64,000 nucleotides of DNA. It comes from Pararhizobium sp. GTDB taxonomy: Bacteria > Pseudomonadota > Alphaproteobacteria > Rhizobiales > Rhizobiaceae. The translations under genes were made by a program, and so were the position numbers. The notes under the pieces are model-generated. The model saw only the letters and a list, made by a program, of their open reading frames with translations, ran no database searches and was not told the origin of the DNA. Of the stretch, positions 1 through 64,000 are shown in pieces; positions within the stretch are counted from its first letter, which is position 1, and each line of letters starts with the position of its first letter. The stretch covers positions 1,922,001 through 1,986,000 of the forward strand of contig CP051237.1 of the NCBI GenBank assembly GCA_017794825.1. The letters run 5' to 3'.

Positions 1-1068
1 GGCCTCACTGTCGGAATTATCGACCAGACGCGGCTTCCGCACGCTTTTGTAACGCGTCCGCTAAAGACGCTGGACGATGCCGCTGTCGCCATCCGCGACA
101 TGTGGGTGCGCGGCGCGCCGCTGATCGGCGCGACAGCCGCCTACGGCATGGCGATCGCGCTGCGCAAGGACGCATCCGACGCCGCAATAGACGAGGCCTA
201 CCAAATTCTCCACGCAACCCGACCGACGGCGATCAATCTGAAATGGGCGCTCGACGAAGTGGTTCGCAAAATCCGGCCGGTCGAAACGGGAAGTCGCGCC
301 GACGCCGCCTGGACGCTCGCAGCCGAGATCTGCGACAGCGACGTCGAGACAAATCATTCCATCGGCGCGCACGGGCTTGAACTGATCAAGGCGATCGCCG
401 GGCGCAAGCATGAAGGCGAAACCATCAACGTTCTGACCCACTGCAACGCCGGATGGCTTGCGACCGTCGACTGGGGCACCGCGACCTCGCCCATCTATCA
501 GGCGCATGAACTCGGAATTCCCATCCACGTCTGGGTGGACGAAACGCGTCCGCGCAACCAGGGCGCCTCGCTGACCTCCTGGGAACTCGGCCGGCACGGC
601 GTGCCGCATACGCTGGTCGTCGACAACGCCGGCGGCCACCTGATGCAGCACGGCAAGGTCGATCTGTGCTTTGTCGGCAGCGATCGCACCACGGCGAGCG
701 GCGACGTCTGCAACAAGATCGGCACCTATCTCAAGGCGCTCGCCGCCCGCGACAATGGCGTGCCCTTCTACGTCACCCTGCCCTCCTCCACCGTCGACTG
801 GACGATCCATGACGGATTGAAGGAAATTCCGATCGAGGAACGCAACGGCGAGGAGGTTTCATGGATCGCCGGCGTCGATGCGGACGGGAAGGATACGAAG
901 GTGTTGATCTGTCCGGAAACGACGCCGGTCTCGAATTTCGCCTTCGACGTCACGCCGTCACGGCTCGTCACCGGGCTGGTGACCGAACGTGGCGTCTGCA
1001 GCGCCAGCCGCGCCGGTCTCGCCAAACTGTTCCCGGAGATGGCGAACCAGCCGAAGCAGGCGGTATAG
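1..1068 (+). CDS. mtnA: S-methyl-5-thioribose-1-phosphate isomerase, 5'-truncated by the window edge
   Basis: Cytoplasmic isomerase of the methionine salvage pathway, converting 5-methylthioribose-1-phosphate to 5-methylthioribulose-1-phosphate. The frame is open from base 1, so the start codon lies outside the window; 355 residues are visible of a usual 360-370. Family landmarks are the N-terminal DQTRLP segment, [23 protein letters not shown] with the probable catalytic Cys at fragment residue 148, and VGSDRT with Asp at 228. The 80-residue Cys-Asp spacing equals that of the known C160/D240 pair of the family. The gene ends in TAG and is followed by about 400 bases without a gene. Confidence 0.95.
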
Positions 1069-1189
1069 CTTTTGCGGGCTTCGGCCGGGACGTCCGTCAA
1101 CGCGATATCTCGCAATTGATCGACCGTCGTTCCTGCCTATAATCGCTGGTGTTTCGCGTCTGTCGATTGATGCTTTCGGGCTGAAAACA

Positions 1190-1440
1190 TCGAAATCCCG
1201 AAACGAACCCAGATTTACCGAAACAAACCCAGATTGGCCGAAAACGCAGAATCCCGAAACAAAGCCAGATCGGCGCATTTGAAAATCGGCCAAATCCCGA
1301 AACAAAGCCAAATTGTGAAACACCCCCCACCACCAACCCTCCTGCCGGACTTGATCCGGCATCCAGCAGCCACGCGTCTGCGTGGCGGAAGATGAAGCAG
1401 CAAACGCCCGAAACCCGGATTCCCGAAACAAACCCAAATT
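1190..1440 (-). repeat. Dispersed compound palindromic repeat, single divergent copy
   Basis: This fills most of the gene-free stretch 1069-1476. Read on the minus strand it matches the 200-bp units at 44.06-44.70 kb: a GGTTTGTTTCGGGAATCCGG-like opening, then CTTCATCTTCCGCCACGC, two hairpins, GGAGGGTTGGTGGTGGGG, and several further copies of the TTTGTTTCGGG motif. The two hairpins are TGCCGGA/TCCGGCA (1343-1361, 5-base loop) and CCACGC/GCGTGG (1370-1385, 4-base loop). It is clearly diverged from the 44-kb copies outside the hairpin core. An AT-rich segment at 1441-1470 separates it from the next gene. I see no coding gene here. Confidence 0.85.
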
Positions 1441-1476
1441 TCTATTTATTATTTTATTTCAATTATTTAGGAGATT

Positions 1477-2094
1477 TCACGGCTGTCCGTAAGGCTCCCG
1501 TCCGGTGACAATCGCGCTTTCCAGCAGGTCGATGCGGTCCTGTCCCCAGAACACTTCGCCATTGAGAACATAGGCCGGCACGCCCACGGCGTCGGCTGCG
1601 ACAGCTTCGCGGCTGTAGCGGTCGCGGATGGCGGCGACCTCGTCCGTCGCAGCCCGTTCGAGGATCGCCTCTGCGTCGAAGCCGCAATCAGTCAGGTATC
1701 CCGAAATGGTCGCCCGGTCAGATACATCGGATTCGTCCGCCCAGACGCCTTTGAAGACGCGCTCCATGTAGTCGGTCGGGTCGAGTCCCTTTTCGGTCAG
1801 CGCGATGACCGAAAGCTCCGCGAGCGAGGCGTCCACCGGAAAATGCTTCGGTTTCAGGTTGAGCGGCAGACCGCGCGCTTCCCGGTGACGCTGCAGCTCC
1901 AGAAAGCGGTAGCGCCGGCGCACCGCCGGCCGCTCGGCAAGCGGCACTGCGCCCGACTGCGCCCAAAGTCGCTTCAGACTCACAGGCTTGAAGTTGACAG
2001 TAGCGCCATGGCGTTCCGCCATATCAACGAACGCCCTGTGACCGAGATAGGCGTAAGGTGAAATCCCGACGAAGTAGTAATCGATGACAGGCAT
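1477..2094 (-). CDS. DsbA-family 2-hydroxychromene-2-carboxylate isomerase-like protein
   Basis: Thioredoxin-fold (DsbA/GST-kappa) protein of 205 residues, the usual size for the 2-hydroxychromene-2-carboxylate isomerase family, whose characterised member NahD acts in naphthalene degradation using glutathione. Visible family marks are the N-terminal YYFVGISPYAYLG segment and the C-terminal GVPAYVLNGEVFWGQDR segment preceding the last helix. There is no CXXC pair. The ATG is preceded by GGAGGAAATAC. It lies downstream of the beta-oxidation operon but after that operon's terminator, so it is probably transcribed separately. The substrate is unknown; no aromatic degradation genes are nearby. Confidence 0.85.
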   Translation of the reverse strand: MPVIDYYFVGISPYAYLGHRAFVDMAERHGATVNFKPVSLKRLWAQSGAVPLAERPAVRRRYRFLELQRHREARGLPLNLKPKHFPVDASLAELSVIALTEKGLDPTDYMERVFKGVWADESDVSDRATISGYLTDCGFDAEAILERAATDEVAAIRDRYSREAVAADAVGVPAYVLNGEVFWGQDRIDLLESAIVTGREPYGQP

Positions 2095-2158
2095 GTATTT
2101 CCTCCAGCAGTAATGGATGGAGGTGTATCACCTGCGCGACGGCTGACAAGCGCGTCAC

Positions 2159-2185
2159 AAAAGAAAACGGGCCCGAAGGCCCGTT
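2159..2185 (-). terminator. Intrinsic terminator of the beta-oxidation operon
   Basis: On the minus strand this reads AACGGGCC-TTCG-GGCCCGTT followed by TTCTTTT: an 8-bp perfect stem closed by a C(UUCG)G tetraloop, then a U-rich tail. It begins 25 bases after the stop codon of the FadJ-type gene. Confidence 0.9.
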
Positions 2186-2209
2186 CCGCAGTCCGTTGCG
2201 ATGACCGTC

Positions 2210-4420
2210 TTACGCGGCCATCTGCGTCTTCTCGCCGAAGCGCCCGTAGAAGGTCTCGCCCTTCGCGGCCATTTCCTTGAGCAGCGGCGTGGGCTCGAAG
2301 TGGCTGCCGTGCTCGACCGCCAGGCCCTCGCACATGGCGACGAATTCGGCCACGCCCATGGAGTCGATATAGGAGATCGCCCCGCCCGTGTAGGGCGCGA
2401 AACCGAAGCCGAGGATCGAACCGATATCGGCTTCGCGCGGATCGGTGACGATGCCTTCCTCCATGGTGCGGGCGGCTTCCAGCGCAATCGTCGCGAGGAA
2501 CCGGTTCTTGAGCTCCTGAACCGAGATGTCGTCTGCCGCCTGCTGCGGATAAAGGTCCTTCAGACCCGGCCACAGATGCTTCTTCGCCGGCTTTTCCGGA
2601 TAGTCGTAGAAGCCCTTGCCGTTCTTACGTCCGTGACGACCGTGCTCATCGACCATGGTGTCGATCAGCTCGACATGACGCGGATCGACCGCCCCCTCGC
2701 CGAGATCGGCGATCGTTGCGCGGTTGATCTTCTGCGACAGGTCGATCGCCACTTCGTCGTTCAGCGCAAGCGGCCCGACCGGCATGCCGGCCATCTTCGC
2801 GACATTCTCGATCATCGCCGGCGGAATGCCCTCGACGACCATGCTGTAAGCCTCGCCCATGTAGCGCATGACACAGCGGTTGACGTAGAAGCCGCGTGTG
2901 TCGTTGACGACGATCGGCGTCTTCTTGATCGCCCGCGCATAGTCGAGCGCGACCGCCAGCGCCTTGTCGCCGGTCTGCTCGCCGAGGATAATCTCGACCA
3001 GCATCATCCGGTCGACGGGCGAGAAGAAGTGAATACCGACGAAATCGTCCGGGCGCTTGGAGTTCTTCGCCAGTCCCGTGATCGGCAGCGTCGAGGTGTT
3101 GGAGGCAAAGATCGCGCCTTCCTTCAACTCGGCTTCGGCTGCTTCCGTCACCGCCTTCTTGATGCCCTGGTCCTCGAACACGGCCTCGACGACGAGTTCC
3201 GCGCCTTCAAGCGCCGCGTAGTCGGTGGTCGGCGTGATCAGCGAGAGAAGCTTGTCGGCGTCCTCCTGCTTCATCCGTCCCTTCTTGACGGCGGCGGCGA
3301 CAAGCCCTTCAGAATGGGCCTTGCCGTTGTCGGCGGCTTCCTGGTCGCGGTCGATGAGGATCACCGGAATGCCGGCTTTCGCCGTCACATAAGCGATGCC
3401 TGCGCCCATGAAGCCCGCGCCAACGACGCCGACCTTGGTGAAACTGGTCTTCTCGACGCCGGCCGGACGCCGCGCGCCCTTGCCGAGTTCCTGCAGGGAG
3501 ACGAACAGCGAGCGCACCATGGCGAAGGCTTCCGGCGTCTGCAGGATTTCCGTGAAGTAGCGCTGCTCGATCCTGAGGCCGGTGTCGAAAGGCACCTGAA
3601 GGCCTTCGAAGACGCATTTCAGGATCGCGTAGGCGGCCGGATAATTGCCGTAGCTCTGCTTGCGCAGCGTGGCCGAAACCGCCGGCCAGAGCTGGGCGCC
3701 CTGCGGGCTCCAGATCGCGCCGCCCGGCAGCTTGAAGCCCTTTTCATCCCAGGGCTGAACCGGCTTCAGGCCGTCGAGGATCATTTTCTTGGCGGCGGCG
3801 ATCAGCGCGTCCGGCGGGGCGATCTCGTGGATCAGGCCCATGGACTTCGCCTTCTTCGGGCTGAGATTCTGACCCGTGGTCATCATCATCAGCGCTTCCT
3901 GCTGATTGGTGAGCCGCGGCACGCGCTGCGTTCCGCCGGCGCCCGGGAACAGGCCGACCTTGACTTCCGGCAGCGCCATCTTCACGGCGTCGCTGTCGGC
4001 GGCCACGCGGCCGTGGCAGGCAAGCGACAGCTCGAAAGCGCCGCCCATGCAGACGCCGTTGATCGCGGAGACCCACGGCTTGCCGCTGGTTTCCAGCTTC
4101 CGGTAGAGCCAGCTCATGCGGCCCACCTGGTCGAAGATCATCTTCGCCGCGCCTTGCGGGTTCGTGGCCTTTTCCTGGCGGATCAGGTCGAACATGCCGT
4201 TGATCATGGTCAGGTCAGCGCCGCCCGAGAAGGTCGACTTGCCGGAGGTGACGACCGCGCCCTTGACCGCGTCGTCAGCGGTCACGGAGTCCAGGATTGC
4301 CTCCAGTTCGTCCATCACTTCCTGGGTGAAGACGTTCATGGATTTGTCAGGCATATCCCAGGTGACGAGGGCGATGCCGTCGCTGTCGGTTTCGACGGTG
4401 AAATTCTTGTATGTTGTCAT
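2210..4420 (-). CDS. fadJ: FadJ/FadB-type enoyl-CoA hydratase / 3-hydroxyacyl-CoA dehydrogenase
   Basis: Bifunctional beta-oxidation enzyme of 736 residues. The N-terminal crotonase domain (about 1-300) carries [11 protein letters not shown], the oxyanion segment [15 protein letters not shown] with Glu130, and [16 protein letters not shown] with Glu152. The NAD-binding 3-hydroxyacyl-CoA dehydrogenase domain begins near residue 328 with GAGFMG at 334-339 and contains [14 protein letters not shown], followed by tandem C-terminal dehydrogenase domains. I chose the ATG at 4420 because GGGAGA lies just upstream and homology begins there; the frame runs open further upstream. Only 11 bases separate it from the thiolase, so the two are co-transcribed. 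The symbol could equally be fadB. Confidence 0.92.
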
Positions 4421-4431
4421 GTCCGTCTCCC

Positions 4432-5640
4432 TCAGACCCGTTCGATGATGGTGGCCGTGCCCATGCCGGCGCCGATGCACAGCGTGACGAGGGCGGTGTT
4501 GAGGTCGCGACGCTCAAGTTCGTCGAGAACCGTGCCGAGGATCATCGCGCCGGTGGCGCCCAGCGGATGGCCCATGGCGATGGCGCCGCCATTGACGTTG
4601 ATCTTGTCGTGCGGAATGTCGAAGGCCTGCATGTAGCGCAGGACGACCGAGGCGAAGGCCTCGTTGAGCTCGAACAGGTCGATGTCGTCGATCGTCATGT
4701 TGTTGCGCTCGAGCAGCTTTTTCGTCACGTCCACCGGGCCGGTCAGCATCAGCGCCGGGTCGGAACCGATATTGGTGAAGGCGCGGATCCTGGCGCGCGG
4801 GGTCAGACCCATCGACTCGCCGCCCTTCTTCGATCCCATCAGCACGACCGAAGCGCCGTCGACGATGCCTGACGAGTTGCCCGCATGGTGAACGTGGTTG
4901 ACTGTTTCGACTTCCGGATGCGCCTGCACGGCGACGGCGTTGAAGCCGCCCATCTCGCCGATGACAGCAAAGGAGGCGTTCAGCGAGGCGAGGCTCTGCA
5001 TATCCGTTCCGGGCCGCATGTGCTCGTCGTGGTCGAGGATGGTAAGACCGTTCTGGTCCTTCACCGGCACGACCGATTTCTTGAAGTAGCCCTTCTCCCA
5101 GGAATGCGCCGCGCGTTTCTGGCTTTCCACCGCGTAGGCGTCGACGTCGTCGCGCGAGAAGCCGTACTTGGTGGCGATCAGATCGGCCGACACGCCCTGC
5201 GGCATGAAATAGGACGGCATGTTGACGGACGGGTCCATGAACCAGGCGCCGCCCGCCATGCCGATGCCGACGCGCGACATCGATTCGACGCCGCCGGCGA
5301 TGACGATGTCGTCCGCGCCCTGCGCGATCTTGCCGGCGCTCAAGTTGATGGCGTCAAGGCCCGACGCGCAGAAGCGGTTGATCTGGATGCCCGGCGCCTC
5401 GGTCTCGTAGCCGGCCTCGAAAATCGATGCGCGCGCGATGTCGCCGCCGGCTTCCATGACCGCGTCGACGCAGCCGAACACCACGTCGTCGACGGTTCTC
5501 GTGTCGAGACCGTTGCGGTCGCGCACGGCTTGAAGAACGGTCGCGCCGAGACGCACCGAAGGCACCTCGTGCAGGCTTCCGTCCTTTTTCCCCCGTCCGC
5601 GCGGCGTGCGGACATGATCGTATATGTAGGCGTCGGCCAT
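4432..5640 (-). CDS. fadA: Acetyl-CoA C-acetyltransferase (thiolase)
   Basis: Thiolase of 402 residues catalysing the thiolytic cleavage that ends each beta-oxidation turn. The nucleophilic Cys91 sits in [11 protein letters not shown], the catalytic His358 in [15 protein letters not shown], and the second Cys388 in TLCIGAGMG. Length and motif order fit the degradative type. It lies 11 bases upstream of the FadJ-type gene and 11 bases downstream of an acyl-CoA dehydrogenase, in a four-gene operon. Whether it prefers short- or long-chain 3-ketoacyl-CoA cannot be told from sequence. Confidence 0.93.
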
Positions 5641-5651
5641 TTCTGTCTCCC

Positions 5652-6824
<1,173 letters not shown>

Positions 6825-6903
6825 TCTGTTTCCTCCAAGAAGCCTAATAAGGCGGCTTTCAGACCACTATGTGTCGATCCAATATTCGGTTGCAAGATCG
6901 CCG

Positions 6904-8697
6904 TCAGAAACTGGCGGCCTGCATCGACATCATCGTCTCAGATCCGGCCTCGATACACTGCCGGCGCGTCAGCGTTTCCGGCATGATCCGCTCCATGTAG
7001 AAGCGGGCGAGCAGGAGCTTGTCTTCGTAGAACTCCTTCTCGTCGGCGCCTTCCGCCAGCTTCTGCGCTGCGATCTTCGCCATCTGCGCCCACATGTAGC
7101 CGAGCGCCACGACGCCGAAGAGATGCATGTAGTCGGTAGAGGCGGCGCCGGCGTTGTCGGGATTTTTCATGGCGTTCTGCATCAGCCACATCGTCGAGGC
7201 CTGCAGTTCGTTCAGTCCCTTCTTCAGATGCTTGGTGAAGAACGAGAACGCCTCGTCCTCGCGGTTTTCCTCGCAGAAATCGCCGACTTCCTTGAAATAC
7301 GCCATGATCGCGCGGCCGTTGTTGGCCGGCAACTTGCGGCCGACCAGGTCGAGCGCCTGGATGCCGTTTGCGCCTTCGTAGATCATGGCGATGCGGGCGT
7401 CGCGCACGAACTGGCTCATGCCCCATTCCTCGATATAGCCGTGCCCGCCATACATCTGCTGAGCGGCGACCGCATTGTCAAAACCGCGGTCGGTGAGCAC
7501 CCCCTTGAGAACCGGCGTCATCAGGCCGAGCATGTCCTCGGCGGCCTCGCGGTCGGATTCGGCTTCCGAGCGGCGGCGGATGTCGGCTTGCAGCGCCGTC
7601 CACAGAACCAAAGCTCGGCTCGCCTCGTTGAAAGAGCGAATGCTCAGCAGCGTGCGACGGACATCCGGATGCACGATGATCGGGTCAGCTTTCTTTTCCG
7701 GTTCCTTCGGACCCGTGAGCGCACGGCCCTGGATACGCTCCCGCGCGTAGTCGGCAGCGTTTTGATAGGCGACCTCCGACTGGCAGAGGCCCTGCATGGC
7801 GACGCCGAGGCGGGCTTCGTTCATCATCACGAACATGGCTCTCAAGCCCTTGTTATCGCCGCCGATGAGATAACCCACGGCGTCGTCGTAATTCAGAACG
7901 CAGGTGGCGTTGCCGTGGATACCCATCTTCTCTTCGATGGAGCCGCAGGACACGCCATTGGCCTCGCCGACATTACCGTCTTCGTCCACCTTGAATTTCG
8001 GCACTATGAAGAGCGAGATGCCCTTGACGCCCTCCGGCGCCCCCTCGATGCGGGCAAGGACCAGATGGACGATGTTTTCCGACATGTCGTGTTCGCCGGC
8101 GGAGATAAAGATTTTCTGGCCGGAAATCTTGTAGGAGCCGTCTTCCTGGGGCACGGCCTTCGTCCTGAGCAGACCGAGATCGGTGCCGCAGTGCGGTTCC
8201 GTCAGGTTCATCGTGCCGGTCCACACGCCTTCGATCATGCGCGGCAGCCACTTGGCCTTCTGCTCGTCATCGCCATGTTCGGTGATCGCCGCAACGGCGC
8301 CCAGCGTCAGGCCGGGATACATCATCAGCGCCATGTTGGCGGAGGAGAAATATTCGCCAACGGCTGAGTGCAGCAGCATCGGCAGTCCCTGGCCGCCATA
8401 TTCCGGATCGGCCGCAAGGCCCATCCATCCGCCCTCGCGATACTGGTCGTACGCTTCCTTGAAACCCTTCGGCGTCGTCACGGAACCGTCGTCATTGCGA
8501 ACGCAACCTTCCTGGTCGCCGACCTGGTTCAGCGGCTGGAGAACTTCCTCCGCCAGTTTCGAACCTTCCTGGAGAATGGCCTCGACAATGTCTGGCGATG
8601 CGTCGGCGAAGCCGGGCAAATTGTTGTAGCGCTCGTAGCCGAGCACGTCCTTGAGAATGAAAAGCGTGTCTTTGATGGGCGCTTGATAGCTTGGCAT
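6904..8697 (-). CDS. Long acyl-CoA dehydrogenase, DmdC/AidB-like type (597 aa)
   Basis: Large acyl-CoA dehydrogenase with an extra N-terminal segment and a C-terminal extension, the architecture of 3-methylmercaptopropionyl-CoA dehydrogenase (DmdC) and related enzymes of about 590 residues. It begins [19 protein letters not shown], typical of the family. It contains [48 protein letters not shown] and [17 protein letters not shown] with the expected catalytic Glu. The frame is open upstream to 8748, but homology starts at the ATG at 8697. It heads the beta-oxidation operon and has a palindromic operator 56-77 bases upstream. The true substrate is uncertain; genes of the family are often misannotated as DmdC. 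Confidence 0.9.
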
Positions 8698-8752
8698 GGA
8701 AATACTCGCATATGTCCTGCTGTTGTGCGTGTTGGCCGCTCTATACAAATAA

Positions 8753-8774
8753 TTGACGTTTCCGTAAACGTCAA
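8753..8774. promoter_or_regulatory. 22-bp palindromic operator upstream of the beta-oxidation operon
   Basis: Perfect inverted repeat: TTGACGTTT, 4-base centre CCGT, AAACGTCAA. On the minus strand a TTGACG -35-like element is part of the palindrome, with AT-rich -10-like bases (TATTTG, TATAGA) following. Position and symmetry fit a MerR- or TetR-family regulator of acyl-CoA metabolism. The same arms recur at 54790-54811. The rest of 8698-9032 holds no gene, only a weak CtrA-like site (8847-8861). Confidence 0.8.
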
Positions 8775-8846
8775 AATTTTAATCGGCTGTTCCCTTCTCT
8801 CATTTTGCCTTCGAAATGCCCGGCAACCAAACAAAATCGAGGCGGG

Positions 8847-8861
8847 TTAACGGCTTGTTTA
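8847..8861 (+). promoter_or_regulatory. Possible CtrA-type half-site pair
   Basis: TTAA-N7-TTTA matches the alphaproteobacterial CtrA consensus TTAA-N7-TTAA with one mismatch. It lies about 170 bases upstream of the PodJ-like gene, a type of gene under cell-cycle control in relatives. Such a short match can occur by chance. Confidence 0.3.
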
Positions 8862-9032
8862 CCATGTTTGGAAAAGGTGTTCTCAGACATCGGGCGCTGA
8901 TTTGCCGAATGTCCGGCGTCAGGCGCAGCTTTTTGCAGGCCTGTGCCCGCCGGGCGGAATATGCCGACAGTCGAATTGTTCATTCGGCCCGGCGTCAGCA
9001 TGCCCGGCGATGGGAAAGATGCGGACAATCAC

Positions 9033-12000
9033 ATGAGCAGGTCACGATCCTCCGGGAACAGAACCGAATACCAGGAGCGCGATCCGCTCGATTCCCTCAG
9101 CCGGACCATTGCGGATCTGGAGGCGCGGATCGAGGGTCTGAACGCCCGCAATCGGCGGACGCCCCAGCAGACGCCGCAGACGCGGCGTCCGGAACGCGAT
9201 CATGATCGGGTTCGATTGCCTGAAAGAAATACAGGATTTTATGATACCCAGCGTTTCCATCGGCCGGAGCCGCCTGTCAACGCTCGCGAATACTGGACGG
9301 AATACGACGACCGGCAGCGCCAGTTCGATATTAATCGCGGATTTCAGCCGACGGCCGGCAAACCGGAAGCCGGCGCGCGCGACATCGCCGAGGCGCTTGT
9401 CGCCCTGCGCGAGGATCTTCGCAAGGATCTGTCCGAAAGCCTGAGCCGCGGTTTAGGATCGCACATGCAGGACCGCGATATCGCCGCAAGCCTGCACGCC
9501 GAGCTGGACGAATTGCGCAGCATGGTCCGCGAGCTGCCGGGCGAGGACACCATGCGCCGCCTCGAGCAGCGCTGGGACGGGTTTGAAAACCGCCTTGCCG
9601 GAATGGACGCGACGGCCCTCAGAGAAGAACTTTCGATGCTGTCCCACCGCCTCGACGACATCAGATCGTCGATTGGTCAGCTTCCTTCAGCCCTGCCGCT
9701 GAATGCGCTTGAAGACAAGATCAAGATGCTGGTGGGCGCGATCGACGCGATCTGCCGCCAGACCGGTTCGAAAGATCCCGAGCTGAACCAGCGTTTCGCC
9801 GGCATAGAGGACAGGCTCGATGAAATCAGCCGGGCGATCGTCGCGACGAATGCCGTCAGGGATGGCGAGCCGGACAGGCGGCTCGTCGAGGGATTGGAGC
9901 GGCGCTTCGATTCACTGCTCGACCAGCTCGACGCCATCGGCCAGACCCATTCGTACGATGAAGTCGCCGAACGCCTGGACGCGCTGTCGGGCAAGGTCGA
10001 CGAACTTGCCGGCGACCGCGATTCGGTTGCGTTGCTGGAGCGGCTCGACGATCTGTCGAGGATGCTCGAATCCCGGCCGGCTCAGGCGGTCGACGAACAC
10101 CTGTACGAACATCTCGAACTGCTTGCCCGCAAGGTCGGTAATCTTGATCTGGACGGGATCAACGACGCGCTGGCAGGCAAGCTCGACGACCTTTCACGCC
10201 GTATCGACACGATGACGAGCGATCTGACAACCGCGACCGGCTACCAGGACATGCTTTACGGCCGGCTGGAAGACATTGCCGGTCTGGTTGGAAATCTCGA
10301 TACGGACAGACCGATGGTCGATCTGTCCCGTATCGAGACCGGCATCGCCAACATCGCGGCCCGGCTCGATGAAGTCACGGCGCCGCAAGGCGACAATGGC
10401 GAAGCGCTGAGGGCGCTTGAGGAACAGGTGTCCGATTTTTCGCGCCTTCTTACGGAAACCGGCAATGCTCCGGCGGAATCAGGCGATCTCGCGCCGCGGC
10501 TTGCCGCGATCGAAGAGCGTCTGAGCGAAAGTCAGGCCGATCATCAGAACATGATGATCGAGGCCGCCCGGAGGGCCGCCGAGGCTGCGATCGATTCCTG
10601 GCGCGAGTCCGGAGCCGCCGCGTCGGATATCTCGATGGTCGAGAACCTCGTGTCGGACCTGCGGTCGCTGGAGGAACTCAGTCGCCGCAGCGAAGAAAAG
10701 AACACGCGCACGTTCGACGCCGTTCATGACACGCTCGTCAAGATCGCCGACCGCCTAGAAGCCATGGAGTACGGCAATCCAGTCGAGCCCGCTCACGCTG
10801 TCCCGAAAGCGAACGCCTATCCTGTCGACGCGCCCGCCGAACTCGCGCCGGACGCGCAATTGTCGCGCGAGGAGCACAGCCAGTACGACGCCGAAACGGA
10901 GCACGACGTTATCGTGCTGACGGACGATCGTTACGATGAGGCATCCTACGCCACGCCCTCCATCGACCCGGCGGATCACATCGACGAGGATGAGGACGAT
11001 ACGCCGCTGGAGCCTGGTTCGGGCGCTCCCGACATCGAAAGCATCATGGCGAAGGTGCGTGAAGCCCAGAAACTCGGCCACACCCAGGGAAGGCATGCGC
11101 ATCCCGATAACGATGCAAGCGAAGACAAACCCGGCAGGGCCGATTACATCGCCGCTGCGCGCCGGGCCGCCCGGGCGGCGGCGAGCGACACCGTGCTGGC
11201 TGGAGATGCGACTGTTCCTGCAGAGGACGTTTCGGACAAACGCAAGCAGCGTCAGGCAAAAGGCGCCCGCAAACGCAGCAAGCGCCCCTTCTTCCTTGCC
11301 GCAGGCGCCATTCTGCTGGCTGTCGTTACCTATCCGCTGCTCATGGACTTCTTCGCTGGGCCGTCTCAGATAGAAACCGCGTCGATAGAGCCCGAGACGG
11401 AAATCTCGGAATCAGTGATCGCCGAACGAGAAAGCACAAACAAGAGTGATCAAGGCGTTGGGCTGACGCAGAATTTCGAAGGCGCCGAGCCGGTAGCCGA
11501 CAAAACCGCGACGGACGACGCGCCAACAATCTCCGGAACGCCGACATCGCCGTCGGCGCCCGAGATGACGCCACAGTCCGGTATCACCGTGAAGCAGAAC
11601 AACGGCGAATGGCAGATGTCGCGCGACAACAGCGTCCAGCCCGTTGGCGGATTTTATTCCTATCCCGGTGGAAGCGCCGTGGAAGCCCCGGCTGAAGCCG
11701 GCGTCGACGAAATGTCGGTCACCTCCGCAATACAAACGGATGCGCCGGTCATCGATACGCCGCCGGAAGAGGTCGGACCCCTGGCCCTGCGCAAGGCTGC
11801 GGCCGATGGCGACAGTCTCGCGCTTTTCGAGATCGGCGCGCGCTATACCGATGGACGCGGCGTTGACGTCGATCACGCGGAAGCGGCCAAATGGTATCAG
11901 CTCTCTGCTGATCTTGGATTTGCTCCGGCGCAATACAGACTCGCCAATTTCTACGAAAAGGGCAACGGGGTCGATCGTGACCTGAAGAAAGCTCAGACCT

Positions 12001-12608
12001 GGTACCAAATGGCGGCCGAACAGGGCAATGCGAGCGCGATGCACAACCTCGCCGTTCTTTACGCCATGAAACACGAGGGCGTATCGGACTACGATTCTTC
12101 GGCCATTTGGTTCAAGAGAGCCGCCGAATTCGGCGTCAGGGACAGCCAGTACAATCTCGCCATTCTGCACGCCCGCGGAAACGGCGTTCCCCAGGACCTG
12201 ATCGAATCCTACAAATGGTTCGCGATTGTCGCACAGTCCGGCGACAAGGACGCCGCGCGCAAGCGCGACGAGGTGGGGAACGCCATGCGCCCGGAACAGC
12301 TTGAGGAAGCCCGCAAACGCGTAGAGGACTGGGAGCCGGCGCCGCTGGACGACGCCACGAACTCAACCGCCATTCCCGAGGAATGGAAGGGCGACGAAAC
12401 CACCACCGCTTCCATCGATATGAAAAAGGCGGTGCAGAACATCCAGGCGATCCTGACCAAGAACGGTTTCGACACCGGCGGCGTCGACGGCATAATGGGT
12501 GACAGGACGATCATGGCGATCAGGGACTTCCAGAGTTCGATCGGCATGGAGCCGACGGGCGAAGTCACCGAGCAGTTGGTCAAGGAACTGCTGGCCCGCA
12601 ACGGATAG
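9033..12608 (+). CDS. podJ: PodJ-like polar localisation protein: coiled coil, TM, Sel1 repeats, peptidoglycan-binding domain
   Basis: Large membrane protein of about 1191 residues. The cytoplasmic part (about 1-740) is rich in coiled coil with repeated LDxxLDxL-type segments. A basic KRSKRPFF leads into one transmembrane helix near residues 750-772. The periplasmic part has an acidic/Ser/Thr-rich linker, four Sel1-like repeats beginning ALFEIGARYTDGRGV, and a C-terminal peptidoglycan-binding domain (IQAILTKNGFDTGGVDGIMG). This matches PodJ of Caulobacter and rhizobia, which marks the new pole and recruits cell-cycle and envelope factors. The frame is open to 8943; I prefer the ATG at 9033 because the conserved-looking N terminus (RDPLDSLSRTIADLEARI) follows closely, but 9000 is possible. 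Orthology to PodJ is inferred from architecture. Confidence 0.75.
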   Translation: MSRSRSSGNRTEYQERDPLDSLSRTIADLEARIEGLNARNRRTPQQTPQTRRPERDHDRVRLPERNTGFYDTQRFHRPEPPVNAREYWTEYDDRQRQFDINRGFQPTAGKPEAGARDIAEALVALREDLRKDLSESLSRGLGSHMQDRDIAASLHAELDELRSMVRELPGEDTMRRLEQRWDGFENRLAGMDATALREELSMLSHRLDDIRSSIGQLPSALPLNALEDKIKMLVGAIDAICRQTGSKDPELNQRFAGIEDRLDEISRAIVATNAVRDGEPDRRLVEGLERRFDSLLDQLDAIGQTHSYDEVAERLDALSGKVDELAGDRDSVALLERLDDLSRMLESRPAQAVDEHLYEHLELLARKVGNLDLDGINDALAGKLDDLSRRIDTMTSDLTTATGYQDMLYGRLEDIAGLVGNLDTDRPMVDLSRIETGIANIAARLDEVTAPQGDNGEALRALEEQVSDFSRLLTETGNAPAESGDLAPRLAAIEERLSESQADHQNMMIEAARRAAEAAIDSWRESGAAASDISMVENLVSDLRSLEELSRRSEEKNTRTFDAVHDTLVKIADRLEAMEYGNPVEPAHAVPKANAYPVDAPAELAPDAQLSREEHSQYDAETEHDVIVLTDDRYDEASYATPSIDPADHIDEDEDDTPLEPGSGAPDIESIMAKVREAQKLGHTQGRHAHPDNDASEDKPGRADYIAAARRAARAAASDTVLAGDATVPAEDVSDKRKQRQAKGARKRSKRPFFLAAGAILLAVVTYPLLMDFFAGPSQIETASIEPETEISESVIAERESTNKSDQGVGLTQNFEGAEPVADKTATDDAPTISGTPTSPSAPEMTPQSGITVKQNNGEWQMSRDNSVQPVGGFYSYPGGSAVEAPAEAGVDEMSVTSAIQTDAPVIDTPPEEVGPLALRKAAADGDSLALFEIGARYTDGRGVDVDHAEAAKWYQLSADLGFAPAQYRLANFYEKGNGVDRDLKKAQTWYQMAAEQGNASAMHNLAVLYAMKHEGVSDYDSSAIWFKRAAEFGVRDSQYNLAILHARGNGVPQDLIESYKWFAIVAQSGDKDAARKRDEVGNAMRPEQLEEARKRVEDWEPAPLDDATNSTAIPEEWKGDETTTASIDMKKAVQNIQAILTKNGFDTGGVDGIMGDRTIMAIRDFQSSIGMEPTGEVTEQLVKELLARNG

Positions 12609-12780
12609 AAACCGGGTCATCGGGATACTCAACGTAATCGGGGTCAAACCCCACGCCGGTTTCGAAAACTTGTGATTTCCGCGACAGTTGTGCGGAATTG
12701 ACTCACGTTTGGTAAAAGAGCATGACAGGGCAGCGTATCGCCGCGCCTGTCCATTCCGTGAAACCCGTAGCCGTCCGTTC

Positions 12781-13710
12781 ATGACAATTTACCTTCCCAT
12801 AGCGGAGATCTCCGTAAATGCCTTCGTCATTTTGGGAATGGGCGCCGCGGTCGGGTTTCTCTCCGGTATATTCGGCGTGGGCGGCGGCTTCCTCATCACG
12901 CCGCTGCTGATTTTCTACAACATTCCGCCGGCCGTCGCCGTGGCGACTGGCGCAAACCAGGTCGTCGCATCCTCTTTCTCGGGCGCGCTGTCGCATTTCC
13001 GCCGCGGAACGCTCGACGTCAAGCTGGGTCTTGTGCTGCTTGTCGGGGGTATTACAGGCGCCGCCGCAGGCGTCTTCATCTTCAGTTTCCTGCGCACGAT
13101 CGGACAGCTCGATCTCATCATCTCGTTGATGTATGTGACTTTCCTCAGCACGATCGGCGGGTTGATGCTTTGGGAGAGCATCCGGTCGCTTCTGAGGGCG
13201 CGGGCCAACCAGCCCGTTTCGCTGCGAAGGCCAGGCCAACACAACTGGGTCCATCGCCTGCCGCTCAAAATGCGGTTCAAGAAATCGAAGATATATCTTA
13301 GCGCGATACCCGTCGTGGCGCTTGGTTTCGCCATCGGCATTCTGACGTCCGTCATGGGCGTGGGCGGCGGTTTCATCATGGTTCCGGCCATGATCTATCT
13401 TCTGCGTATTCCAACCAATGTGGTTATCGGCACGTCCCTGTTTCAGATCATTTTCGTGACCGCCTTCACCACTGTCATACAGGCGACGACGAACCAATCA
13501 GTTGATGTCTTCCTGGCCGGACTGTTGATGGTCGCGGGCGTGGTCGGCGCACAATACGGGGTAAGGGCGGGCCGCATGCTGCGCGGCGAACAACTGCGCG
13601 CCGGCCTGGCGCTGCTCGTGCTCGGCACCGGCGTGAGGCTTGGCTATGATCTGGTTGCTACTCCACAGGAACTCTACTCTGTGGCGGCGACCATGGTGGG
13701 TTACCAGTGA
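12781..13710 (+). CDS. TauE/SafE family sulfite/organosulfonate exporter
   Basis: Integral membrane protein of 309 residues with two homologous halves, each carrying the family signature: GFLSGIFGVGGGFLITPLLI near the N terminus and GILTSVMGVGGGFIMVPAMI in the second half, with 8-9 hydrophobic helices. Members export sulfite, sulfoacetate or other small anions. The frame runs open upstream to 12688, but homology begins at the ATG at 12781. Its stop overlaps the GTG start of the next gene (GTGA), showing translational coupling. The transported anion is not deducible. Confidence 0.88.
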   Translation: MTIYLPIAEISVNAFVILGMGAAVGFLSGIFGVGGGFLITPLLIFYNIPPAVAVATGANQVVASSFSGALSHFRRGTLDVKLGLVLLVGGITGAAAGVFIFSFLRTIGQLDLIISLMYVTFLSTIGGLMLWESIRSLLRARANQPVSLRRPGQHNWVHRLPLKMRFKKSKIYLSAIPVVALGFAIGILTSVMGVGGGFIMVPAMIYLLRIPTNVVIGTSLFQIIFVTAFTTVIQATTNQSVDVFLAGLLMVAGVVGAQYGVRAGRMLRGEQLRAGLALLVLGTGVRLGYDLVATPQELYSVAATMVGYQ

Positions 13711-14495
13711 GGGCGCTGCTGACCATCGCCGCCGCGGCGCTGATGGCTGCGGGGATGTTGGCCACGAAGGCCTCCGCCCAATCGCGGGCGCCGCGCCTCG
13801 ATATCGGCATTTCAACCAATGTCATTCCCATCACATCGGATTTCGCCGGAGAGGATCTGATCGTTTTCGGCGCGATCGACGGGGCCGATCCGGATTTGTT
13901 GCGCGCGGATTTCTACGATGTCGTCGTGACGCTCGAGGGCCCCTCGCTGGAATCGGTCGTCCGCAAGAAGGCCCGGGTCTTCGGCATCTGGATCAACCGC
14001 AGTTCAATGCGGTTCGAGCCGGCGCCCTTGTCCTATTCCCTGTCGAGCACCCTGCCTGTCGAGTTGATCGCCGACTCCATCGAGCTGAGCGATCTCGGCA
14101 TTGGCGTCCAGAATATCCATCTCACGCCCACCGGCGCGGTCGGAGACGGCAGTTCCATCCCGGAATTTCGAAACGCCCTGTTGCGGCTACGCACCGCCGA
14201 CGGCCTCTATCAACGCGATCCGATCGGCGTCGAATATGTCAGTTCGAGCCTGTTCCGGGCGACGTTGCGGCTTCCGGCCAACGTGCCCGTCGGCGAGCAC
14301 AAGCTGAGAGCGTTTCTGTTTCAGGGCGGCGAATTCGTCATGGAGCGTGAACTGCCGCTCAGCGTCGTCAAAACCGGTCTGGAGCAGTTCATATTCGAAT
14401 ACGCGCATCAGCACAGCCTGATCTACGGTCTGTTCGCCGTGCTTCTCGCCATGATTACCGGCTGGCTGGGCAGCGTTCTCTTCCGAAAAGACTGA
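13707..14495 (+). CDS. TIGR02186 family membrane-anchored periplasmic protein
   Basis: Protein of 262 residues with a signal peptide (MRALLTIAAAALMAAGMLATKASA, cleavage probably after ASA), a periplasmic beta-rich domain and one C-terminal transmembrane helix (LIYGLFAVLLAMITGWLGSVLF). It corresponds to the TIGR02186 family, which in alphaproteobacteria commonly sits beside a TauE/SafE exporter, as here. The GTG start overlaps the exporter stop by four bases. Its biochemical function is unknown; the coupling suggests it works with the exporter at the membrane. The following gene is convergent. Confidence 0.8.
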   Translation: MRALLTIAAAALMAAGMLATKASAQSRAPRLDIGISTNVIPITSDFAGEDLIVFGAIDGADPDLLRADFYDVVVTLEGPSLESVVRKKARVFGIWINRSSMRFEPAPLSYSLSSTLPVELIADSIELSDLGIGVQNIHLTPTGAVGDGSSIPEFRNALLRLRTADGLYQRDPIGVEYVSSSLFRATLRLPANVPVGEHKLRAFLFQGGEFVMERELPLSVVKTGLEQFIFEYAHQHSLIYGLFAVLLAMITGWLGSVLFRKD

Positions 14496-14499
14496 GGCT

Positions 14500-15231
14500 T
14501 CAGGCAACCAGTCTGGAAAAGGGCACGGAGTAGACCCGGTCGCGACCGAGCAGGTGCGCCGTGAGGCGTTGCTGATCGAAGAGCCGGTTCAAAGCGGGAT
14601 GCTTCAGGCTGAGGCCGCCGGTCATGACGCCGAATGCCGGCATGACGAGACGCTCGCCGTCGCCGGCGAAACAGGCCCGCCGAACGCCCTTGCCCTGCCG
14701 CACGACGCGCGCCGCCGGATGGAGATGCCCCGCGATCTCGCCGATGGCTTCAGCGCGTTTCGCGGCAGGCTCGTGGCGAAAAACGAGACCGTCACAATAC
14801 AGCTCGTCCGCGCAATCTCCCGTCAGTCCTGAAGGCCGGTCCGGATCATGGTTGCCTGCGATCCAGTACCAGTCGCGACCCTTGATCAGTTGCGCCAGAC
14901 AATCCTTGTCACTCGCGCCGAGGCCTGCGGCGCCTTCGCTGTCATGAAAGCTGTCTCCGAGGCTGATAACGCATCCGGGTCGGTACCGATCGACAACGGC
15001 GGCAAGCAGTTGCAGGGTCAACGCCGTGTCATAGGGCGGAAGCAGCATGCCCCGGCGGGCGAACGCCGCCGACTTTTCCAGATGCAGGTCGGAGACGACA
15101 AGCACGCCGCTGTCGGGCAGCCACAGCGCGCCGAGCGGGTCGCAAATGGCCGTTGTTCCCGATATCACGATCTGCGCCATGCGGACGGTCTCGCTCTGGT
15201 CTGCTTCAACCGCCAGTGTAACCCGGTTCAT
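14500..15231 (-). CDS. pdeM: Ligase-associated DNA damage response endonuclease PdeM
   Basis: Metallophosphoesterase of 243 residues. The metal-site motifs are complete: VVSDLHLEK (Asp48, His50), SLGDSFHD (92-97), IAGNHDP (126-129) and EIAGHLHP (168-171). PdeM family proteins are nucleases/phosphodiesterases genetically tied to a bacterial ATP-dependent DNA ligase, an MBL-fold exonuclease and an Lhr-like helicase. The helicase lies 18 bases upstream on the same strand. The ATG at 15231 has GGAGG 12 bases ahead; the ATG at 15180, nearer the conserved core, is an alternative. The ligase and exonuclease are not in this window. Confidence 0.88.
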   Translation of the reverse strand: MNRVTLAVEADQSETVRMAQIVISGTTAICDPLGALWLPDSGVLVVSDLHLEKSAAFARRGMLLPPYDTALTLQLLAAVVDRYRPGCVISLGDSFHDSEGAAGLGASDKDCLAQLIKGRDWYWIAGNHDPDRPSGLTGDCADELYCDGLVFRHEPAAKRAEAIGEIAGHLHPAARVVRQGKGVRRACFAGDGERLVMPAFGVMTGGLSLKHPALNRLFDQQRLTAHLLGRDRVYSVPFSRLVA

Positions 15232-15249
15232 GTTCCGGAACCGCCTCCA

Positions 15250-17793
15250 TCATTCTGCGCCGCCCATGGCTTCCGCGATGATTTCGTCGGCAGCTTGCGC
15301 AAGTATGTCGTCATGGGCTTCTCCCACCACCGGCTCGCGGCCTATTTCCAGCATTACCGGGACAGCGAGCGGCGAAATCTGCTGCAACCGTTTCAACATG
15401 ATTCGGTCCTTGATGCGCAACAACATATCGGCGAGCCGCCGGATATCGAGCAGGCCCGCGGCTGCGTCGACCCGCGTCGCCTGGAGCAATATATGGTCGG
15501 GTTCATGACTGCGCAGCACATCGTAAATCAAATCCGCAGACACCGTGACCTGACGACCGGTCTTCTCCTTTCCGGGATGCCGGCGTTCAATCAACCCGGC
15601 AATCACCGCGCAGTTGCGGAAGGTTCGCTTGAGCATCCAGGATTCGGCGAGCCAGGCTTCCAGATCGTCGCCCAGCATATCCTCGTCGAAGAGGTTCTCC
15701 ATTGAGAGCTCGCCGCTTTCGAACATCTGGCCCATATCGCGCAGGCCCCAGATCGCCATCGAATAGTCGGTCGCCACAAAGCCGAGCGGGCGGGCGCGCG
15801 CGCGCTCCAGACGCCTGGTCAGGAGCATGCCCAGCGTCTGGTGGGCAAGGCGCCCTTCGAACGGGTAGGTGACCATGTAGAAGCGGTTTTCATGCGGGAA
15901 GGTCTCGATCAGAAGCTGCTCCTGCGACGGGATGACGGATTTCTCCTTCTGGATTTTCAGCCAGTCGCGCACCTGCGGCGGCAGTTCGTTCCAGCGTTCG
16001 GGGCTCGCCAGCATGCTGCGCACCTGCGCCGCCAGATAGGTCGACAGCGGAAATTTTCCGCCGGCGTAGGCGGGAATCCTGGGATTGCCGTCGCCGCCCT
16101 TCGACACGATGCATTCGTTTTCTCGAATACCCTCGAAGCGCAGCACCTTGCCGGCGAACAGAAACGTGTCTCCCGGCGTCAGCGTTTCGACGAAATACTC
16201 CTCGATCTTGCCGAGCACCGGGCCGCCGCGCACATTGGCGCCGCGTCCACGCTGGCGCGTCAGCCGCACCGTCAGCTCCGTCGCTTCGATGATCGTCCCG
16301 ATATTGAGGCGGTACTGCTGCGCGATCTGCGGATTGCTCACCCGCCACAAGCCATCGGCGCGTTTGCGGATCCGGGCATAGCGCTCATAGGTCTTCAGCG
16401 CGTATCCGCCGGTCGCGACGAAATCGACGACCCTGTCGAAACTGGAGCGCGAAATCGTTGAATAAGGATATGCGGAGACAATTTCCCTGTAGAGATCGTC
16501 TGCGTCGAAAGGAGCGGCGCAGGCCATGCCGAGCACGTGTTGGGCAAGCACGTCGAGCGTTCCCTCACCAATCGGCGGCGTATCCTGGGCGCCGAGATAA
16601 TTGGCGTCGAGCGCGGCCTGACACTCCATCACCTCGAACCGGTTCGCCGGCACCAGCAGGGCGCGGCTGGGCTCGTCCATGCGGTGGTTCGATCGGCCGA
16701 TGCGCTGGGCGAGCCGGCTCGCGCCCTTGGGAGCGCCGACATGGACGACGAGGTCGACATCGCCCCAGTCGATGCCGAGATCGAGCGTCGACGTCGCGAC
16801 CACCGCGCGAAGTCGATTGTCGGCCATCGCCGCTTCGACCCGCCGCCTCTGGCTTGCATCCAGCGACCCGTGATGCAGCGCGATCGGCAGGTTTTCCTCG
16901 TTGATGCGCCAGAGTTCCTGGAACAGCATTTCGGCCTGACTGCGCGTATTGACGAACAACAGCGTCGTTGCGTGACGTCGGATCGCCTCATAGACCTCAG
17001 GCATGGCGTAGCGGGCCGAATGTCCCGACCACGGAACCCGGTCGCGACTTTCAAGGATAAAGATTTCCGGCTTCGCTCCGCCTTCGACGACGATCCGTTC
17101 CGAAAGCTTCTGAATCGCGTCTGGATCCTGCGGCATCAGCCATGCCTGAAGCGCTTCAGGATCTGCGACGGTCGCCGACAGACCGATCGTCTGCAGACCG
17201 GGACAGATCTTTCTCAGACGTGCGATCCCGAGCGACAATAGATGGCCGCGCTTGGAAATGACGAGCGAATGGAGTTCATCGAGCACGACGTAGCGCAGCC
17301 CCTTGAAAAACCGGTCTGCATCGCCGTTGGCGATCAGCAACGCAAGCTGTTCGGGCGTCGTCAGGAGTATGTCCGGCGGATTGAGTTTCTGCCGCTGGCG
17401 TTTGGATTGCGGGGTGTCGCCGGTCCGTGTCTCGACTTTTATCGGCAAGTCCATTTCGCGGATCGGCGTCGCGAGATTGCGCTCGATATCCACCGCGAGC
17501 GCTTTCAAAGGCGAAATATAGAGCGTGTGGACACCGCGTTCGGTCGCTGAACCGGGTTGACGGCGCGCCTGGCCGCGACGAACAAGATCCGTCAGCGCAG
17601 GCAGGAAACCCGCAAGAGTCTTTCCGGCGCCCGTTGGAGCAATCAGCAAGGCCGACCGCCCCTTTTCCGCGAGGCCAACCAAATCGAGCTGGTGCGCGCG
17701 CGGCCGCCATTCCCTGGCCCGGAACCAGTCTGTGAAGACTTTGGGCAGAATTTCGGAAGAGACCGTTTCGGCGGTGAGGGAATCGCGTGTCAC
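15250..17793 (-). CDS. Ligase-associated DNA damage response DEXH-box helicase (Lhr-like)
   Basis: Superfamily 2 helicase of about 847 residues. Motifs: LLIAPTGAGKT (Walker A), TPEQLALL, VVLDELHSL (DELH box), GLSATVADPEALQ, LFVNTRSQAE, ALHHGSLDASQRRRVEAAM, VVATSTLDLGIDWGDVDLVVHVGAPKG and RLAQRIGRSNHR (motif VI), followed by a winged-helix/Lhr core domain and C-terminal Lhr region. It belongs to the repair set named for association with an ATP-dependent ligase. No ATG exists near the N terminus; I chose the GTG at 17793 because homology (LPKVFTDWFRAREWRPRAHQ) starts soon after. A TTG at 17835 in the same frame is possible. Confidence 0.9.
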   Translation of the reverse strand: MTRDSLTAETVSSEILPKVFTDWFRAREWRPRAHQLDLVGLAEKGRSALLIAPTGAGKTLAGFLPALTDLVRRGQARRQPGSATERGVHTLYISPLKALAVDIERNLATPIREMDLPIKVETRTGDTPQSKRQRQKLNPPDILLTTPEQLALLIANGDADRFFKGLRYVVLDELHSLVISKRGHLLSLGIARLRKICPGLQTIGLSATVADPEALQAWLMPQDPDAIQKLSERIVVEGGAKPEIFILESRDRVPWSGHSARYAMPEVYEAIRRHATTLLFVNTRSQAEMLFQELWRINEENLPIALHHGSLDASQRRRVEAAMADNRLRAVVATSTLDLGIDWGDVDLVVHVGAPKGASRLAQRIGRSNHRMDEPSRALLVPANRFEVMECQAALDANYLGAQDTPPIGEGTLDVLAQHVLGMACAAPFDADDLYREIVSAYPYSTISRSSFDRVVDFVATGGYALKTYERYARIRKRADGLWRVSNPQIAQQYRLNIGTIIEATELTVRLTRQRGRGANVRGGPVLGKIEEYFVETLTPGDTFLFAGKVLRFEGIRENECIVSKGGDGNPRIPAYAGGKFPLSTYLAAQVRSMLASPERWNELPPQVRDWLKIQKEKSVIPSQEQLLIETFPHENRFYMVTYPFEGRLAHQTLGMLLTRRLERARARPLGFVATDYSMAIWGLRDMGQMFESGELSMENLFDEDMLGDDLEAWLAESWMLKRTFRNCAVIAGLIERRHPGKEKTGRQVTVSADLIYDVLRSHEPDHILLQATRVDAAAGLLDIRRLADMLLRIKDRIMLKRLQQISPLAVPVMLEIGREPVVGEAHDDILAQAADEIIAEAMGGAE

Positions 17794-17959
17794 GGGAGAA
17801 AATCTAGTGCAGAATTCACGCCGGTAAAACAGCAATAGGCGAACCGCGCCATTATCCGGTTGATTGTCCGGCTCATGCTCGATATCGGGAGAGGCGAGTT
17901 GAAAGCGCCGCCGCGGAACACTACTGTCTGGGCGTTACAGGAACACGGAGTGTCGTCAC

Positions 17960-18229
17960 ATGTCGAGCAGGTTGAACCGCTTTTTGGGGGATTCGCCCGG
18001 TCGAACGATCGTGAAACTCCTCGTGATATCCCTGATCGTCGGCGCGGTGATGAGCGCCTTCAACTGGTATCCGATCGATATTCTTCATGCGATCCGCGAT
18101 TTCCTCGTCAATCTCTGGAATCTCGGCTTCGACGCCCTCGGCCGCTTCGGCGACTATCTCATCCTAGGCGCAGTTGTGGTCATCCCGATCTTCCTGATCC
18201 TGCGCATTTTGAGCTACCGCAACAGTTAG
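17960..18229 (+). CDS. DUF6460-type small membrane protein
   Basis: Protein of 89 residues with two hydrophobic helices: TIVKLLVISLIVGAVMSAF (about 16-34) and GDYLILGAVVVIPIFLILRIL (about 64-84). The spacing and the segment WNLGFDALGRFGDYLILGAVVVIP resemble the DUF6460 family of small alphaproteobacterial inner-membrane proteins of unknown function. The ATG has GGAG 9 bases upstream. It lies 34 bases ahead of the MATE gene on the same strand and may be co-transcribed with it. An inverted repeat (GCCGAC/GTCGGC) lies between them without a T-tract. Confidence 0.7.
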   Translation: MSSRLNRFLGDSPGRTIVKLLVISLIVGAVMSAFNWYPIDILHAIRDFLVNLWNLGFDALGRFGDYLILGAVVVIPIFLILRILSYRNS

Positions 18230-18263
18230 CCAAAGGCCGACGAGACTGTCGGCAGGTCCCGAA

Positions 18264-19694
18264 ATGACGTTACCCACGCGGCCCACCGGCAATGCTGCGA
18301 TGACCGAAATGCTTGCGGACGCCGCCCGGTCCGCGGCAGGATCGGTCGTCAGGCCGTTTTCGGTGACCCATCGAATGGTGCTCGCCATCGCGGCGCCCAT
18401 GACGCTCGCCTATCTGACGACCCCGCTTCTGGGCATCGTCGACATGGCTGTCATCGGCCAGCTTGGACAGGCGGAACTGATCGGGGGACTGGCGATCGGC
18501 GCCGTTATCTTCGACGTCGTCTACACAACCTTCAACTTCCTGCGCGCCTCGACCACTGGTCTCGTCGCCCAGGCGGTCGGCCGCGAAGATGCGCGCGAGG
18601 AACAGGCGGTCTTCTGGCGTTCGATGCTGACCGGACTGATCAGCGGTTTCGCTTTGCTTGCCCTGTCGCCGCTGATCCTGGTCGTCGGCATGTGGCTCAT
18701 GGCGCCAGGTCCCAACGTGGCGGAAGCCGCGCAAACCTATTTCTCGATCCGCATCCTGTCGGCGCCGGTCGGTCTCGCCAACTATTCGGTCCTCGGTTTC
18801 ATACTCGGACGCGGCGAGGCCGTCACGGGCCTCCTGCTCCAGACCCTGATCAACGGCGTCAACATTTCCCTGTCCATCTGGCTTGGCCTCATTCTCGAAT
18901 GGGGCATTCCGGGCGTCGCCTGGGCCACCGTTATAGGTGAGTGTGTAGGGCTCGTCGCCGGTTTCACCTATGTTTGGCTGCAGTTCGATCGCTCCAGGGC
19001 GCCGTCCTGGCGGACGATCGCCGACCTGCCGTCGGTCATGAAGCTGATGGCGCTGAACCGGGACATCATGATCCGCTCGCTGGCGCTTTTGATCGCCTTC
19101 GCCATGTTTGTCCGGCAGGGCGCCCAGTTCGGCGCCGTCACACTCGCCGCCAATGCGGTGCTGATGAATTTTTTCATGGTCGCCGGCTATTATCTCGACG
19201 GTTTCGCCACCGCCGCGGAACAGCTTGCCGGTCGCGCGATCGGCGCCAACTACAGGCCGGCCTTCGACCGAGCGGTGTCTCTCTCGACCATCTGGGGCTT
19301 TGGGCTCGCCGCTCTTACCACCGCCTTCTTCCTGCTCTTTGGAACCGATGTCGTGGAGTTGCTGACGACGGCGGAAGACGTGCGCACGGCAACGGGGGAT
19401 TATCTCATCTGGGCGTCTTTCACGGCCCTGGCGGGCGTCCTTGCCTTCACCATGGACGGGGTCTTCATCGGCGCCACCTGGTCGCGCGACATGCGCAACA
19501 TGATGATGCTGTCGCTTCTCGTCTACGTCGCCTGTCTGTGGACGCTGATACCGCTTTTCGGCAACCACGGCCTGTGGATATCGCTGCTGATCTTTCTCGG
19601 CATCCGCGGTGTCAGCCTCTATCTGCTGGTCGGACCGCGAGCGGCCGCCACGTTCCATTCTGCGGACGCAGAAGCGCCATCCCGCCCTAGCTGA
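18264..19694 (+). CDS. MATE family efflux transporter (DinF-like)
   Basis: Cation-coupled multidrug/toxin efflux protein of 476 residues with about 12 transmembrane helices. Typical MATE marks are LAYLTTPLLGIVDMAVIGQLG in the first helices, TTGLVAQAVGRED after TM2, GRGEAVTGLLLQTLINGVNI, and the second-half VAGYYLDGFATAAEQLAGRAIG that characterises the DinF subfamily. The ATG at 18264 is used; an internal ATG at 18300 is an alternative because the first residues are weakly hydrophobic. It ends tail to tail with the CDF gene, the two coding regions overlapping by 8 bases. Confidence 0.9.
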   Translation: MTLPTRPTGNAAMTEMLADAARSAAGSVVRPFSVTHRMVLAIAAPMTLAYLTTPLLGIVDMAVIGQLGQAELIGGLAIGAVIFDVVYTTFNFLRASTTGLVAQAVGREDAREEQAVFWRSMLTGLISGFALLALSPLILVVGMWLMAPGPNVAEAAQTYFSIRILSAPVGLANYSVLGFILGRGEAVTGLLLQTLINGVNISLSIWLGLILEWGIPGVAWATVIGECVGLVAGFTYVWLQFDRSRAPSWRTIADLPSVMKLMALNRDIMIRSLALLIAFAMFVRQGAQFGAVTLAANAVLMNFFMVAGYYLDGFATAAEQLAGRAIGANYRPAFDRAVSLSTIWGFGLAALTTAFFLLFGTDVVELLTTAEDVRTATGDYLIWASFTALAGVLAFTMDGVFIGATWSRDMRNMMMLSLLVYVACLWTLIPLFGNHGLWISLLIFLGIRGVSLYLLVGPRAAATFHSADAEAPSRPS

Positions 19695-20583
19695 TTGTAA
19701 TGCCCTCGTCCTTGAGCTTGTGATCCGGCTCGACATGGATGATTGTCCGGGCGTTCGGAATCGCCTTGTGCAATTCCGCCTCGATATGGTCGCAGATCTG
19801 GTGCGATCTCGAGACCGACATCGACCCCTCGACGACGAGATGAAATTCTATGAATGTCACGGGCCCCGCCATTCGGGTGCGGATGTCATGCGCCTCGAGC
19901 GCGCCTGTCGCATTGGCAAGGATGATTTTTTCGATCAACGCCGTTTCGTTCGAGTCGACCGAGACGTCCATCAAGCCGTTTATGGATGACGAGATCACGC
20001 GCCAGCCTTCCCACAGGACATTTGCGCCCACTATGAACGCCATAAGGGCGTCAAGAACTATCCAGCCGGTAGCAAGCGTTACCAGAAGTCCAAAGAGCAC
20101 GCCAACGGAGGTGATGACGTCGGCGTAGATGTGGCGACCGTCGGCAGTCAGGGCTGGCGATTTCTCGCGGCGGCCGACACGAATCAGGATAAACGCCCAC
20201 ACGGCATTGATGGAGGCGGCAAAAGCGTTGACCAGCATGCCCGGTCCCGGATTTGCAAGGTCGTGTTCGCGACCCAGCGCCATCCAGGCTTCATGGAAAA
20301 TCAGCAGCGCGGCCAGGACGATAAGCACGCCCTCGAACACCGCCGAGAAATACTCCGCCTTGTGGTGTCCGAACTGGTGTGTGTCGTCGGCCGGTTTCTG
20401 GCTCATCCGGATTGCCAACCAGGCAATGAGCGCGGCAATCACGTTGACGATCGATTCGAGCGCATCGGAATAGAGCGCGACCGATCCGCTCAATTCCCAG
20501 GCCACGAATTTGATTCCCATCACCGCGATGGAGACCGCAATGGACGCGGCGGCAAGTCTTGAGACGAGGCGCGGATTGGACAT
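19687..20583 (-). CDS. Cation diffusion facilitator (CDF) transporter
   Basis: Divalent metal/proton antiporter of 298 residues with six transmembrane helices and a C-terminal cytoplasmic metal-binding domain (about 205-298, starting SVDSNETALIEKI). The TM2 metal-site segment is SGSVALYSDALESIVN, with Asp40 but Ser at the usual second Asp position. The TM5 site has the H-x-x-x-D arrangement in HIYADVITSVG, and a His-rich loop HQFGHHKAEYFSA follows TM2. These suggest zinc, iron or manganese export, but the metal cannot be assigned. It is convergent with the MATE gene and divergent from rtcB2 across 358 bases. Confidence 0.88.
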   Translation of the reverse strand: MSNPRLVSRLAAASIAVSIAVMGIKFVAWELSGSVALYSDALESIVNVIAALIAWLAIRMSQKPADDTHQFGHHKAEYFSAVFEGVLIVLAALLIFHEAWMALGREHDLANPGPGMLVNAFAASINAVWAFILIRVGRREKSPALTADGRHIYADVITSVGVLFGLLVTLATGWIVLDALMAFIVGANVLWEGWRVISSSINGLMDVSVDSNETALIEKIILANATGALEAHDIRTRMAGPVTFIEFHLVVEGSMSVSRSHQICDHIEAELHKAIPNARTIIHVEPDHKLKDEGITIS

Positions 20584-20672
20584 GGGTGCTTACGGACTAT
20601 TACGAGCGGACTGTTGGCGTCGGCATTCTTGCGCCGCGCAATACGCGAAAACGGCGCAGAATGCAAAACACG

Positions 20673-20694
20673 CCTGTTGCAGCACTGCAACAGG
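20673..20694. promoter_or_regulatory. Perfect 22-bp palindrome upstream of rtcB2-prfH
   Basis: CCTGTTGCAG, 2-base spacer CA, CTGCAACAGG. The core TGTTGCA recurs at 20792-20798 and, inverted, at 20926-20932, the latter only 10 bases before the rtcB2 ATG. The gene-free stretch 20584-20941 holds these sites and one GC hairpin (CAGGGC/GCCCTG, 20896-20912). I see no coding gene or sigma-54 promoter there. Confidence 0.6.
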
Positions 20695-20941
20695 GGCTAG
20701 GCATTGGCCTCCGGACACGCAACTTTGGCTTGAACAGGCAGGATATCGCTTCTATGTGTCCGTCGCCGATGGCGTCATAGCCGTCGAAAACTGTTGCAAA
20801 CGGGAAACCGGACATGTCGAACATCGTCCGCTTGTCCACAGAGGCAAGCCCCCTGCGCTGAAGCCGTCTTTGCGGTGGAGCCGGGTTTGAAGGAACAGGG
20901 CCGCACGCCCTGACAACTCCACTTGTGCAACAGGTACTATC

Positions 20942-22129
20942 ATGGGCAATCCTGAAAGGGATGGCGCGCCTGCCGATACGGCGGCGACCATCCATGAATT
21001 CTACACCGCAAGCTCCTGGATCGAGGGTGCGGCTACGCGACAGCTACGACAAATCGCAAACCTTCCGGGAGTTCGGCAGATCGCCGCCCTTCCCGATCTG
21101 CATCCGGGCACATTCGGGCCTGTCGGATGCGCAGTGCTTTCCGAAAGGCTTTATCCGCAGTTGATCGGGAACGACATCGGCTGCGGAATGTCTGTTTTCG
21201 CGCTCGATCTGGCGCGTAGCAGGCTGCGCGTCGACAAGGCGGCGCAAAAGCTGCGGGTTCTCGAAAGCGCCTGGTCAGGCAATGCGTCAGACTGTCTGGT
21301 TGAAGCCGGCATGCCGGCGGACGCCTTCCCGGAAGCGATCGGTTCGATCGGCGGCGGCAATCATTTCTGCGAGCTTCAGGTGATCGAGGAGATTACGGAT
21401 GACGCGGCGTCAGAACATGGTCTGGCGCCCCAGACCCTGCTGATATTCGTCCACTCTGGATCGCGCGGATTCGGACCGCATGTGTTCCGGTCGATCGCGG
21501 AGCGTTTCGCGGGCGGGCTGGAGCCCGGGTCGACCGCTGCAGACCGCTATGTCAAGGATCACGACAAAGCCGTCGCGTGGGCGTCGCTCAACCGGCGGAT
21601 CATCGCACAGCGGGCGGCGGAGGCTCTACGGGCGGACATCCGGCTCGTCGTCGACAGTCCCCACAATGTAGTGGAACAGCTGGGCGATCTCTTTCTGCAT
21701 CGCAAGGGGGCGGCGGTCGCGGCGACACCGCTCGTTCCGTTGGCGGGTTCGCGGGACAGCCTGAGCTTCCTGCTGAAGCCGACCGGGCGGAAGCTGGAAG
21801 CGCTTGCGTCGCTCTCTCACGGTTCCGGTCGGAAATACGACAGGAACTCAATGCAGGGCCGGGTCGGAAACACCCGCTCTGACCGTGAACGGCTTCTGCG
21901 GACTTCCTTCGGCGGCAGGGTGATCTGCGATGACCGTCAGCTTCTGATTGAAGAAGCGCCGGACGCCTACAAGAATTCCACCCGGGTCCGTGACGATCTG
22001 GTGTCGCACGGCCTCGCGGAATCCGTTGCGTCCCTGCAGCCGCTGATTACCTTCAAGAAGGCTGCAAAGGCGGAACGAACTGTCTCCGCGGCAAAATCAA
22101 AAAAAGATCGTCGGAGGAAGTGGCGATGA
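20942..22129 (+). CDS. rtcB2: RtcB2, PrfH-coupled RNA 3'-phosphate ligase
   Basis: RtcB-family RNA ligase of 395 residues, of the branch always paired with the release-factor homologue PrfH (TIGR03073). It would join RNA 2',3'-cyclic phosphate and 5'-OH ends using GTP and Mn2+. The active site looks intact: GNDIGCGM with Asp78 and Cys81, SIGGGNHFCEL with Asn140/His141, FVHSGSRGFG with His171, SPHN with His241, and SHGSGRKYDR with His293, the probable guanylated histidine. The C terminus is basic. The ATG overlap with prfH (ATGA) shows coupling. Related RtcB2-PrfH pairs act on ribosomes nicked in the 16S decoding centre. Confidence 0.92.
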   Translation: MGNPERDGAPADTAATIHEFYTASSWIEGAATRQLRQIANLPGVRQIAALPDLHPGTFGPVGCAVLSERLYPQLIGNDIGCGMSVFALDLARSRLRVDKAAQKLRVLESAWSGNASDCLVEAGMPADAFPEAIGSIGGGNHFCELQVIEEITDDAASEHGLAPQTLLIFVHSGSRGFGPHVFRSIAERFAGGLEPGSTAADRYVKDHDKAVAWASLNRRIIAQRAAEALRADIRLVVDSPHNVVEQLGDLFLHRKGAAVAATPLVPLAGSRDSLSFLLKPTGRKLEALASLSHGSGRKYDRNSMQGRVGNTRSDRERLLRTSFGGRVICDDRQLLIEEAPDAYKNSTRVRDDLVSHGLAESVASLQPLITFKKAAKAERTVSAAKSKKDRRRKWR

Positions 22130-22764
22130 ACGGCGCTTCCACGATCAGTCTGCTGGTCACCAGCGGAGACGGTCCGGCCGAGTGTCGCCTCGCCGTCGCC
22201 CACGTCGTGCAAAGAATCTGCGTCGAGGCGAAGGCGGATGGTGTGGCCTTCACCTTCGAATTTCCCGAGGGCGCCGATGTGCGGCGTCCTTCTTCGGCGC
22301 TCGTACAACTCAAAGGCCGGAAAGCCAGCGAAGTCGCCAGTCGGTGGACGGGGACGATCCGCTGGACAGCAAAGAGTCCTTTTCGTCCGCACCATAAGCG
22401 GCGGAACTGGTTCGTTGGCGTCTCCACGCTTGATACGGGATCGGAGACCTTTTCCGGTCTCAATGAGGGCGATATCCGTTTCGAGACTTTTCGCGCCGGT
22501 GGACCGGGCGGTCAGCACCAGAACACGACCGACAGCGCAGTTCGTGCGACACATAAGCCGAGCGGCATATCTGTTGTTGCCCGCGACCAACGTTCGCAGC
22601 ACCGCAACCGTGAGGTCGCGATCGATCGACTGACGGCCAAACTTGCTTTGCAGGCATTGCACTGCAGCCAGCAGGCAGGCGCCAGCCGAAACCAGCGTCA
22701 CAAGGAACTGGAGCGAGGCAACGCCGTCCGGTGTTTCAAGGGGGACAGGTTTCGGGAAGTGTAA
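22126..22764 (+). CDS. prfH: Peptide chain release factor H-like protein (ribosome rescue)
   Basis: Release-factor homologue of 212 residues. The peptidyl-tRNA hydrolysis motif GGQ is present at 128-130 in RAGGPGGQHQNTTDSAVR, but the protein is far shorter than RF1/RF2 (about 360) and lacks their stop-codon recognition domain. PrfH releases peptides from ribosomes damaged in the decoding centre, after which RtcB2 can religate the rRNA. The ATG at 22126 has GGAGG 8 bases upstream and overlaps the rtcB2 stop as ATGA; an in-frame GTG at 22120 is less likely. The operon ends here; the next gene starts 97 bases on with its own ribosome site. Confidence 0.92.
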   Translation: MNGASTISLLVTSGDGPAECRLAVAHVVQRICVEAKADGVAFTFEFPEGADVRRPSSALVQLKGRKASEVASRWTGTIRWTAKSPFRPHHKRRNWFVGVSTLDTGSETFSGLNEGDIRFETFRAGGPGGQHQNTTDSAVRATHKPSGISVVARDQRSQHRNREVAIDRLTAKLALQALHCSQQAGASRNQRHKELERGNAVRCFKGDRFREV

Positions 22765-22861
22765 AGTGCTTGCCGCATCTACCGGCAGTTTACTTTCGGA
22801 TTCAACGCCAATATTTCAGTCTGGCTGCAGAATCGCGTCCGGAAACAGACAGGAGATATCG

Positions 22862-23890
22862 ATGAGCTATTCCCCCTCACCTTCGCGCTACGACGCGATG
22901 GTTTATCGCCGCTGCGGGCGCTCCGGCCTCAAGCTTCCGGCCATTTCGCTCGGCCTATGGCACAATTTCGGTGAGGATGCGAACCATGAGACGAAGCGGG
23001 CGATATGCCGCGAGGCGTTCGATCGCGGCATCACCCATTTTGACCTCGCCAATAATTACGGCCCGCCTCCGGGAAGCGCCGAGGAAGCGTTCGGCGAGAT
23101 TCTCAAGACGGATTTGAAGGGATATCGCAACGAGATCGTCATTTCCTCGAAAGCCGGGTACGGCATGTGGCCTGGTCCTTACGGAGAATGGGGAAGCCGC
23201 AAATATCTCATATCCTCCTGCGAAGATTCGTTGAAGCGCATGGGGGTAGACTACGTCGACATCTTCTATTCCCATCGTTTCGACCCTGAAACGCCTCTGG
23301 AAGAGACGATGGGCGCGCTCGACAGTCTCGTCCGGCAGGGCAAGGCGTTTTATGTCGGAATCTCGTCCTACAACTCGGACCGTACGCGCGAGGCAGTTCG
23401 AATTCTGGGCGAGCTGGGCACGCCGTTGCTCATTCACCAGCCAAGCTACAACATGCTCAATAGATGGGTGGAGCGCGACGGGCTGAAGGAAACGCTTGCA
23501 GAACTTGGCGTCGGATCGATCGCCTTCACGCCGCTGGCGCAGGGCATGCTGACCGGCAAATATCTGAAAGGCATTCCGGAAGGCTCGCGCGCCACCCAGG
23601 GCAAATCGCTGCGGCCTTCAATGATCAATGAACAGGCGATCGCCCACCTCAACAAGTTGAACGAGATTGCGCAGGCGCGCGGCCAGACCCTCGCCCAGAT
23701 GGCGATCGCCTGGGTGCTGCGCAACGAGGGCATTACCTCGGCCCTGATAGGAGCGTCGAGGCCCGAACAGGTGACGGATTGCGTCAGCGCCGTGTCCAAC
23801 CTTGATTTCACCGAGGAAGAACTGAAGCTGATCGACGACTACGCCCGCGAGGAAGACATCAATCTTTGGGCGCGGTCTTCCGACAGCTGA
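22862..23890 (+). CDS. Aldo/keto reductase, YghZ/GPR type
   Basis: NADPH-dependent aldo/keto reductase of 342 residues resembling E. coli YghZ (L-glyceraldehyde 3-phosphate reductase, also active on methylglyoxal). The N terminus YRRCGRSGLKLPAISLGLWHNFG, the catalytic-site segment FDLANNYGPPPGSAEEAFG with the Asp/Tyr pair, Lys in SSKAGYGMWPGPYGEWGSRKYL, YSHRFDPETPLEETMGAL and the cofactor segment ALIGASRPEQVTDCV are typical. The ATG follows AGGAGATATCG. It stands alone between prfH and a convergent carnitine gene 3 bases away. A detoxification role is likely but not proven. Confidence 0.88.
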   Translation: MSYSPSPSRYDAMVYRRCGRSGLKLPAISLGLWHNFGEDANHETKRAICREAFDRGITHFDLANNYGPPPGSAEEAFGEILKTDLKGYRNEIVISSKAGYGMWPGPYGEWGSRKYLISSCEDSLKRMGVDYVDIFYSHRFDPETPLEETMGALDSLVRQGKAFYVGISSYNSDRTREAVRILGELGTPLLIHQPSYNMLNRWVERDGLKETLAELGVGSIAFTPLAQGMLTGKYLKGIPEGSRATQGKSLRPSMINEQAIAHLNKLNEIAQARGQTLAQMAIAWVLRNEGITSALIGASRPEQVTDCVSAVSNLDFTEEELKLIDDYAREEDINLWARSSDS

Positions 23891-23893
23891 CCA

Positions 23894-25321
23894 TCATTCA
23901 GCCTGCCGCGCCAGATCGGCGTGGCCAGCCGCCAATTCCAGCATCCGCGCTTCCACATGAGGCGCTGGCGGCGAGGAACGTCGCGTATCGAGACTGACGT
24001 GAATCAGCAACTGGTCGCAGGAGGCGAGATCACCACCGTCGGCGTCGAGCATCCGGTGGCGCAGACGCAGCTTCTTGCCTGCAGCTTCCATAACGACCGT
24101 CTCGACCCGGATCAGGTCTCCGGCCATGGTTTCGTTCAGAAAAGCTGTCTTCGTCTCCACGGTGAAGAAACTCTGACCGCCTGCGATGTAGGATTCGTCA
24201 GCGCCGATCATGATCATGATCGCGTCGGCGGCGTCCGAAAACACCTGGCCATAACGGCTTTCGTTCATGTGGCCATTGTAGTCGGTCCAGTCGATCGGGA
24301 TCACTCGTGACACGGTTTCGATCGGTCTTCCAGATGTGAAGGCGGTCGGCGCCGCAATCTGCTTCTGGTGCCGGTTGAGGATCCGCCCCGCGGCGCTGTC
24401 CCGAGCCTTGAGCGCCCGCATCATGGCGACCAGGTTATTGTCGCGCAGTCGCTCCAGTTCATTGATCGTCAGGCGCCCGGACTGTGCGTCCGACTGGCTG
24501 GCGATTGTCTCAACCAGGTCATCGGTCAATTCCGGAACGTCGGTCAGTTTTGTCCAGGGCCATTTGAGCGCCGGGCCAAACTGCTCGATGAAATGCTTCA
24601 TGCCGGCTTCTCCGCCGGCTATGCGGTAGGTTTCGAACAGACCCATTTGCGCCCAGCGCAGGCCGAAGCCATAACGGATCGCGTCGTCGATTTCGCCGGT
24701 CGTGGCGACCCCGTCACGAACAAGCCACAGCGCCTCGCGCCATACAGCTTCCAGCAGCCTGTCTGCAATGTGAGCGTCGATCTCTCCACGCACATGCAAG
24801 GGAAACATGCCGAGCGAAACAAGGACCTCTGAAGCCTTTTCCATCACATCGGCGGGGTTGTGCTTCGAGCAAACCAATTCGACGAGCGGCAGCAGATAAA
24901 CAGGGTTGAAAGGGTGGGCGACGATGATCCGCTCCGGCCGGTCGATCCCGGATTGGAGATCGCTTGGGGTGAAACCGGATGTGGAGGAGCCGATAACGGC
25001 GTCGGTTGGGGCATGAGCGACGATTTCCATAAGGATGTCGTGCTTGAGCTCGCGTCGCTCAGGCGCGCTTTCCTGCACCCACTCCACCCCGGCGACGGCC
25101 TCGACGAGCGTATCAGAGATATCCAGTCGTCCCTCGACCGGCAGGCGGGAGTCGTAGAGCATCGGCAGCGCATGGCGTGCATTGGAAAGCACGGCCTCGA
25201 TCTTGCGGCCGGCTTCCGGATCCGGATCGTACAGCTTTACGTCCCAGCCGTTGAGCAGGAATCTGGCAAGCCAGCCTCCGCCGATCACGCCGCCGCCGAT
25301 GATCGCCACTGTCCGGCTCAT
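23894..25321 (-). CDS. Bifunctional L-carnitine dehydrogenase / betainyl-CoA thioesterase
   Basis: Fusion protein of 475 residues. Residues 1-320 form a 3-hydroxyacyl-CoA dehydrogenase-like domain with the NAD motif GGGVIGGGW (9-17), STSGFTPSDLQ and AHPFNPVYLLPLVE (135-148), as in L-carnitine 3-dehydrogenase, which oxidises L-carnitine to 3-dehydrocarnitine. Residues 336-470 form a hot-dog thioesterase domain with PIDWTDYNGHMNESRYGQVF (Asp347, His351). The joined enzyme would start carnitine breakdown and also release glycine betaine from betainyl-CoA. Its start overlaps the stop of the upstream BKACE gene by four bases, so the pathway steps are translationally coupled. Confidence 0.88.
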   Translation of the reverse strand: MSRTVAIIGGGVIGGGWLARFLLNGWDVKLYDPDPEAGRKIEAVLSNARHALPMLYDSRLPVEGRLDISDTLVEAVAGVEWVQESAPERRELKHDILMEIVAHAPTDAVIGSSTSGFTPSDLQSGIDRPERIIVAHPFNPVYLLPLVELVCSKHNPADVMEKASEVLVSLGMFPLHVRGEIDAHIADRLLEAVWREALWLVRDGVATTGEIDDAIRYGFGLRWAQMGLFETYRIAGGEAGMKHFIEQFGPALKWPWTKLTDVPELTDDLVETIASQSDAQSGRLTINELERLRDNNLVAMMRALKARDSAAGRILNRHQKQIAAPTAFTSGRPIETVSRVIPIDWTDYNGHMNESRYGQVFSDAADAIMIMIGADESYIAGGQSFFTVETKTAFLNETMAGDLIRVETVVMEAAGKKLRLRHRMLDADGGDLASCDQLLIHVSLDTRRSSPPAPHVEARMLELAAGHADLARQAE

Positions 25322-26229
25322 GCCGGCGCCCTTTTCGTCAGCGCAAGCATGTCACGCACGGCCGACGGGCCGATCACCCGCGCTCCCATGCGTTCGATGA
25401 TGCCAGCGGCGCGTTCGACGAGCTGCGCATTGGTGGCAAGGACCCCCTTCTCCAGAAAGAGATTGTCTTCCAGGCCAACCCGAACATTGCCGCCGGCAAG
25501 CACCGCCGCCGCAACATAGGCCATCTGATCGCGACCAAGCGAGAACGCCGACCAGAACCACTCATCCGGCACGTTATTGACCATCGCCATGAAGGTGTTC
25601 AGATCGTTTGGAGCGCCCCACGGAACCCCCATGCAGAGCTGAACGAGGGCTGGACCGACAAGCGTTCCCTCGCGCACCAGTTCCTTCGCAAACCAGAGAT
25701 GGCCGGTGTCGAAGGCTTCGATTTCCGGCCTGACGCCAAGTTCCGTCATGGCCTTGCCCATGGCGCTCAGCATGCCGGGCGTGTTGGTCATCACATAATC
25801 GGCTTCGGCGAAATTCATCGTGCCGCAATCGAGCGTGCATATTTCCGGCAGGCATTCAGCGATGTGGACAACGCGCTCGGCAGCCCCGATCATGTCCGTC
25901 GCAGGCTCGTTCAAAGGAAACGGCGCGTCCGCCGATCCGAACACGATATCGCCGCCCATGCCTGCCGTCAGGTTCAACACCACGTCGACCTCGGCGTCAC
26001 GAATACGTTCGGTGACCTCGCGATAGAGCGCTGGATCGCGCGACGGCGCGCCCGTTTGCGGATCGCGCACGTGACAGTGCACGACGGCGGCTCCGGCCTT
26101 GGCGGCATCGATCGCGCTCGCCGCGATTTCCATCGGCGAACGCGGCACATGCGGAGAACGGTCCTGGGTGCCGCCCGAGCCTGTGACGGCGCAGGTTATG
26201 AAAACGTCCCTGTTCATGGCAAGCGGCAT
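25318..26229 (-). CDS. BKACE family 3-dehydrocarnitine cleavage enzyme
   Basis: Beta-keto acid cleavage enzyme (DUF849/BKACE, 303 residues), a TIM-barrel Zn enzyme that transfers the acyl part of a beta-keto acid to acetyl-CoA and releases acetoacetate. The metal motif HCHVRD has His51 and His53, and VFITCAVTGSGG and GGNVRVGLEDNLFL are family signatures. Next to carnitine dehydrogenase the substrate is almost surely 3-dehydrocarnitine, giving betainyl-CoA plus acetoacetate. The ATG at 26229 has GAGGTG close upstream; the ATG at 26217 is an alternative. Confidence 0.88.
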   Translation of the reverse strand: MPLAMNRDVFITCAVTGSGGTQDRSPHVPRSPMEIAASAIDAAKAGAAVVHCHVRDPQTGAPSRDPALYREVTERIRDAEVDVVLNLTAGMGGDIVFGSADAPFPLNEPATDMIGAAERVVHIAECLPEICTLDCGTMNFAEADYVMTNTPGMLSAMGKAMTELGVRPEIEAFDTGHLWFAKELVREGTLVGPALVQLCMGVPWGAPNDLNTFMAMVNNVPDEWFWSAFSLGRDQMAYVAAAVLAGGNVRVGLEDNLFLEKGVLATNAQLVERAAGIIERMGARVIGPSAVRDMLALTKRAPA

Positions 26230-26338
26230 TGATCACCTCACCTGGTCATAGCGGCAGTGAACATTGAAAATCCGCCGAGCGCCATGCTGAATGAGACATC
26301 CGTGACCGGAAATCGGACAGACCCGGTTTGCTGCCCGC

Positions 26339-27439
26339 CTAAACCGGGATTGGCCGCGAGGCCCAGTCTCGCGTGTCATCGCCCACCAGATCGTGAATCG
26401 AAGCGCGGCCGGACCGTTTCACAATCTGATCAAGACCTTTTGTGATTTGCTGCGCCAGCAACGGTCCCTGGTAGACAAAGCCGGTGTAGAGCTGCACCAG
26501 ATTGGCGCCGGCCCGGATCTTTGTGGCGGCGGCTTCCGCCGAATCTACGCCGCCAACCCCGATCAGGGTAAACTCTGAACCTGTCCTTTCGCGCATTTTT
26601 GCAAGCACGATCGTCGATCGCTCAAACAGCGGCCGACCGGAAAGCCCTCCGCTTTCCGACGCGCGAGACGTTTGGGAAACGCCCTTTCTCGACAGCGTCG
26701 TATTGGACACGATCACTCCGTCGATAGAACTCGACAACGTTTCGGCGGCGATTTCATCCAGATCGCTTTCGGCAAGATCCGGAGCGATCTTCAGGAAAAT
26801 CGGCCTGTAGTGCGCCCCCGCATCGAGCCGCGCCGCGCGCGCGTCGCATACCGATTTCAGCAGCAGGCCAAGGTTTTCACGCGACTGCAGGTCGCGCAGG
26901 CCCGGCGTGTTTGGCGAAGAAATGTTTACGGTGAAATAATCGGCGACATCGTAAAAGGTCTCGATGCCGAGCCGGTAATCGGCGATGCGGTCGGCGCTGT
27001 CCTTGTTCGCGCCGACATTCACGCCCACCGGTCCGTGACGCCTGCGTCCGCGGCCCTTGAGCCGGGCAAGCGCCGCTTTGTGCCCCTTGTTGTTGAAACC
27101 CAGGCGATTGATGATCGCATGGTCATCCGCAAGCCGGAATATCCTTGGTTTTGGATTGCCTTCCTGGGCGTGCGGCGTCACCGTGCCGACTTCGGTGAAC
27201 CCGAAGCCGAGATCAAGGATCGCGTCGGGAACCTCCGCATTCTTGTCGAAACCCGCCGCCATGCCCACCGGATTGGCGAACACCAATCCCGCCGTGCGCA
27301 CGACGAGGCGGCTGGCGCGACGCGCCTTCGTTCGAGGAACCAACCCACTCTTCAGCGCGCGCAAAGAAAGGCCGTGCGCGGTTTCCGGATCGAGGGCGAA
27401 CAGCAGTTTGCGGCCGATGTCCTGATACAGGAAATCCAT
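26339..27439 (-). CDS. pyrD: Quinone-dependent dihydroorotate dehydrogenase (class 2)
   Basis: FMN enzyme of pyrimidine synthesis, oxidising dihydroorotate to orotate at the inner membrane with quinone as acceptor. Length (366 residues) and the N-terminal helical segment MDFLYQDIGRKLLFALDPE mark class 2. Other marks are GMAAGFDKNAE, GTVTPHAQEGNPKPRIFRL, NRLGFNNKG, VNISSPNTPGLRDLQ with the catalytic Ser, and GVGGVDSAEAAATKIRAGANLVQLYTGFVYQGP. The ATG at 27439 overlaps the stop of DUF952 by one base (TGATG), an arrangement showing coupling. The frame runs open upstream inside the neighbour but homology starts here. Confidence 0.95.
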   Translation of the reverse strand: MDFLYQDIGRKLLFALDPETAHGLSLRALKSGLVPRTKARRASRLVVRTAGLVFANPVGMAAGFDKNAEVPDAILDLGFGFTEVGTVTPHAQEGNPKPRIFRLADDHAIINRLGFNNKGHKAALARLKGRGRRRHGPVGVNVGANKDSADRIADYRLGIETFYDVADYFTVNISSPNTPGLRDLQSRENLGLLLKSVCDARAARLDAGAHYRPIFLKIAPDLAESDLDEIAAETLSSSIDGVIVSNTTLSRKGVSQTSRASESGGLSGRPLFERSTIVLAKMRERTGSEFTLIGVGGVDSAEAAATKIRAGANLVQLYTGFVYQGPLLAQQITKGLDQIVKRSGRASIHDLVGDDTRDWASRPIPV

Positions 27440-27786
27440 CAAGCGATTTCCGGCAGACTGTGCAGTCCGTCGGGACCAAGGGGCAACGGCTTTATCCACA
27501 GAACCGCGCCGGTCCGCAACGTCGCATACAGATGCGGAAACAGATCGCCGCCACGCGACGGTTCATATTTGAGATCGCCGCCGAGAGTTTCTGCATCAAC
27601 CGCGACAAGCAGGAGATCGTCCTGACCGGCGAAGTGTTTCGCCGCCGTTTTCGCAAGTTGGCCGGCCGTCGAGAAATGGATGTATCCGTCGGCGAGATCG
27701 ACAGGAGCGCCTTCGAATACGCCGTGTTCTTCGGCCGCGCGCCAAAGCTTTCGGGGAACGATCTTGTAAATGGTCTCGCGCATCAC
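27439..27786 (-). CDS. DUF952 family protein
   Basis: Small cytoplasmic protein of 115 residues matching the DUF952 family: IYKIVPRKLWRAAEEHGVFEGAPVDLADGYIHFSTAGQLAKTAAKHF, then LLLVAVDAETLGGDLKYEPSRGGDLFPHLYATL. The fold of the family resembles ADP-ribosyltransferase-like proteins, but no activity is established to my knowledge. It is the first gene of a two-gene unit with pyrD, with a one-base stop/start overlap, an association seen in other alphaproteobacteria. The upstream 179-base gap to a divergent gene must hold the promoter. Confidence 0.85.
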   Translation of the reverse strand: MMRETIYKIVPRKLWRAAEEHGVFEGAPVDLADGYIHFSTAGQLAKTAAKHFAGQDDLLLVAVDAETLGGDLKYEPSRGGDLFPHLYATLRTGAVLWIKPLPLGPDGLHSLPEIA

Positions 27787-27965
27787 TGTGTCGTTGACTG
27801 TTTTGCTGTTTCAAACACGGTCTATCGACTTTGCGCCGACCTTGAAAGCAGGTCGATGCGCGGACGGTGGCAACCGAACAGGTTTTCCCGGCATTTTGAA
27901 CCCGATCACAGTTTGGCGGCAATCCGGTGCTACTGTCGTCCTAATTGTTGTAACGGGAGCGCATC

Positions 27966-28379
27966 ATGGTTCGCCTTTGCCTGGCCGCATTCATGTCATT
28001 GTTCATACTCGGTTCCGCCTACGGTCAGGAGGGCCGGTTCGTTTTCGAGTCCAACGACGACGGTTATGTGCGCTTCGACACGAAAACGGGCGAGATCTCG
28101 ATCTGTCGCGTGGTTAATGACCAGGCCGTCTGCCGCATGGCCGCCGACGAACGCCAGGCTATGGAAGAGCAGATCGAATCGTTGCAGGACAGGATTGACG
28201 AGTTGCAGACAGAACTTGCGGCGTCGGGAACCGGGGACAGCGGCGGATTCCCGAGCAAGGAGGATCTCGACCGGACAATGGGCTTCGTCGAAAACATGTT
28301 CCGCCGGTTCAACGACCTGGTCGACGACCTTGAAACCAACCGAACCGATCCCCCTCCGGCTACCGAAAAGCGCGAATAA
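27966..28379 (+). CDS. Secreted hypothetical protein with coiled coil
   Basis: Protein of 137 residues that I do not recognise. It has a signal peptide (MVRLCLAAFMSLFILGSAYG, probable cleavage before QEG), a short domain with two Cys (ISICRVVNDQAVCRMA) that could form a disulfide in the periplasm, then a coiled coil (ERQAMEEQIESLQDRIDELQTELA, about 61-84) and a charged Pro-rich tail. The segment VRFDTKTGEISICR resembles short motifs seen in other small rhizobial secreted proteins. It is divergent from DUF952-pyrD and followed by 267 non-coding bases. Confidence 0.7.
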   Translation: MVRLCLAAFMSLFILGSAYGQEGRFVFESNDDGYVRFDTKTGEISICRVVNDQAVCRMAADERQAMEEQIESLQDRIDELQTELAASGTGDSGGFPSKEDLDRTMGFVENMFRRFNDLVDDLETNRTDPPPATEKRE

Positions 28380-28646
28380 CAGCCTCCGAAAACGCGCGAC
28401 CACAGAATACAAGCAAGGTTGGACTATCGGACTTTCGCCGGTAGCGGTATCATGACGCTCGTGCGTACGCATATTTCTTGCAGTGCGCGGGGCAGTTGAT
28501 GTGAATACTGGAAATTCGTCATTGCTTGTGCATAAGGGAGCCGGGGTGTCCGGAGGGCATTGCCGTATTGTTTCCCGGAAACAAGATTTCGTAAGGTGTG
28601 GGGAGGAAAGCCGCACGAGAAGCTTTTGGGAGGGGCTTGGTAATTC

Positions 28647-29318
28647 ATGAAGACATTCATTATTGCAGATGATCACCCGTTGTTCCGGGGCGCCCTCAGG
28701 CAGGCCCTGTCGAATATGGGCGATGATCTGAAAATCATTGAAGCAGGCGACTTCCAGGCGGCCCGAAAGGCCGCGGATGAGTATCCCGAGGCGGATATCC
28801 TGTTGCTCGACCTGACAATGCCGGGGGTGAGCGGTCTGTCGGGACTGATTTCGCTGCGCGCGGAATATGTCAGCCTGCCGGTCGTCATCGTATCGGCGAC
28901 CGACGATCCGGCGACCGTCCGCCGCGCTCTCGATCTCGGAGCATCCGGCTTCATCTCGAAATCCGCAAGTCTTGAAGAGATCCGCAACGGCGTCCTGTCG
29001 GTTCTCGACGGCAATATCTGGACGCCCGGCGGCTTCGATCCCGGAGTCGAAAGCGATCCTGAAATGGCCGATCTGATTGCAAGACTGCAAACTCTGACGC
29101 CACAGCAGAGCCGGGTGCTGGGCATGCTGGCCGAGGGATTGCTCAACAAGCAGATCGCATACGAGCTTGGGGTTTCGGAAGCCACGATCAAGGCGCATGT
29201 GTCGGCGGTTTTGCAGAAACTTGCAGTCGACAGCCGCACACAGGCCGTTATCCAGTATTCCCGCATCGGAACCGAGGGGCTGGACAGGGAAAGCGGCGCC
29301 GTTCTCTCCCAATCATAA
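28647..29318 (+). CDS. LuxR/NarL-family response regulator
   Basis: Two-component response regulator of 223 residues. The receiver domain (1-120) has the acidic pair Asp8/Asp9, phospho-acceptor Asp55 in LLLDLTMPG, Thr/Ser region VSATDD and Lys105 in FISKSAS. The C-terminal LuxR helix-turn-helix (about 148-205) reads LTPQQSRVLGMLAEGLLNKQIAYELGVSEATIKAHVSAVLQKL. The ATG follows a strong GGGAGGGG. No histidine kinase is adjacent, so it is an orphan regulator here. Regulators with this LLDLTMPG/KSAS pattern often control quorum or metabolic responses, but the target is unknown. Confidence 0.9.
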   Translation: MKTFIIADDHPLFRGALRQALSNMGDDLKIIEAGDFQAARKAADEYPEADILLLDLTMPGVSGLSGLISLRAEYVSLPVVIVSATDDPATVRRALDLGASGFISKSASLEEIRNGVLSVLDGNIWTPGGFDPGVESDPEMADLIARLQTLTPQQSRVLGMLAEGLLNKQIAYELGVSEATIKAHVSAVLQKLAVDSRTQAVIQYSRIGTEGLDRESGAVLSQS

Positions 29319-29375
29319 GAAGCTGCGCGCACCAAAGCTGATGCGCCGTTACCAATGCTGATCCGGATTGTCCCG

Positions 29376-30008
29376 CTAACGCCTTCCGAATTGACGTCCC
29401 GCGAGCACGATCCGCGACAGGGCGGTGTAGAGACATACGGCCGCGAAGATATAAGCCAACACCGGGAACACGCCTGGAAACAGGCAGAAAGCCGAAAGCA
29501 CGGCGATGGTTTCCGTTCCTTCTGCAAGTCCGGTGGTGAAATAGAGCGACTTGTCACCGCGACTGTTGCTGATCATGTCGTGGCGTTCGGCGAGAATCGC
29601 AAATGCGAGAAAGGTCGATCCGTTAACGTAGAAGGAAAAAATCAACACACCCCCGGCGACGGCGTTGGCGGCGGGATTGGCGACAATGAATCCGAGCGGG
29701 ATGGCGCCGTAAAAGACGAAATCAAGCACTATGTCGAGATAACCGCCGTAATCCGACGGCCTTGTCGCCCTGGCGATAGCCCCGTCGAGCCCGTCACAGA
29801 GCCGGCTTGCAAGCAGAAGAACAAGACCGGCCAGATAGAACTGGAAAGCGATGGCGCCTGCCGCCGCGAGCCCGATGACGCCACCGGCGAATGTGACGGA
29901 ATTCGCGCTGACTCCGGCCGCAGCCAGGCGTGCGCCGATGCGATCAAGCACCGGGTCGATCAGTTTTCTGACTTCGCCGTCGAGCATCAGCCTCTCTTCC
30001 GTTCGCAT
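29376..30008 (-). CDS. CDP-alcohol phosphatidyltransferase family membrane protein
   Basis: Integral membrane enzyme of 210 residues with about six hydrophobic helices. The signature motif of CDP-alcohol phosphotransferases is present as D-G-x2-A-R-x7-G-x3-D-x3-D (DGAIARATRPSDYGGYLDIVLD, split here as DGAIAR then GYLDIVLD), one residue shorter between R and G than the textbook form. Such enzymes join CDP-diacylglycerol to an alcohol (glycerol phosphate, serine, choline or inositol phosphate). The short spacing and the small size mean the alcohol cannot be assigned. It is convergent with the response regulator. Confidence 0.85.
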   Translation of the reverse strand: MRTEERLMLDGEVRKLIDPVLDRIGARLAAAGVSANSVTFAGGVIGLAAAGAIAFQFYLAGLVLLLASRLCDGLDGAIARATRPSDYGGYLDIVLDFVFYGAIPLGFIVANPAANAVAGGVLIFSFYVNGSTFLAFAILAERHDMISNSRGDKSLYFTTGLAEGTETIAVLSAFCLFPGVFPVLAYIFAAVCLYTALSRIVLAGRQFGRR

Positions 30009-30177
30009 TCGCTGTAAATCAATTCCCGCACGGTCGGAAAGCGCGTTTTGTCACAATCCTGTGTGTAGGCCAGACGTTCACAAAATCCGAAATCTCAAAA
30101 GAGTTTACCCGTCAGACGGTTCATGCTTATAGATTGGGACCGGAAAGCGTCGGATTTTGCACTCCGGCGACAGGACA

Positions 30178-30570
30178 ATGTATCGAGCGCGTACACACGA
30201 TATAGAAGTCACCGTGGAGCCTTTTTACCTGGAAGAGCAGTCGCGTCCGGACGACAGCAGGTATGTATGGGGTTATCGCATCAACATAACCAACCATTCG
30301 CGCCATCGCATTCAGTTGCGCGAACGATACTGGAAGATCACTGATCAGAACGGCCATGTCGAAGAAGTGTCGGGTCCGGGTGTGATCGGAGAACAGCCGA
30401 TACTCGATCCCGGCGACAATTACGAATATTCATCCGGCTGCCCGCTCGACACTCCGTCCGGAACAATGGTCGGGAACTATCGCATGGCGCGCGCTGACGG
30501 TCAGGAACTCATCGTCGCAATTCCGGCGTTTTCGCTGGACATTCCGGGCACGGCGAGAACAATAAATTGA
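30178..30570 (+). CDS. apaG: ApaG (CorD) domain protein
   Basis: Protein of 130 residues with the immunoglobulin-like ApaG/DUF525 fold, linked to Co2+/Mg2+ homeostasis in enterobacteria. Typical segments are [58 protein letters not shown], and [18 protein letters not shown]. The ATG at 30178 follows ACAGGAC; the frame is open to 30157 but homology starts at [11 protein letters not shown]. Its stop overlaps the TTG start of trkH (TTGA), so the two form a transcriptional and translational unit, both plausibly concerned with cations. Confidence 0.93.
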
Positions 30571-32024
30571 ACCGCGGTCTGGATTTACGACCCATAATCC
30601 TGGTCACCGGCATTCTGGTGACCACGCTGGGCGTCGCCATGATCCTGCCAGCTGTCGTCGATCTGGCGGCAGGCAATCCCGACTGGAGGGTTTTTCTCGC
30701 TTCATCCATGCTGACCTCCCTCGTGGGGTTCAGCCTTTTCATGGCTGCGCGCGGCACGCCTCGAGGCCTGTCCACGCGGCAGGCCCTTCTGATGACCGTC
30801 GTATCGTGGATCGCCCTGGTCTCGTTCGGCGCCCTGCCGTTCATGTGGTCCGGCATTGTCGACGGCTACACGGACGCCTTTTTCGAATCGATGTCGGGTC
30901 TGACCACGACCGGTGCGACTGTCATCGTCGATCTGGACGTCGCGCCGCCGGGAATACTGTTCTGGCGCGGTCTTCTGCAATGGCTTGGCGGCCTTGGCAT
31001 CATTGTCATGGCGATCGCTGTCCTGCCGATGCTTCAGATCGGCGGTCTGCAGCTCTTCAAGGCCGAAGCCTTCGACACCGCGGGCAAAATTCTGCCGAAG
31101 GCGGCCCAGATATCAAGCTCGATCACCCTCGTCTTCATCGCCTTCACCGTCATCTGCTGCGCCTTGTTCGCGGCGGCCGGAATGCCGATCGGCGACGCAG
31201 TGATACATTCCATGACGACGGTCGCCACCGGCGGGTTTTCAACCAAGGACCTCTCGATCGGCTACTTCCAGAGCCCGGCCATAGACTGGATCACCATTGT
31301 CTTCATGATTCTCGGCTCGATCCCTTTCGTGCTCTACGTACAGACGCTGCAGGGACGGCTGAGACCGATCCTGACCGATTCGCAGGTCCATGTGTTTCTC
31401 GGCACCGTAGCGACGGCGACGATCATCGCCTGGCTCATGGCGCATTTCGGAGAGTTTCACGTCGGTCTGGACGGACTGCGATACGCGGCGTTCAATGTGG
31501 TCTCGATACTGACGGGGACAGGCTACGCCACCACGGATTACGGCATATGGGGACCTCATGCGACGTCCTTCTTCTTCGTCATAATGTTCATTGGAGGCTG
31601 CGCCGGATCGACCTCCTGCGGCATCAAGATATTCCGGTTTCAGGTGGTGTTCGAGGCGATTCGCCAGCACATCAACCAGGTCATGTATCCGCACGGCATA
31701 TTTCGTCCGAAATTCAACGGTCGCCCCATCGAGATGGCGGTCATCGCCTCGGTGATGAGTTTCCTTTTCCTCTACATCATCAGCTTCGGGGTGATCGCCG
31801 CCGCTTTGCTTTTGACCGGGCTCGACACGACCACTGCGCTTTCAGGGGCCGGATCGGCCATTTCCAATGTCGGACCCGGATTGGGCAGGATCATCGGACC
31901 ATCAGGCAACTACGCTCCGCTGAACGATACGGCAAAGTGGATTTTGTCGGCCGGGATGCTGCTTGGCAGGCTGGAACTGTTCACGATCCTGGTGTTGTTC
32001 CTGCCGCGCTTCTGGCGGAACTAG
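30567..32024 (+). CDS. trkH: TrkH family potassium uptake protein
   Basis: Membrane subunit of the Trk/Ktr potassium transporter, 485 residues with four M1-P-M2 repeats. The pore-loop segments are visible: [36 protein letters not shown], and the final [32 protein letters not shown] precedes a cytoplasmic loop, as usual. The start is a TTG overlapping the apaG stop by three bases; no better start is near. The peripheral NAD-binding subunit TrkA is not in the window, as is common since it is usually encoded elsewhere. Confidence 0.92.
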
Positions 32025-32137
32025 GCGTTAGCCGCTTATAGATCAGATGTCCCGTATCTCCAAAGGCGAGCGCCAATATCCGTCACCTGCCAAGTTGCAT
32101 TTATACCCGCCATTTTAAAAGGCGACGCGAGACGACG

Positions 32138-32542
32138 CTATTCTTCCGGCCAAGCGCTCGTATTTTCACGAATGAACCGCGCCAGATCCTCGACCGTGGC
32201 CTGCCTCCCCACAACAGCCAAGGCGATTTCCGCGGCTTCCAGCTCTCCGGCGTCAAACCAGATATCGTTCATATCGAGAAATGTGGTCATCCCTTGCCAT
32301 GCAAGTCGTTTGTTGCCGTCTATCAAAGCATGTCGAGTTGCAACTCCATCGAAAATCAAAGCGGCCAGTTGTGCGGCATCGGCTTCAGGGAGATAGTTGA
32401 GCGCATTGCGCGCACGATCGAATCCCGCTTCAAGATCGTTCATATCGGCAATCTTGAGAGTTTGTCCGATGTCTTCGAAATATTCTTCGAAATCATCCAG
32501 CAAGGCCGTCAAATCCGGCCACTCGAACGCCTGGTTCGACAT
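32138..32542 (-). CDS. doc: Doc-type Fic toxin
   Basis: Fic/Doc family protein of 134 residues, near the size of phage P1 Doc (126), which phosphorylates elongation factor Tu and stops translation. The active-site motif reads HALIDGNKRLAW at 71-82 (His71, Asp75, Lys78, Arg79), the Doc form HxxxDGNKR rather than the AMPylating Fic form HPFxxGNGR. It follows the antitoxin by 6 bases on the same strand. Intact motif and promoter suggest a working module. Confidence 0.88.
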   Translation of the reverse strand: MSNQAFEWPDLTALLDDFEEYFEDIGQTLKIADMNDLEAGFDRARNALNYLPEADAAQLAALIFDGVATRHALIDGNKRLAWQGMTTFLDMNDIWFDAGELEAAEIALAVVGRQATVEDLARFIRENTSAWPEE

Positions 32543-32548
32543 GAAAGA

Positions 32549-32764
32549 CTAGCGGCCGAGGATTTTCAGTGTTTCCGCATAGCGCTGCCGCATCTTTCGC
32601 GCTGACGCCCTAGTACGGGAATAGCCGTCGTCAGTGGTGGACACCGTCACGTTCACGATGGATCCAACATGAACGCCGAGATCGTCGAGATCGGCCTTGT
32701 GCAAGGCTATCGTTGCTCCGTTGCCAACTTTCTTGATTTCCCGTTTTATCAGTTTTTGAGCCAT
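32549..32764 (-). CDS. AbrB/MazE-type antitoxin partner of Doc
   Basis: Small basic DNA-binding protein of 71 residues with a swapped-hairpin AbrB/SpoVT fold signature (IKKVGNGATIALHKADLDDLGVHVGSIVNVTV, about 9-40) and a C-terminal tail (residues 41-71) likely to bind the toxin. It precedes doc in a two-gene operon, the normal antitoxin-first order. The ATG at 32764 follows AGAGGCG; the frame is open much further upstream (to 32992) but this start sits directly after a strong promoter. It is probably an autorepressor. Confidence 0.82.
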   Translation of the reverse strand: MAQKLIKREIKKVGNGATIALHKADLDDLGVHVGSIVNVTVSTTDDGYSRTRASARKMRQRYAETLKILGR

Positions 32765-32789
32765 GACCGCGCCTCTTTTCGCACCACTG

Positions 32790-32818
32790 TATATACGTCG
32801 GTTTATACAAACCGTCAA
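32790..32818 (-). promoter_or_regulatory. Promoter/operator of the antitoxin-doc operon
   Basis: On the minus strand: -35 TTGACG (32813-32818), 17-base spacer, -10 TATATA (32790-32795). The spacer holds the inverted repeat GGTTT/AAACC and, with the -10, TGTATA/TATACA, a likely operator for the antitoxin. It ends 25 bases before the ATG. Confidence 0.75.
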
Positions 32819-32945
32819 GATTCTCGGGCCGCGTGACGCCAAAGTGACAAATGCGGCTTGGTGTTCAGGACCCGCCTGCCTCATGGAAGCTGGTCGGTTA
32901 TTGCGCCATATCAGCCTCGCAGAGTTTCGACAGTGAAGCTTCACG

Positions 32946-35900
32946 CTACTCGGCCGGAGATTGCGCTCGCCGATGACCGAAGAGGGCGACAAAGGCGGCT
33001 CGGATATCGTAGCCGATGCCCATCAGCGCCGGCACGAGAAACAGAACGAGCAGCGTCGCCATGGCGAGACCGAAGACGATGGTGATCGCCATCGGCAACA
33101 GGAACTGCGCTTGCTGGCTCTTCTCGAACAAGAGCGGCAGCAAACCACCGATAGTGGTAAGGGACGTCAGGAGCACCGCGCGAAAGCGGTCGCGACTTGC
33201 GCCGATCGCCGCCTGATCGACCGAGTCGCCATCAGCCAGCCGCTCGTCCATGCGGGCGACGAGGATGATGGAGTCATTGACGAGAATGCCGCTTAGTCCA
33301 AGGAGCCCGGCCATGGAGACAATGGTAAGCTGATAGCCGAGGATCCAGTGGCCGAAAACGGCGCCGACGATGCCAAAGGGGATGATAAACATCACGGCGA
33401 ACGGCCGCCAGTAACTCGCGAACACCCACGCCAGAATAATATAGATTACGGAGAGCGCCACCAGCAGGCCGAGCCTGAGATCCGCGAAGGCGTTTTCCTG
33501 TTCCTCCGAACGACCGGCATATTCATAGCGCAGACCGTAATTCGAGGCGATCCGTTCGACCGCGCCGTTGTGTTCGAGTTCGGCGATGACATTATCGGTG
33601 GTGGTGATCTCGTTGTCTATGTCGCCGGTGATCGATATGCGCGTCTTGCCGTCACGCCGGGATATGTAGGCGAAACCCTGCTGCTCGCGCAGTTCGGCTA
33701 CCTCGGTCAGCGGAACGAAGACGCCGGAGGGGCTCCTCAGTTCGAAATTGCGCAGGGCGCCGGTGCCGGCGGCGCGCATGCGCTGGTAAAGCCTGACAGC
33801 CACCTCGTCGTCGCCGTCGGCAAAGCGATGGGCGATTTCTCCATCGAAGGCGTTTCGAAGCTGGCGGCCGATGCTTTCCGCGGTGAATCCAAGAGCCGCG
33901 CCACGCGGCAACATCTCGACAACCAGTTCGGGCTTGCCGAAAGGCAGGTTGTCGTCGACGCCGGATACGCCGTTGATGGATGAAAGTACGGGAATGATCT
34001 CGGCGGCTGCGGCCTTGAGGTCGGCGACGCGATCTCCCAGCAGCACCACATCTATGTCGCGTCCCGGCGGGCCGCCGCGCGACTGGAATATCGAGAAACG
34101 CGTTACGCCTGGAATATCCGGTATGGCCGCCGCCCAGGCGCGCACGATATCCGACGTGCGCACGGTGCGGTTCTCGGAAATTGTCAGTTGCACCTTGACG
34201 GACGCGCTTGTTCCGCCGAACCGGCTGGCCTTGCTAAAGAGGGTCACGATGGAAGTCGCCAGCTTTTCCTGGCCGTCCGTCATTTCCAACTCGATATCGC
34301 GAAAGGCGGATTCTATGCGGTCGATCGCCGCCATCGCGTCAGCTTCCGGAAGTCCCGCCACGAAACTGACATTGCCTCTGATGCTCTCCGCCTCCGGAGA
34401 CGGAAAGAAAACGAACTCGACGCGCTTGCCGACGGTGAAGCCGACGGCGATGACCAGGATCAGGCCTGTTGCGATCGACAGGGTGACGTAACGCCAGCGA
34501 TAGGACAGCGCTACAAGACGGTCAAAGGGACCGTCGCGAAGTTTCTGGAACCCGCGGTCGAACCAGTCGCGAAAGCGGTTCTCGCCCCGCGCCGACGTCG
34601 CCTTGCGGCGAACCAGAAGAATAACCGCCTCGACAAGGCTTGCAGCTACAAGGGCGAGAACAGCAATGAGCACTGCCGCCGCGATCGGAGGAAGGTGCGC
34701 AAGGCTGTCGCCAATCCACCGAGCGAACGGGCCGGCGCTTGCGGCCAGCGGCGACATCGCGCCGACAGCGAGGGCGGTAATGGCGAATGCGAGGAAAAAC
34801 TGACGCCAATAGGACCAACGCGGACGCGAGCGCGCCCCCAGCGAGTGCGCTAGATGGCCTGGCAGAACGAAAAAGCATTCGAGCAGGCTGGCGATGATGA
34901 CGGCGACGACGACAAGCGGCAGCACGCCCATGATCTGCCCGATCGTGTCGCGGATCAGGGTGATCGGCGCAAAGGAGGCGATTGTGGTCGTCATTGCGGC
35001 GAGCACGGGCGCAAGCATCATGCCGACGCCGCGTTCGGCGGCCAGCATCGGCGCATCGCCCATTTCGAGCCGGGTATTGGTGTGCTCGCCGACCACGATC
35101 GCGTCGTCCACGACAATTCCGAGCATCATGATGAGGCCGAACAGCGACACCATGTTGATGGTTTGCCCGGAGACATACATGAAACCGACTGTCGCCAACA
35201 TCGCGATCGGAATGCCCGCGGCCACCCACAGGGCCACGCGAGCGTCGAGGAAGATGAAGAGCACGATCACCACAAGGATGAGGCCGCCAACGCCGTTCCT
35301 GAGAAGCAGCATGATGCGTTCATAGAGCGCATCGGCCGCGGAGGAATAGACATGCAGCTCCAGGTTCTCGGGCAGCTGGAGCCGTATCTCGTCGATGTAG
35401 TCTTCAAGGATCGCCGCCGTCGCCAGCGTATCCGCCGAGGTCGCGCGCTTGACGTCGAGTTCGATCGCCACCGATCCTTCGCTGAAGCCACGGGTCTCGT
35501 CGTCGTCGAAGGACTCGTATATCGTCGCCATGTCGCGCAGGTAAACCTTCTCGCCGGACGGCAGCGCCAGAACCTCGACCGAGCCAACGGCGCGCGGTGA
35601 ATCCGCATCCGCGAGCGACCGCAACTGACGTTCGATATCTCCTTCGAGGCTTCCGGACGGAAGATCGTTGCTGTTGGCTGCAACTGCGTTGGCGACGTCC
35701 TCGATGGTCAAGCCAAGTCGGCGCAGATCCTTGTTTCCGATATCGACCCGGATCTCGCGTTCTCGCAGGGCGTTGAACTCGATCTTGTCGATGCCCCGGT
35801 CAATGAGGTCGTCCCTCATGCGTTTCGCCCAATCCCGCTTGATGCGTTCGGGCGCCGAACCGCTGAGTGAAACATAGGCGACGCGGTCGAAGAAGTTCTG

Positions 35901-36332
35901 GCGGGAAACGGTCGGCTGTTCAGCGTCCGCAGGCAAGGTGGTGATCGCCTTTACCGCCGCCTCGACCTCGGACAGGGCCTTCTGCATGTCGGTTCCGTCC
36001 TCGAATTCGAGATTGACGGAGCCGGAGCCCTCCCGCGCCGTCGAATCCATGCGATCGACGCCGTCGATGAACCGGACTTCGGGCTCTATGCGCGCGAGCA
36101 CGTTGGTTTCGACATCCTCCGCGCTCGCCCCCGACCAGACCACCGTAATGTCGATATTGGGCCGGTCGACGCTCGGAAAAAACTGCGTGTTGATCTTGAA
36201 GACGGAAAACAGACCTGCGAGCAGCATCAGCGCCATCAGGAGATTGGCGGCGTTCGGATGCCGGATGAAGAGGCGCACGAGGCCGTTCAATCCGCCTCCG
36301 CCATCTCCATCCTGGCGGTCAAATCCGCTCAT
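32946..36332 (-). CDS. RND efflux transporter, inner-membrane pump subunit
   Basis: AcrB-like proton-driven efflux pump of 1128 residues. TM1 follows RLFIRHPNAANLLMALMLLAG, the porter domain contains the usual FFPSVDRPNIDITVVWSGAS start, and the TM4 proton-relay motif is GIVVDDAIVVGEHTNTR with the Asp pair. The second half has WVFASYWRPFAVMFIIPFGIVG and LLGLSGILVNDSIILV. It is about 80 residues longer than AcrB because extra hydrophobic segments sit in the central region between TM6 and TM7. It overlaps its adaptor gene by four bases (ATGA). No outer-membrane channel gene is adjacent. Substrates are unknown. Confidence 0.92.
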   Translation of the reverse strand: MSGFDRQDGDGGGGLNGLVRLFIRHPNAANLLMALMLLAGLFSVFKINTQFFPSVDRPNIDITVVWSGASAEDVETNVLARIEPEVRFIDGVDRMDSTAREGSGSVNLEFEDGTDMQKALSEVEAAVKAITTLPADAEQPTVSRQNFFDRVAYVSLSGSAPERIKRDWAKRMRDDLIDRGIDKIEFNALREREIRVDIGNKDLRRLGLTIEDVANAVAANSNDLPSGSLEGDIERQLRSLADADSPRAVGSVEVLALPSGEKVYLRDMATIYESFDDDETRGFSEGSVAIELDVKRATSADTLATAAILEDYIDEIRLQLPENLELHVYSSAADALYERIMLLLRNGVGGLILVVIVLFIFLDARVALWVAAGIPIAMLATVGFMYVSGQTINMVSLFGLIMMLGIVVDDAIVVGEHTNTRLEMGDAPMLAAERGVGMMLAPVLAAMTTTIASFAPITLIRDTIGQIMGVLPLVVVAVIIASLLECFFVLPGHLAHSLGARSRPRWSYWRQFFLAFAITALAVGAMSPLAASAGPFARWIGDSLAHLPPIAAAVLIAVLALVAASLVEAVILLVRRKATSARGENRFRDWFDRGFQKLRDGPFDRLVALSYRWRYVTLSIATGLILVIAVGFTVGKRVEFVFFPSPEAESIRGNVSFVAGLPEADAMAAIDRIESAFRDIELEMTDGQEKLATSIVTLFSKASRFGGTSASVKVQLTISENRTVRTSDIVRAWAAAIPDIPGVTRFSIFQSRGGPPGRDIDVVLLGDRVADLKAAAAEIIPVLSSINGVSGVDDNLPFGKPELVVEMLPRGAALGFTAESIGRQLRNAFDGEIAHRFADGDDEVAVRLYQRMRAAGTGALRNFELRSPSGVFVPLTEVAELREQQGFAYISRRDGKTRISITGDIDNEITTTDNVIAELEHNGAVERIASNYGLRYEYAGRSEEQENAFADLRLGLLVALSVIYIILAWVFASYWRPFAVMFIIPFGIVGAVFGHWILGYQLTIVSMAGLLGLSGILVNDSIILVARMDERLADGDSVDQAAIGASRDRFRAVLLTSLTTIGGLLPLLFEKSQQAQFLLPMAITIVFGLAMATLLVLFLVPALMGIGYDIRAAFVALFGHRRAQSPAE

Positions 36333-37696
36333 TGTGACGGTTCCGCGCCATTGGCGTCGGCGCGTTCACCGGGCAACCGCACCCGGACGCCTTCGTCGGC
36401 CTGGGTCAGATGAGTGACGAGCACGGCGTCGCCCACCTCGACGCCGTCTTGAAGGATCACGTCGTCTCCGTCATAGGCGGCGACATCGACGCTGCGTTCG
36501 GAAAGACGGCCATCGCGGACGACGAAGACGGAAACCCCGTCATAGAGGGCCGTTTCCGGGATCCGGAAGGAACCGTTGTAGATCCGGTCCGGAACGCTGA
36601 TCTCGACAAAGGCGCCCGGTCTCATGCGGACGATGTCGCCGGCAGGATCGAGTCGGGCGACAACTTCCACGCCGCCGCGCGCCGAGGCGATCTCTGCGGC
36701 AATACGGTCGATCGTTCCGGAATATTGGAGGTCGTTTTCACCGACCGACCAACGCACTTCGATCCGGCGGCCGATCAGCGGCTCTCGATCGGCGACGATC
36801 CGACCATACTGCGCATCGGTGAGGGTAAACCGGACTTCGAGATTCTCGTCGTCATAAATGGTGGCGACAACATCGGAAACGCTGACATTGCGGCCGGCTT
36901 CAGCATTGGCGGAGCTGACCACGCCGCGAAACGGCGCCGCCAGTCGGACGTTTTCAAGGTTGCGCACCGCTTCGTCGACGCGCCATTGCAGACTGTCCAC
37001 ATTGGCGAGCTGCTGGACGCGTTGCGCCTCCAGGATAACCAGATTGTTGCGCCGCTGGCTTGTCGCCTGTTCACGCTGGGAGACGACGAGCCTGCGCTCC
37101 TCGACCTGCTTTTGCGTCATCGTCTCGTTCCTGACGAGAGATTCGGCGCGGTCCAGATCGCTGCGGGCAAGTCCAAGCTGGATTTCCGCTTCCTCGAGTT
37201 GTTCGCGTTCGGCCGGGATGTTCGCTTCAGTTTCGGTCAGCGCCGCTTTCGCCTTGGCGAGATTGGCGCGCGCTTCGGCCAGTGCGCCGTTGTAACTGAA
37301 GGAATCGATCTCGATCAGCACATCGTCCTGATCGACATGGAACCCGGCGCGCAGCCGCGGATTGACCGTCACGATCTCCCCGCCGACAAGCGGCCGAAGC
37401 TCGACGGACCTCGACGCCTGGACTTCCCCATAGAGATGCAGAACAGGCCGGTTGTCAGCGGCGACGGCCGTTACCGTCTCAACGGCGTAGACCGGCGGAC
37501 GCGGGGTGCGAAGCACCGGTTCCGGCCGCGAACCGATGATGCGGTTCATCATCATGAACGAGCCGGCGAGCACCGCAATCATCAGCACGATCTGGACGAC
37601 GACGCGCAGGCCACTGCGACGCGTCGGCGCTGCAGGATCTGATGGATCCTCTATGGTTGGCGACTTCTCCGCCGTCTCTTCCAGCGATTTCAGCAT
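36329..37696 (-). CDS. RND efflux periplasmic adaptor (HlyD/MFP family)
   Basis: Membrane fusion protein of 455 residues linking the RND pump to an outer-membrane channel. An N-terminal membrane anchor (VVVQIVLMIAVLAGSFMMMN, about 32-51) is followed by a lipoyl/barrel-sandwich domain (LYGEVQASRSVELRPLVGGEI), a long alpha-helical hairpin rich in Glu/Ala/Arg (about 140-240), the returning lipoyl half (RLAAPFRGVVSSANAEAGRNVSVSD), a beta-barrel and a membrane-proximal domain. The anchor is a helix rather than a lipobox. It is the first gene of the two-gene operon; the 256-base gap 37697-37952 ahead has no gene and should hold divergent promoters. Confidence 0.9.
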   Translation of the reverse strand: MLKSLEETAEKSPTIEDPSDPAAPTRRSGLRVVVQIVLMIAVLAGSFMMMNRIIGSRPEPVLRTPRPPVYAVETVTAVAADNRPVLHLYGEVQASRSVELRPLVGGEIVTVNPRLRAGFHVDQDDVLIEIDSFSYNGALAEARANLAKAKAALTETEANIPAEREQLEEAEIQLGLARSDLDRAESLVRNETMTQKQVEERRLVVSQREQATSQRRNNLVILEAQRVQQLANVDSLQWRVDEAVRNLENVRLAAPFRGVVSSANAEAGRNVSVSDVVATIYDDENLEVRFTLTDAQYGRIVADREPLIGRRIEVRWSVGENDLQYSGTIDRIAAEIASARGGVEVVARLDPAGDIVRMRPGAFVEISVPDRIYNGSFRIPETALYDGVSVFVVRDGRLSERSVDVAAYDGDDVILQDGVEVGDAVLVTHLTQADEGVRVRLPGERADANGAEPSQ

Positions 37697-37952
37697 TGGC
37701 TCGTTGTCTGGCTACGTGCTTATTTTGGGGCCGCACGGGCGGACATTTTCCACGGCCCGACAGTATTGCACTCGTAAAAGGACTTCAAAATCAAAATTGT
37801 ATCATTCTGTAACGCAACCACCCGATTAGTCGGGCGGACCGCTGAAGGCTCCGTGTTTCACAAAGCGGTGAGATCCGCGTTACCGCATGATCCAAACCGG
37901 CATCGTGTTCCGTAAGACCCGGCATACGTCAACCATACCACAGGAGATTAAC

Positions 37953-38438
37953 ATGCTGAATCTGCGTAACACCATCATCGCCGCGACCGCAATCGTCCCG
38001 CTGGCCTTTACGACCATCGCCGCCAAAGCCGCGGACATTGTCGACACGGCTGTCGGCGCCGGTCAGTTCAACACACTTGTCGCCGCCGTCGAGGCAGCAG
38101 GCCTCGTCGACACCCTGAAGGGCGAAGGTCCTTTCACCGTGTTCGCCCCGACCGACGACGCCTTCGCCAAGCTGCCGGCTGGCACGGTCGATGACCTGCT
38201 GAAACCGGAGAACAAGGACAAGCTCGTCGCGATCCTGACCTACCACGTCATTCCGGGCAAGGTCATGTCCAGCGATATCGCCGGCAAGGCGATGGAAGTC
38301 GATACGGTGCAGGGCTCGAAGCTCTCCATCGATGCGACCGATGGGGTGAAGGTGGACGAAGCGATGGTCGTCACCGCCGACGTGGAAGCCGACAATGGCG
38401 TCATCCATGTCATCGACGCCGTCGTTCTGCCTGAATAA
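37953..38438 (+). CDS. Secreted fasciclin (FAS1) domain protein
   Basis: Protein of 161 residues with a signal peptide ([26 protein letters not shown], cleavage probably before ADIVD) and one FAS1 domain. The conserved H1 and H2 regions are [23 protein letters not shown] and [12 protein letters not shown], with the YH motif in [14 protein letters not shown]1 proteins mediate adhesion or carbohydrate contact; secreted single-domain forms are common in rhizobia. The ATG at 37953 follows CAGGAGATTAAC. It is a free-standing gene ended by a strong hairpin. Codon use is strongly biased, suggesting high expression. Confidence 0.92.
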
Positions 38439-38448
38439 CGCCAATGCG

Positions 38449-38478
38449 CGTCGGGGCTGATCCATATCAGCCCCGACG
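38449..38478 (+). terminator. Hairpin terminator after the fasciclin gene
   Basis: Perfect 12-bp stem CGTCGGGGCTGA/TCAGCCCCGACG with a 6-base loop, 10 bases after the fasciclin stop, followed by TAACCTTTCTT, an imperfect U-tract. It also separates the convergent DUF3095 gene. Confidence 0.7.
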
Positions 38479-38497
38479 TAACCTTTCTTGCTGAAGG

Positions 38498-39640
38498 TCA
38501 ATTCGACGTCCTTGTCTTCGCGAGCTGTTTCGCGGCCTCGGCGTACCCGCCCTCCGCGCCATCGATGAAATGCATGTGACCGGAAGCTTGTACGGATGGC
38601 GCGACACACGTAATCAGCGCCTTGTCCTGCGTGTGCATGCCGTATCTGACCACGCCCTTCGCCACTTCCTTGTCGAGCAGATCGCGGGCCTTTTCGATGA
38701 CGTCAGGCGAGCAGTCGATGGTCATCATCAGCGAATCGTCGAATTTTCGATAGTCCGAGTTTTCGGCTATTTCACGCCGGTATCGCGCGGGGCGAAACCC
38801 TCCCACTCTCAGCCCCAGCCTGAACACAGTCCAGGCGAAGGCTGCGCTCAAATAGACCCTGATCAGCCGCAGAGGCCTGGACTTTCCCCTGCCAGCGACG
38901 CGGGACTGAAGATCGAGAACATCGCCGGGCCACCTTACACGCGGACCATCAGGCGGCACCGGGTTGAGATGCTCGCTGCCCTCAAGAATATCGATGACGA
39001 GCGACGCCACCGCCGCGAAACGGGCCTGGGAGACCCCCTGAGCCGGCTTCACGATCAGGGAGAGAATTGTTACGCGGGCTTCGACGGGGCCCCATTGACA
39101 GGAAAGGCCAGTAAGATCCGGCGCGTCGCCAGCGACAGCGGGCGCAAGACGCAGGGAACCGTTCTTCAGTTGTTCTTCCGCCCATTCGAGCCCGCCGCCC
39201 ATGAAGGACGCATACTGCACATGGCTTGAGGCTTTCCAGAACGCGACACGAACATCGACGCCCGCCTTCCGGATGGCCTCGATGCTGACAATCGCGACAC
39301 GCAAGTCGAGCTGAAGTTCCTCCTTTGCCCAGGTCGCGACACGCGACAGGGCTTCGGAGGTTTTCTGCCTATGCCGTTCGGGAACCGCGAACCTCGCTCC
39401 GTCGCCGCCAAAAATGAAGAGCCTGAGATCACCGTTCAAAGCATTCGAAACGGCGCTGATCGTGGCTGCGCCCGCCAGATTGACAGCCTTGTAGCGTCCT
39501 TTTGCAATCTCCTCGGTAGAATTGACGATGTCGGACACGCCGACATGCCAGTCGTCGGGCAAGCCGACAAAACGGGACTGGTCGGTCACATCGACGAAAT
39601 CGTCGATGACGGCCACTGATTTGTACCAGTCGTCTTCCAC
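38498..39640 (-). CDS. DUF3095 protein with cyclase-like motif pattern (copy 1)
   Basis: Cytoplasmic protein of 380 residues matching the DUF3095 family, of unknown function. The N-terminal region reads LPDDWHVGVSDIVNSTEEIAKGRYK, with Asp37, then FIFGGDGARFAVP with Asp80. The DI...43 residues...GGD spacing and the GG-D-G hairpin resemble the metal site of GGDEF cyclases and class III cyclases (two metal ligands 43-44 residues apart). Further conserved segments are FMGGGLEWAEEQLKNG, DAPDLTGLSCQW, and the C-terminal GMHTQDKALITCVAP. The start is GTG with GGAG 9 bases upstream. It follows hslO on the same strand (127-base gap). A second copy starts at 63331. Cyclase activity is inference only. 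Confidence 0.85.
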   Translation of the reverse strand: MEDDWYKSVAVIDDFVDVTDQSRFVGLPDDWHVGVSDIVNSTEEIAKGRYKAVNLAGAATISAVSNALNGDLRLFIFGGDGARFAVPERHRQKTSEALSRVATWAKEELQLDLRVAIVSIEAIRKAGVDVRVAFWKASSHVQYASFMGGGLEWAEEQLKNGSLRLAPAVAGDAPDLTGLSCQWGPVEARVTILSLIVKPAQGVSQARFAAVASLVIDILEGSEHLNPVPPDGPRVRWPGDVLDLQSRVAGRGKSRPLRLIRVYLSAAFAWTVFRLGLRVGGFRPARYRREIAENSDYRKFDDSLMMTIDCSPDVIEKARDLLDKEVAKGVVRYGMHTQDKALITCVAPSVQASGHMHFIDGAEGGYAEAAKQLAKTRTSN

Positions 39641-39767
39641 GTCGCGGTTCTCCGGCTTCGATCACCCCTGGTTTGCAGCCTGTGTACCGGTTTTACGCAG
39701 GATAACAGGTCGCCGGATCACCGGAGAACATTGTGCGCGGCTTTTTGCGACAGGAAGCAGGGTCGCT

Positions 39768-40763
39768 TCAACCGCCGACTTCGTCCGGATCGAATTCGTA
39801 GCTCTTGGAGCAGAATTCGCATTTGACGGTTATCTTGCCGTCCTCGACGCTTTCGGCGATTTCCTCCGCTTCAAATCCGTCCAGCACGGACTTGATGCGC
39901 TCGCGCGAGCAGGAACAGTTGTCGCGAACCGGGACAGGGTCGAAGACACGCACCCCGCGCTCGTGAAACAAACGGTAGAGAAGCCGCTCGGAACTGACCT
40001 GCGGGTCGACCAGTTCGTCATCCGCGATGGTTTCCATCAGTGCCCGGGCTTCCTGCCAATCCTCGTCTTCTTCCGCCTCGAAAATTTCATCGAGCTCATC
40101 GGGAACGTCGCCGCCCGGAAGATCCCTGGTCCGGATGCGTTCAGGCGAATCCGGCAGGAACTGAACCACAACGCCGCCGGCGCGCCATTGATGGGTGCGC
40201 CCGCCCTCGTCGTCCATTGCATAGAGCTGCGCCGCAGCCAGACGGACTTCGGTCGGGATCTGCTCGGACTGCCGGAAATAGGCCTTGGCGATTTCCTCCA
40301 GGCTGGCGCCGTTGAGCTCGACGATGCCCTGATAGCGCTGCATGCTCTTGCCCTGGTCGATGGTGAAAGCCAGGATGCCCTTGCCCAGAAGATCCTGCGG
40401 CTCGAGCGCGCCGCGCGCAACCGCCTCCGCCAGAAGCTGCTCGTCGAAGCGGGCGTAGGCGCGCATGCTGTCGGGCGTCGTGAAATCAGCCACCAGCATG
40501 TCGACGGGTCCGTCGCCTTGGGTCTGCACGATCAGCTTGCCTTCGAATTTCAGAGACGTGCCAAGCAATACGGTCAACGTGACCGTTTCGGCCAGGAGCC
40601 GCGCGACCGGTTCAGGATAATCGTGGCGGTCAAGAATGGTGTTGAGCAACGGACCGATCTGCACGGCGCGGCCGCGCACGTCGAGCCCCTCGGCCTGGAA
40701 GGGCACCACCATGTCGTCTCCGGCATGGCCGATGTCACCGAGCTGTGGCGATTGAGCGCTCAT
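39768..40763 (-). CDS. hslO: Redox-regulated chaperone Hsp33
   Basis: Cytoplasmic holdase of 331 residues activated by oxidation. The zinc-binding redox switch is complete near the C terminus: Cys283-x-Cys285 (NCSCSRERI) and Cys315-x2-Cys318 (KCEFCSKSY). The N-terminal domain has [16 protein letters not shown] and [37 protein letters not shown]. The ATG at 40763 overlaps the argF stop (ATGA); the frame is open upstream inside argF but homology starts here. Placement behind argD-argF is typical of Hyphomicrobiales and shows operon membership. Confidence 0.95.
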
Positions 40764-41686
40764 ACCCGACCGAAACACCAGGCAAGAATAGCCTTTTGGG
40801 CGTGAAGCCGGTTTTCCGCCTCGTCGAAGACCACGGAATTCGGTCCGTCGATCACGCCGTCGGTCACCTCCTCGCCGCGATGGGCCGGCAGGCAATGCAT
40901 GAACAGGGCGCCGCCGCCGGCTTTTGCCATCAAAGCCTCGTTGACCTGATAGGGCTGGAAGACATTGTGGCCGCGGGCGCGGTGCTCCTGACCCATCGAC
41001 ACCCAGGTGTCGGTTATCACGCAATCGGATCCCTGCACGGCCTTTTCAGGATCATCCGTCAGGTCGACCGTCCCGCCGTTGGCGCGCGCCCATTCAATGT
41101 AGCGGGCTTCCGGTTCCGACCCTGCAGGAACGCCCACTTTCATCGTGTAGCCGAACCGCGCCGATCCTTCGACCAGGGAATGCAGCACGTTGTTGCCGTC
41201 TCCCACCCATGACAGCGTCTTTCCCCGAATATCGCCGCGATGCTGTTCGAACGTCATGACATCGGCCATGATCTGACAGGGGTGGGTGTCATCGGTCAGA
41301 CCGTTGATCACCGGCACAGTGGCGTATTCGGCAAGCTCCAGCAGCCGATCGTGACTGGTCGTGCGAATCATGATCGCATCGACGTAACGCGACAGAACGC
41401 GGGCTGTATCGGCGATCGACTCCGCGCGGCCGAGCTGCATTTCGCGTCCGGAAAGCAGAAGCGGCTCGCCGCCAAGCTGACGCATGCCGACATCGAAGGA
41501 TACGCGCGTGCGCGTCGACGGCTTTTCGAAGATCATCGCCAGGATCTTGCCTTCGAGAGGCCTGTCCGCTGTTCCCTTCAGCGTATCGGCCTTGCGCGTA
41601 TGGGCATGATCGATGATGGCGCGCAGATCGCCGGACGCGACTGCGGAAAGATCAAGGAAATGACGAAACTCGCCATTCAAGGCCAT
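40760..41686 (-). CDS. argF: Ornithine carbamoyltransferase, anabolic
   Basis: Enzyme of arginine synthesis making citrulline from ornithine and carbamoyl phosphate; 308 residues. Carbamoyl phosphate site: [11 protein letters not shown]; further ligands in [16 protein letters not shown]; ornithine site: DTWVSMGQE and the loop [13 protein letters not shown] with the catalytic Cys. The ATG at 41686 is chosen over an in-frame TTG at 41698 because homology begins [14 protein letters not shown]. It lies 60 bases after argD and overlaps hslO by four bases, so argD-argF-hslO form one operon. Confidence 0.96.
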
Positions 41687-41746
41687 GTCGGGTTCCAATT
41701 CGTGTGTTGCATGTCGAGGAAACGTCCCTCGTACCCCTAGACTATG

Positions 41747-42934
41747 TCAGTCTGCGGCCGCCGACAATTTGCGAGCCGCCGCCTCCAGGCGTGACAGTCC
41801 TTCGCGCGCCTCTTCGACCGTGGTGGTCAGCGGCGGCAGAAGGCGGATGACGTTTTCTCCCGCCGGAACTGCGAGCATATGCTCGTCCCGGATCGCGGTC
41901 AGCAATTCGCCGTTCGGAATACCGGCTTTCAGCCCCAGCATCAGTCCGCGGCCACGGATCTCCTCGATGACATCCGGAAACTCGTCGGCGATCGCAGCCA
42001 GACCTTGCGAAAAGACGAGGCCCACGTCGACGACGTGCTGCAGGAAGCCTTCTTCCAGAATGACGTCAAGCACGGCGTTGCCAACGGCCATCGCAAGCGG
42101 ATTGCCGCCGAACGTGGTGCCGTGAGTACCGGCCACCATGCCTTTGGCGGCTTCCGCAGTGGCAAGGCAGGCGCCGACGGGAAACCCGCCGCCGATGCCC
42201 TTGGCTATGGCGACGATATCCGGAGTGATTCCCGACCATTCATAGGCGAAGAGTTTACCGGTGCGGCCGACGCCGCACTGGACCTCGTCGAGAGCCAGCA
42301 GAACGCCATGCTCGTCGCACAGCGCACGCAGATCGCGCAGCCATTGTTCCGGAGCGACGCGGATGCCGCCTTCACCCTGGATCGGTTCGACGAGCAGAGC
42401 AGCCGTTTCATCATCGATAGCGGCTTTCACCGCTTCGAGATCGGCGAACGGAACCTGAATGAAGCCTTCCGCTTTCGGTCCGAAACCTTCGAGATATTTT
42501 TCCTGGCCTCCTGCGGCGATCGTCGCCAGCGTACGGCCATGAAAGGCGCCTTCGAAGGTGATGATCTTGTACCTTCCGGGGTCGCCGTTTTCAAAGTGAT
42601 AGCGCCGCGCCGTCTTTATGGAGCATTCCAGCGCCTCGGCGCCGGAATTGGTGAAGAACACCTTGTCGGCGAAGGTGGCTTCCACGAGACGATCGCCCAG
42701 TCGCGACTGACCGGGAATATCGTATAAATTCGAAAGGTGCCACAGTTTGTCGGCCTGGTCTTTCAGGGCCGAAACAAGATGCGGATGTGAATGACCGAGC
42801 GAATTGACCGCGATCCCCGCGGCGAAATCGAGATACTTCGAACCGTCCTCGGCGTACAGCCACACGCCGTCGCCCTTCTCGAAGCGGACCGGAATGCGCT
42901 TGTATGTATCAAACAGCGATGCAGTCTGGGACAT
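41747..42934 (-). CDS. argD: Acetylornithine aminotransferase
   Basis: PLP enzyme of arginine synthesis (N-acetylornithine to N-acetylglutamate semialdehyde; possibly also succinyldiaminopimelate in lysine synthesis), 395 residues. Marks: [73 protein letters not shown] with the PLP Asp, and [19 protein letters not shown] with the Schiff-base Lys. First gene of argD-argF-hslO. The ATG follows AAGGAGTAGGTTGCG. A 413-base gap to gcrA lies upstream, with an intrinsic-terminator-like hairpin in the leader that may regulate it. Confidence 0.95.
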
Positions 42935-43010
42935 CGCAACCTACTCCTTGTCGCCTGTCACCGCAGAAAAGCTGAACGGCGTCAAAATTTACGGTTCTAC
43001 AGCACCGACC

Positions 43011-43039
43011 AAAAACAAAAGCTGCCCCACGGCAGCTTT
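43011..43039 (-). terminator. Intrinsic terminator/attenuator-like hairpin in the argD leader
   Basis: On the minus strand: AAAGCTGCC, loop GTGG, GGCAGCTTT, then TGTTTTT; a 9-bp perfect stem with a strong U-tract, 77 bases before the argD start. It ends either an unseen RNA coming from the gcrA side or argD transcripts conditionally. Confidence 0.75.
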
Positions 43040-43045
43040 CCCGCC

Positions 43046-43074
43046 TCTATACCGGACGGTGCGCCATCAATCAA
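43046..43074 (-). promoter_or_regulatory. Candidate promoter for argD or a leader RNA
   Basis: TTGATT (43069-43074), 17-base spacer, TATAGA (43046-43051) on the minus strand. Transcription would begin within or just before the hairpin at 43018-43039. The nearness to the terminator makes its role unclear. Confidence 0.45.
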
Positions 43075-43163
43075 CAACTTCAGTGAAAGGACGGAGGCGA
43101 CAGGCCGCATACGAGGCGGACTGGTGGACCATTGACTGCAAGTTGGGGAAAAACATGAAAAAG

Positions 43164-43313
43164 GATTCGTCTTGATTCGACGGACTCTTGTCACCGAGTC
43201 CCGCGCCCACTACCTTAGGAATGCGAATTTGGACTGCATGCGGCGGACCTGAACAATTCACTGAAGTCTCGGATTCCGGCGCCGGAGCGATACCGGCGCA
43301 TGATGGGGGATTC
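43164..43313. promoter_or_regulatory. GANTC (CcrM methylation) cluster upstream of gcrA
   Basis: Six GANTC sites in 150 bases: 43164 GATTC, 43174 GATTC, 43183 GACTC, 43196 GAGTC, 43272 GATTC, 43309 GATTC. The first four fall within 37 bases. CcrM methylates GANTC in most alphaproteobacteria and GcrA acts on methylated promoters. They occupy the gap before the gcrA ATG at 43348; the rest of 42935-43347 has no gene. Confidence 0.75.
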
Positions 43314-43347
43314 CGCCGCCCGACCTGATGAACGAGGGGCGTGAAGC

Positions 43348-43866
43348 ATGAGCTGGACTGACGAACGCGTCGAAAAACTGAAACAACTGTGGGGCGATGG
43401 CCTGAGCGCGAGTCAGATTGCGGCCCAGCTTGGCGGCATCAGCCGAAACGCTGTTATCGGCAAGGTGCATCGGCTGAACCTGCCCGGCCGGGCCAAATCC
43501 GGCGGATCCTCCGCGTCTCGCAGCAAAAGGACAACCACTGCGCAACGGAGTTCGTTTTCCGCTCGCGCCGCCAGTCCTCGTCCGGTGATGCGCACAAGCG
43601 GCGCGACCGCCCTGAAGGCGGACATCGTCGCTGACGCCGTCAGGAATCTGGATACGCGTCCGATCGAGGACGTGGTGGTTCCGATATTCAAAAAACTCGA
43701 ACTGACGGAGCTGACGGAACGGACCTGCAAATGGCCGGTCGGCGATCCGCTGCAGGATGATTTCTATTTCTGCGGCAGCGACTGCGAGGAATCCGGCCCC
43801 TATTGCACCTACCACTCCAAGCTGGCGTTTCAGCCGGCCGCTGACCGACGCCGGTCGAAGGGCTGA
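43348..43866 (+). CDS. gcrA: Cell-cycle sigma factor cofactor GcrA
   Basis: Alphaproteobacterial cell-cycle regulator of 172 residues that binds RNA polymerase sigma70 and prefers promoters with methylated GANTC. The N-terminal DNA-binding helix-turn-helix reads MSWTDERVEKLKQLWGDGLSASQIAAQLGGISRNAVIGKVHRLNL. A basic Ser-rich linker (about 48-85) follows, then a C-terminal segment TERTCKWPVGDPLQDDFYFCG with further Cys (SDCEESGPYCTYHS), the sigma2-binding region. The ATG follows GAGGGG. It is monocistronic and divergent from argD. Confidence 0.96.
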   Translation: MSWTDERVEKLKQLWGDGLSASQIAAQLGGISRNAVIGKVHRLNLPGRAKSGGSSASRSKRTTTAQRSSFSARAASPRPVMRTSGATALKADIVADAVRNLDTRPIEDVVVPIFKKLELTELTERTCKWPVGDPLQDDFYFCGSDCEESGPYCTYHSKLAFQPAADRRRSKG

Positions 43867-43930
43867 CCGAGCCGGGTCACCCAGGCTCGCAGTTCACACC
43901 CACGATTTCCAGTAACTTTCGCGCTTTCCG

Positions 43931-43951
43931 ATGCCGCCTCACGGGCGGCAT
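43931..43951. terminator. Hairpin after gcrA without a U-tract
   Basis: ATGCCGCC, loop TCACG, GGCGGCAT: an 8-bp perfect stem 64 bases after the gcrA stop. Neither strand has a T-run after it, so it may stabilise the 3' end rather than terminate by itself. Confidence 0.4.
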
Positions 43952-44057
43952 GAAAGAGTGGCGGCGCTTGACGCGTCATAAAAATTGATTTTTATAGATA
44001 TTTCAATTGGTTAGCTTAAAAAAACCAAATAATCGACGCCCATCCCGCCCCGCGCCG

Positions 44058-44257
44058 AATCTGGCTTTGTTTCGGGAATCCGGATTTCAGGCGTTCGCCT
44101 CTTCATCTTCCGCCACGCAGACGCGTGGCGACTGGATGCCGGATCAAGTCCGGCAGGAGGGTTCGTGGTGGGGCTTGTTTCTCATTCTGGCTTTGTTTCG
44201 GGAATTCGGTGTTTCGAGGCTTTGGCTTTGTTTCGGGATTCGGAGACCATCCGGAAA
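44058..44257 (+). repeat. 200-bp compound repeat, unit 1
   Basis: First unit of a tandem array that fills the gene-free stretch 43867-44847. It begins AATCTGGCTTTG, carries TTCAGGCGTTCGCCTCTTC, hairpin CCACGC/GCGTGG (44113-44128), hairpin TGCCGGA/TCCGGCA (44138-44156), GGAGGGTTCGTGGTGGGG, then two more copies of TGGCTTTGTTTCGGG and a CGGAGACCATCCGG palindrome. The array is preceded by an AT-rich segment (43980-44030). Confidence 0.92.
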
Positions 44258-44504
44258 AATCTGGCTTTGTTTCGGGAATCGGCGATTTTTGCTCCCGTTT
44301 GGCGCATCCGCGTTCGTTTCGGGAATCCCGATTTCAGGCGTTCGCCTCTTCATCTTCCGCCACGCAGACGCGTGGCGGCTGGATGCCGGATCAAGTTCGG
44401 CAGGAGGGTTTGTGGTGGGGCCTGTTTCACAATCTGGCTTTGTTTCGGGAATTCGGTGTTTCGAGGCTTTGGCTTTGTTTCGGGATTCGGAGACCATCCG
44501 GAAA
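44258..44504 (+). repeat. 200-bp compound repeat, unit 2 with a 47-base insertion
   Basis: Same order as unit 1, but the opening motif is followed by about 47 extra bases that repeat the array's right end (AATCTGGCTTTG...AATCGGYGATTTTY) before a diverged restart at about 44311. One base of the second hairpin is changed (GTTCGGCA), breaking a pair. Apart from this it is nearly identical to units 1 and 3. Confidence 0.9.
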
Positions 44505-44704
44505 AATCTGGCTTTGTTTCGGGAATCCGGATTTCAGGCGTTCGCCTCTTCATCTTCCGCCACGCAGACGCGTGGCGACTGGATGCCGGATCAAGTCCGG
44601 CAGGAGGGTTCGTGGTGGGGCTTGCTTCACATTCTGGCTTTGTTTCGGGAATTCGCTGTTTCGAGGCTTTGGCTTTGTTTCGGAATTCGGAGACCATCCG
44701 GAAA
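44505..44704 (+). repeat. 200-bp compound repeat, unit 3
   Basis: Exactly 200 bases like unit 1 and almost identical to it. It is followed by a partial unit at 44705-44737 that ends the array. The unit length is not a multiple of three, yet all three plus-strand frames stay open across the array. Confidence 0.92.
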
Positions 44705-44805
44705 AATCTGGCTTTGTTTCGGGAATCGGTGATTTTCGTCCAGTCCCGGTCGCAACAAGGCTGTGAAAACTCAGCGACCAGACCTGCATTCTAACACAAA
44801 CGGCC

Positions 44806-44839
44806 GAAAAATGCAGCTCCAAAACGCACGGGCTGCATT
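44806..44839 (-). terminator. Candidate terminator of the phosphate operon
   Basis: On the minus strand AATGCAG, a 16-base loop, CTGCATT and then TTTTC, 9 bases after the phoB stop. The loop is long, so strength is uncertain. Confidence 0.5.
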
Positions 44840-44847
44840 GAAGGCGG

Positions 44848-45537
44848 TCAGTTTTCCAGCGAGTAGCCGGCGCCGCGAACGGTGCGTATGACGTCTTTCA
44901 TGTTGGCGAGGTTGAGCGCCTTGCGCAGCCGTCCGACATGCACGTCCACCGTGCGTTCGTCGACATAGATGTCGTGCCCCCAGACCCCGTCCAGCAACTG
45001 GGAACGCGAAAAGACCCTGGTCGGGGACGCCATGAAAAACTCGAGCAGGCGAAACTCGGTCGGACCCAGCTTGATTTCGCGGCCCTTGCGATAGACGCGA
45101 TGGGTTTCACGGTCCAGCTCGATATCGCCGCTCTTGAGCACAGTGGAAATCGCTTCCGGCTTTGCACGGCGCAGCAGCGCGCGTACGCGCGCCATAAGCT
45201 CCGGCGTGGAGAACGGTTTGACCACGTAGTCATCGGCGCCGGTCGCAAGCCCGCGCACGCGCTCGCTTTCCTCGCCGCGCGCCGTGAGCATGATGATCGG
45301 CAGCCGCTCGGACTCCGGCCGCACGCGCAAGCGGCGGCACAGCTCGATACCGGAGAGGCCCGGAAGCATCCAGTCGAGGATCAGAAGATCCGGCAATCGT
45401 TCCTGCAGTTTCAGTTCGGCCTCGTCGCCGCGAAAGACGGTGTCCACGTCGTAGCCTTCCGCTTCCAGATTGTACCGGAGCAGAACGCTCAGCGCCTCTT
45501 CGTCTTCGACGACGGTAATTTGCGGTGCAATGCCCAT
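44848..45537 (-). CDS. phoB: Phosphate regulon response regulator PhoB
   Basis: OmpR-type response regulator of 229 residues. The receiver has EDE (11-13), phospho-acceptor Asp55 in LLILDWMLPG and Lys107 in DYVVKPFS. The winged-helix DNA-binding domain (about 125-229) includes THRVYRKGREIKLGPTEFRLLEFFMASPTRVFSRSQLLDGVWG and YVDERTVDVHVGRLRKALN. It would be phosphorylated by PhoR and bind Pho boxes such as those before pstS. Last gene of the pst cluster, 35 bases after phoU. Confidence 0.96.
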   Translation of the reverse strand: MGIAPQITVVEDEEALSVLLRYNLEAEGYDVDTVFRGDEAELKLQERLPDLLILDWMLPGLSGIELCRRLRVRPESERLPIIMLTARGEESERVRGLATGADDYVVKPFSTPELMARVRALLRRAKPEAISTVLKSGDIELDRETHRVYRKGREIKLGPTEFRLLEFFMASPTRVFSRSQLLDGVWGHDIYVDERTVDVHVGRLRKALNLANMKDVIRTVRGAGYSLEN

Positions 45538-45572
45538 TCCTTACCCCTGGTGCCGCATATGCTTCATGGAGT

Positions 45573-46310
45573 TCACTTCGCCGAAACCGAAACAGACGCA
45601 GTTTCGTCGTCCTTGGGACGCTCTGTGTTCGGCTGCGCTCCAGTGGACATGTAATAAATCGATTCCGCGATATTGGTGACGTGGTCGCCGATCCGTTCGA
45701 TGTTCTTGGCGCAGAACAGCAGATGCGTACAGGCCGTGATGTTTCGTGGATCTTCCATCATGTAGGTCAGCAATTCGCGGAAAAGCGACGTGTATATCGC
45801 GTCGATTTCCTCGTCGCGTTCGCGCACGGCGGCGGCCGCCTCCGGCGACCGGCTGGAAAACGCGTCGAGCACTTCCTTGAGCTGGGTCAGAGCGAGTTCC
45901 GAGAGGTGTTCAAGGCCGCGCACCAGCTTCTTCGGCTGCGCCAGACCCTCAACGGCGATAACCCGTTTGGCGATGCCCTTGGCCATGTCGCCGACACGCT
46001 CAAGGTCGGCGGCGATGCGGATCGATGCTATGATCTCGCGAAGGTCCGAGGCCATCGGCTGACGCCGGGCGATGATCAGAACCGCCTTCTCGTCGATCTG
46101 ACGCTCGGCGTCGTCGACAATCAGATCGTCCGAAATCACCTTCTGCGACAGGGATGCGTCGGAATTGACGAGCGCCCTGATCGATTCCTCGACCATACGC
46201 TCCGTCAGACCGCCCATCTCCGAAATGCGCCGGACAAGATACTGCAGTTCCTCGTCATAGGACGACACTGTGTGCGCGGATGCCGCCGATACTTTTGATT
46301 CTTCGGGCAT
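45573..46310 (-). CDS. phoU: Phosphate signalling regulator PhoU
   Basis: Two-repeat helical protein of 245 residues that couples PstSCAB to PhoR and keeps the regulon off in phosphate excess. Metal-binding repeats show as ERQIDEKAVLIIARRQPMASDLREIIASIRIAADLERVGDMAKGIAKR and RNITACTHLLFCAKNIERIGDHVTNIAESIYYM, the E-R-x-G-D signature occurring twice. The ATG at 46310 is used; the frame is open upstream inside pstB. It lies 22 bases after pstB on the same strand. Confidence 0.96.
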   Translation of the reverse strand: MPEESKVSAASAHTVSSYDEELQYLVRRISEMGGLTERMVEESIRALVNSDASLSQKVISDDLIVDDAERQIDEKAVLIIARRQPMASDLREIIASIRIAADLERVGDMAKGIAKRVIAVEGLAQPKKLVRGLEHLSELALTQLKEVLDAFSSRSPEAAAAVRERDEEIDAIYTSLFRELLTYMMEDPRNITACTHLLFCAKNIERIGDHVTNIAESIYYMSTGAQPNTERPKDDETASVSVSAK

Positions 46311-46332
46311 GATGATTTGATTCCGTGTTGTG

Positions 46333-47151
46333 TCAGCCGAAACGACCGGTGATGTAGTCCTGGGTGCGCTGGTCGTCCGGATTGGTGAACATATGATCCG
46401 TCGCGCCTTCCTCCACCAGATTGCCGAGGTGGAACATGGCGGTCCGTTGCGAGACACGCGCCGCCTGCTGCATCGAGTGCGTGACGATCACGATCGTGTA
46501 ATTTTCCCGCAGTTCGTCGATCAGCTCCTCGACCTTCGCCGTGGCGATCGGATCGAGCGCGGAACATGGCTCGTCCATGAGAATCACCTCGGGACTGACG
46601 GCGATTGCTCTCGCGATGCACAGACGCTGCTGCTGGCCGCCGGAAAGGCCGGTGCCCGGTTCATGCAGACGATCCTTGACCTCTTCGAAAAGTCCGGCCT
46701 TCCGCAAGCTGGTTTCCACGACCTGATCCATTTCGGCCTTGTTGGAGACCAGACCATGAATCTTGGGACCGTAGACGATGTTTTCGTAGATCGACTTCGG
46801 AAAAGGATTGGGTTTCTGGAACACCATTCCGACGCTGGCCCGCAGTTCCACGACATCGACGGACGGATCGTAGATATTGGCGGCGTCCATGGTGATGTCG
46901 CCGGTGACGCGGCAGCCGTCAATCGTGTCGTTCATTCTGTTGAGACACCTGAGAAAGGTGGACTTGCCGCAGCCCGACGGACCGATAAGCGCGGTCACGT
47001 GCTTTTCACGGACATCGAGATCAACGTCGAAGAGCGCCTGCTTGTCTCCGTAGAACACGCCAACCTTGCGCGCCTTCATCTTGACGGGAACCGTTGCTCC
47101 CGCCTTCGAATTGAGGGCCTGTTCCACTGCTGCTTCAGACATCATGTTCAT
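46333..47151 (-). CDS. pstB: Phosphate ABC transporter ATP-binding protein PstB
   Basis: ATPase of the high-affinity phosphate importer, 272 residues. Walker [11 protein letters not shown]-loop [15 protein letters not shown], signature [14 protein letters not shown], Walker [14 protein letters not shown] and switch VTHSM are intact. Three ATGs lie close together (47151, 47145, 47142); GAGG 7 bases before the first supports 47151. It follows pstA by 55 bases. Confidence 0.97.
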
Positions 47152-47206
47152 CCTTACACCTCTTGTGCGGCATTCATGCCGGGCAATTTGGCCGGTTCGG
47201 CGATTG

Positions 47207-48520
47207 TTACCAGCGACGTTCGAACCGCCGGCGCAAAATAATGGCGGTAATGTTCATCACGGCCAGGAAGGCCAGCAATATGATGATTGCGCCGGATGTT
47301 CTTTCCACGAAAGCCCGTTCCGCCTCGTTCGCCCACATGTAGATCTGCACCGGCAATGCAGTCGCCGGATCGAGCGGGCTCGCCGGGTACCCGACCACAA
47401 AGGCCACCATGCCGATCAGCAGCAGCGGCGCGGTTTCGCCGAGAGCCTGGGCCAGACCGATGATGGTGCCGGTTAGAATGCCGGGAGCCGCGAGCGGCAA
47501 GACGTGGTGGAACACCATCTGGGTTTTCGATGCGCCGAGGCCGAGCGCCGCAGACCGGATCGACGGCGGCACGGCTTTCAGCGCCGCGCGGGTGGCGATG
47601 ATGATCGTTGGCAGCGTCATCAGGGTCAGCACCAGACCGCCGACGAGAGAAGCCGAGCGCGGCAGGCCGGCGAAGTTGATGAACACGGCGAGTCCCAGCA
47701 ATCCGAACACGATCGACGGCACGGCTGCGAGATTGTTGATATTCACCTCGATAATGTCAGCCCAGCGGTTCTTCGGCGCGAATTCCTCCAGATAGATGGA
47801 GGCGGCGACGCCGATCGGCAGCGCCAGTACGAGCACGATCAGCATCATGTAAAGCGAACCGATGATGGCCACGCCGACACCGGCGGATTCAGCCCGGCTA
47901 GAAGCGCCGTTTGTGAAAAGCCCGGTGTTGAAGCGCATCTTCATGGCGCCGTCCGCCGTCATCTCACGCATCCACTGGACCTGCTGGTCGCTGATCTTGC
48001 GGCGGGATTCATCGACCGAGAGGTCGACTTGACCTTTAAGCGCCGAATCCACCTTGTCCGTTGCGAGCACCCAGACCGGCACCGTCTTTCCGATAATGTC
48101 GGGATCGGAGAGCACCATGTCGCGAAGCTGGGTCCGGCTACTTGCCGAGATCATCTGACCGGCTTCCCTAACGGCGTTCTTGTCGTCTGGATTGATACCC
48201 AATACCTTGACGATAGCATCGGTGGCGAGCTTCGGATAGTTGGCCATCAATATGGCCGTATCGCTGCGATCGCCCTTGGGATCGATAATGTTCTGGCTGA
48301 AGGTGATCGGCAGGTTGATCGAGGTCTGCTCGAAGGCCGTATAGCCTTTGGAGACAACCGACCAGAGCAACAGGAGCAGGAAGATCAAGCCCAGGGAGAT
48401 GGCGATCAGCCCATAGGCCTGAAAGCGCTTTTCGGCGGCGTAACGGCGCTTGATGCCGATTTCGCGCTTGAACGGACTCTCGACGGCCCCAGGCGCTGAT
48501 GATGCGGTTGTATCCGTCAT
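47207..48520 (-). CDS. pstA: Phosphate ABC transporter permease PstA
   Basis: Inner-membrane permease of 437 residues, longer than the E. coli protein (296) because of an N-terminal membrane helix ([22 protein letters not shown]) and a periplasmic domain (about 65-190), normal for alphaproteobacteria. The core has five to six helices and the ABC-contact EAA loop [45 protein letters not shown]. Start and pstC stop overlap by four bases. Confidence 0.95.
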
Positions 48521-50001
48521 TCGTACTGCTCCCGGTATTTGCGCACAATGTAAAGCGCGTAGAAATTCAGGATGAGAGTGATGAAAAACAGCGTGATGCC
48601 CAACGCGAAGGCGACCAGCGTCTGAGGCGAGGTGAACTCCAGGTCACCCGTCAACTGGTTGACGATCTTCACGGTGACCGTGGTCATCGGCTCGAAAGGG
48701 TTGATGGTCAGACGCGCGGCGACACCGGCCGCAAGCACGACGATCATCGTCTCGCCGATCGCCCGGGAGGCTGTCAGCAAGAGCGCTCCGACAATGCCCG
48801 GTAGGGCGGCCGGAAAGATCACCCGCTTGACGGTTTCCGATCGCGTGGCGCCGAGCCCCAGCGATCCGTCGCGCATGGCGCGCGGAACGGCGGTGATGAT
48901 GTCGTCGGAGAGCGACGAGACGAACGGGATCAGCATGATGCCCATGACGAAGCCCGCCGTCAGCACGCTCTGCGCCTGAATGAACGCCATGGCGTCGCCG
49001 GTCACGATGCCGCTGATCCGGGCGCTGAGATCGCGCAGGAAGGGACCGACCGTCACCAGCGCGAAAAATCCGTAGACGATGGTGGGTATGCCCGCGAGCA
49101 CCTCGAGCAACGGCTTGACGATGGCGCGCAGGTGATTGCTTGCATATTCCGCCATGTAAATGGCGGCGAACAGGCCGATGGGGACTGCGACGGCCATGGC
49201 CACGAATGCGATGTAGAGCGTGCCGGCAAGCAGGGGAATGAGGCCGAACTGGCCCGCCGAATCCTCGGCGCCGGCGGCGGCGAAGCGCGGATCCCAGACC
49301 GTTCCGAAGAAGAACTCGTGCGGCGGAACACTGGCGAAGAAGCGCCCTGTCTCCGACAGCATCGACCAGACAATGCCGACGGTCGTCAGAATGGCGATGC
49401 TCGAAGCCACGATAAGAATGCCGAGTATGACTCTTTCGACCTTGTTGCGGGCCCGCATCTTCGGGCTGATCATGTACCAGGAGTAGGCAAGGCCCGCGAC
49501 AGCGACCAGCAGTACCAGAATTGTCCGGTAGAGGGCGCTCGCCGAACTCAATCCGTTGAACGCTTCGGCCGCGGCCGGCATGTATTCGTCGACCTCGCCG
49601 GCGATCGCGACGCCCTTGTCGGCAAGCGCCTCGCGCATGCTGATGCTTCCGGCTTCCAGCTTCTCGCGATCTTCGGCGTCAAGCTGCGACAGGCCGCCCG
49701 CGATGGCGTGAATCTTGTTAAGCTCCAGCGACCGATCCGCGGCGGACATGTCCTGAACCGACTGCGGCAGCGAGTGAAAGACCTGGTTGTTGACGATCGC
49801 CGGGCTGGCGGCCAGCCAGATGGCCAGAACGATCGCCGAAGGCAGCACGGTCCATACGAGCACGAAGGATCCGTAGTAGACCGGGCGCGAATGCAATGCG
49901 GAGTAAGCGCCCTGAACGAGCTGTCCGGCGCGAATACGACCGGCGACATATCCGAGGACGCCAAGACATATGATAATCAAAAGTGTGGTCGCGGTGCTCA
50001 T
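48517..50001 (-). CDS. pstC: Phosphate ABC transporter permease PstC
   Basis: Inner-membrane permease of 494 residues with an extended N-terminal region: two or more extra helices and a periplasmic domain (NQVFHSLPQSVQDMSAADRSLELNKI), as in PstA here. The core carries YMAEYASNHLRAIVKPLLEVLAGIPTIVYGFFAL and the EAA loop GSLGLGATRSETVKRVIFPAALPGIVGALLLTASRAIGETMIV. It lies between pstS (83-base gap) and pstA (overlap). Confidence 0.95.
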   Translation of the reverse strand: MSTATTLLIIICLGVLGYVAGRIRAGQLVQGAYSALHSRPVYYGSFVLVWTVLPSAIVLAIWLAASPAIVNNQVFHSLPQSVQDMSAADRSLELNKIHAIAGGLSQLDAEDREKLEAGSISMREALADKGVAIAGEVDEYMPAAAEAFNGLSSASALYRTILVLLVAVAGLAYSWYMISPKMRARNKVERVILGILIVASSIAILTTVGIVWSMLSETGRFFASVPPHEFFFGTVWDPRFAAAGAEDSAGQFGLIPLLAGTLYIAFVAMAVAVPIGLFAAIYMAEYASNHLRAIVKPLLEVLAGIPTIVYGFFALVTVGPFLRDLSARISGIVTGDAMAFIQAQSVLTAGFVMGIMLIPFVSSLSDDIITAVPRAMRDGSLGLGATRSETVKRVIFPAALPGIVGALLLTASRAIGETMIVVLAAGVAARLTINPFEPMTTVTVKIVNQLTGDLEFTSPQTLVAFALGITLFFITLILNFYALYIVRKYREQYE

Positions 50002-50084
50002 ACATCCAGCTCCGGATTGCGGTCAGCCACCGAAAGGAAAACAGGCCGGCGCTGACTGCGCCGGCCCGAACGTCTAACGCCCTG

Positions 50085-51119
50085 TCAGAGCATTTTTCCG
50101 TCTACGAAGTTCTGGCGAACTTCTTCACGCTCTTCTTCCGGAGCGGCGACGAGGCCGTATTCGGCGAGCGGAGAATCCGGTCCGATCATCTGATCGGAGG
50201 TGAAGAACTCGACATACTCCTGGAGGCCCGGGATAACGCCCAGGTGCGCCTTCTTGACGTAGAAGAACAGCGGACGCGAAACCGGATATTCGCCGGAAGC
50301 GATCGACTCGGTGCTCGGCGTAACGCCGCTCATCGTTGCGACCTTGAGCTTGTCGGCGTTGTTTTCATAGAAGGCCAGGCCGAATACGCCGACGCCGGTC
50401 TTGTTGGCGTCGATACGGGCCAGGGTTTCCGTGTAGTCGCCGTCGATATCAACAGCGCCGCCGTCCTTGCGAACTGCGATGCAGGAATCTTCAGCGGCGT
50501 CTTCGTCCATGCCGGAGTCCATCTTGGCTTTCAGGTCGCCGGTTGCTTCACAGCCGATCGCCAGAACCTTTTCCTCGAAGACTTCACGCGTGCCGTGCTT
50601 TTCGCCGGGGATGTAGGCGGCGATGTCCCAATCGGGGAACTTCGCATCGACATCCGACCATTTCATGTTTGGGTTGTCGACCAGCTTGCCGTCGACGATG
50701 ATCTGCGCAGCAAGCGCCTTGTAAACGTCGGCAGGCTCGAGAACGAAGTCCGGGCCGTTGATGTCCGTGGCGAAGACGATGCCGTCATAGCCGATGCGGA
50801 TTTCCTGAATTTCGGTGACGCCGGCCTCTGCGCAAGCCGCGACTTCCTTGTCGCGGATCTGGCGGGAAGCATTGGCGATGTCGATGGTGTCGGTGCCGAC
50901 GCCCTTGCAGAATTCCTTGAGACCGCCGGAGGAACCGCCGGATTCGACAACCGGCGTCTTGAAGTTCGGGAAGGTCTCGCCGAAGGTTTCGGCAACGATC
51001 TTCGCGTAAGGCAGAACCGTCGAGGAACCGGCGATCTGGACCTGGTCGCGCGCGACTGCCGTACCGGCGAACGCAGCCGAAGCCACCAGCGCGGCTGCTG
51101 TCAGTTTAAGGGTTTTCAT
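50085..51119 (-). CDS. pstS: Periplasmic phosphate-binding protein PstS
   Basis: Phosphate-binding component of the Pst importer, 344 residues. Signal peptide MKTLKLTAAALVASAAFAGTAVA, cleaved before RDQVQ. Binding-site segments are IAGSSTVLPYAKIVAE and VESGGSSGGLKEFCKGVGTDTIDIANASRQIRDKE. The four Cys may form disulfides in the periplasm. The ATG at 51119 follows GGGAGAG. Pho boxes lie 114-142 bases upstream. Followed by pstC. Confidence 0.96.
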   Translation of the reverse strand: MKTLKLTAAALVASAAFAGTAVARDQVQIAGSSTVLPYAKIVAETFGETFPNFKTPVVESGGSSGGLKEFCKGVGTDTIDIANASRQIRDKEVAACAEAGVTEIQEIRIGYDGIVFATDINGPDFVLEPADVYKALAAQIIVDGKLVDNPNMKWSDVDAKFPDWDIAAYIPGEKHGTREVFEEKVLAIGCEATGDLKAKMDSGMDEDAAEDSCIAVRKDGGAVDIDGDYTETLARIDANKTGVGVFGLAFYENNADKLKVATMSGVTPSTESIASGEYPVSRPLFFYVKKAHLGVIPGLQEYVEFFTSDQMIGPDSPLAEYGLVAAPEEEREEVRQNFVDGKML

Positions 51120-51232
51120 TAATCTCTCCCGTCTGAGCGGTGTAATTTCGGTGGTGTGTTTACGCCTTCGCTGCGGCGTAGCCCGTAGTGTTACTGGCGT
51201 GGTACTCATAACAATCAGGGCAATGCACTTTT

Positions 51233-51261
51233 ATGACGAAGCATTTACAGTTTTATGACAA
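51233..51261 (-). promoter_or_regulatory. Pho boxes upstream of pstS
   Basis: Three PhoB half-sites in direct repeat at 11-base intervals on the minus strand: TTGTCAT (51255-51261), CTGTAAA (51244-51250), TCGTCAT (51233-51239), each followed by an AT-rich 4-mer. They match the CTGTCAT-N4-CTGTCAT consensus. The surrounding 51120-51306 is AT-rich and has no gene. Confidence 0.85.
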
Positions 51262-51306
51262 TTTAAGTCACTGTAATTATTGTATTATTTATGATTTGCA
51301 CCGAAA

Positions 51307-52689
51307 TCAGGAAGATCGTCGCGCGATTCTGACGACAAACTCCGATCCTTCTCCAAGAACGGAGTTCACGATCAACCTCGCGCGATGCCTGGTGAGGATA
51401 TGCTTGACGATCGCAAGCCCGAGACCCGTCCCTTTCTTGGACCGGCTTGTCTCGACGTTGACGCGATAGAAGCGCTCCGTCAGGCGCGGGACGTGTTCTG
51501 ACGGAATGCCCGGTCCGTAATCCTTGACAGAAACGTCGATCATGGTTTCCGAGGCCGGCGAGGGATCCGTGACCGTGATGTCCACGCGGCCGCCGTTCTG
51601 ACCGTATTTGCAGGCGTTCTCGATCAGGTTTTCGAATACCTGGATGAGTTCGTCGTAGTCTCCGGTCACCAGCACCGGCCCTTCCGGCGCGGTCAGGCGG
51701 AGCTCCACGCCCAGATCCTCGGCCATTGGCCGCAGCGTATCTCGAACATGGCCGATCAGCGGCCCCAGGTCGACCTCGGCCGTCGGCGCCATATGCGCCT
51801 TCATCTCAAGACGGGTCAGCGACAGGAGATCGTCGACCAGCCGCGTCATCCGGCCGGCCTGCTCGCTCATGATCCCAAGAAAACGCTCCTGGGCTTCGCG
51901 ATCGTTGCGCGCCGGGCCCTGAAGGGTCTCGATAAACCCGGTAAGCGAAGCAAGGGGGGTACGCAGTTCATGGCTGGCGTTGGCGATGAAATCCGTGCGC
52001 ATGCGGTCCATGCGCCGCGACTCGCTCTGGTCACGGAACATCAGGAGAAAGAGATCGCTGCCTCCATTCAGGCGCGCGACCTCCTGCATTGGCGTGATGC
52101 GCACCTGGTACCACCGTTCCGACGGCACCTTTTCCACAAAGTCGATCGTTCTCGTGCGATGATCGTCAGCGGCGTCGTGAACCAGTTCGAGGATCTGCGG
52201 CGCGCGCAGCCGGGAAGACAGATGGGATCCGCGGACGATCGGCCCGAATTTCTCGATTGCGGCATGGTTCTGATAGATGACGATGCTGCCGGGAGCGAGC
52301 ACGATCGCCGGATCGTCCAGCGCCTCGCAACTTGCAAAGACGACGTCCTCGACCGGCGTCTGGAGCCCCGTCTGTCTCAGCATGCGCTCGCGTTGGCGGA
52401 TCATCCGCGATCGCACCGGAACAGCAGCGGCGAGAACGATCACCCCGAGGCCCAGCCAGACATGCCAATGCGTAACCTTGTCGAAGCTGAGCAGCGCCAT
52501 CGCCACCAACACCGCAGCGACCAGAATATAGCGCGCATCGTAAAGACGCGTCGTAACAGCCGGCATTTCGGCCCGCAGGTCTTCCTTCTCGCTGTCATTG
52601 TTCTTCAGCATTTGTCTGTCTGCACTGACCGCCGCCGCCCGCTCGCGGACACATTCCGGTGAAGTATAAGTCGCGGATGACACTGTCAT
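51307..52689 (-). CDS. phoR: Phosphate regulon sensor histidine kinase PhoR
   Basis: Membrane histidine kinase of about 460 residues. Two hydrophobic helices (ARYILVAAVLVAMALLSF and WLGLGVIVLAAAVPV) precede a PAS-like region. The H box is DFIANASHELRTPLASLTGFIETL, the N box VFENLIENACKYGQNGG, and the G boxes VKDYGPGIP and KKGTGLGLAIVKHI. The start is uncertain: the frame is open to 52788; I use the ATG at 52689, but 52611 or 52566 are possible. It lies ahead of pstS, the usual order phoR-pstSCAB-phoU-phoB. Confidence 0.93.
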   Translation of the reverse strand: MTVSSATYTSPECVRERAAAVSADRQMLKNNDSEKEDLRAEMPAVTTRLYDARYILVAAVLVAMALLSFDKVTHWHVWLGLGVIVLAAAVPVRSRMIRQRERMLRQTGLQTPVEDVVFASCEALDDPAIVLAPGSIVIYQNHAAIEKFGPIVRGSHLSSRLRAPQILELVHDAADDHRTRTIDFVEKVPSERWYQVRITPMQEVARLNGGSDLFLLMFRDQSESRRMDRMRTDFIANASHELRTPLASLTGFIETLQGPARNDREAQERFLGIMSEQAGRMTRLVDDLLSLTRLEMKAHMAPTAEVDLGPLIGHVRDTLRPMAEDLGVELRLTAPEGPVLVTGDYDELIQVFENLIENACKYGQNGGRVDITVTDPSPASETMIDVSVKDYGPGIPSEHVPRLTERFYRVNVETSRSKKGTGLGLAIVKHILTRHRARLIVNSVLGEGSEFVVRIARRSS

Positions 52690-52834
52690 GACCGGACCCC
52701 CGACATTGCGGGGCGGACAGTTTCCGTTAGTTCGAAGGGTCTTGATGGTAAAGGAAAAAGAGGGGTGAAAGGAATGAAATGTCGTCAAAAGCCGGCGACA
52801 GGGCTGTGGAAATCACAGCTGCTGACCAGACGTT

Positions 52835-54610
52835 CTATTCCGGACGGACGCGGATGCCGTAAATGTCAATGCTCCTGGAGGCGCCCGTGACATCCGGATT
52901 GATGTAGATATAGCCTGGCAATCCGGTTGCAGACGCCCCACGCAGATCGACGTTGAAGATGATGTCGTTGAGTTCGTAGGCCACATCGAAACGACGACGC
53001 CCGCAGTCGCCAAGACCCGGGAAATCACAGCGAATATAAATCTGGGTAGGCTCCTCGCCAGCGGAGCGCAATGTGATGGCGACGAGCGATTCCCGATCCT
53101 GCATCAATTGCAGGACGCCGGGACCCAGTTCGAAACTCACTTCACCTGCTTCGTCCGCATTGGTGGACGTTATCTGCAGGGCGGCCCGACTGCCCTCGTC
53201 AAGCAGCTCAACGGAAGCGTCTGCGTTGGCCGACACAGTCGTGATGTCATCCGGAGAGAAGATCCGCACCCAGTCATCCGAGAACCGACCCTGCGGTCTC
53301 GGCGAGCCCTCAAAATCCTCGCTTTCGACTGTCGCCGGCGGGTTTGGAACGCTCATGTCGCGTTCCTCGCTCGACAGGCCAAGCCCGCCGACGATGAACC
53401 ACCAGACGCCGATTCCGACAAAGGCGACGACAAGCGCCAGAACCAGAATGAGCGAGAAAATCGGGAACCTGCGTTTCTGACCATTGCGGCCCGCCGCACG
53501 GCGGCCGGCGCGCGTGTCGTCGACCTCCGGTTCGTCCCAGCGCACCGGCCGGTTCGCCTGATGCGCAGAAGCGCGCGGCGGAGGCGGATCCTGGCGCGTG
53601 CGTTTTCTTGCGCGAGGCTGCCGGCCGGTTTGCGGCTCCGGCCGGCTGCGCGGACGCTTGCCGTTGCGATGCGCCGCTGCGGGTGATTCGACGGCGCGCC
53701 AGTCGTCCTCGTCGGGCGGGAACGCCGGCTCCGATACGGCGTCAGGCCCCTCCCATTGCGGTTCTTCGGCCGCCGGCCTGCTCGGTCTGTGAGGCCCTTT
53801 CTGACGGCGATCGGCTGGATCCTGCCAGTCGATGTCTTCGTATTCCGGCCAGTCAGGCCGCCCCGCCTGCGGCCGCGCGCTGTTGCGTCTGACCGGCGAC
53901 TGGCGGTCGTCCTGGACGAAGATATTCTCGAAATCCGGATCGTCGGCGCCATTCAGATCCGGGGCGCGCGGACGCCGCGCCGCGCTGTCGCCATTGCTCT
54001 GCGGGACTTCGGTCTCGCGTTGCCGGTTGGGGCGATCGGGACGCGGGGCCTGAGATGCAGGCGCTTCTGCGCGACCGCGCATGCTCCGTTCGGCCCGAAC
54101 TTCCGGATCGACCCGCATATCCTGCTCTGGATGTCCGCCTCGCGTTGCGGGCCTCTCGCGCCGCGCCGGCGTTTCAGGCCGATAGATATCTGCATCATCT
54201 TCGAGAAATGGCGTCGGCTCCATTGGCGGCTCAGACCGATTTCCGTGACGACGGGCAGCGTTGTCCTGCGCCGCGGGGCGCGGCCGGCGCGGCTCCCTTT
54301 CCTCGGGCAGGACAAGATCATCGGGATTGAGAACCGTCTCCGGCATCAACAAATCTTCGGGCTCCAGATGGAGAATCTCAGGCTCGGGCCTTCGCATCTG
54401 CGCCTTCTGGTATTCGGCCTCGACGGAATTGATGATCTTTTCGAGTTTCCGATGCTGCTCTATCGCCGCATCGGAGCCTTCCAGCTGCTGTTTGGAAATT
54501 GCCCGGCCAAGAGCATCACGAGCCGACTGATAGATTTTGGCACGGGTCTGGGCATCCGCCTTTCCGGCCTCTTTCAAAGCCTTGAGGATCGCCGCTTCCA
54601 GTCCCTTCAC
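52835..54610 (-). CDS. Pro/Arg-rich single-pass membrane protein of unknown function
   Basis: Protein of 591 residues that I cannot name. The N-terminal 70 residues are a helical domain (KGLEAAILKALKEAGKADAQTRAKIYQSARDALGRAI) found in front of several Hyphomicrobiales membrane proteins. Residues about 75-380 are low-complexity, rich in Pro, Arg, Glu and Asp, likely disordered. One transmembrane helix follows (FSLILVLALVVAFVGIGVWWFIV, about 384-406). The C-terminal 180 residues are a beta-rich periplasmic domain with a Cys pair (IYIRCDFPGLGDCGRRRF). GTG start with GGAG 7 bases ahead. It is divergent from the nitronate monooxygenase. Confidence 0.75.
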   Translation of the reverse strand: MKGLEAAILKALKEAGKADAQTRAKIYQSARDALGRAISKQQLEGSDAAIEQHRKLEKIINSVEAEYQKAQMRRPEPEILHLEPEDLLMPETVLNPDDLVLPEEREPRRPRPAAQDNAARRHGNRSEPPMEPTPFLEDDADIYRPETPARRERPATRGGHPEQDMRVDPEVRAERSMRGRAEAPASQAPRPDRPNRQRETEVPQSNGDSAARRPRAPDLNGADDPDFENIFVQDDRQSPVRRNSARPQAGRPDWPEYEDIDWQDPADRRQKGPHRPSRPAAEEPQWEGPDAVSEPAFPPDEDDWRAVESPAAAHRNGKRPRSRPEPQTGRQPRARKRTRQDPPPPRASAHQANRPVRWDEPEVDDTRAGRRAAGRNGQKRRFPIFSLILVLALVVAFVGIGVWWFIVGGLGLSSEERDMSVPNPPATVESEDFEGSPRPQGRFSDDWVRIFSPDDITTVSANADASVELLDEGSRAALQITSTNADEAGEVSFELGPGVLQLMQDRESLVAITLRSAGEEPTQIYIRCDFPGLGDCGRRRFDVAYELNDIIFNVDLRGASATGLPGYIYINPDVTGASRSIDIYGIRVRPE

Positions 54611-54789
54611 AAATTCACTCCAGTCTGTGACGTGTTCAACGTCCTATTAACCCTCTCGCCAATCGGGCACCTGCCAAATGACACAAGTAGAGGGCTTTTT
54701 CCAACACAAATGTGGTCAAAGACACAAGCGATTCCATTTCGCAAGGCCCCGTTCGGCCTTTTCAGCCCATGCGCGTTCTGTTAATTGCA

Positions 54790-54811
54790 TTGACGTTTAC
54801 GAAAACGTCAA
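54790..54811. promoter_or_regulatory. 22-bp palindromic operator upstream of the nitronate monooxygenase
   Basis: TTGACGTTT, 4-base centre ACGA, AAACGTCAA: the same arms as the site at 8753-8774. It ends 18 bases before the start codon, so it must overlap the promoter; TTGACG could serve as the -35. Confidence 0.8.
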
Positions 54812-54829
54812 AGTTTGGATTCGTTTCCC

Positions 54830-55816
54830 ATGGCCCTTCCCGACCTCCTTCAAAACCTGCGTCTTCCGGTCGTCGGCTCACCGATGTTCATTATCTCCCA
54901 TCCGCCGCTGGTGCTGGCTCAATGCAAAGCAGGCGTGGTTGGTTCCTTCCCGGCGCTCAATGCGCGACCCGAGGCGCAACTCGATGAGTGGCTGGCGGAA
55001 ATCACCGAAGAGCTCGCCGATCACGACGCGAAACATCCGGACCAGCCGGCGGCGCCATTCGCCGTCAACCAGATCGTTCACCGTTCGAACAAGCGGCTCG
55101 AACATGATCTCGGTCTGTGCGAAAAATACAAGGTTCCGATCGTGATCTCCTCGCTCGGCGCAGTGCCTGAAGTCAACCAGGCTGTGCACGCATACGGCGG
55201 CATCGTGCTGCACGACATCATCAACAACCGGCACGCCCACTCGGCGATCAACAAGGGCGCGGACGGCCTGATCGCGGTGGCGGCCGGCGCCGGCGGCCAT
55301 GCCGGGGCGCTGTCTCCCTTTGCGCTGGTCCAGGAAATTCGCGAATGGTTCGACGGCCCGCTGCTGCTGTCAGGGGCCATCGCCAACGGTCGCTCTGTGT
55401 TGGCGGCGCAAGCGATGGGCGCGGATCTCGCCTATATCGGCTCCGCCTTCATCGCAACGACCGAGGCGCGCGCCGTCGACGCCTACAAGCAGATGATTGT
55501 CGACAGCAACGCCTCCGACATCGTCTACAGCAACTCTTTCACCGGCGTGCTTGGCAATTACCTCAAACCGTCGATCATCGCCGCCGGACTGGATCCCGAC
55601 AATTTGCCGGAAGCCGACGTGTCGAAAATGAATTTCGATCAATCGCAGGGCGCGAAGGCCTGGCGCGACATCTGGGGTTCTGGCCAGGGCGTCGGCGCCA
55701 TCAAGTCCGTTCAGCCGGTCGCCGGTCTCATCGACCGGCTGGAAGCTGAATATCGCGACGCGCGACAGTCGCTTGCGATCGATCGGGAGCCGGAACCGCA
55801 ACGCCGGGCGGTTTGA
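54830..55816 (+). CDS. Nitronate monooxygenase family flavoprotein
   Basis: FMN TIM-barrel protein of 328 residues of the 2-nitropropane dioxygenase/nitronate monooxygenase family, related to enoyl reductase FabK. Marks: VVGSPMFIISHPPLVLAQCKAGVVGSFPALNARP, NQIVHRSNKRLEHDL, IVISSLGAVPEVNQAVHAYGGIVLHDIIN, GADGLIAVAAGAGGHAG with the catalytic-site His, and LLLSGAIANGRSVLAAQAMGADLAYIGSAFIAT. The shared palindrome with the beta-oxidation operon suggests a role in acyl or nitroalkanoate metabolism rather than nitronate alone. ATG at 54830; no clear ribosome site. Confidence 0.88.
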   Translation: MALPDLLQNLRLPVVGSPMFIISHPPLVLAQCKAGVVGSFPALNARPEAQLDEWLAEITEELADHDAKHPDQPAAPFAVNQIVHRSNKRLEHDLGLCEKYKVPIVISSLGAVPEVNQAVHAYGGIVLHDIINNRHAHSAINKGADGLIAVAAGAGGHAGALSPFALVQEIREWFDGPLLLSGAIANGRSVLAAQAMGADLAYIGSAFIATTEARAVDAYKQMIVDSNASDIVYSNSFTGVLGNYLKPSIIAAGLDPDNLPEADVSKMNFDQSQGAKAWRDIWGSGQGVGAIKSVQPVAGLIDRLEAEYRDARQSLAIDREPEPQRRAV

Positions 55817-55955
55817 CCCGGAGATCTTGCGCTTTTGGCTTGAATTCGACGGGGAATGGGGTTAAGCAGCGCCGCGTTGCACGGGATCCGGTTTCGTGTC
55901 TCTGTCCACCTGTCCGCTATTGCTGCGCCGGGTGCGGCGGGAAGTACGGCAAAGG

Positions 55956-56031
55956 GCCGCTTTAGCTCAGTTGGTAGAGCATCGCATTCGTAATGCGGAG
56001 GTCGTCAGTTCGAGTCTGACAAGCGGCACCA
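55956..56031 (+). tRNA. tRNA-Thr (anticodon CGT)
   Basis: Cloverleaf: acceptor GCCGCTT/AAGCGGC, D arm GCTC-AGTTGGTA-GAGC, anticodon stem TCGCA/TGCGG with loop TTCGTAA (anticodon CGT, codon ACG), T arm GTCAG-TTCGAGT-CTGAC. The 3' CCA is encoded. A CCGG-AA-CCGG hairpin with T6 follows at about 56046-56061. Confidence 0.95.
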
Positions 56032-56045
56032 CTCCTTTTCGTTTC

Positions 56046-56061
56046 CGGAACCGGTTTTTTA
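56046..56061 (+). terminator. Weak terminator after tRNA-Thr
   Basis: CCGG-AA-CCGG followed by six T. The stem is short, but position and T-tract fit termination of the tRNA transcript. Confidence 0.45.
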
Positions 56062-56118
56062 CCCGACGCTTTCAAACAGAAAAATTCCGGCCTTTAACCG
56101 GTGTGTTGCGAGGGTAAG

Positions 56119-56445
56119 ATGGTTTCCAACAGCATGCTTCTGCTGGGCGTTTCCACAGTCACGTTCATTGCAGCGGCGAGCGCCGCCAAAAGCTGGACCC
56201 TGTCTGCCAACAACTGGGCGTTGCTGGCCTTGACGCTCCTGCTCTACACCATCGGCAATCTGATCATGCTGCGCCTGATCCGCGACATGGGAATGGGCAT
56301 TGCGCTGAGCCTCTCGGGCATCGTCCAGCTGGTCGCCGTCAACCTGGTCGCCGTGGCGATCTTCGGCGAAAGACTGACGCTGCAGCAGTCGATAGGGCTC
56401 GCGATGGGCCTGACCTCGGTCGTCCTTATCCTTTGGCCGCGATAG
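56119..56445 (+). CDS. SMR/EamA-like small membrane transporter
   Basis: Protein of 108 residues with four predicted helices (LLLGVSTVTFIAAASAAKSW, NWALLALTLLLYTIGNLIMLRLI, MGIALSLSGIVQLVAVNLVAVAIF, SIGLAMGLTSVVLIL), the size and layout of small multidrug resistance proteins. The usual membrane Glu of EmrE in TM1 is not present, so a drug-efflux role is unsure; it may be an EamA-type half transporter. Start at ATG 56119 (AGGG close upstream) or ATG 56134. Confidence 0.65.
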   Translation: MVSNSMLLLGVSTVTFIAAASAAKSWTLSANNWALLALTLLLYTIGNLIMLRLIRDMGMGIALSLSGIVQLVAVNLVAVAIFGERLTLQQSIGLAMGLTSVVLILWPR

Positions 56446-56524
56446 CCGACGCCAAACGCCAATGATTGAAATTGCGGCCTGGCCCGCTATTCTTGGCTCA
56501 AAGCACGGGCGGAGATTTCAAGTA

Positions 56525-57415
56525 ATGCGGATCCTGTTTACAGGCGGAGCGGGCAAGGCGGGGCGTCACGTGATTCCCTATCTGCTTGCGCAGGGACATG
56601 TCGTACTGAATGTCGATCTCCTGCCGCTGGACCATCCCGGTGTTGAAAACCGGCTGGCGGACATCACGGACGCCGGACAGATGTTCGACGTCCTTTCGAG
56701 CTACGCCAGTCTCGACGAACTGGACGCGGGCGCGGGCGCGCCGAAATTCGACGCCGTCGTTCACTTCGCAGCGGTGCCGCGGATCCTGATCAGGCCCGAC
56801 AATGAATGCTATCGCGTCAACACGATCGGGACTTACAACGTGATCGACGCCGCCGTGAAACTCGGTGTTCGCAAGATCGTCTTCGCGTCCTCCGAAACCA
56901 CCTACGGCGTGTGCTTTGCTGATGGAGAGCGGAAACCCGAATACCTGCCGATCGACGAGGAGCATCCGACCACGCCCGAGGACAGTTACGCCATGTCCAA
57001 GGTCGTCAACGAAGTGACCGCGCGCAGTTTCCAGCGGCGATCCGGTTACGACATATACGGGTTGCGGATAAACAACGTCATCGAACCGCACGAATACGAG
57101 CAGAATTTTCCAGCCTACATGGAGAACCCGGCCCTGAGGCGGCGCAACATATTCGCCTATATCGACGCCCGGGATCTGGGCCAGATGGTGGACAGGTGCC
57201 TGAAGACGGACGGATTGGGTTTCCAGATTTTCAACGTCTCGAACGACGATCATTCCGTCTCCCTGACGACGAGCGAGATCATCGAACGGTTCTACCAGGG
57301 CGTGCCCCTGACCCGGGAGATGGGTGAAAACGAGACGTTTTATGCGAACGCCAAAGCCCGGGATCTGCTGGGTTTCGAGCCCGAACACACCTGGCGCCGC
57401 TATCTGAACAAATAA
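56525..57415 (+). CDS. NAD(P)-dependent epimerase/dehydratase family protein
   Basis: Extended short-chain dehydrogenase of 296 residues resembling UDP-glucose 4-epimerase and related sugar or aldehyde enzymes. Cofactor motif GGAGKAGRH (7-15), VVHFAAVP, catalytic site SSETTYG and YAMSKVV (Tyr-x3-Lys), RINNVIEPHEYEQNF. The start is set at the ATG at 56525, since homology begins MRILFTGGAG; the frame runs open to 56462. No sugar synthesis genes are adjacent, so the substrate is unknown. Confidence 0.85.
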   Translation: MRILFTGGAGKAGRHVIPYLLAQGHVVLNVDLLPLDHPGVENRLADITDAGQMFDVLSSYASLDELDAGAGAPKFDAVVHFAAVPRILIRPDNECYRVNTIGTYNVIDAAVKLGVRKIVFASSETTYGVCFADGERKPEYLPIDEEHPTTPEDSYAMSKVVNEVTARSFQRRSGYDIYGLRINNVIEPHEYEQNFPAYMENPALRRRNIFAYIDARDLGQMVDRCLKTDGLGFQIFNVSNDDHSVSLTTSEIIERFYQGVPLTREMGENETFYANAKARDLLGFEPEHTWRRYLNK

Positions 57416-57579
57416 GGCGCCAACACTGGCGTCGACGCATCGGAACTTCACCGCGGCCCGTCCATGGTGGCCCGGATCGTCGGTCGAAAGACCTGAATCA
57501 ATCGCTCTGCGGAACGCGGACCAAAGCTGATTTGATCTTGCCGATCATCCTCGCCGAACGACGCGCCGCCCATGCGCCA

Positions 57580-58179
57580 TCAATACGGATCTTTCGCCGT
57601 CCGGTCGTCCGAAAGCGTTTGCTGACGTCGCTCGACCAGCAGTTCGATCGCATCGGCCAGATGTTCCTCGGCGATATTGTAGTCGCCGCGCGCGACACGG
57701 ATCCTGTGCGCCTCGATCATCACATCGGCGTGGCTGCAGCCGAAGGGCGGTTCGAACCGGTAGGACGCAAGTTCGATCAGAAGTCCAAGCGGATCCTCGA
57801 AATAGATCGAATCCATAAACCCGCGATCCTTCGGACCCGAATGCTTCATGCCGCGCTCGTCGAGCCGCTGAACAGCCTGGCGGAAGGTCGCCTGGCTGAC
57901 CGAGAACGCCATATGATGCACGGCGCCCTGCCCCGTCGAGGTTCGCGCCCGATCGGGTATGCGGGCCTCGTTGGTGAATACGGTGATGAGGCGGCCGTCG
58001 CCGGGATCGAAATAAAGATGGCTTTCGCCGGGATTGTCGAGATTGGGCTGTTCGAAGACAAACGGCATGCCCAGCACGCCTTCCCAGAAATCGATCGACG
58101 TTCGTCGATCGGCGCCCACAAGGGTTATGTGGTGGACACCCTGGCTTTGAAGCTTCCGCAACCGGCCGTTTTCAGACAT
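57580..58179 (-). CDS. VOC-superfamily (glyoxalase/bleomycin resistance) protein
   Basis: Vicinal oxygen chelate protein of 199 residues with two beta-alpha-beta modules. Metal ligands: His in GVHHITLVGAD and in GAVHHMAFSVS, Glu in LGLLIELASYRF. This resembles ring-cleaving or glyoxalase-like enzymes with Fe or Mn. ATG at 58179 precedes MSENGRLRKLQ; the first few residues are poorly conserved. It stands alone; 57416-57579 ahead of it holds no gene. Confidence 0.85.
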   Translation of the reverse strand: MSENGRLRKLQSQGVHHITLVGADRRTSIDFWEGVLGMPFVFEQPNLDNPGESHLYFDPGDGRLITVFTNEARIPDRARTSTGQGAVHHMAFSVSQATFRQAVQRLDERGMKHSGPKDRGFMDSIYFEDPLGLLIELASYRFEPPFGCSHADVMIEAHRIRVARGDYNIAEEHLADAIELLVERRQQTLSDDRTAKDPY

Positions 58180-58278
58180 TGACGCCTCCCTGCATCGCGC
58201 CGATCTGCAACCGGCTTCGTATCAACTATAGCCGGGCGGACGCAGGGCAACAGGCATTCTCTTAATAAAGCCATCCAT

Positions 58279-58578
58279 CTAACGGACGCATCTGACCTCC
58301 TGGTCCGGAGGCACGGAGAACTTGCCCTTCTCGTCCATCGTGTAACCCTTGAGGGCCATACAGGAGGCAAGTTCGCCGCAGGACGGGCCGCTATAGACAT
58401 TCAGTCCGCCGCCATAGAGCCCGTAACCGCCATAGGAGTTCGTGATGGTCTTGGCTTCCCTGAGGCACTGATACCGGGCCTCCAGGAACTGTCGCTGGGT
58501 GCCAGGTCCGCTATAGGTCGACGGCATGCATGACGAAAGCACAAGAAGCGCCGTCACGCCGACAATGACGTTGATCAT
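58279..58578 (-). CDS. Small putative lipoprotein
   Basis: Protein of 99 residues with a lipoprotein signal (MINVIVGVTALLVLSSC; lipobox LSSC, Cys17 as the lipidated residue). The mature part has an extra Cys pair (GPSCGELASC) and a YGGYGLYGG Gly/Tyr-rich segment. Function unknown. Two further ATGs upstream in frame (58599, 58647) are less likely because they would put charged residues ahead of the hydrophobic core. Confidence 0.65.
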   Translation of the reverse strand: MINVIVGVTALLVLSSCMPSTYSGPGTQRQFLEARYQCLREAKTITNSYGGYGLYGGGLNVYSGPSCGELASCMALKGYTMDEKGKFSVPPDQEVRCVR

Positions 58579-58687
58579 GTTCTTCACGGCAGGCTCCATA
58601 ACTACAAAGGACGCCAGAGACATCTCATAAATTGCAGCCGGATTCAATTTTTCATGACTTGTTGACGCAAGTTTTTCGGCGGCCCCA

Positions 58688-59221
58688 TCAGGATCGGCGG
58701 AAACTCATGCGGCGGAACAGTTCGTCCCGCAGGACATACTGGTGATAGAAGGCCGCTGCGACATGGAGGACCAGCATAGCCAGCAGCGCGAAGGCGCCGG
58801 CGCCGTGCGGACCGCGCGGCAGAAACTGGTCGAAATCGGGCAGAGGGCCGGAGACCACACCGAAGAGCGCAGGACCCGCTCCGGACAGAAACATCATGCC
58901 GACGCCGCTCGCGAGCATGCCGAGCGGGATGATGACGAGAAGAATGTGAACGACGCGGGAGAGGACGCCCTTCACGCCTTGCGTGTTCGGCGCCGCATCC
59001 GGCCTGGCGTCTGCAAACCACCACCAGCCAATCCGGACCAGCGTCAACAGGCCGGCCGCAAGACCGCACGCCACGTGGACGCGAAGCGCAGCATAGGCCT
59101 CGGCTCCAATCTGATCGGCGGCGAAACCCGAAGCAAGCGCGATCAGAATGAACAGGGCGATTAACCAGTGCAGCGCGATAGCGACTGCCCCATATCCGGC
59201 AGGCGTACTCTTGATCGTCAT
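58688..59221 (-). CDS. Cytochrome b561
   Basis: Di-haem membrane cytochrome of 177 residues with four helices. Haem-ligand His residues are in ALHWLIALFIL, LRVHVACGLAAG, PHGAGAFALLAMLVLHVAAAFYHQYVLRDELFRR. Members oxidise quinol or reduce superoxide. ATG at 59221 follows GGGAGAACGAAA. It is divergent from a MarR regulator, with two palindromic sites between them. Confidence 0.9.
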   Translation of the reverse strand: MTIKSTPAGYGAVAIALHWLIALFILIALASGFAADQIGAEAYAALRVHVACGLAAGLLTLVRIGWWWFADARPDAAPNTQGVKGVLSRVVHILLVIIPLGMLASGVGMMFLSGAGPALFGVVSGPLPDFDQFLPRGPHGAGAFALLAMLVLHVAAAFYHQYVLRDELFRRMSFRRS

Positions 59222-59267
59222 TTTCGTTCTCCCGAATGGCGCCCTTGTCACGGGCGTATACAATAAC

Positions 59268-59305
59268 ATAGCATGCTATATATCATTGCATAGCCTGCTA
59301 TGCAA
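59268..59305. promoter_or_regulatory. Two palindromic MarR-type operators
   Basis: ATAGCATGCTAT (59268-59279) and TTGCATAGC-CT-GCTATGCAA (59286-59305). Both share the TAGC...GCTA core and sit between the divergent cytochrome b561 and MarR genes, 17-54 bases before the MarR ATG, so the regulator probably represses both. Confidence 0.85.
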
Positions 59306-59321
59306 TAGTACTGAAACGGAC

Positions 59322-59768
59322 ATGGAATTCGACAAGTCCAAATCAGCCGGTTATCTGACCAACCATCTTGCGCGACTGTTCGCATCCGAGTTGCAGAACG
59401 CCATTCGTCATCTCGAAATCGCACCGGCGCAGTTCATGACGCTGCTGGAACTGTGGCGCGAAGACGGGCTGACCCAGAAAGCTCTGGTGAAAAGGCTCGA
59501 CGTCGAACAGGCGACGATGGCCAACACGCTGACGCGCATGGAGCGCGACGGCCTGATCAGGCGCAAGCCAAATCCGGCCGATGCGCGCTCTCAGCAGGTA
59601 TGGCTCACCCCCAGGGCAAAGAAGCTGGAACAGCCGGCGACGGCGGCGGCGGGCTCCATAAACGCCCTTGCGCTCGCCGACCTGTCCGACGCGGAGCAAA
59701 CGCAGTTTCTGGACATGATGCGCCGCGTCATCGCTACGCTGCATCCGGAGACCGACAGTGACCAGTGA
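59322..59768 (+). CDS. MarR family transcriptional regulator
   Basis: Winged-helix dimeric regulator of 148 residues. The DNA-binding segment reads LTQKALVKRLDVEQATMANTLTRMERDGLIRRKPNPADARSQQVWLTPRAK, with helical dimerisation regions before and after. The ATG at 59322 is used because it follows the operator sites; the frame is open upstream to 59148. The first-gene position in the operon with the metallophosphatase (11-base overlap) and the divergent cytochrome b561 suggest control of both. Confidence 0.88.
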   Translation: MEFDKSKSAGYLTNHLARLFASELQNAIRHLEIAPAQFMTLLELWREDGLTQKALVKRLDVEQATMANTLTRMERDGLIRRKPNPADARSQQVWLTPRAKKLEQPATAAAGSINALALADLSDAEQTQFLDMMRRVIATLHPETDSDQ

Positions 59769-61146
59769 CCATGCGCCCGAACCGATAACAGCCCTTGTTC
59801 CTTCAGGGGACGGGCGCCAGTTCGTCCTTTATGGCGACAGTTGCTCGGGTGTGGCGGGCGCCCTTCATGAACAGACGTTCGCGAGGGTCAACAGCGTCGT
59901 GTCGCGCCTGGAGCCGCAACCGGAGTTCATCATCTACCCCGGCGACGAGGTGATGGGGCTGACGCGCGACGAGGCGGAGTTGCGCAGGCAGTGGGACTAC
60001 TGGCTCAATACGGAGATGGCCTGGCTCGACCGGGAGAGCATCCCGATCTACCACTCGACAGGCAATCACACGACCTACAGCGTTATGAGCGAGCGCGTGT
60101 TTGCCGACGTGCTCGACCATCTGCCGCGCAACGGCGCGCCCGGACAGGAAGGCTTGAGCTATTTCATACGCCGCGGCGATCTGCTCCTCGTCTTCGTCCA
60201 TACCCTTTCCCAGGCGATGGGCGGAGAAGGCCACGTCGAAACGGAGTGGCTCGACGAAACGCTCGCAGCCAATGGCGACGCCCGCTGGAAATTCGTCATC
60301 GGGCATCACCCGGCCTTTCCCGTCAACGGTTACGAAGGACCCTACCAGCGCACTATCGGCGACGACCATGCCGCAGCGTTCTGGGACATCCTGAAGCGGC
60401 GCGGCGTGTTCGCCTATCTGTGCAGCCATATTCTGGTCTTCGACGTGCAGGTCCATGACGGCGTGCTGCAGATCCTGACAGCCGGCGCCGGGACAGCAGC
60501 CAGAATGCCGGAAGATATCGAGTATCTGCATTGCGTGCAGGCGGCGCTCGACGAGAACGGCCTGCGCTACCAGGTGATCGACGACAGCGGAAACGTGCGC
60601 GAAAGGCTCGACTGGCCGCTACGGCTTCCTCCGTCCGACACATGGCGCCCGCTTGACGAGGGACAGTCGCAAACGCGCCTCAAGGGCCTGCAGGACGCGG
60701 CGAGCAAGACGCCTGCGATCTGCGCCTTCCGGATATCGGGCCGCACGTCGCGCCGAACCGGATATCCCCAGACGTTCGTCTCGGCCTTTGACGCAAAGAC
60801 CGGCGCCGAACCGTTCTGGCTCGGCGTCACGGGAAAAAGCCAGCGGGTGACGGCGATCATCCAGCCTTCCAGAACCAACAGTCCGCATATGTGGTTCGGA
60901 CCGGAGCTGGGACCGGCGCGCGATTTCGACATCCAGATCGTCTTCCACGGCGGCATGGGTCCGGGAGGATTGCTCTGGCGCGAGGACGACGACGCTCCAT
61001 GGTCATCGCTCGAACACCGCTCGCCCTGGGGCATGGAGAAAATCGACTGGCCGGGCGTCTGGAGCATCGGTCACGGCCCGGCTCCCGATGACAGAGCTTT
61101 TGCAGGAAGCGGTCTGCTGGTAAGACATCTTCTGCTTGGCACCTGA
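59758..61146 (+). CDS. Divergent calcineurin-like metallophosphoesterase
   Basis: Protein of 462 residues. Metallophosphatase marks: GDS (26-28) where DxH is usual, PGDE (61-64), GNH (102-104), GHHP (182-185), CSHI (222-225) where GHxH is usual. So ligands of two motifs are missing or moved, which questions normal di-metal chemistry. The C-terminal 180 residues form a separate region with no recognised domain. The start GTG overlaps the MarR gene by 11 bases. Substrate unknown. It may be a phosphodiesterase or a non-catalytic relative. Confidence 0.7.
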   Translation: MTSDHAPEPITALVPSGDGRQFVLYGDSCSGVAGALHEQTFARVNSVVSRLEPQPEFIIYPGDEVMGLTRDEAELRRQWDYWLNTEMAWLDRESIPIYHSTGNHTTYSVMSERVFADVLDHLPRNGAPGQEGLSYFIRRGDLLLVFVHTLSQAMGGEGHVETEWLDETLAANGDARWKFVIGHHPAFPVNGYEGPYQRTIGDDHAAAFWDILKRRGVFAYLCSHILVFDVQVHDGVLQILTAGAGTAARMPEDIEYLHCVQAALDENGLRYQVIDDSGNVRERLDWPLRLPPSDTWRPLDEGQSQTRLKGLQDAASKTPAICAFRISGRTSRRTGYPQTFVSAFDAKTGAEPFWLGVTGKSQRVTAIIQPSRTNSPHMWFGPELGPARDFDIQIVFHGGMGPGGLLWREDDDAPWSSLEHRSPWGMEKIDWPGVWSIGHGPAPDDRAFAGSGLLVRHLLLGT

Positions 61147-61161
61147 AGGAAATCCCGCGTC

Positions 61162-61773
61162 GTGAGCATCGAATATCTCGTTACATCCCTCATCGTCGTC
61201 CTGCTTCCCGGCACGGGCGTCCTCTACACGCTCGCCGTCGGTCTCGGACGCGGCTTCCGTCCGAGCGTCATCGCGGCCTTCGGCTGCACGCTGGGGATCG
61301 TACCGCACATGCTGGCAAGCATCGTGGGCCTTGCCGCGATCCTTCATGCGAGCGCGCTGGCCTTTCAGGTCGTCAAGTATCTCGGCGTCATCTATCTGTT
61401 CTACATGGCCTGGAACATCGTGCGGGAGGGCGGCGCTCTGCAGGTCTCGGCCGATCGTCAGCAGATTCCAGCCTTGCGCATCATCCGCAACGGCGTCCTG
61501 CTGAACGTTTTGAATCCGAAGTTGTCGCTGTTCTTTCTGGCGTTCCTGCCGCAGTTCATTCCGGCGGGAACGCTTCATACGACGCCCGTGCTGTTCTGGC
61601 TGGCGCTGATCTTCATGGCGCTGACATTCGTGATCTTCGTGTGCTACGGCGCCTGCGCATCGCTCGCGCGCGACTATGTCATCGCCCGTCCGCACGTCAT
61701 GCTGTGGCTGAGACGCTCCTTTGCGGCGTCATTCGGACTGCTCGGATTGCGGCTGGCGCTCTCCGACCGGTAG
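61162..61773 (+). CDS. LysE/RhtB family amino-acid exporter
   Basis: Membrane exporter of 203 residues with six hydrophobic helices, e.g. ITSLIVVLLPGTGVLYTLAVGLGRGFRPSVIAAFG-type start, GILHASALAFQVVKYLGVIYLFYMAW and RNGVLLNVLNPKLSLFFLAFLPQF. The family exports lysine, threonine, homoserine and similar compounds. GTG start with AAGGA upstream, 15 bases after the metallophosphatase, so it may be in the same operon. Convergent with the next gene (3-base gap). Confidence 0.88.
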   Translation: MSIEYLVTSLIVVLLPGTGVLYTLAVGLGRGFRPSVIAAFGCTLGIVPHMLASIVGLAAILHASALAFQVVKYLGVIYLFYMAWNIVREGGALQVSADRQQIPALRIIRNGVLLNVLNPKLSLFFLAFLPQFIPAGTLHTTPVLFWLALIFMALTFVIFVCYGACASLARDYVIARPHVMLWLRRSFAASFGLLGLRLALSDR

Positions 61774-61776
61774 CCC

Positions 61777-62103
61777 CTATTCCGGTTTGTCCTTGTCGCC
61801 GCTTCTCAGGCCATGCTGCTTGTTGGGTGAGACCCTCTCCATATCCAGCGGCCCGACAAGCTCGCCAAGCGCGATGAGGACACGACGGAGCAGACCGTTT
61901 TCGTCGCCAGGCATGCCTTCCTCAAGCGCCACGCCTTCCTCTGTCGCCTCATACTCCCACTCGCGCAGGATTTCGATCTTTTCCTGCTTCGAGTAATCCG
62001 GATGTCCGGGAACATTTTCCGGCGCGCCGAAGACAGCCTCCGGATCGAGCAAGGCCGCCTTCATCCGATCGTCGCGTTGAGATTTCATCCTGTCGTCTGT
62101 CAT
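61777..62103 (-). CDS. Small conserved protein of unknown function
   Basis: Protein of 108 residues, charged and without membrane segments. DPEAVFGAPENV, SKQEKIEILREWEYEATEEGVALEEGMPG and LLRRVLIALGEL are patterns that I recall from small alphaproteobacterial proteins of unknown function. ATG at 62103; the frame runs open upstream. Lies behind the zntB gene on the same strand. Confidence 0.65.
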   Translation of the reverse strand: MTDDRMKSQRDDRMKAALLDPEAVFGAPENVPGHPDYSKQEKIEILREWEYEATEEGVALEEGMPGDENGLLRRVLIALGELVGPLDMERVSPNKQHGLRSGDKDKPE

Positions 62104-62170
62104 GACGTCCACCGCAGCAAATGTAGATCGTGAAACAATGTTAGCACAATTGCGCTCAGGTCGGCGCCGT

Positions 62171-63175
62171 TCAAAACAAGCCGATCTTGCGGAAGAACCA
62201 GACCTGCGCCCCGCCGACGCCAACCAGAATGCCGCATACGATCGCAAAGGCCCAGGGATCGTTCGTGCCTGGAATGCCGCCGACATTGATGCCGAGCAAC
62301 CCGGTCAGCAAACCGAGTGGCAGGAACAGGGCGGCAACGATCGAGAGGACCAGCATCTGGCGGTTCATGCGTTCGGCGCGATTGTCCGTGACCTGATCGT
62401 GGACGATCTGCGCTCGATCGCGGATGGCGTCGAGTTCCTCGCCCAGTCGCATCATCCGCTCCGCCGCCTCGCGAATACGGCTGCGGTCACGGGCGCTTAA
62501 CCAGTCGATGTCCTCGATCTCCAGGGTCGACAGCGCGTCGCGCTGCGGGAACATGTATCGGCGAAGCACGATGGCCGTGCGTCGGATGTCGGCCAGAAGG
62601 GGCCTAGACACATCGTCGATATCGTCGATTACCTGTTCCTCGATATCGTCTATCTGTTCGTTGAGTTCGGACACGGTCGGATCCATGCGATCGGCCAGCC
62701 GCATCGCCAATCGCGAGACGAGATCGCCGGGCGAGGTCGGGGCGCGGTCAGCCTCTATCGCCGCCACCAGGTCCTTGACGGCCGAGAGCGGGCGGCGACC
62801 AAGGCTGACGACATCACAATCCTCGATCCACAACCGGATGGAAATCATGTCTTCCGGCTCGGAGCCTGGATTGACGTTGATGCCTCGCAGATTGAGAATC
62901 ACGCCGTCGCCGTGCAGCGTGCAACGCGGCCGCGTCTCTTCCGCCGTGAGCGCCTCATAGACGTGCAAATCTATTCCGCAGTCCTTGAGCCAGCTGAGCG
63001 ACTTCGCATTCATGCGGTTCAGGTGCACCCAGGTGAACGCCCCTGGCGGGCTGGTGTCCGCCGTAACCAGTTCGTCGAGGGTCAACTTCCTGGCATGGCC
63101 CTGCCCGTCGAACAGGAATACAGTGCTTCCGGGTATTTCCGTAGGGTGCGCCGGTGGTGTTGCTTTGTCCGCCAT
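62171..63175 (-). CDS. zntB: ZntB/CorA-type divalent cation transporter
   Basis: CorA-superfamily transporter of 334 residues. A large cytoplasmic funnel precedes two C-terminal helices (MLVLSIVAALFLPLGLLTGLL and FAIVCGILVGVGGAQVWF). The loop after TM1 has GINVGGIPGT rather than GMN, pointing to the ZntB lineage, which moves Zn2+. ATG at 63175, a TTG at 63184 is in frame. It is divergent from the second DUF3095 gene; the gap 63176-63330 holds no gene. Confidence 0.9.
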   Translation of the reverse strand: MADKATPPAHPTEIPGSTVFLFDGQGHARKLTLDELVTADTSPPGAFTWVHLNRMNAKSLSWLKDCGIDLHVYEALTAEETRPRCTLHGDGVILNLRGINVNPGSEPEDMISIRLWIEDCDVVSLGRRPLSAVKDLVAAIEADRAPTSPGDLVSRLAMRLADRMDPTVSELNEQIDDIEEQVIDDIDDVSRPLLADIRRTAIVLRRYMFPQRDALSTLEIEDIDWLSARDRSRIREAAERMMRLGEELDAIRDRAQIVHDQVTDNRAERMNRQMLVLSIVAALFLPLGLLTGLLGINVGGIPGTNDPWAFAIVCGILVGVGGAQVWFFRKIGLF

Positions 63176-63330
63176 GAGGGTCAATGTGTCTTAAAATCAA
63201 CGGATTGTCATCGCGTTTTTACTGGAAAAGGCTGATCTGAAGGCAACTCGATGGGTAAGTTTGTCGTTGTCTGTAGTACATATGGCGGGCGAATCCGCCA
63301 TTCGCGCTTGTCGAGATCGGGGGAGGCAGG

Positions 63331-64000
63331 ATGACGCCGAACGCCAGCACTGAGACATCCAGCAATCCGGACAGCTTTTATGACCGGCTAGCGGTACACG
63401 ACAGCTTCGAGGCGATGAGCCGACCCGGCGTCTATGCGAAGTTGCCCGACGACTGGTTTGTCGGCGCAGCAGACATTGTCGGTTCAACCGACGAGATCGC
63501 GAAGGGCCGCTACAAGGTGGTCAACACGGTGGGCGCCGCGGTCATTTCCGCTCAAATCAATGCTGTCGGCGCGCTTCGCTTTCCATATATATTCGGCGGC
63601 GACGGCGCGGCTTTCGCCCTGCCGCAAAGCCAACGAGACAAAGCCGAGAAGGCGCTTGCCGCGGTGATTCGCTGGGCGCGCGAAGAATTCAGTCTGGAAA
63701 TGCGCGGCGCCATCGTTCCCGTGTCGACGATCCGGGAAAATGGGCTGGACGTGGCCGTCGCCCGCTACCGCGCCTCGAAAGGCGTGGATTATGCGATGTT
63801 TGCGGGCGGGGGCATGACGTGGACGGATCGTCAGATGAAGGAAGGCAAGTTTCGCCTGGAAGCCGCTCCCGCGGGCGCGCGACCGGATCTGACGGGTCTG
63901 TCATGCCGGTGGACGCCGATCCGCGCCCGGAAGGGCAAGATCCTGTCGCTGCTCGTGCTGCCCGAAAAAGACGCGGACGCCGATGAACTGGCCCGTCTCT
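63331..64000 (+). CDS. DUF3095 protein with cyclase-like motif pattern (copy 2), cut by the window end
   Basis: The frame is open from the ATG at 63331 to the end of the window (223 residues seen) and the stop lies outside. The ATG follows a strong GGGGGAGGCAGG. It is clearly a paralogue of the gene at 38498-39640: LPDDWFVGAADIVGSTDEIAKGRYK with Asp48, YIFGGDGAAFALP with Asp91, then FAGGGMTWTDRQMKEGKF and PDLTGLSCRW. The Asp-to-GGD spacing is 43 residues, identical to copy 1. The N-terminal 30 residues differ. Cyclase-like chemistry is inference. Confidence 0.85.
   Translation, partial: MTPNASTETSSNPDSFYDRLAVHDSFEAMSRPGVYAKLPDDWFVGAADIVGSTDEIAKGRYKVVNTVGAAVISAQINAVGALRFPYIFGGDGAAFALPQSQRDKAEKALAAVIRWAREEFSLEMRGAIVPVSTIRENGLDVAVARYRASKGVDYAMFAGGGMTWTDRQMKEGKFRLEAAPAGARPDLTGLSCRWTPIRARKGKILSLLVLPEKDADADELARL

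What the first reader, a model, noticed from the sequence alone, without database searches (positions are those of the whole stretch)
38498..39640. DUF3095 carries a GGDEF/class III cyclase-like metal-site pattern
Asp37 (DIVNST) and Asp80 (FGGDGARF) are 43 residues apart, the spacing of the two metal ligands in GGDEF domains, and the GGD-G hairpin resembles GGDEF. The family is unannotated, so it may be a hidden nucleotidyl cyclase making a signal molecule, or a degenerate sensor.
Basis: inference. Interest (0 to 1): 0.8.

Follow-up and report, generated by a model that had tools for sequence, protein, structure and literature searches.

The report
Hidden two-domain cyclase-like protein family
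An unannotated protein family found from rhizobia to cyanobacteria is predicted to fold like a single-chain, two-domain adenylyl cyclase and keeps two aspartates, predicted to bind metal, in every aligned sequence that spans them, so it likely makes a nucleotide signal, although no activity has been tested and it appears to lack a standard catalytic residue pair.

The parts
38498..39640 (-). DUF3095 gene, 380 aa, GTG start
   Evidence: ORF; PF11294 399.5 bits; orthologue with the same GTG start in Flavimaribacter sediminis L003
39164..39547 (-). N-terminal cyclase-homology-like half, residues 32-159 (b1-a-b2-b3-a3-b4-b5-b6-a4), predicted
   Evidence: AlphaFold2 secondary structure; single-domain class III structures align on about residues 5-174
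39530..39532 (-). Asp37 codon, predicted metal ligand 1 at the end of b1 (DIVNST)
   Evidence: 285 of 285 homologues with a residue there
39401..39403 (-). Asp80 codon, predicted metal ligand 2 in the b2-b3 hairpin (FGGDGA)
   Evidence: 286 of 286 homologues with a residue there
38510..39088 (-). C-terminal ferredoxin-like, C2-like half, residues 185-377, predicted
38762..38926 (-). helical insertion of the C-half, residues 239-293
   Evidence: helices 239-246, 255-275, 284-293; shortened in a paralogue group
38744..38746 (-). Lys299 codon in the b2'-b3' hairpin of the C-half, candidate substrate-binding lysine
   Evidence: 128 of 128; the correspondence with Lys of KxxGD is by eye from topology, inferred
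38570..38572 (-). His357 codon on b6' (HFxDG..GGY), invariant; role unknown
   Evidence: 128 of 128
63331..64000 (+). second DUF3095 paralogue of the same genome (394 aa, continues past the window end; complete in L001:1456-2640)
   Evidence: 44% identical; separate branches of the family tree

Best explanation
DUF3095 is predicted to be a single-chain, two-domain relative of class III nucleotidyl cyclases that would bind one NTP with two metal ions (through Asp37 and Asp80) in the cleft between its halves and likely converts it to a cyclic nucleotide. The N-half would play the part of C1 (metal ions, triphosphate loop DxxxST, Arg114) and the C-half that of C2 (base and closure side: invariant Lys299, His357, Asp360). 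Shown: the gene, its invariant residues, and that no homologue of 286 has NxAxR in its C-terminal stretch. Predicted by computation: the fold and the tandem arrangement. Inferred: the composite site, the cyclisation reaction, the substrate, and that other conserved residues supply the missing Asn/Arg function. Linkage to a class III cyclase gene in many relatives suggests a role in cyclic-nucleotide signalling.
Against: The class III Asn/Arg motif is absent: NxAxR occurs in the C-half helix of 0 of 286 and in the N-half helix of 1 of 287 homologues, while the pattern is in 25 of 28 class III domains of this genome, two of them probably chance. The profile match is modest (hhalign probability 41.9%, against 51.3% for class III with GGDEF). 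No Guanylate_cyc or GGDEF match among the 25 families listed of 33 for 106 members. Foldseek TM-scores are low (query-normalised 0.34-0.43 in the top 14, rmsd over 11 A). The C-half alone is not separated from generic ferredoxin-like folds such as ribosomal S6. The protein ends right after helix a4', so the later part of cyclases, which in CaGC holds Lys612 on the gamma phosphate (PMC7384201, passages), has no evident counterpart. A crude pattern for the class III counterpart of Arg114 hit only 13 of 28 own cyclases. No other Pfam domain is annotated in the 240 listed homologues, whose length range was limited by the search. The window's two copies are not near a cyclase gene. Co-occurrence with the cyclase across genomes is not specific.
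Confidence: 0.5

Rival explanations
1. A metal-dependent NTP-processing enzyme on the same fold that does not make a 3',5'-cyclic mononucleotide: for example a nucleotide hydrolase, a ring-opening enzyme like archaeal GTP cyclohydrolase III (fold recalled), or an oligonucleotide or dinucleotide synthase like the Cas10 palm.
Against: Full-length superposition favours tandem cyclases; linkage to a cyclase gene fits signalling better; no constant metabolic neighbourhood was apparent by eye.
Confidence: 0.3
2. A catalytically dead pseudo-cyclase that binds NTP or a cyclic nucleotide and regulates a partner, possibly the neighbouring class III cyclase.
For: Cyclase within 10 kb in 27 of 55 genomes with both, nine of them at 76-221 bp; missing Asn/Arg motif.
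Against: Both metal aspartates and 22 further positions are invariant from rhizobia to cyanobacteria, which is unusual for a pure binding protein; many DUF3095 genes, including both in the window's genome, have no cyclase in the stretches examined.
Confidence: 0.15
3. A hidden GGDEF-type diguanylate cyclase.
For: Metal spacing of 43 and the GGD-G hairpin; the profile score of 21.8 is just over its null maximum of 20.7; a GGDEF gene lies in 8 of the 60 loci examined.
Against: Class III scores 31.6; tandem class III structures fill the top of the list; the first G is not fixed; no GG[DE]EF.
Confidence: 0.05

Closest known systems
Clade A pyrimidine cyclase PaPycC (PDB 6YII; Pycsar)
   Different: No match to any PADLOC defence model in 7 DUF3095 proteins; not found by sequence in the PDB; no constant partner gene apparent
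Mammalian adenylyl cyclases AC9, AC8, AC5 and soluble AC (tandem C1-C2)
   Different: Whole protein is only about 380 aa; C-half ends after helix a4' and has a helical insertion; NxAxR missing
Bacterial single-domain class III cyclases (CyaC, Rv1900c, OaPAC and others)
   Different: They form the site by dimerisation; DUF3095 has both halves in one chain and one metal site
GGDEF diguanylate cyclases
   Same: 43-residue spacing; related palm-like fold
   Different: No GG[DE]EF motif; weaker profile score; not among the listed structural rows of the full model
Cas10/Csm1
   Same: Palm-like domains; matches from Foldseek rank 16; best match of the C-half
   Different: Active palm is the second in Cas10 (recalled), the metal site of DUF3095 is in the first half; CRISPR context was not looked for

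Membership tests
Pfam DUF3095 (PF11294) | score above the curated cut-off over the full model | tested here: met
   399.5 bits against 22.2, model 2-377 of 378
Class III nucleotidyl cyclase | cyclase homology domain fold | tested here: met
Class III nucleotidyl cyclase | two metal-binding aspartates | tested here: met
   Asp37 285/285, Asp80 286/286 of 287; metal binding itself not tested
Class III nucleotidyl cyclase | dimer or tandem pair of domains forming the site | tested here: met
   predicted only; both halves superpose on C1-C2 pairs; contacts across the cleft were not measured
Class III nucleotidyl cyclase | substrate-binding Lys of KxxGD | tested here: inconclusive
   no KxxGD in 287 sequences against 27 of 28 own cyclases; Lys299 (128/128) lies in the corresponding hairpin of the C-half by topology
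Class III nucleotidyl cyclase | catalytic Asn and Arg (NxAxR) on helix a4 of the partner domain | tested here: not met
   0 of 286 in the C-half stretch, 1 of 287 in the N-half helix, 17 of 287 anywhere; pattern in 25 of 28 own cyclases, two probably chance
Class III nucleotidyl cyclase | detected by Pfam Guanylate_cyc | tested here: inconclusive
   no match for the window protein at E<=10; not among the 25 of 33 families listed for 106 members
Class III nucleotidyl cyclase | cyclisation of an NTP | not testable with these tools
   needs a biochemical assay
GGDEF domain | GG[DE]EF motif | tested here: not met
   FGGDG in most, other residues at Gly78 in 8 of 128, FRGDG in paralogues
GGDEF domain | metal ligand spacing of 43 | tested here: met
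GGDEF domain | fold match | tested here: inconclusive
Pycsar PycC clade A | two cyclase domains in one chain | tested here: met
Pycsar PycC clade A | match to a defence-system profile | tested here: inconclusive
   no PADLOC match in 7 proteins; whether that library holds this clade was not checked
Pycsar PycC clade A | adjacent Pyc effector (PycTM or PycTIR) | not tested
   neighbours were listed but not scanned for effectors
GTP cyclohydrolase III | fold and activity | not tested
   recalled as a rival only; not in the listed structural rows

The most novel reading that the evidence does not exclude
DUF3095 is a large, ancient, overlooked class of single-chain nucleotidyl cyclases, shared by proteobacteria, cyanobacteria and Chloroflexi, that uses a new catalytic half (Lys299, His357, Asp360) in place of the usual Asn/Arg pair and makes its own nucleotide messenger, working alongside a canonical cyclase in rhizobia.
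Probability: 0.3. Interest if true: 0.88.

Novelty: new variant of a known kind. Interest (0 to 1): 0.66.

Why it matters
One search alone scored 4366 homologues at E<=0.001 (of 7998 candidates, a capped list), among them sequences named as Magnetococcus, many cyanobacteria and a Chloroflexales bacterium. The family is absent from the 14 control genomes of the search tool, which may help explain why no study turned up: the held library has no paper with DUF3095 or PF11294. If the predicted site is active, this adds a widespread nucleotide-signalling enzyme, with a catalytic half unlike the known one, to the toolkit of rhizobia and cyanobacteria. The claim can be tested directly with one purified protein and two point mutants.

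Tried and rejected
Rejected as chance: sequence hits in the PDB (a DARPin fusion at E 7e-4 and four weaker ones; four profile hits with E above 0.5) and weak Pfam hits such as ACP_syn_III in 26 of 106 members (best E 0.0014). Internal duplication by sequence: the N-half against C-half profile gave nothing (probability 1.5%); the repeat is seen only in topology.

Co-occurrence: the linked cyclase (62 genomes) and DUF3095 (61) share 55 of 151 genomes, but two other class III cyclases behave alike: 49 of 54 and 34 of 38 of their genomes hold DUF3095. So I do not use co-occurrence as evidence. Only physical linkage is used, and much of the tandem type may be one inherited cluster; contig ends also hide some pairs.

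General neighbourhood: nothing constant was apparent by eye in 27 of 28 loci (in one the simple gene picker lost DUF3095); the cyclase link came only from the wider scan. Phage and defence links: one partial phage record, no PADLOC match in 7 proteins. The viral structure library gave no match with E<=0.001. Papers holding SMb20811 and SMb20813, tried as guessed locus tags near the S. meliloti copy, were not informative (search listing and passages); I do not know the true tag. I know the 6YII structure only through PMC11224242 (passages); no other paper in the library names 6YII. GTP cyclohydrolase III and GGDEF do not appear among the listed full-model structural rows, which does not exclude them. 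Membrane anchoring of the helical insertion: hydropathy is moderate (26 of 128 reach 1.6 over 19 residues), left open. I could not read model coordinates, so the composite site was not measured.

Full report
What is there. The ORF at 38498-39640 (minus strand, 380 aa) is a full-length member of Pfam DUF3095, a family of unknown function. No NCBIfam model matches it. No credible sequence relative is in the PDB, and the held paper library has nothing under DUF3095 or PF11294. The 6.06-Mb genome carries a second copy that begins at 63331 of the window and runs off its end. The two copies are 44% identical and sit in separate branches of the family tree; their common ancestor covers 85 of the 132 sequences in the tree.

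The motif. Asp37 and Asp80 are 43 residues apart (codons checked). In 287 aligned proteins all 285 and 286 that cover those columns have Asp. Ser41, Asn54, Gly79, Gly81, Arg114, Cys181, Cys345, His357 and Asp360 are likewise never replaced, and Lys159 is replaced once, by Arg. In 128 sequences under 75% identity 24 positions never vary: 10 in the N-half, 2 in the linker and 12 in the C-half. Named members range from rhizobia through Magnetococci to cyanobacteria and a Chloroflexales bacterium. Family presence: 17 of 41 near relatives and 53 of 398 genomes of the phylum, own genome included in both; 249 of 72,556 plasmid records; one partial match in phages.

Sequence check of the fold. Profile comparison of the N-half with the 28 class III domains of the same genome scores 31.6, probability 41.9%. 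Two hundred column permutations give a mean of 13.2 and a maximum of 23.7. Against 14 of the 16 GGDEF matches the score is 21.8 (null maximum 20.7), probability 3.8%. Class III against GGDEF, two families taken as related, scores 33.3. The metal spacing favours neither family strongly: 43 in all 12 parsed GGDEF domains; 44 in 20 and 43 in 2 of 25 parsed class III domains.

Active site. From the N-half come the two aspartates, a DxxxS(T) loop like the one whose backbone holds the triphosphate in a class III guanylyl cyclase (CaGC, PMC7384201, passages), and an invariant Arg114 in the LRV strand, which I equate from recall with the pyrophosphate-side Arg of C1 domains (a crude pattern finds that Arg in only 13 of 28 own cyclases). 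In the C-half the end of b1' has no Asp, like C2 of animal cyclases (recalled). Lys299 is invariant in the hairpin where the substrate Lys would be. The Asn and Arg of helix a4 are absent: NxAxR is in the C-half helix of 0 of 286, in the N-half helix of 1 of 287 and anywhere in 17 of 287, whereas the pattern is in 25 of 28 class III domains of this genome, two of them probably by chance. So this is not a canonical class III site, and whether another set (His357, Asp360, Tyr366) replaces it is inference.

Neighbours. Nothing constant was apparent by eye in a first set of loci. Among 60 loci, not all independent, 15 had a class III cyclase within the stretch, 12 of them of one subtype with an N-terminal part without a Pfam match; 8 had a GGDEF gene. 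In 151 family genomes that subtype (E<=1e-60, a cut that also takes in relatives of 33-41% identity) is in 62 and DUF3095 in 61. In 27 of the 55 genomes with both, the two lie within 10 kb: 22 in tandem, always DUF3095 first (gaps from 76 bp to 10 kb), and 5 divergent at about 200 bp. A control cyclase is near DUF3095 in 4 of 49. Presence and absence across genomes is not specific, since two other cyclases behave alike, and shared ancestry inflates the linkage count. Neither copy in the window's genome has a cyclase in the stretches examined: 8 kb on either side of this gene, 2.4 and 11.5 kb beside the second.

Verdict. It belongs to a predicted tandem class III-like protein rather than to a GGDEF domain, with a non-standard catalytic half. 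I give about 0.9 to the cyclase-type fold, 0.5 to a cyclising enzyme, 0.3 to another NTP-using enzyme on this fold, 0.15 to a binding-only protein and 0.05 to a diguanylate cyclase. Novelty: new variant of a known kind. It would be 'already known' only if a resource that I could not open has already placed PF11294 with the cyclases.

Noticed in passing
window 63331-64000 (+), complete as L001:1456-2640: Second, 44% identical DUF3095 paralogue with the same aspartate motifs (DIVGST, FGGDGA), upstream of an ABC substrate-binding-like gene (L001:2760-3824).
   Followed up: partly
window 44058-44736: Three direct copies of a 232-nt repeat (the others 92% and 98% identical to the first, spacings 247 and 200), open in several frames, between the ORFs at 43348-43866 and 44848-45537.
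   Followed up: partly
L125:1962-3188, L127:2289-3326; split matches also in G083, G472, G506 and G549: A shorter DUF3095 paralogue with the C-half helical insertion reduced and FRGDG in place of FGGDG; the two read keep both aspartates and the C-terminal motif.
   Followed up: partly
L135:9109-10422, L128:5430-6689, L138:4383-5705, L109:4765-6192, L129:11134-12477: The class III cyclases beside DUF3095 have Ser or Asp where 27 of 28 own cyclases have the Lys of KxxGD, and an N-terminal part of about 200 aa without a Pfam match in the four scanned.
   Followed up: partly
G000:C1:3309108-3310262 (near L079): The own genome's match to that cyclase subtype reads with one in-frame TAG and lies far from both DUF3095 genes; the same-genus match in G001 has no stop.
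   Followed up: no
whole genome G000: Rich in nucleotide signalling: 28 Guanylate_cyc and 16 GGDEF matches in 6.06 Mb.
   Followed up: no
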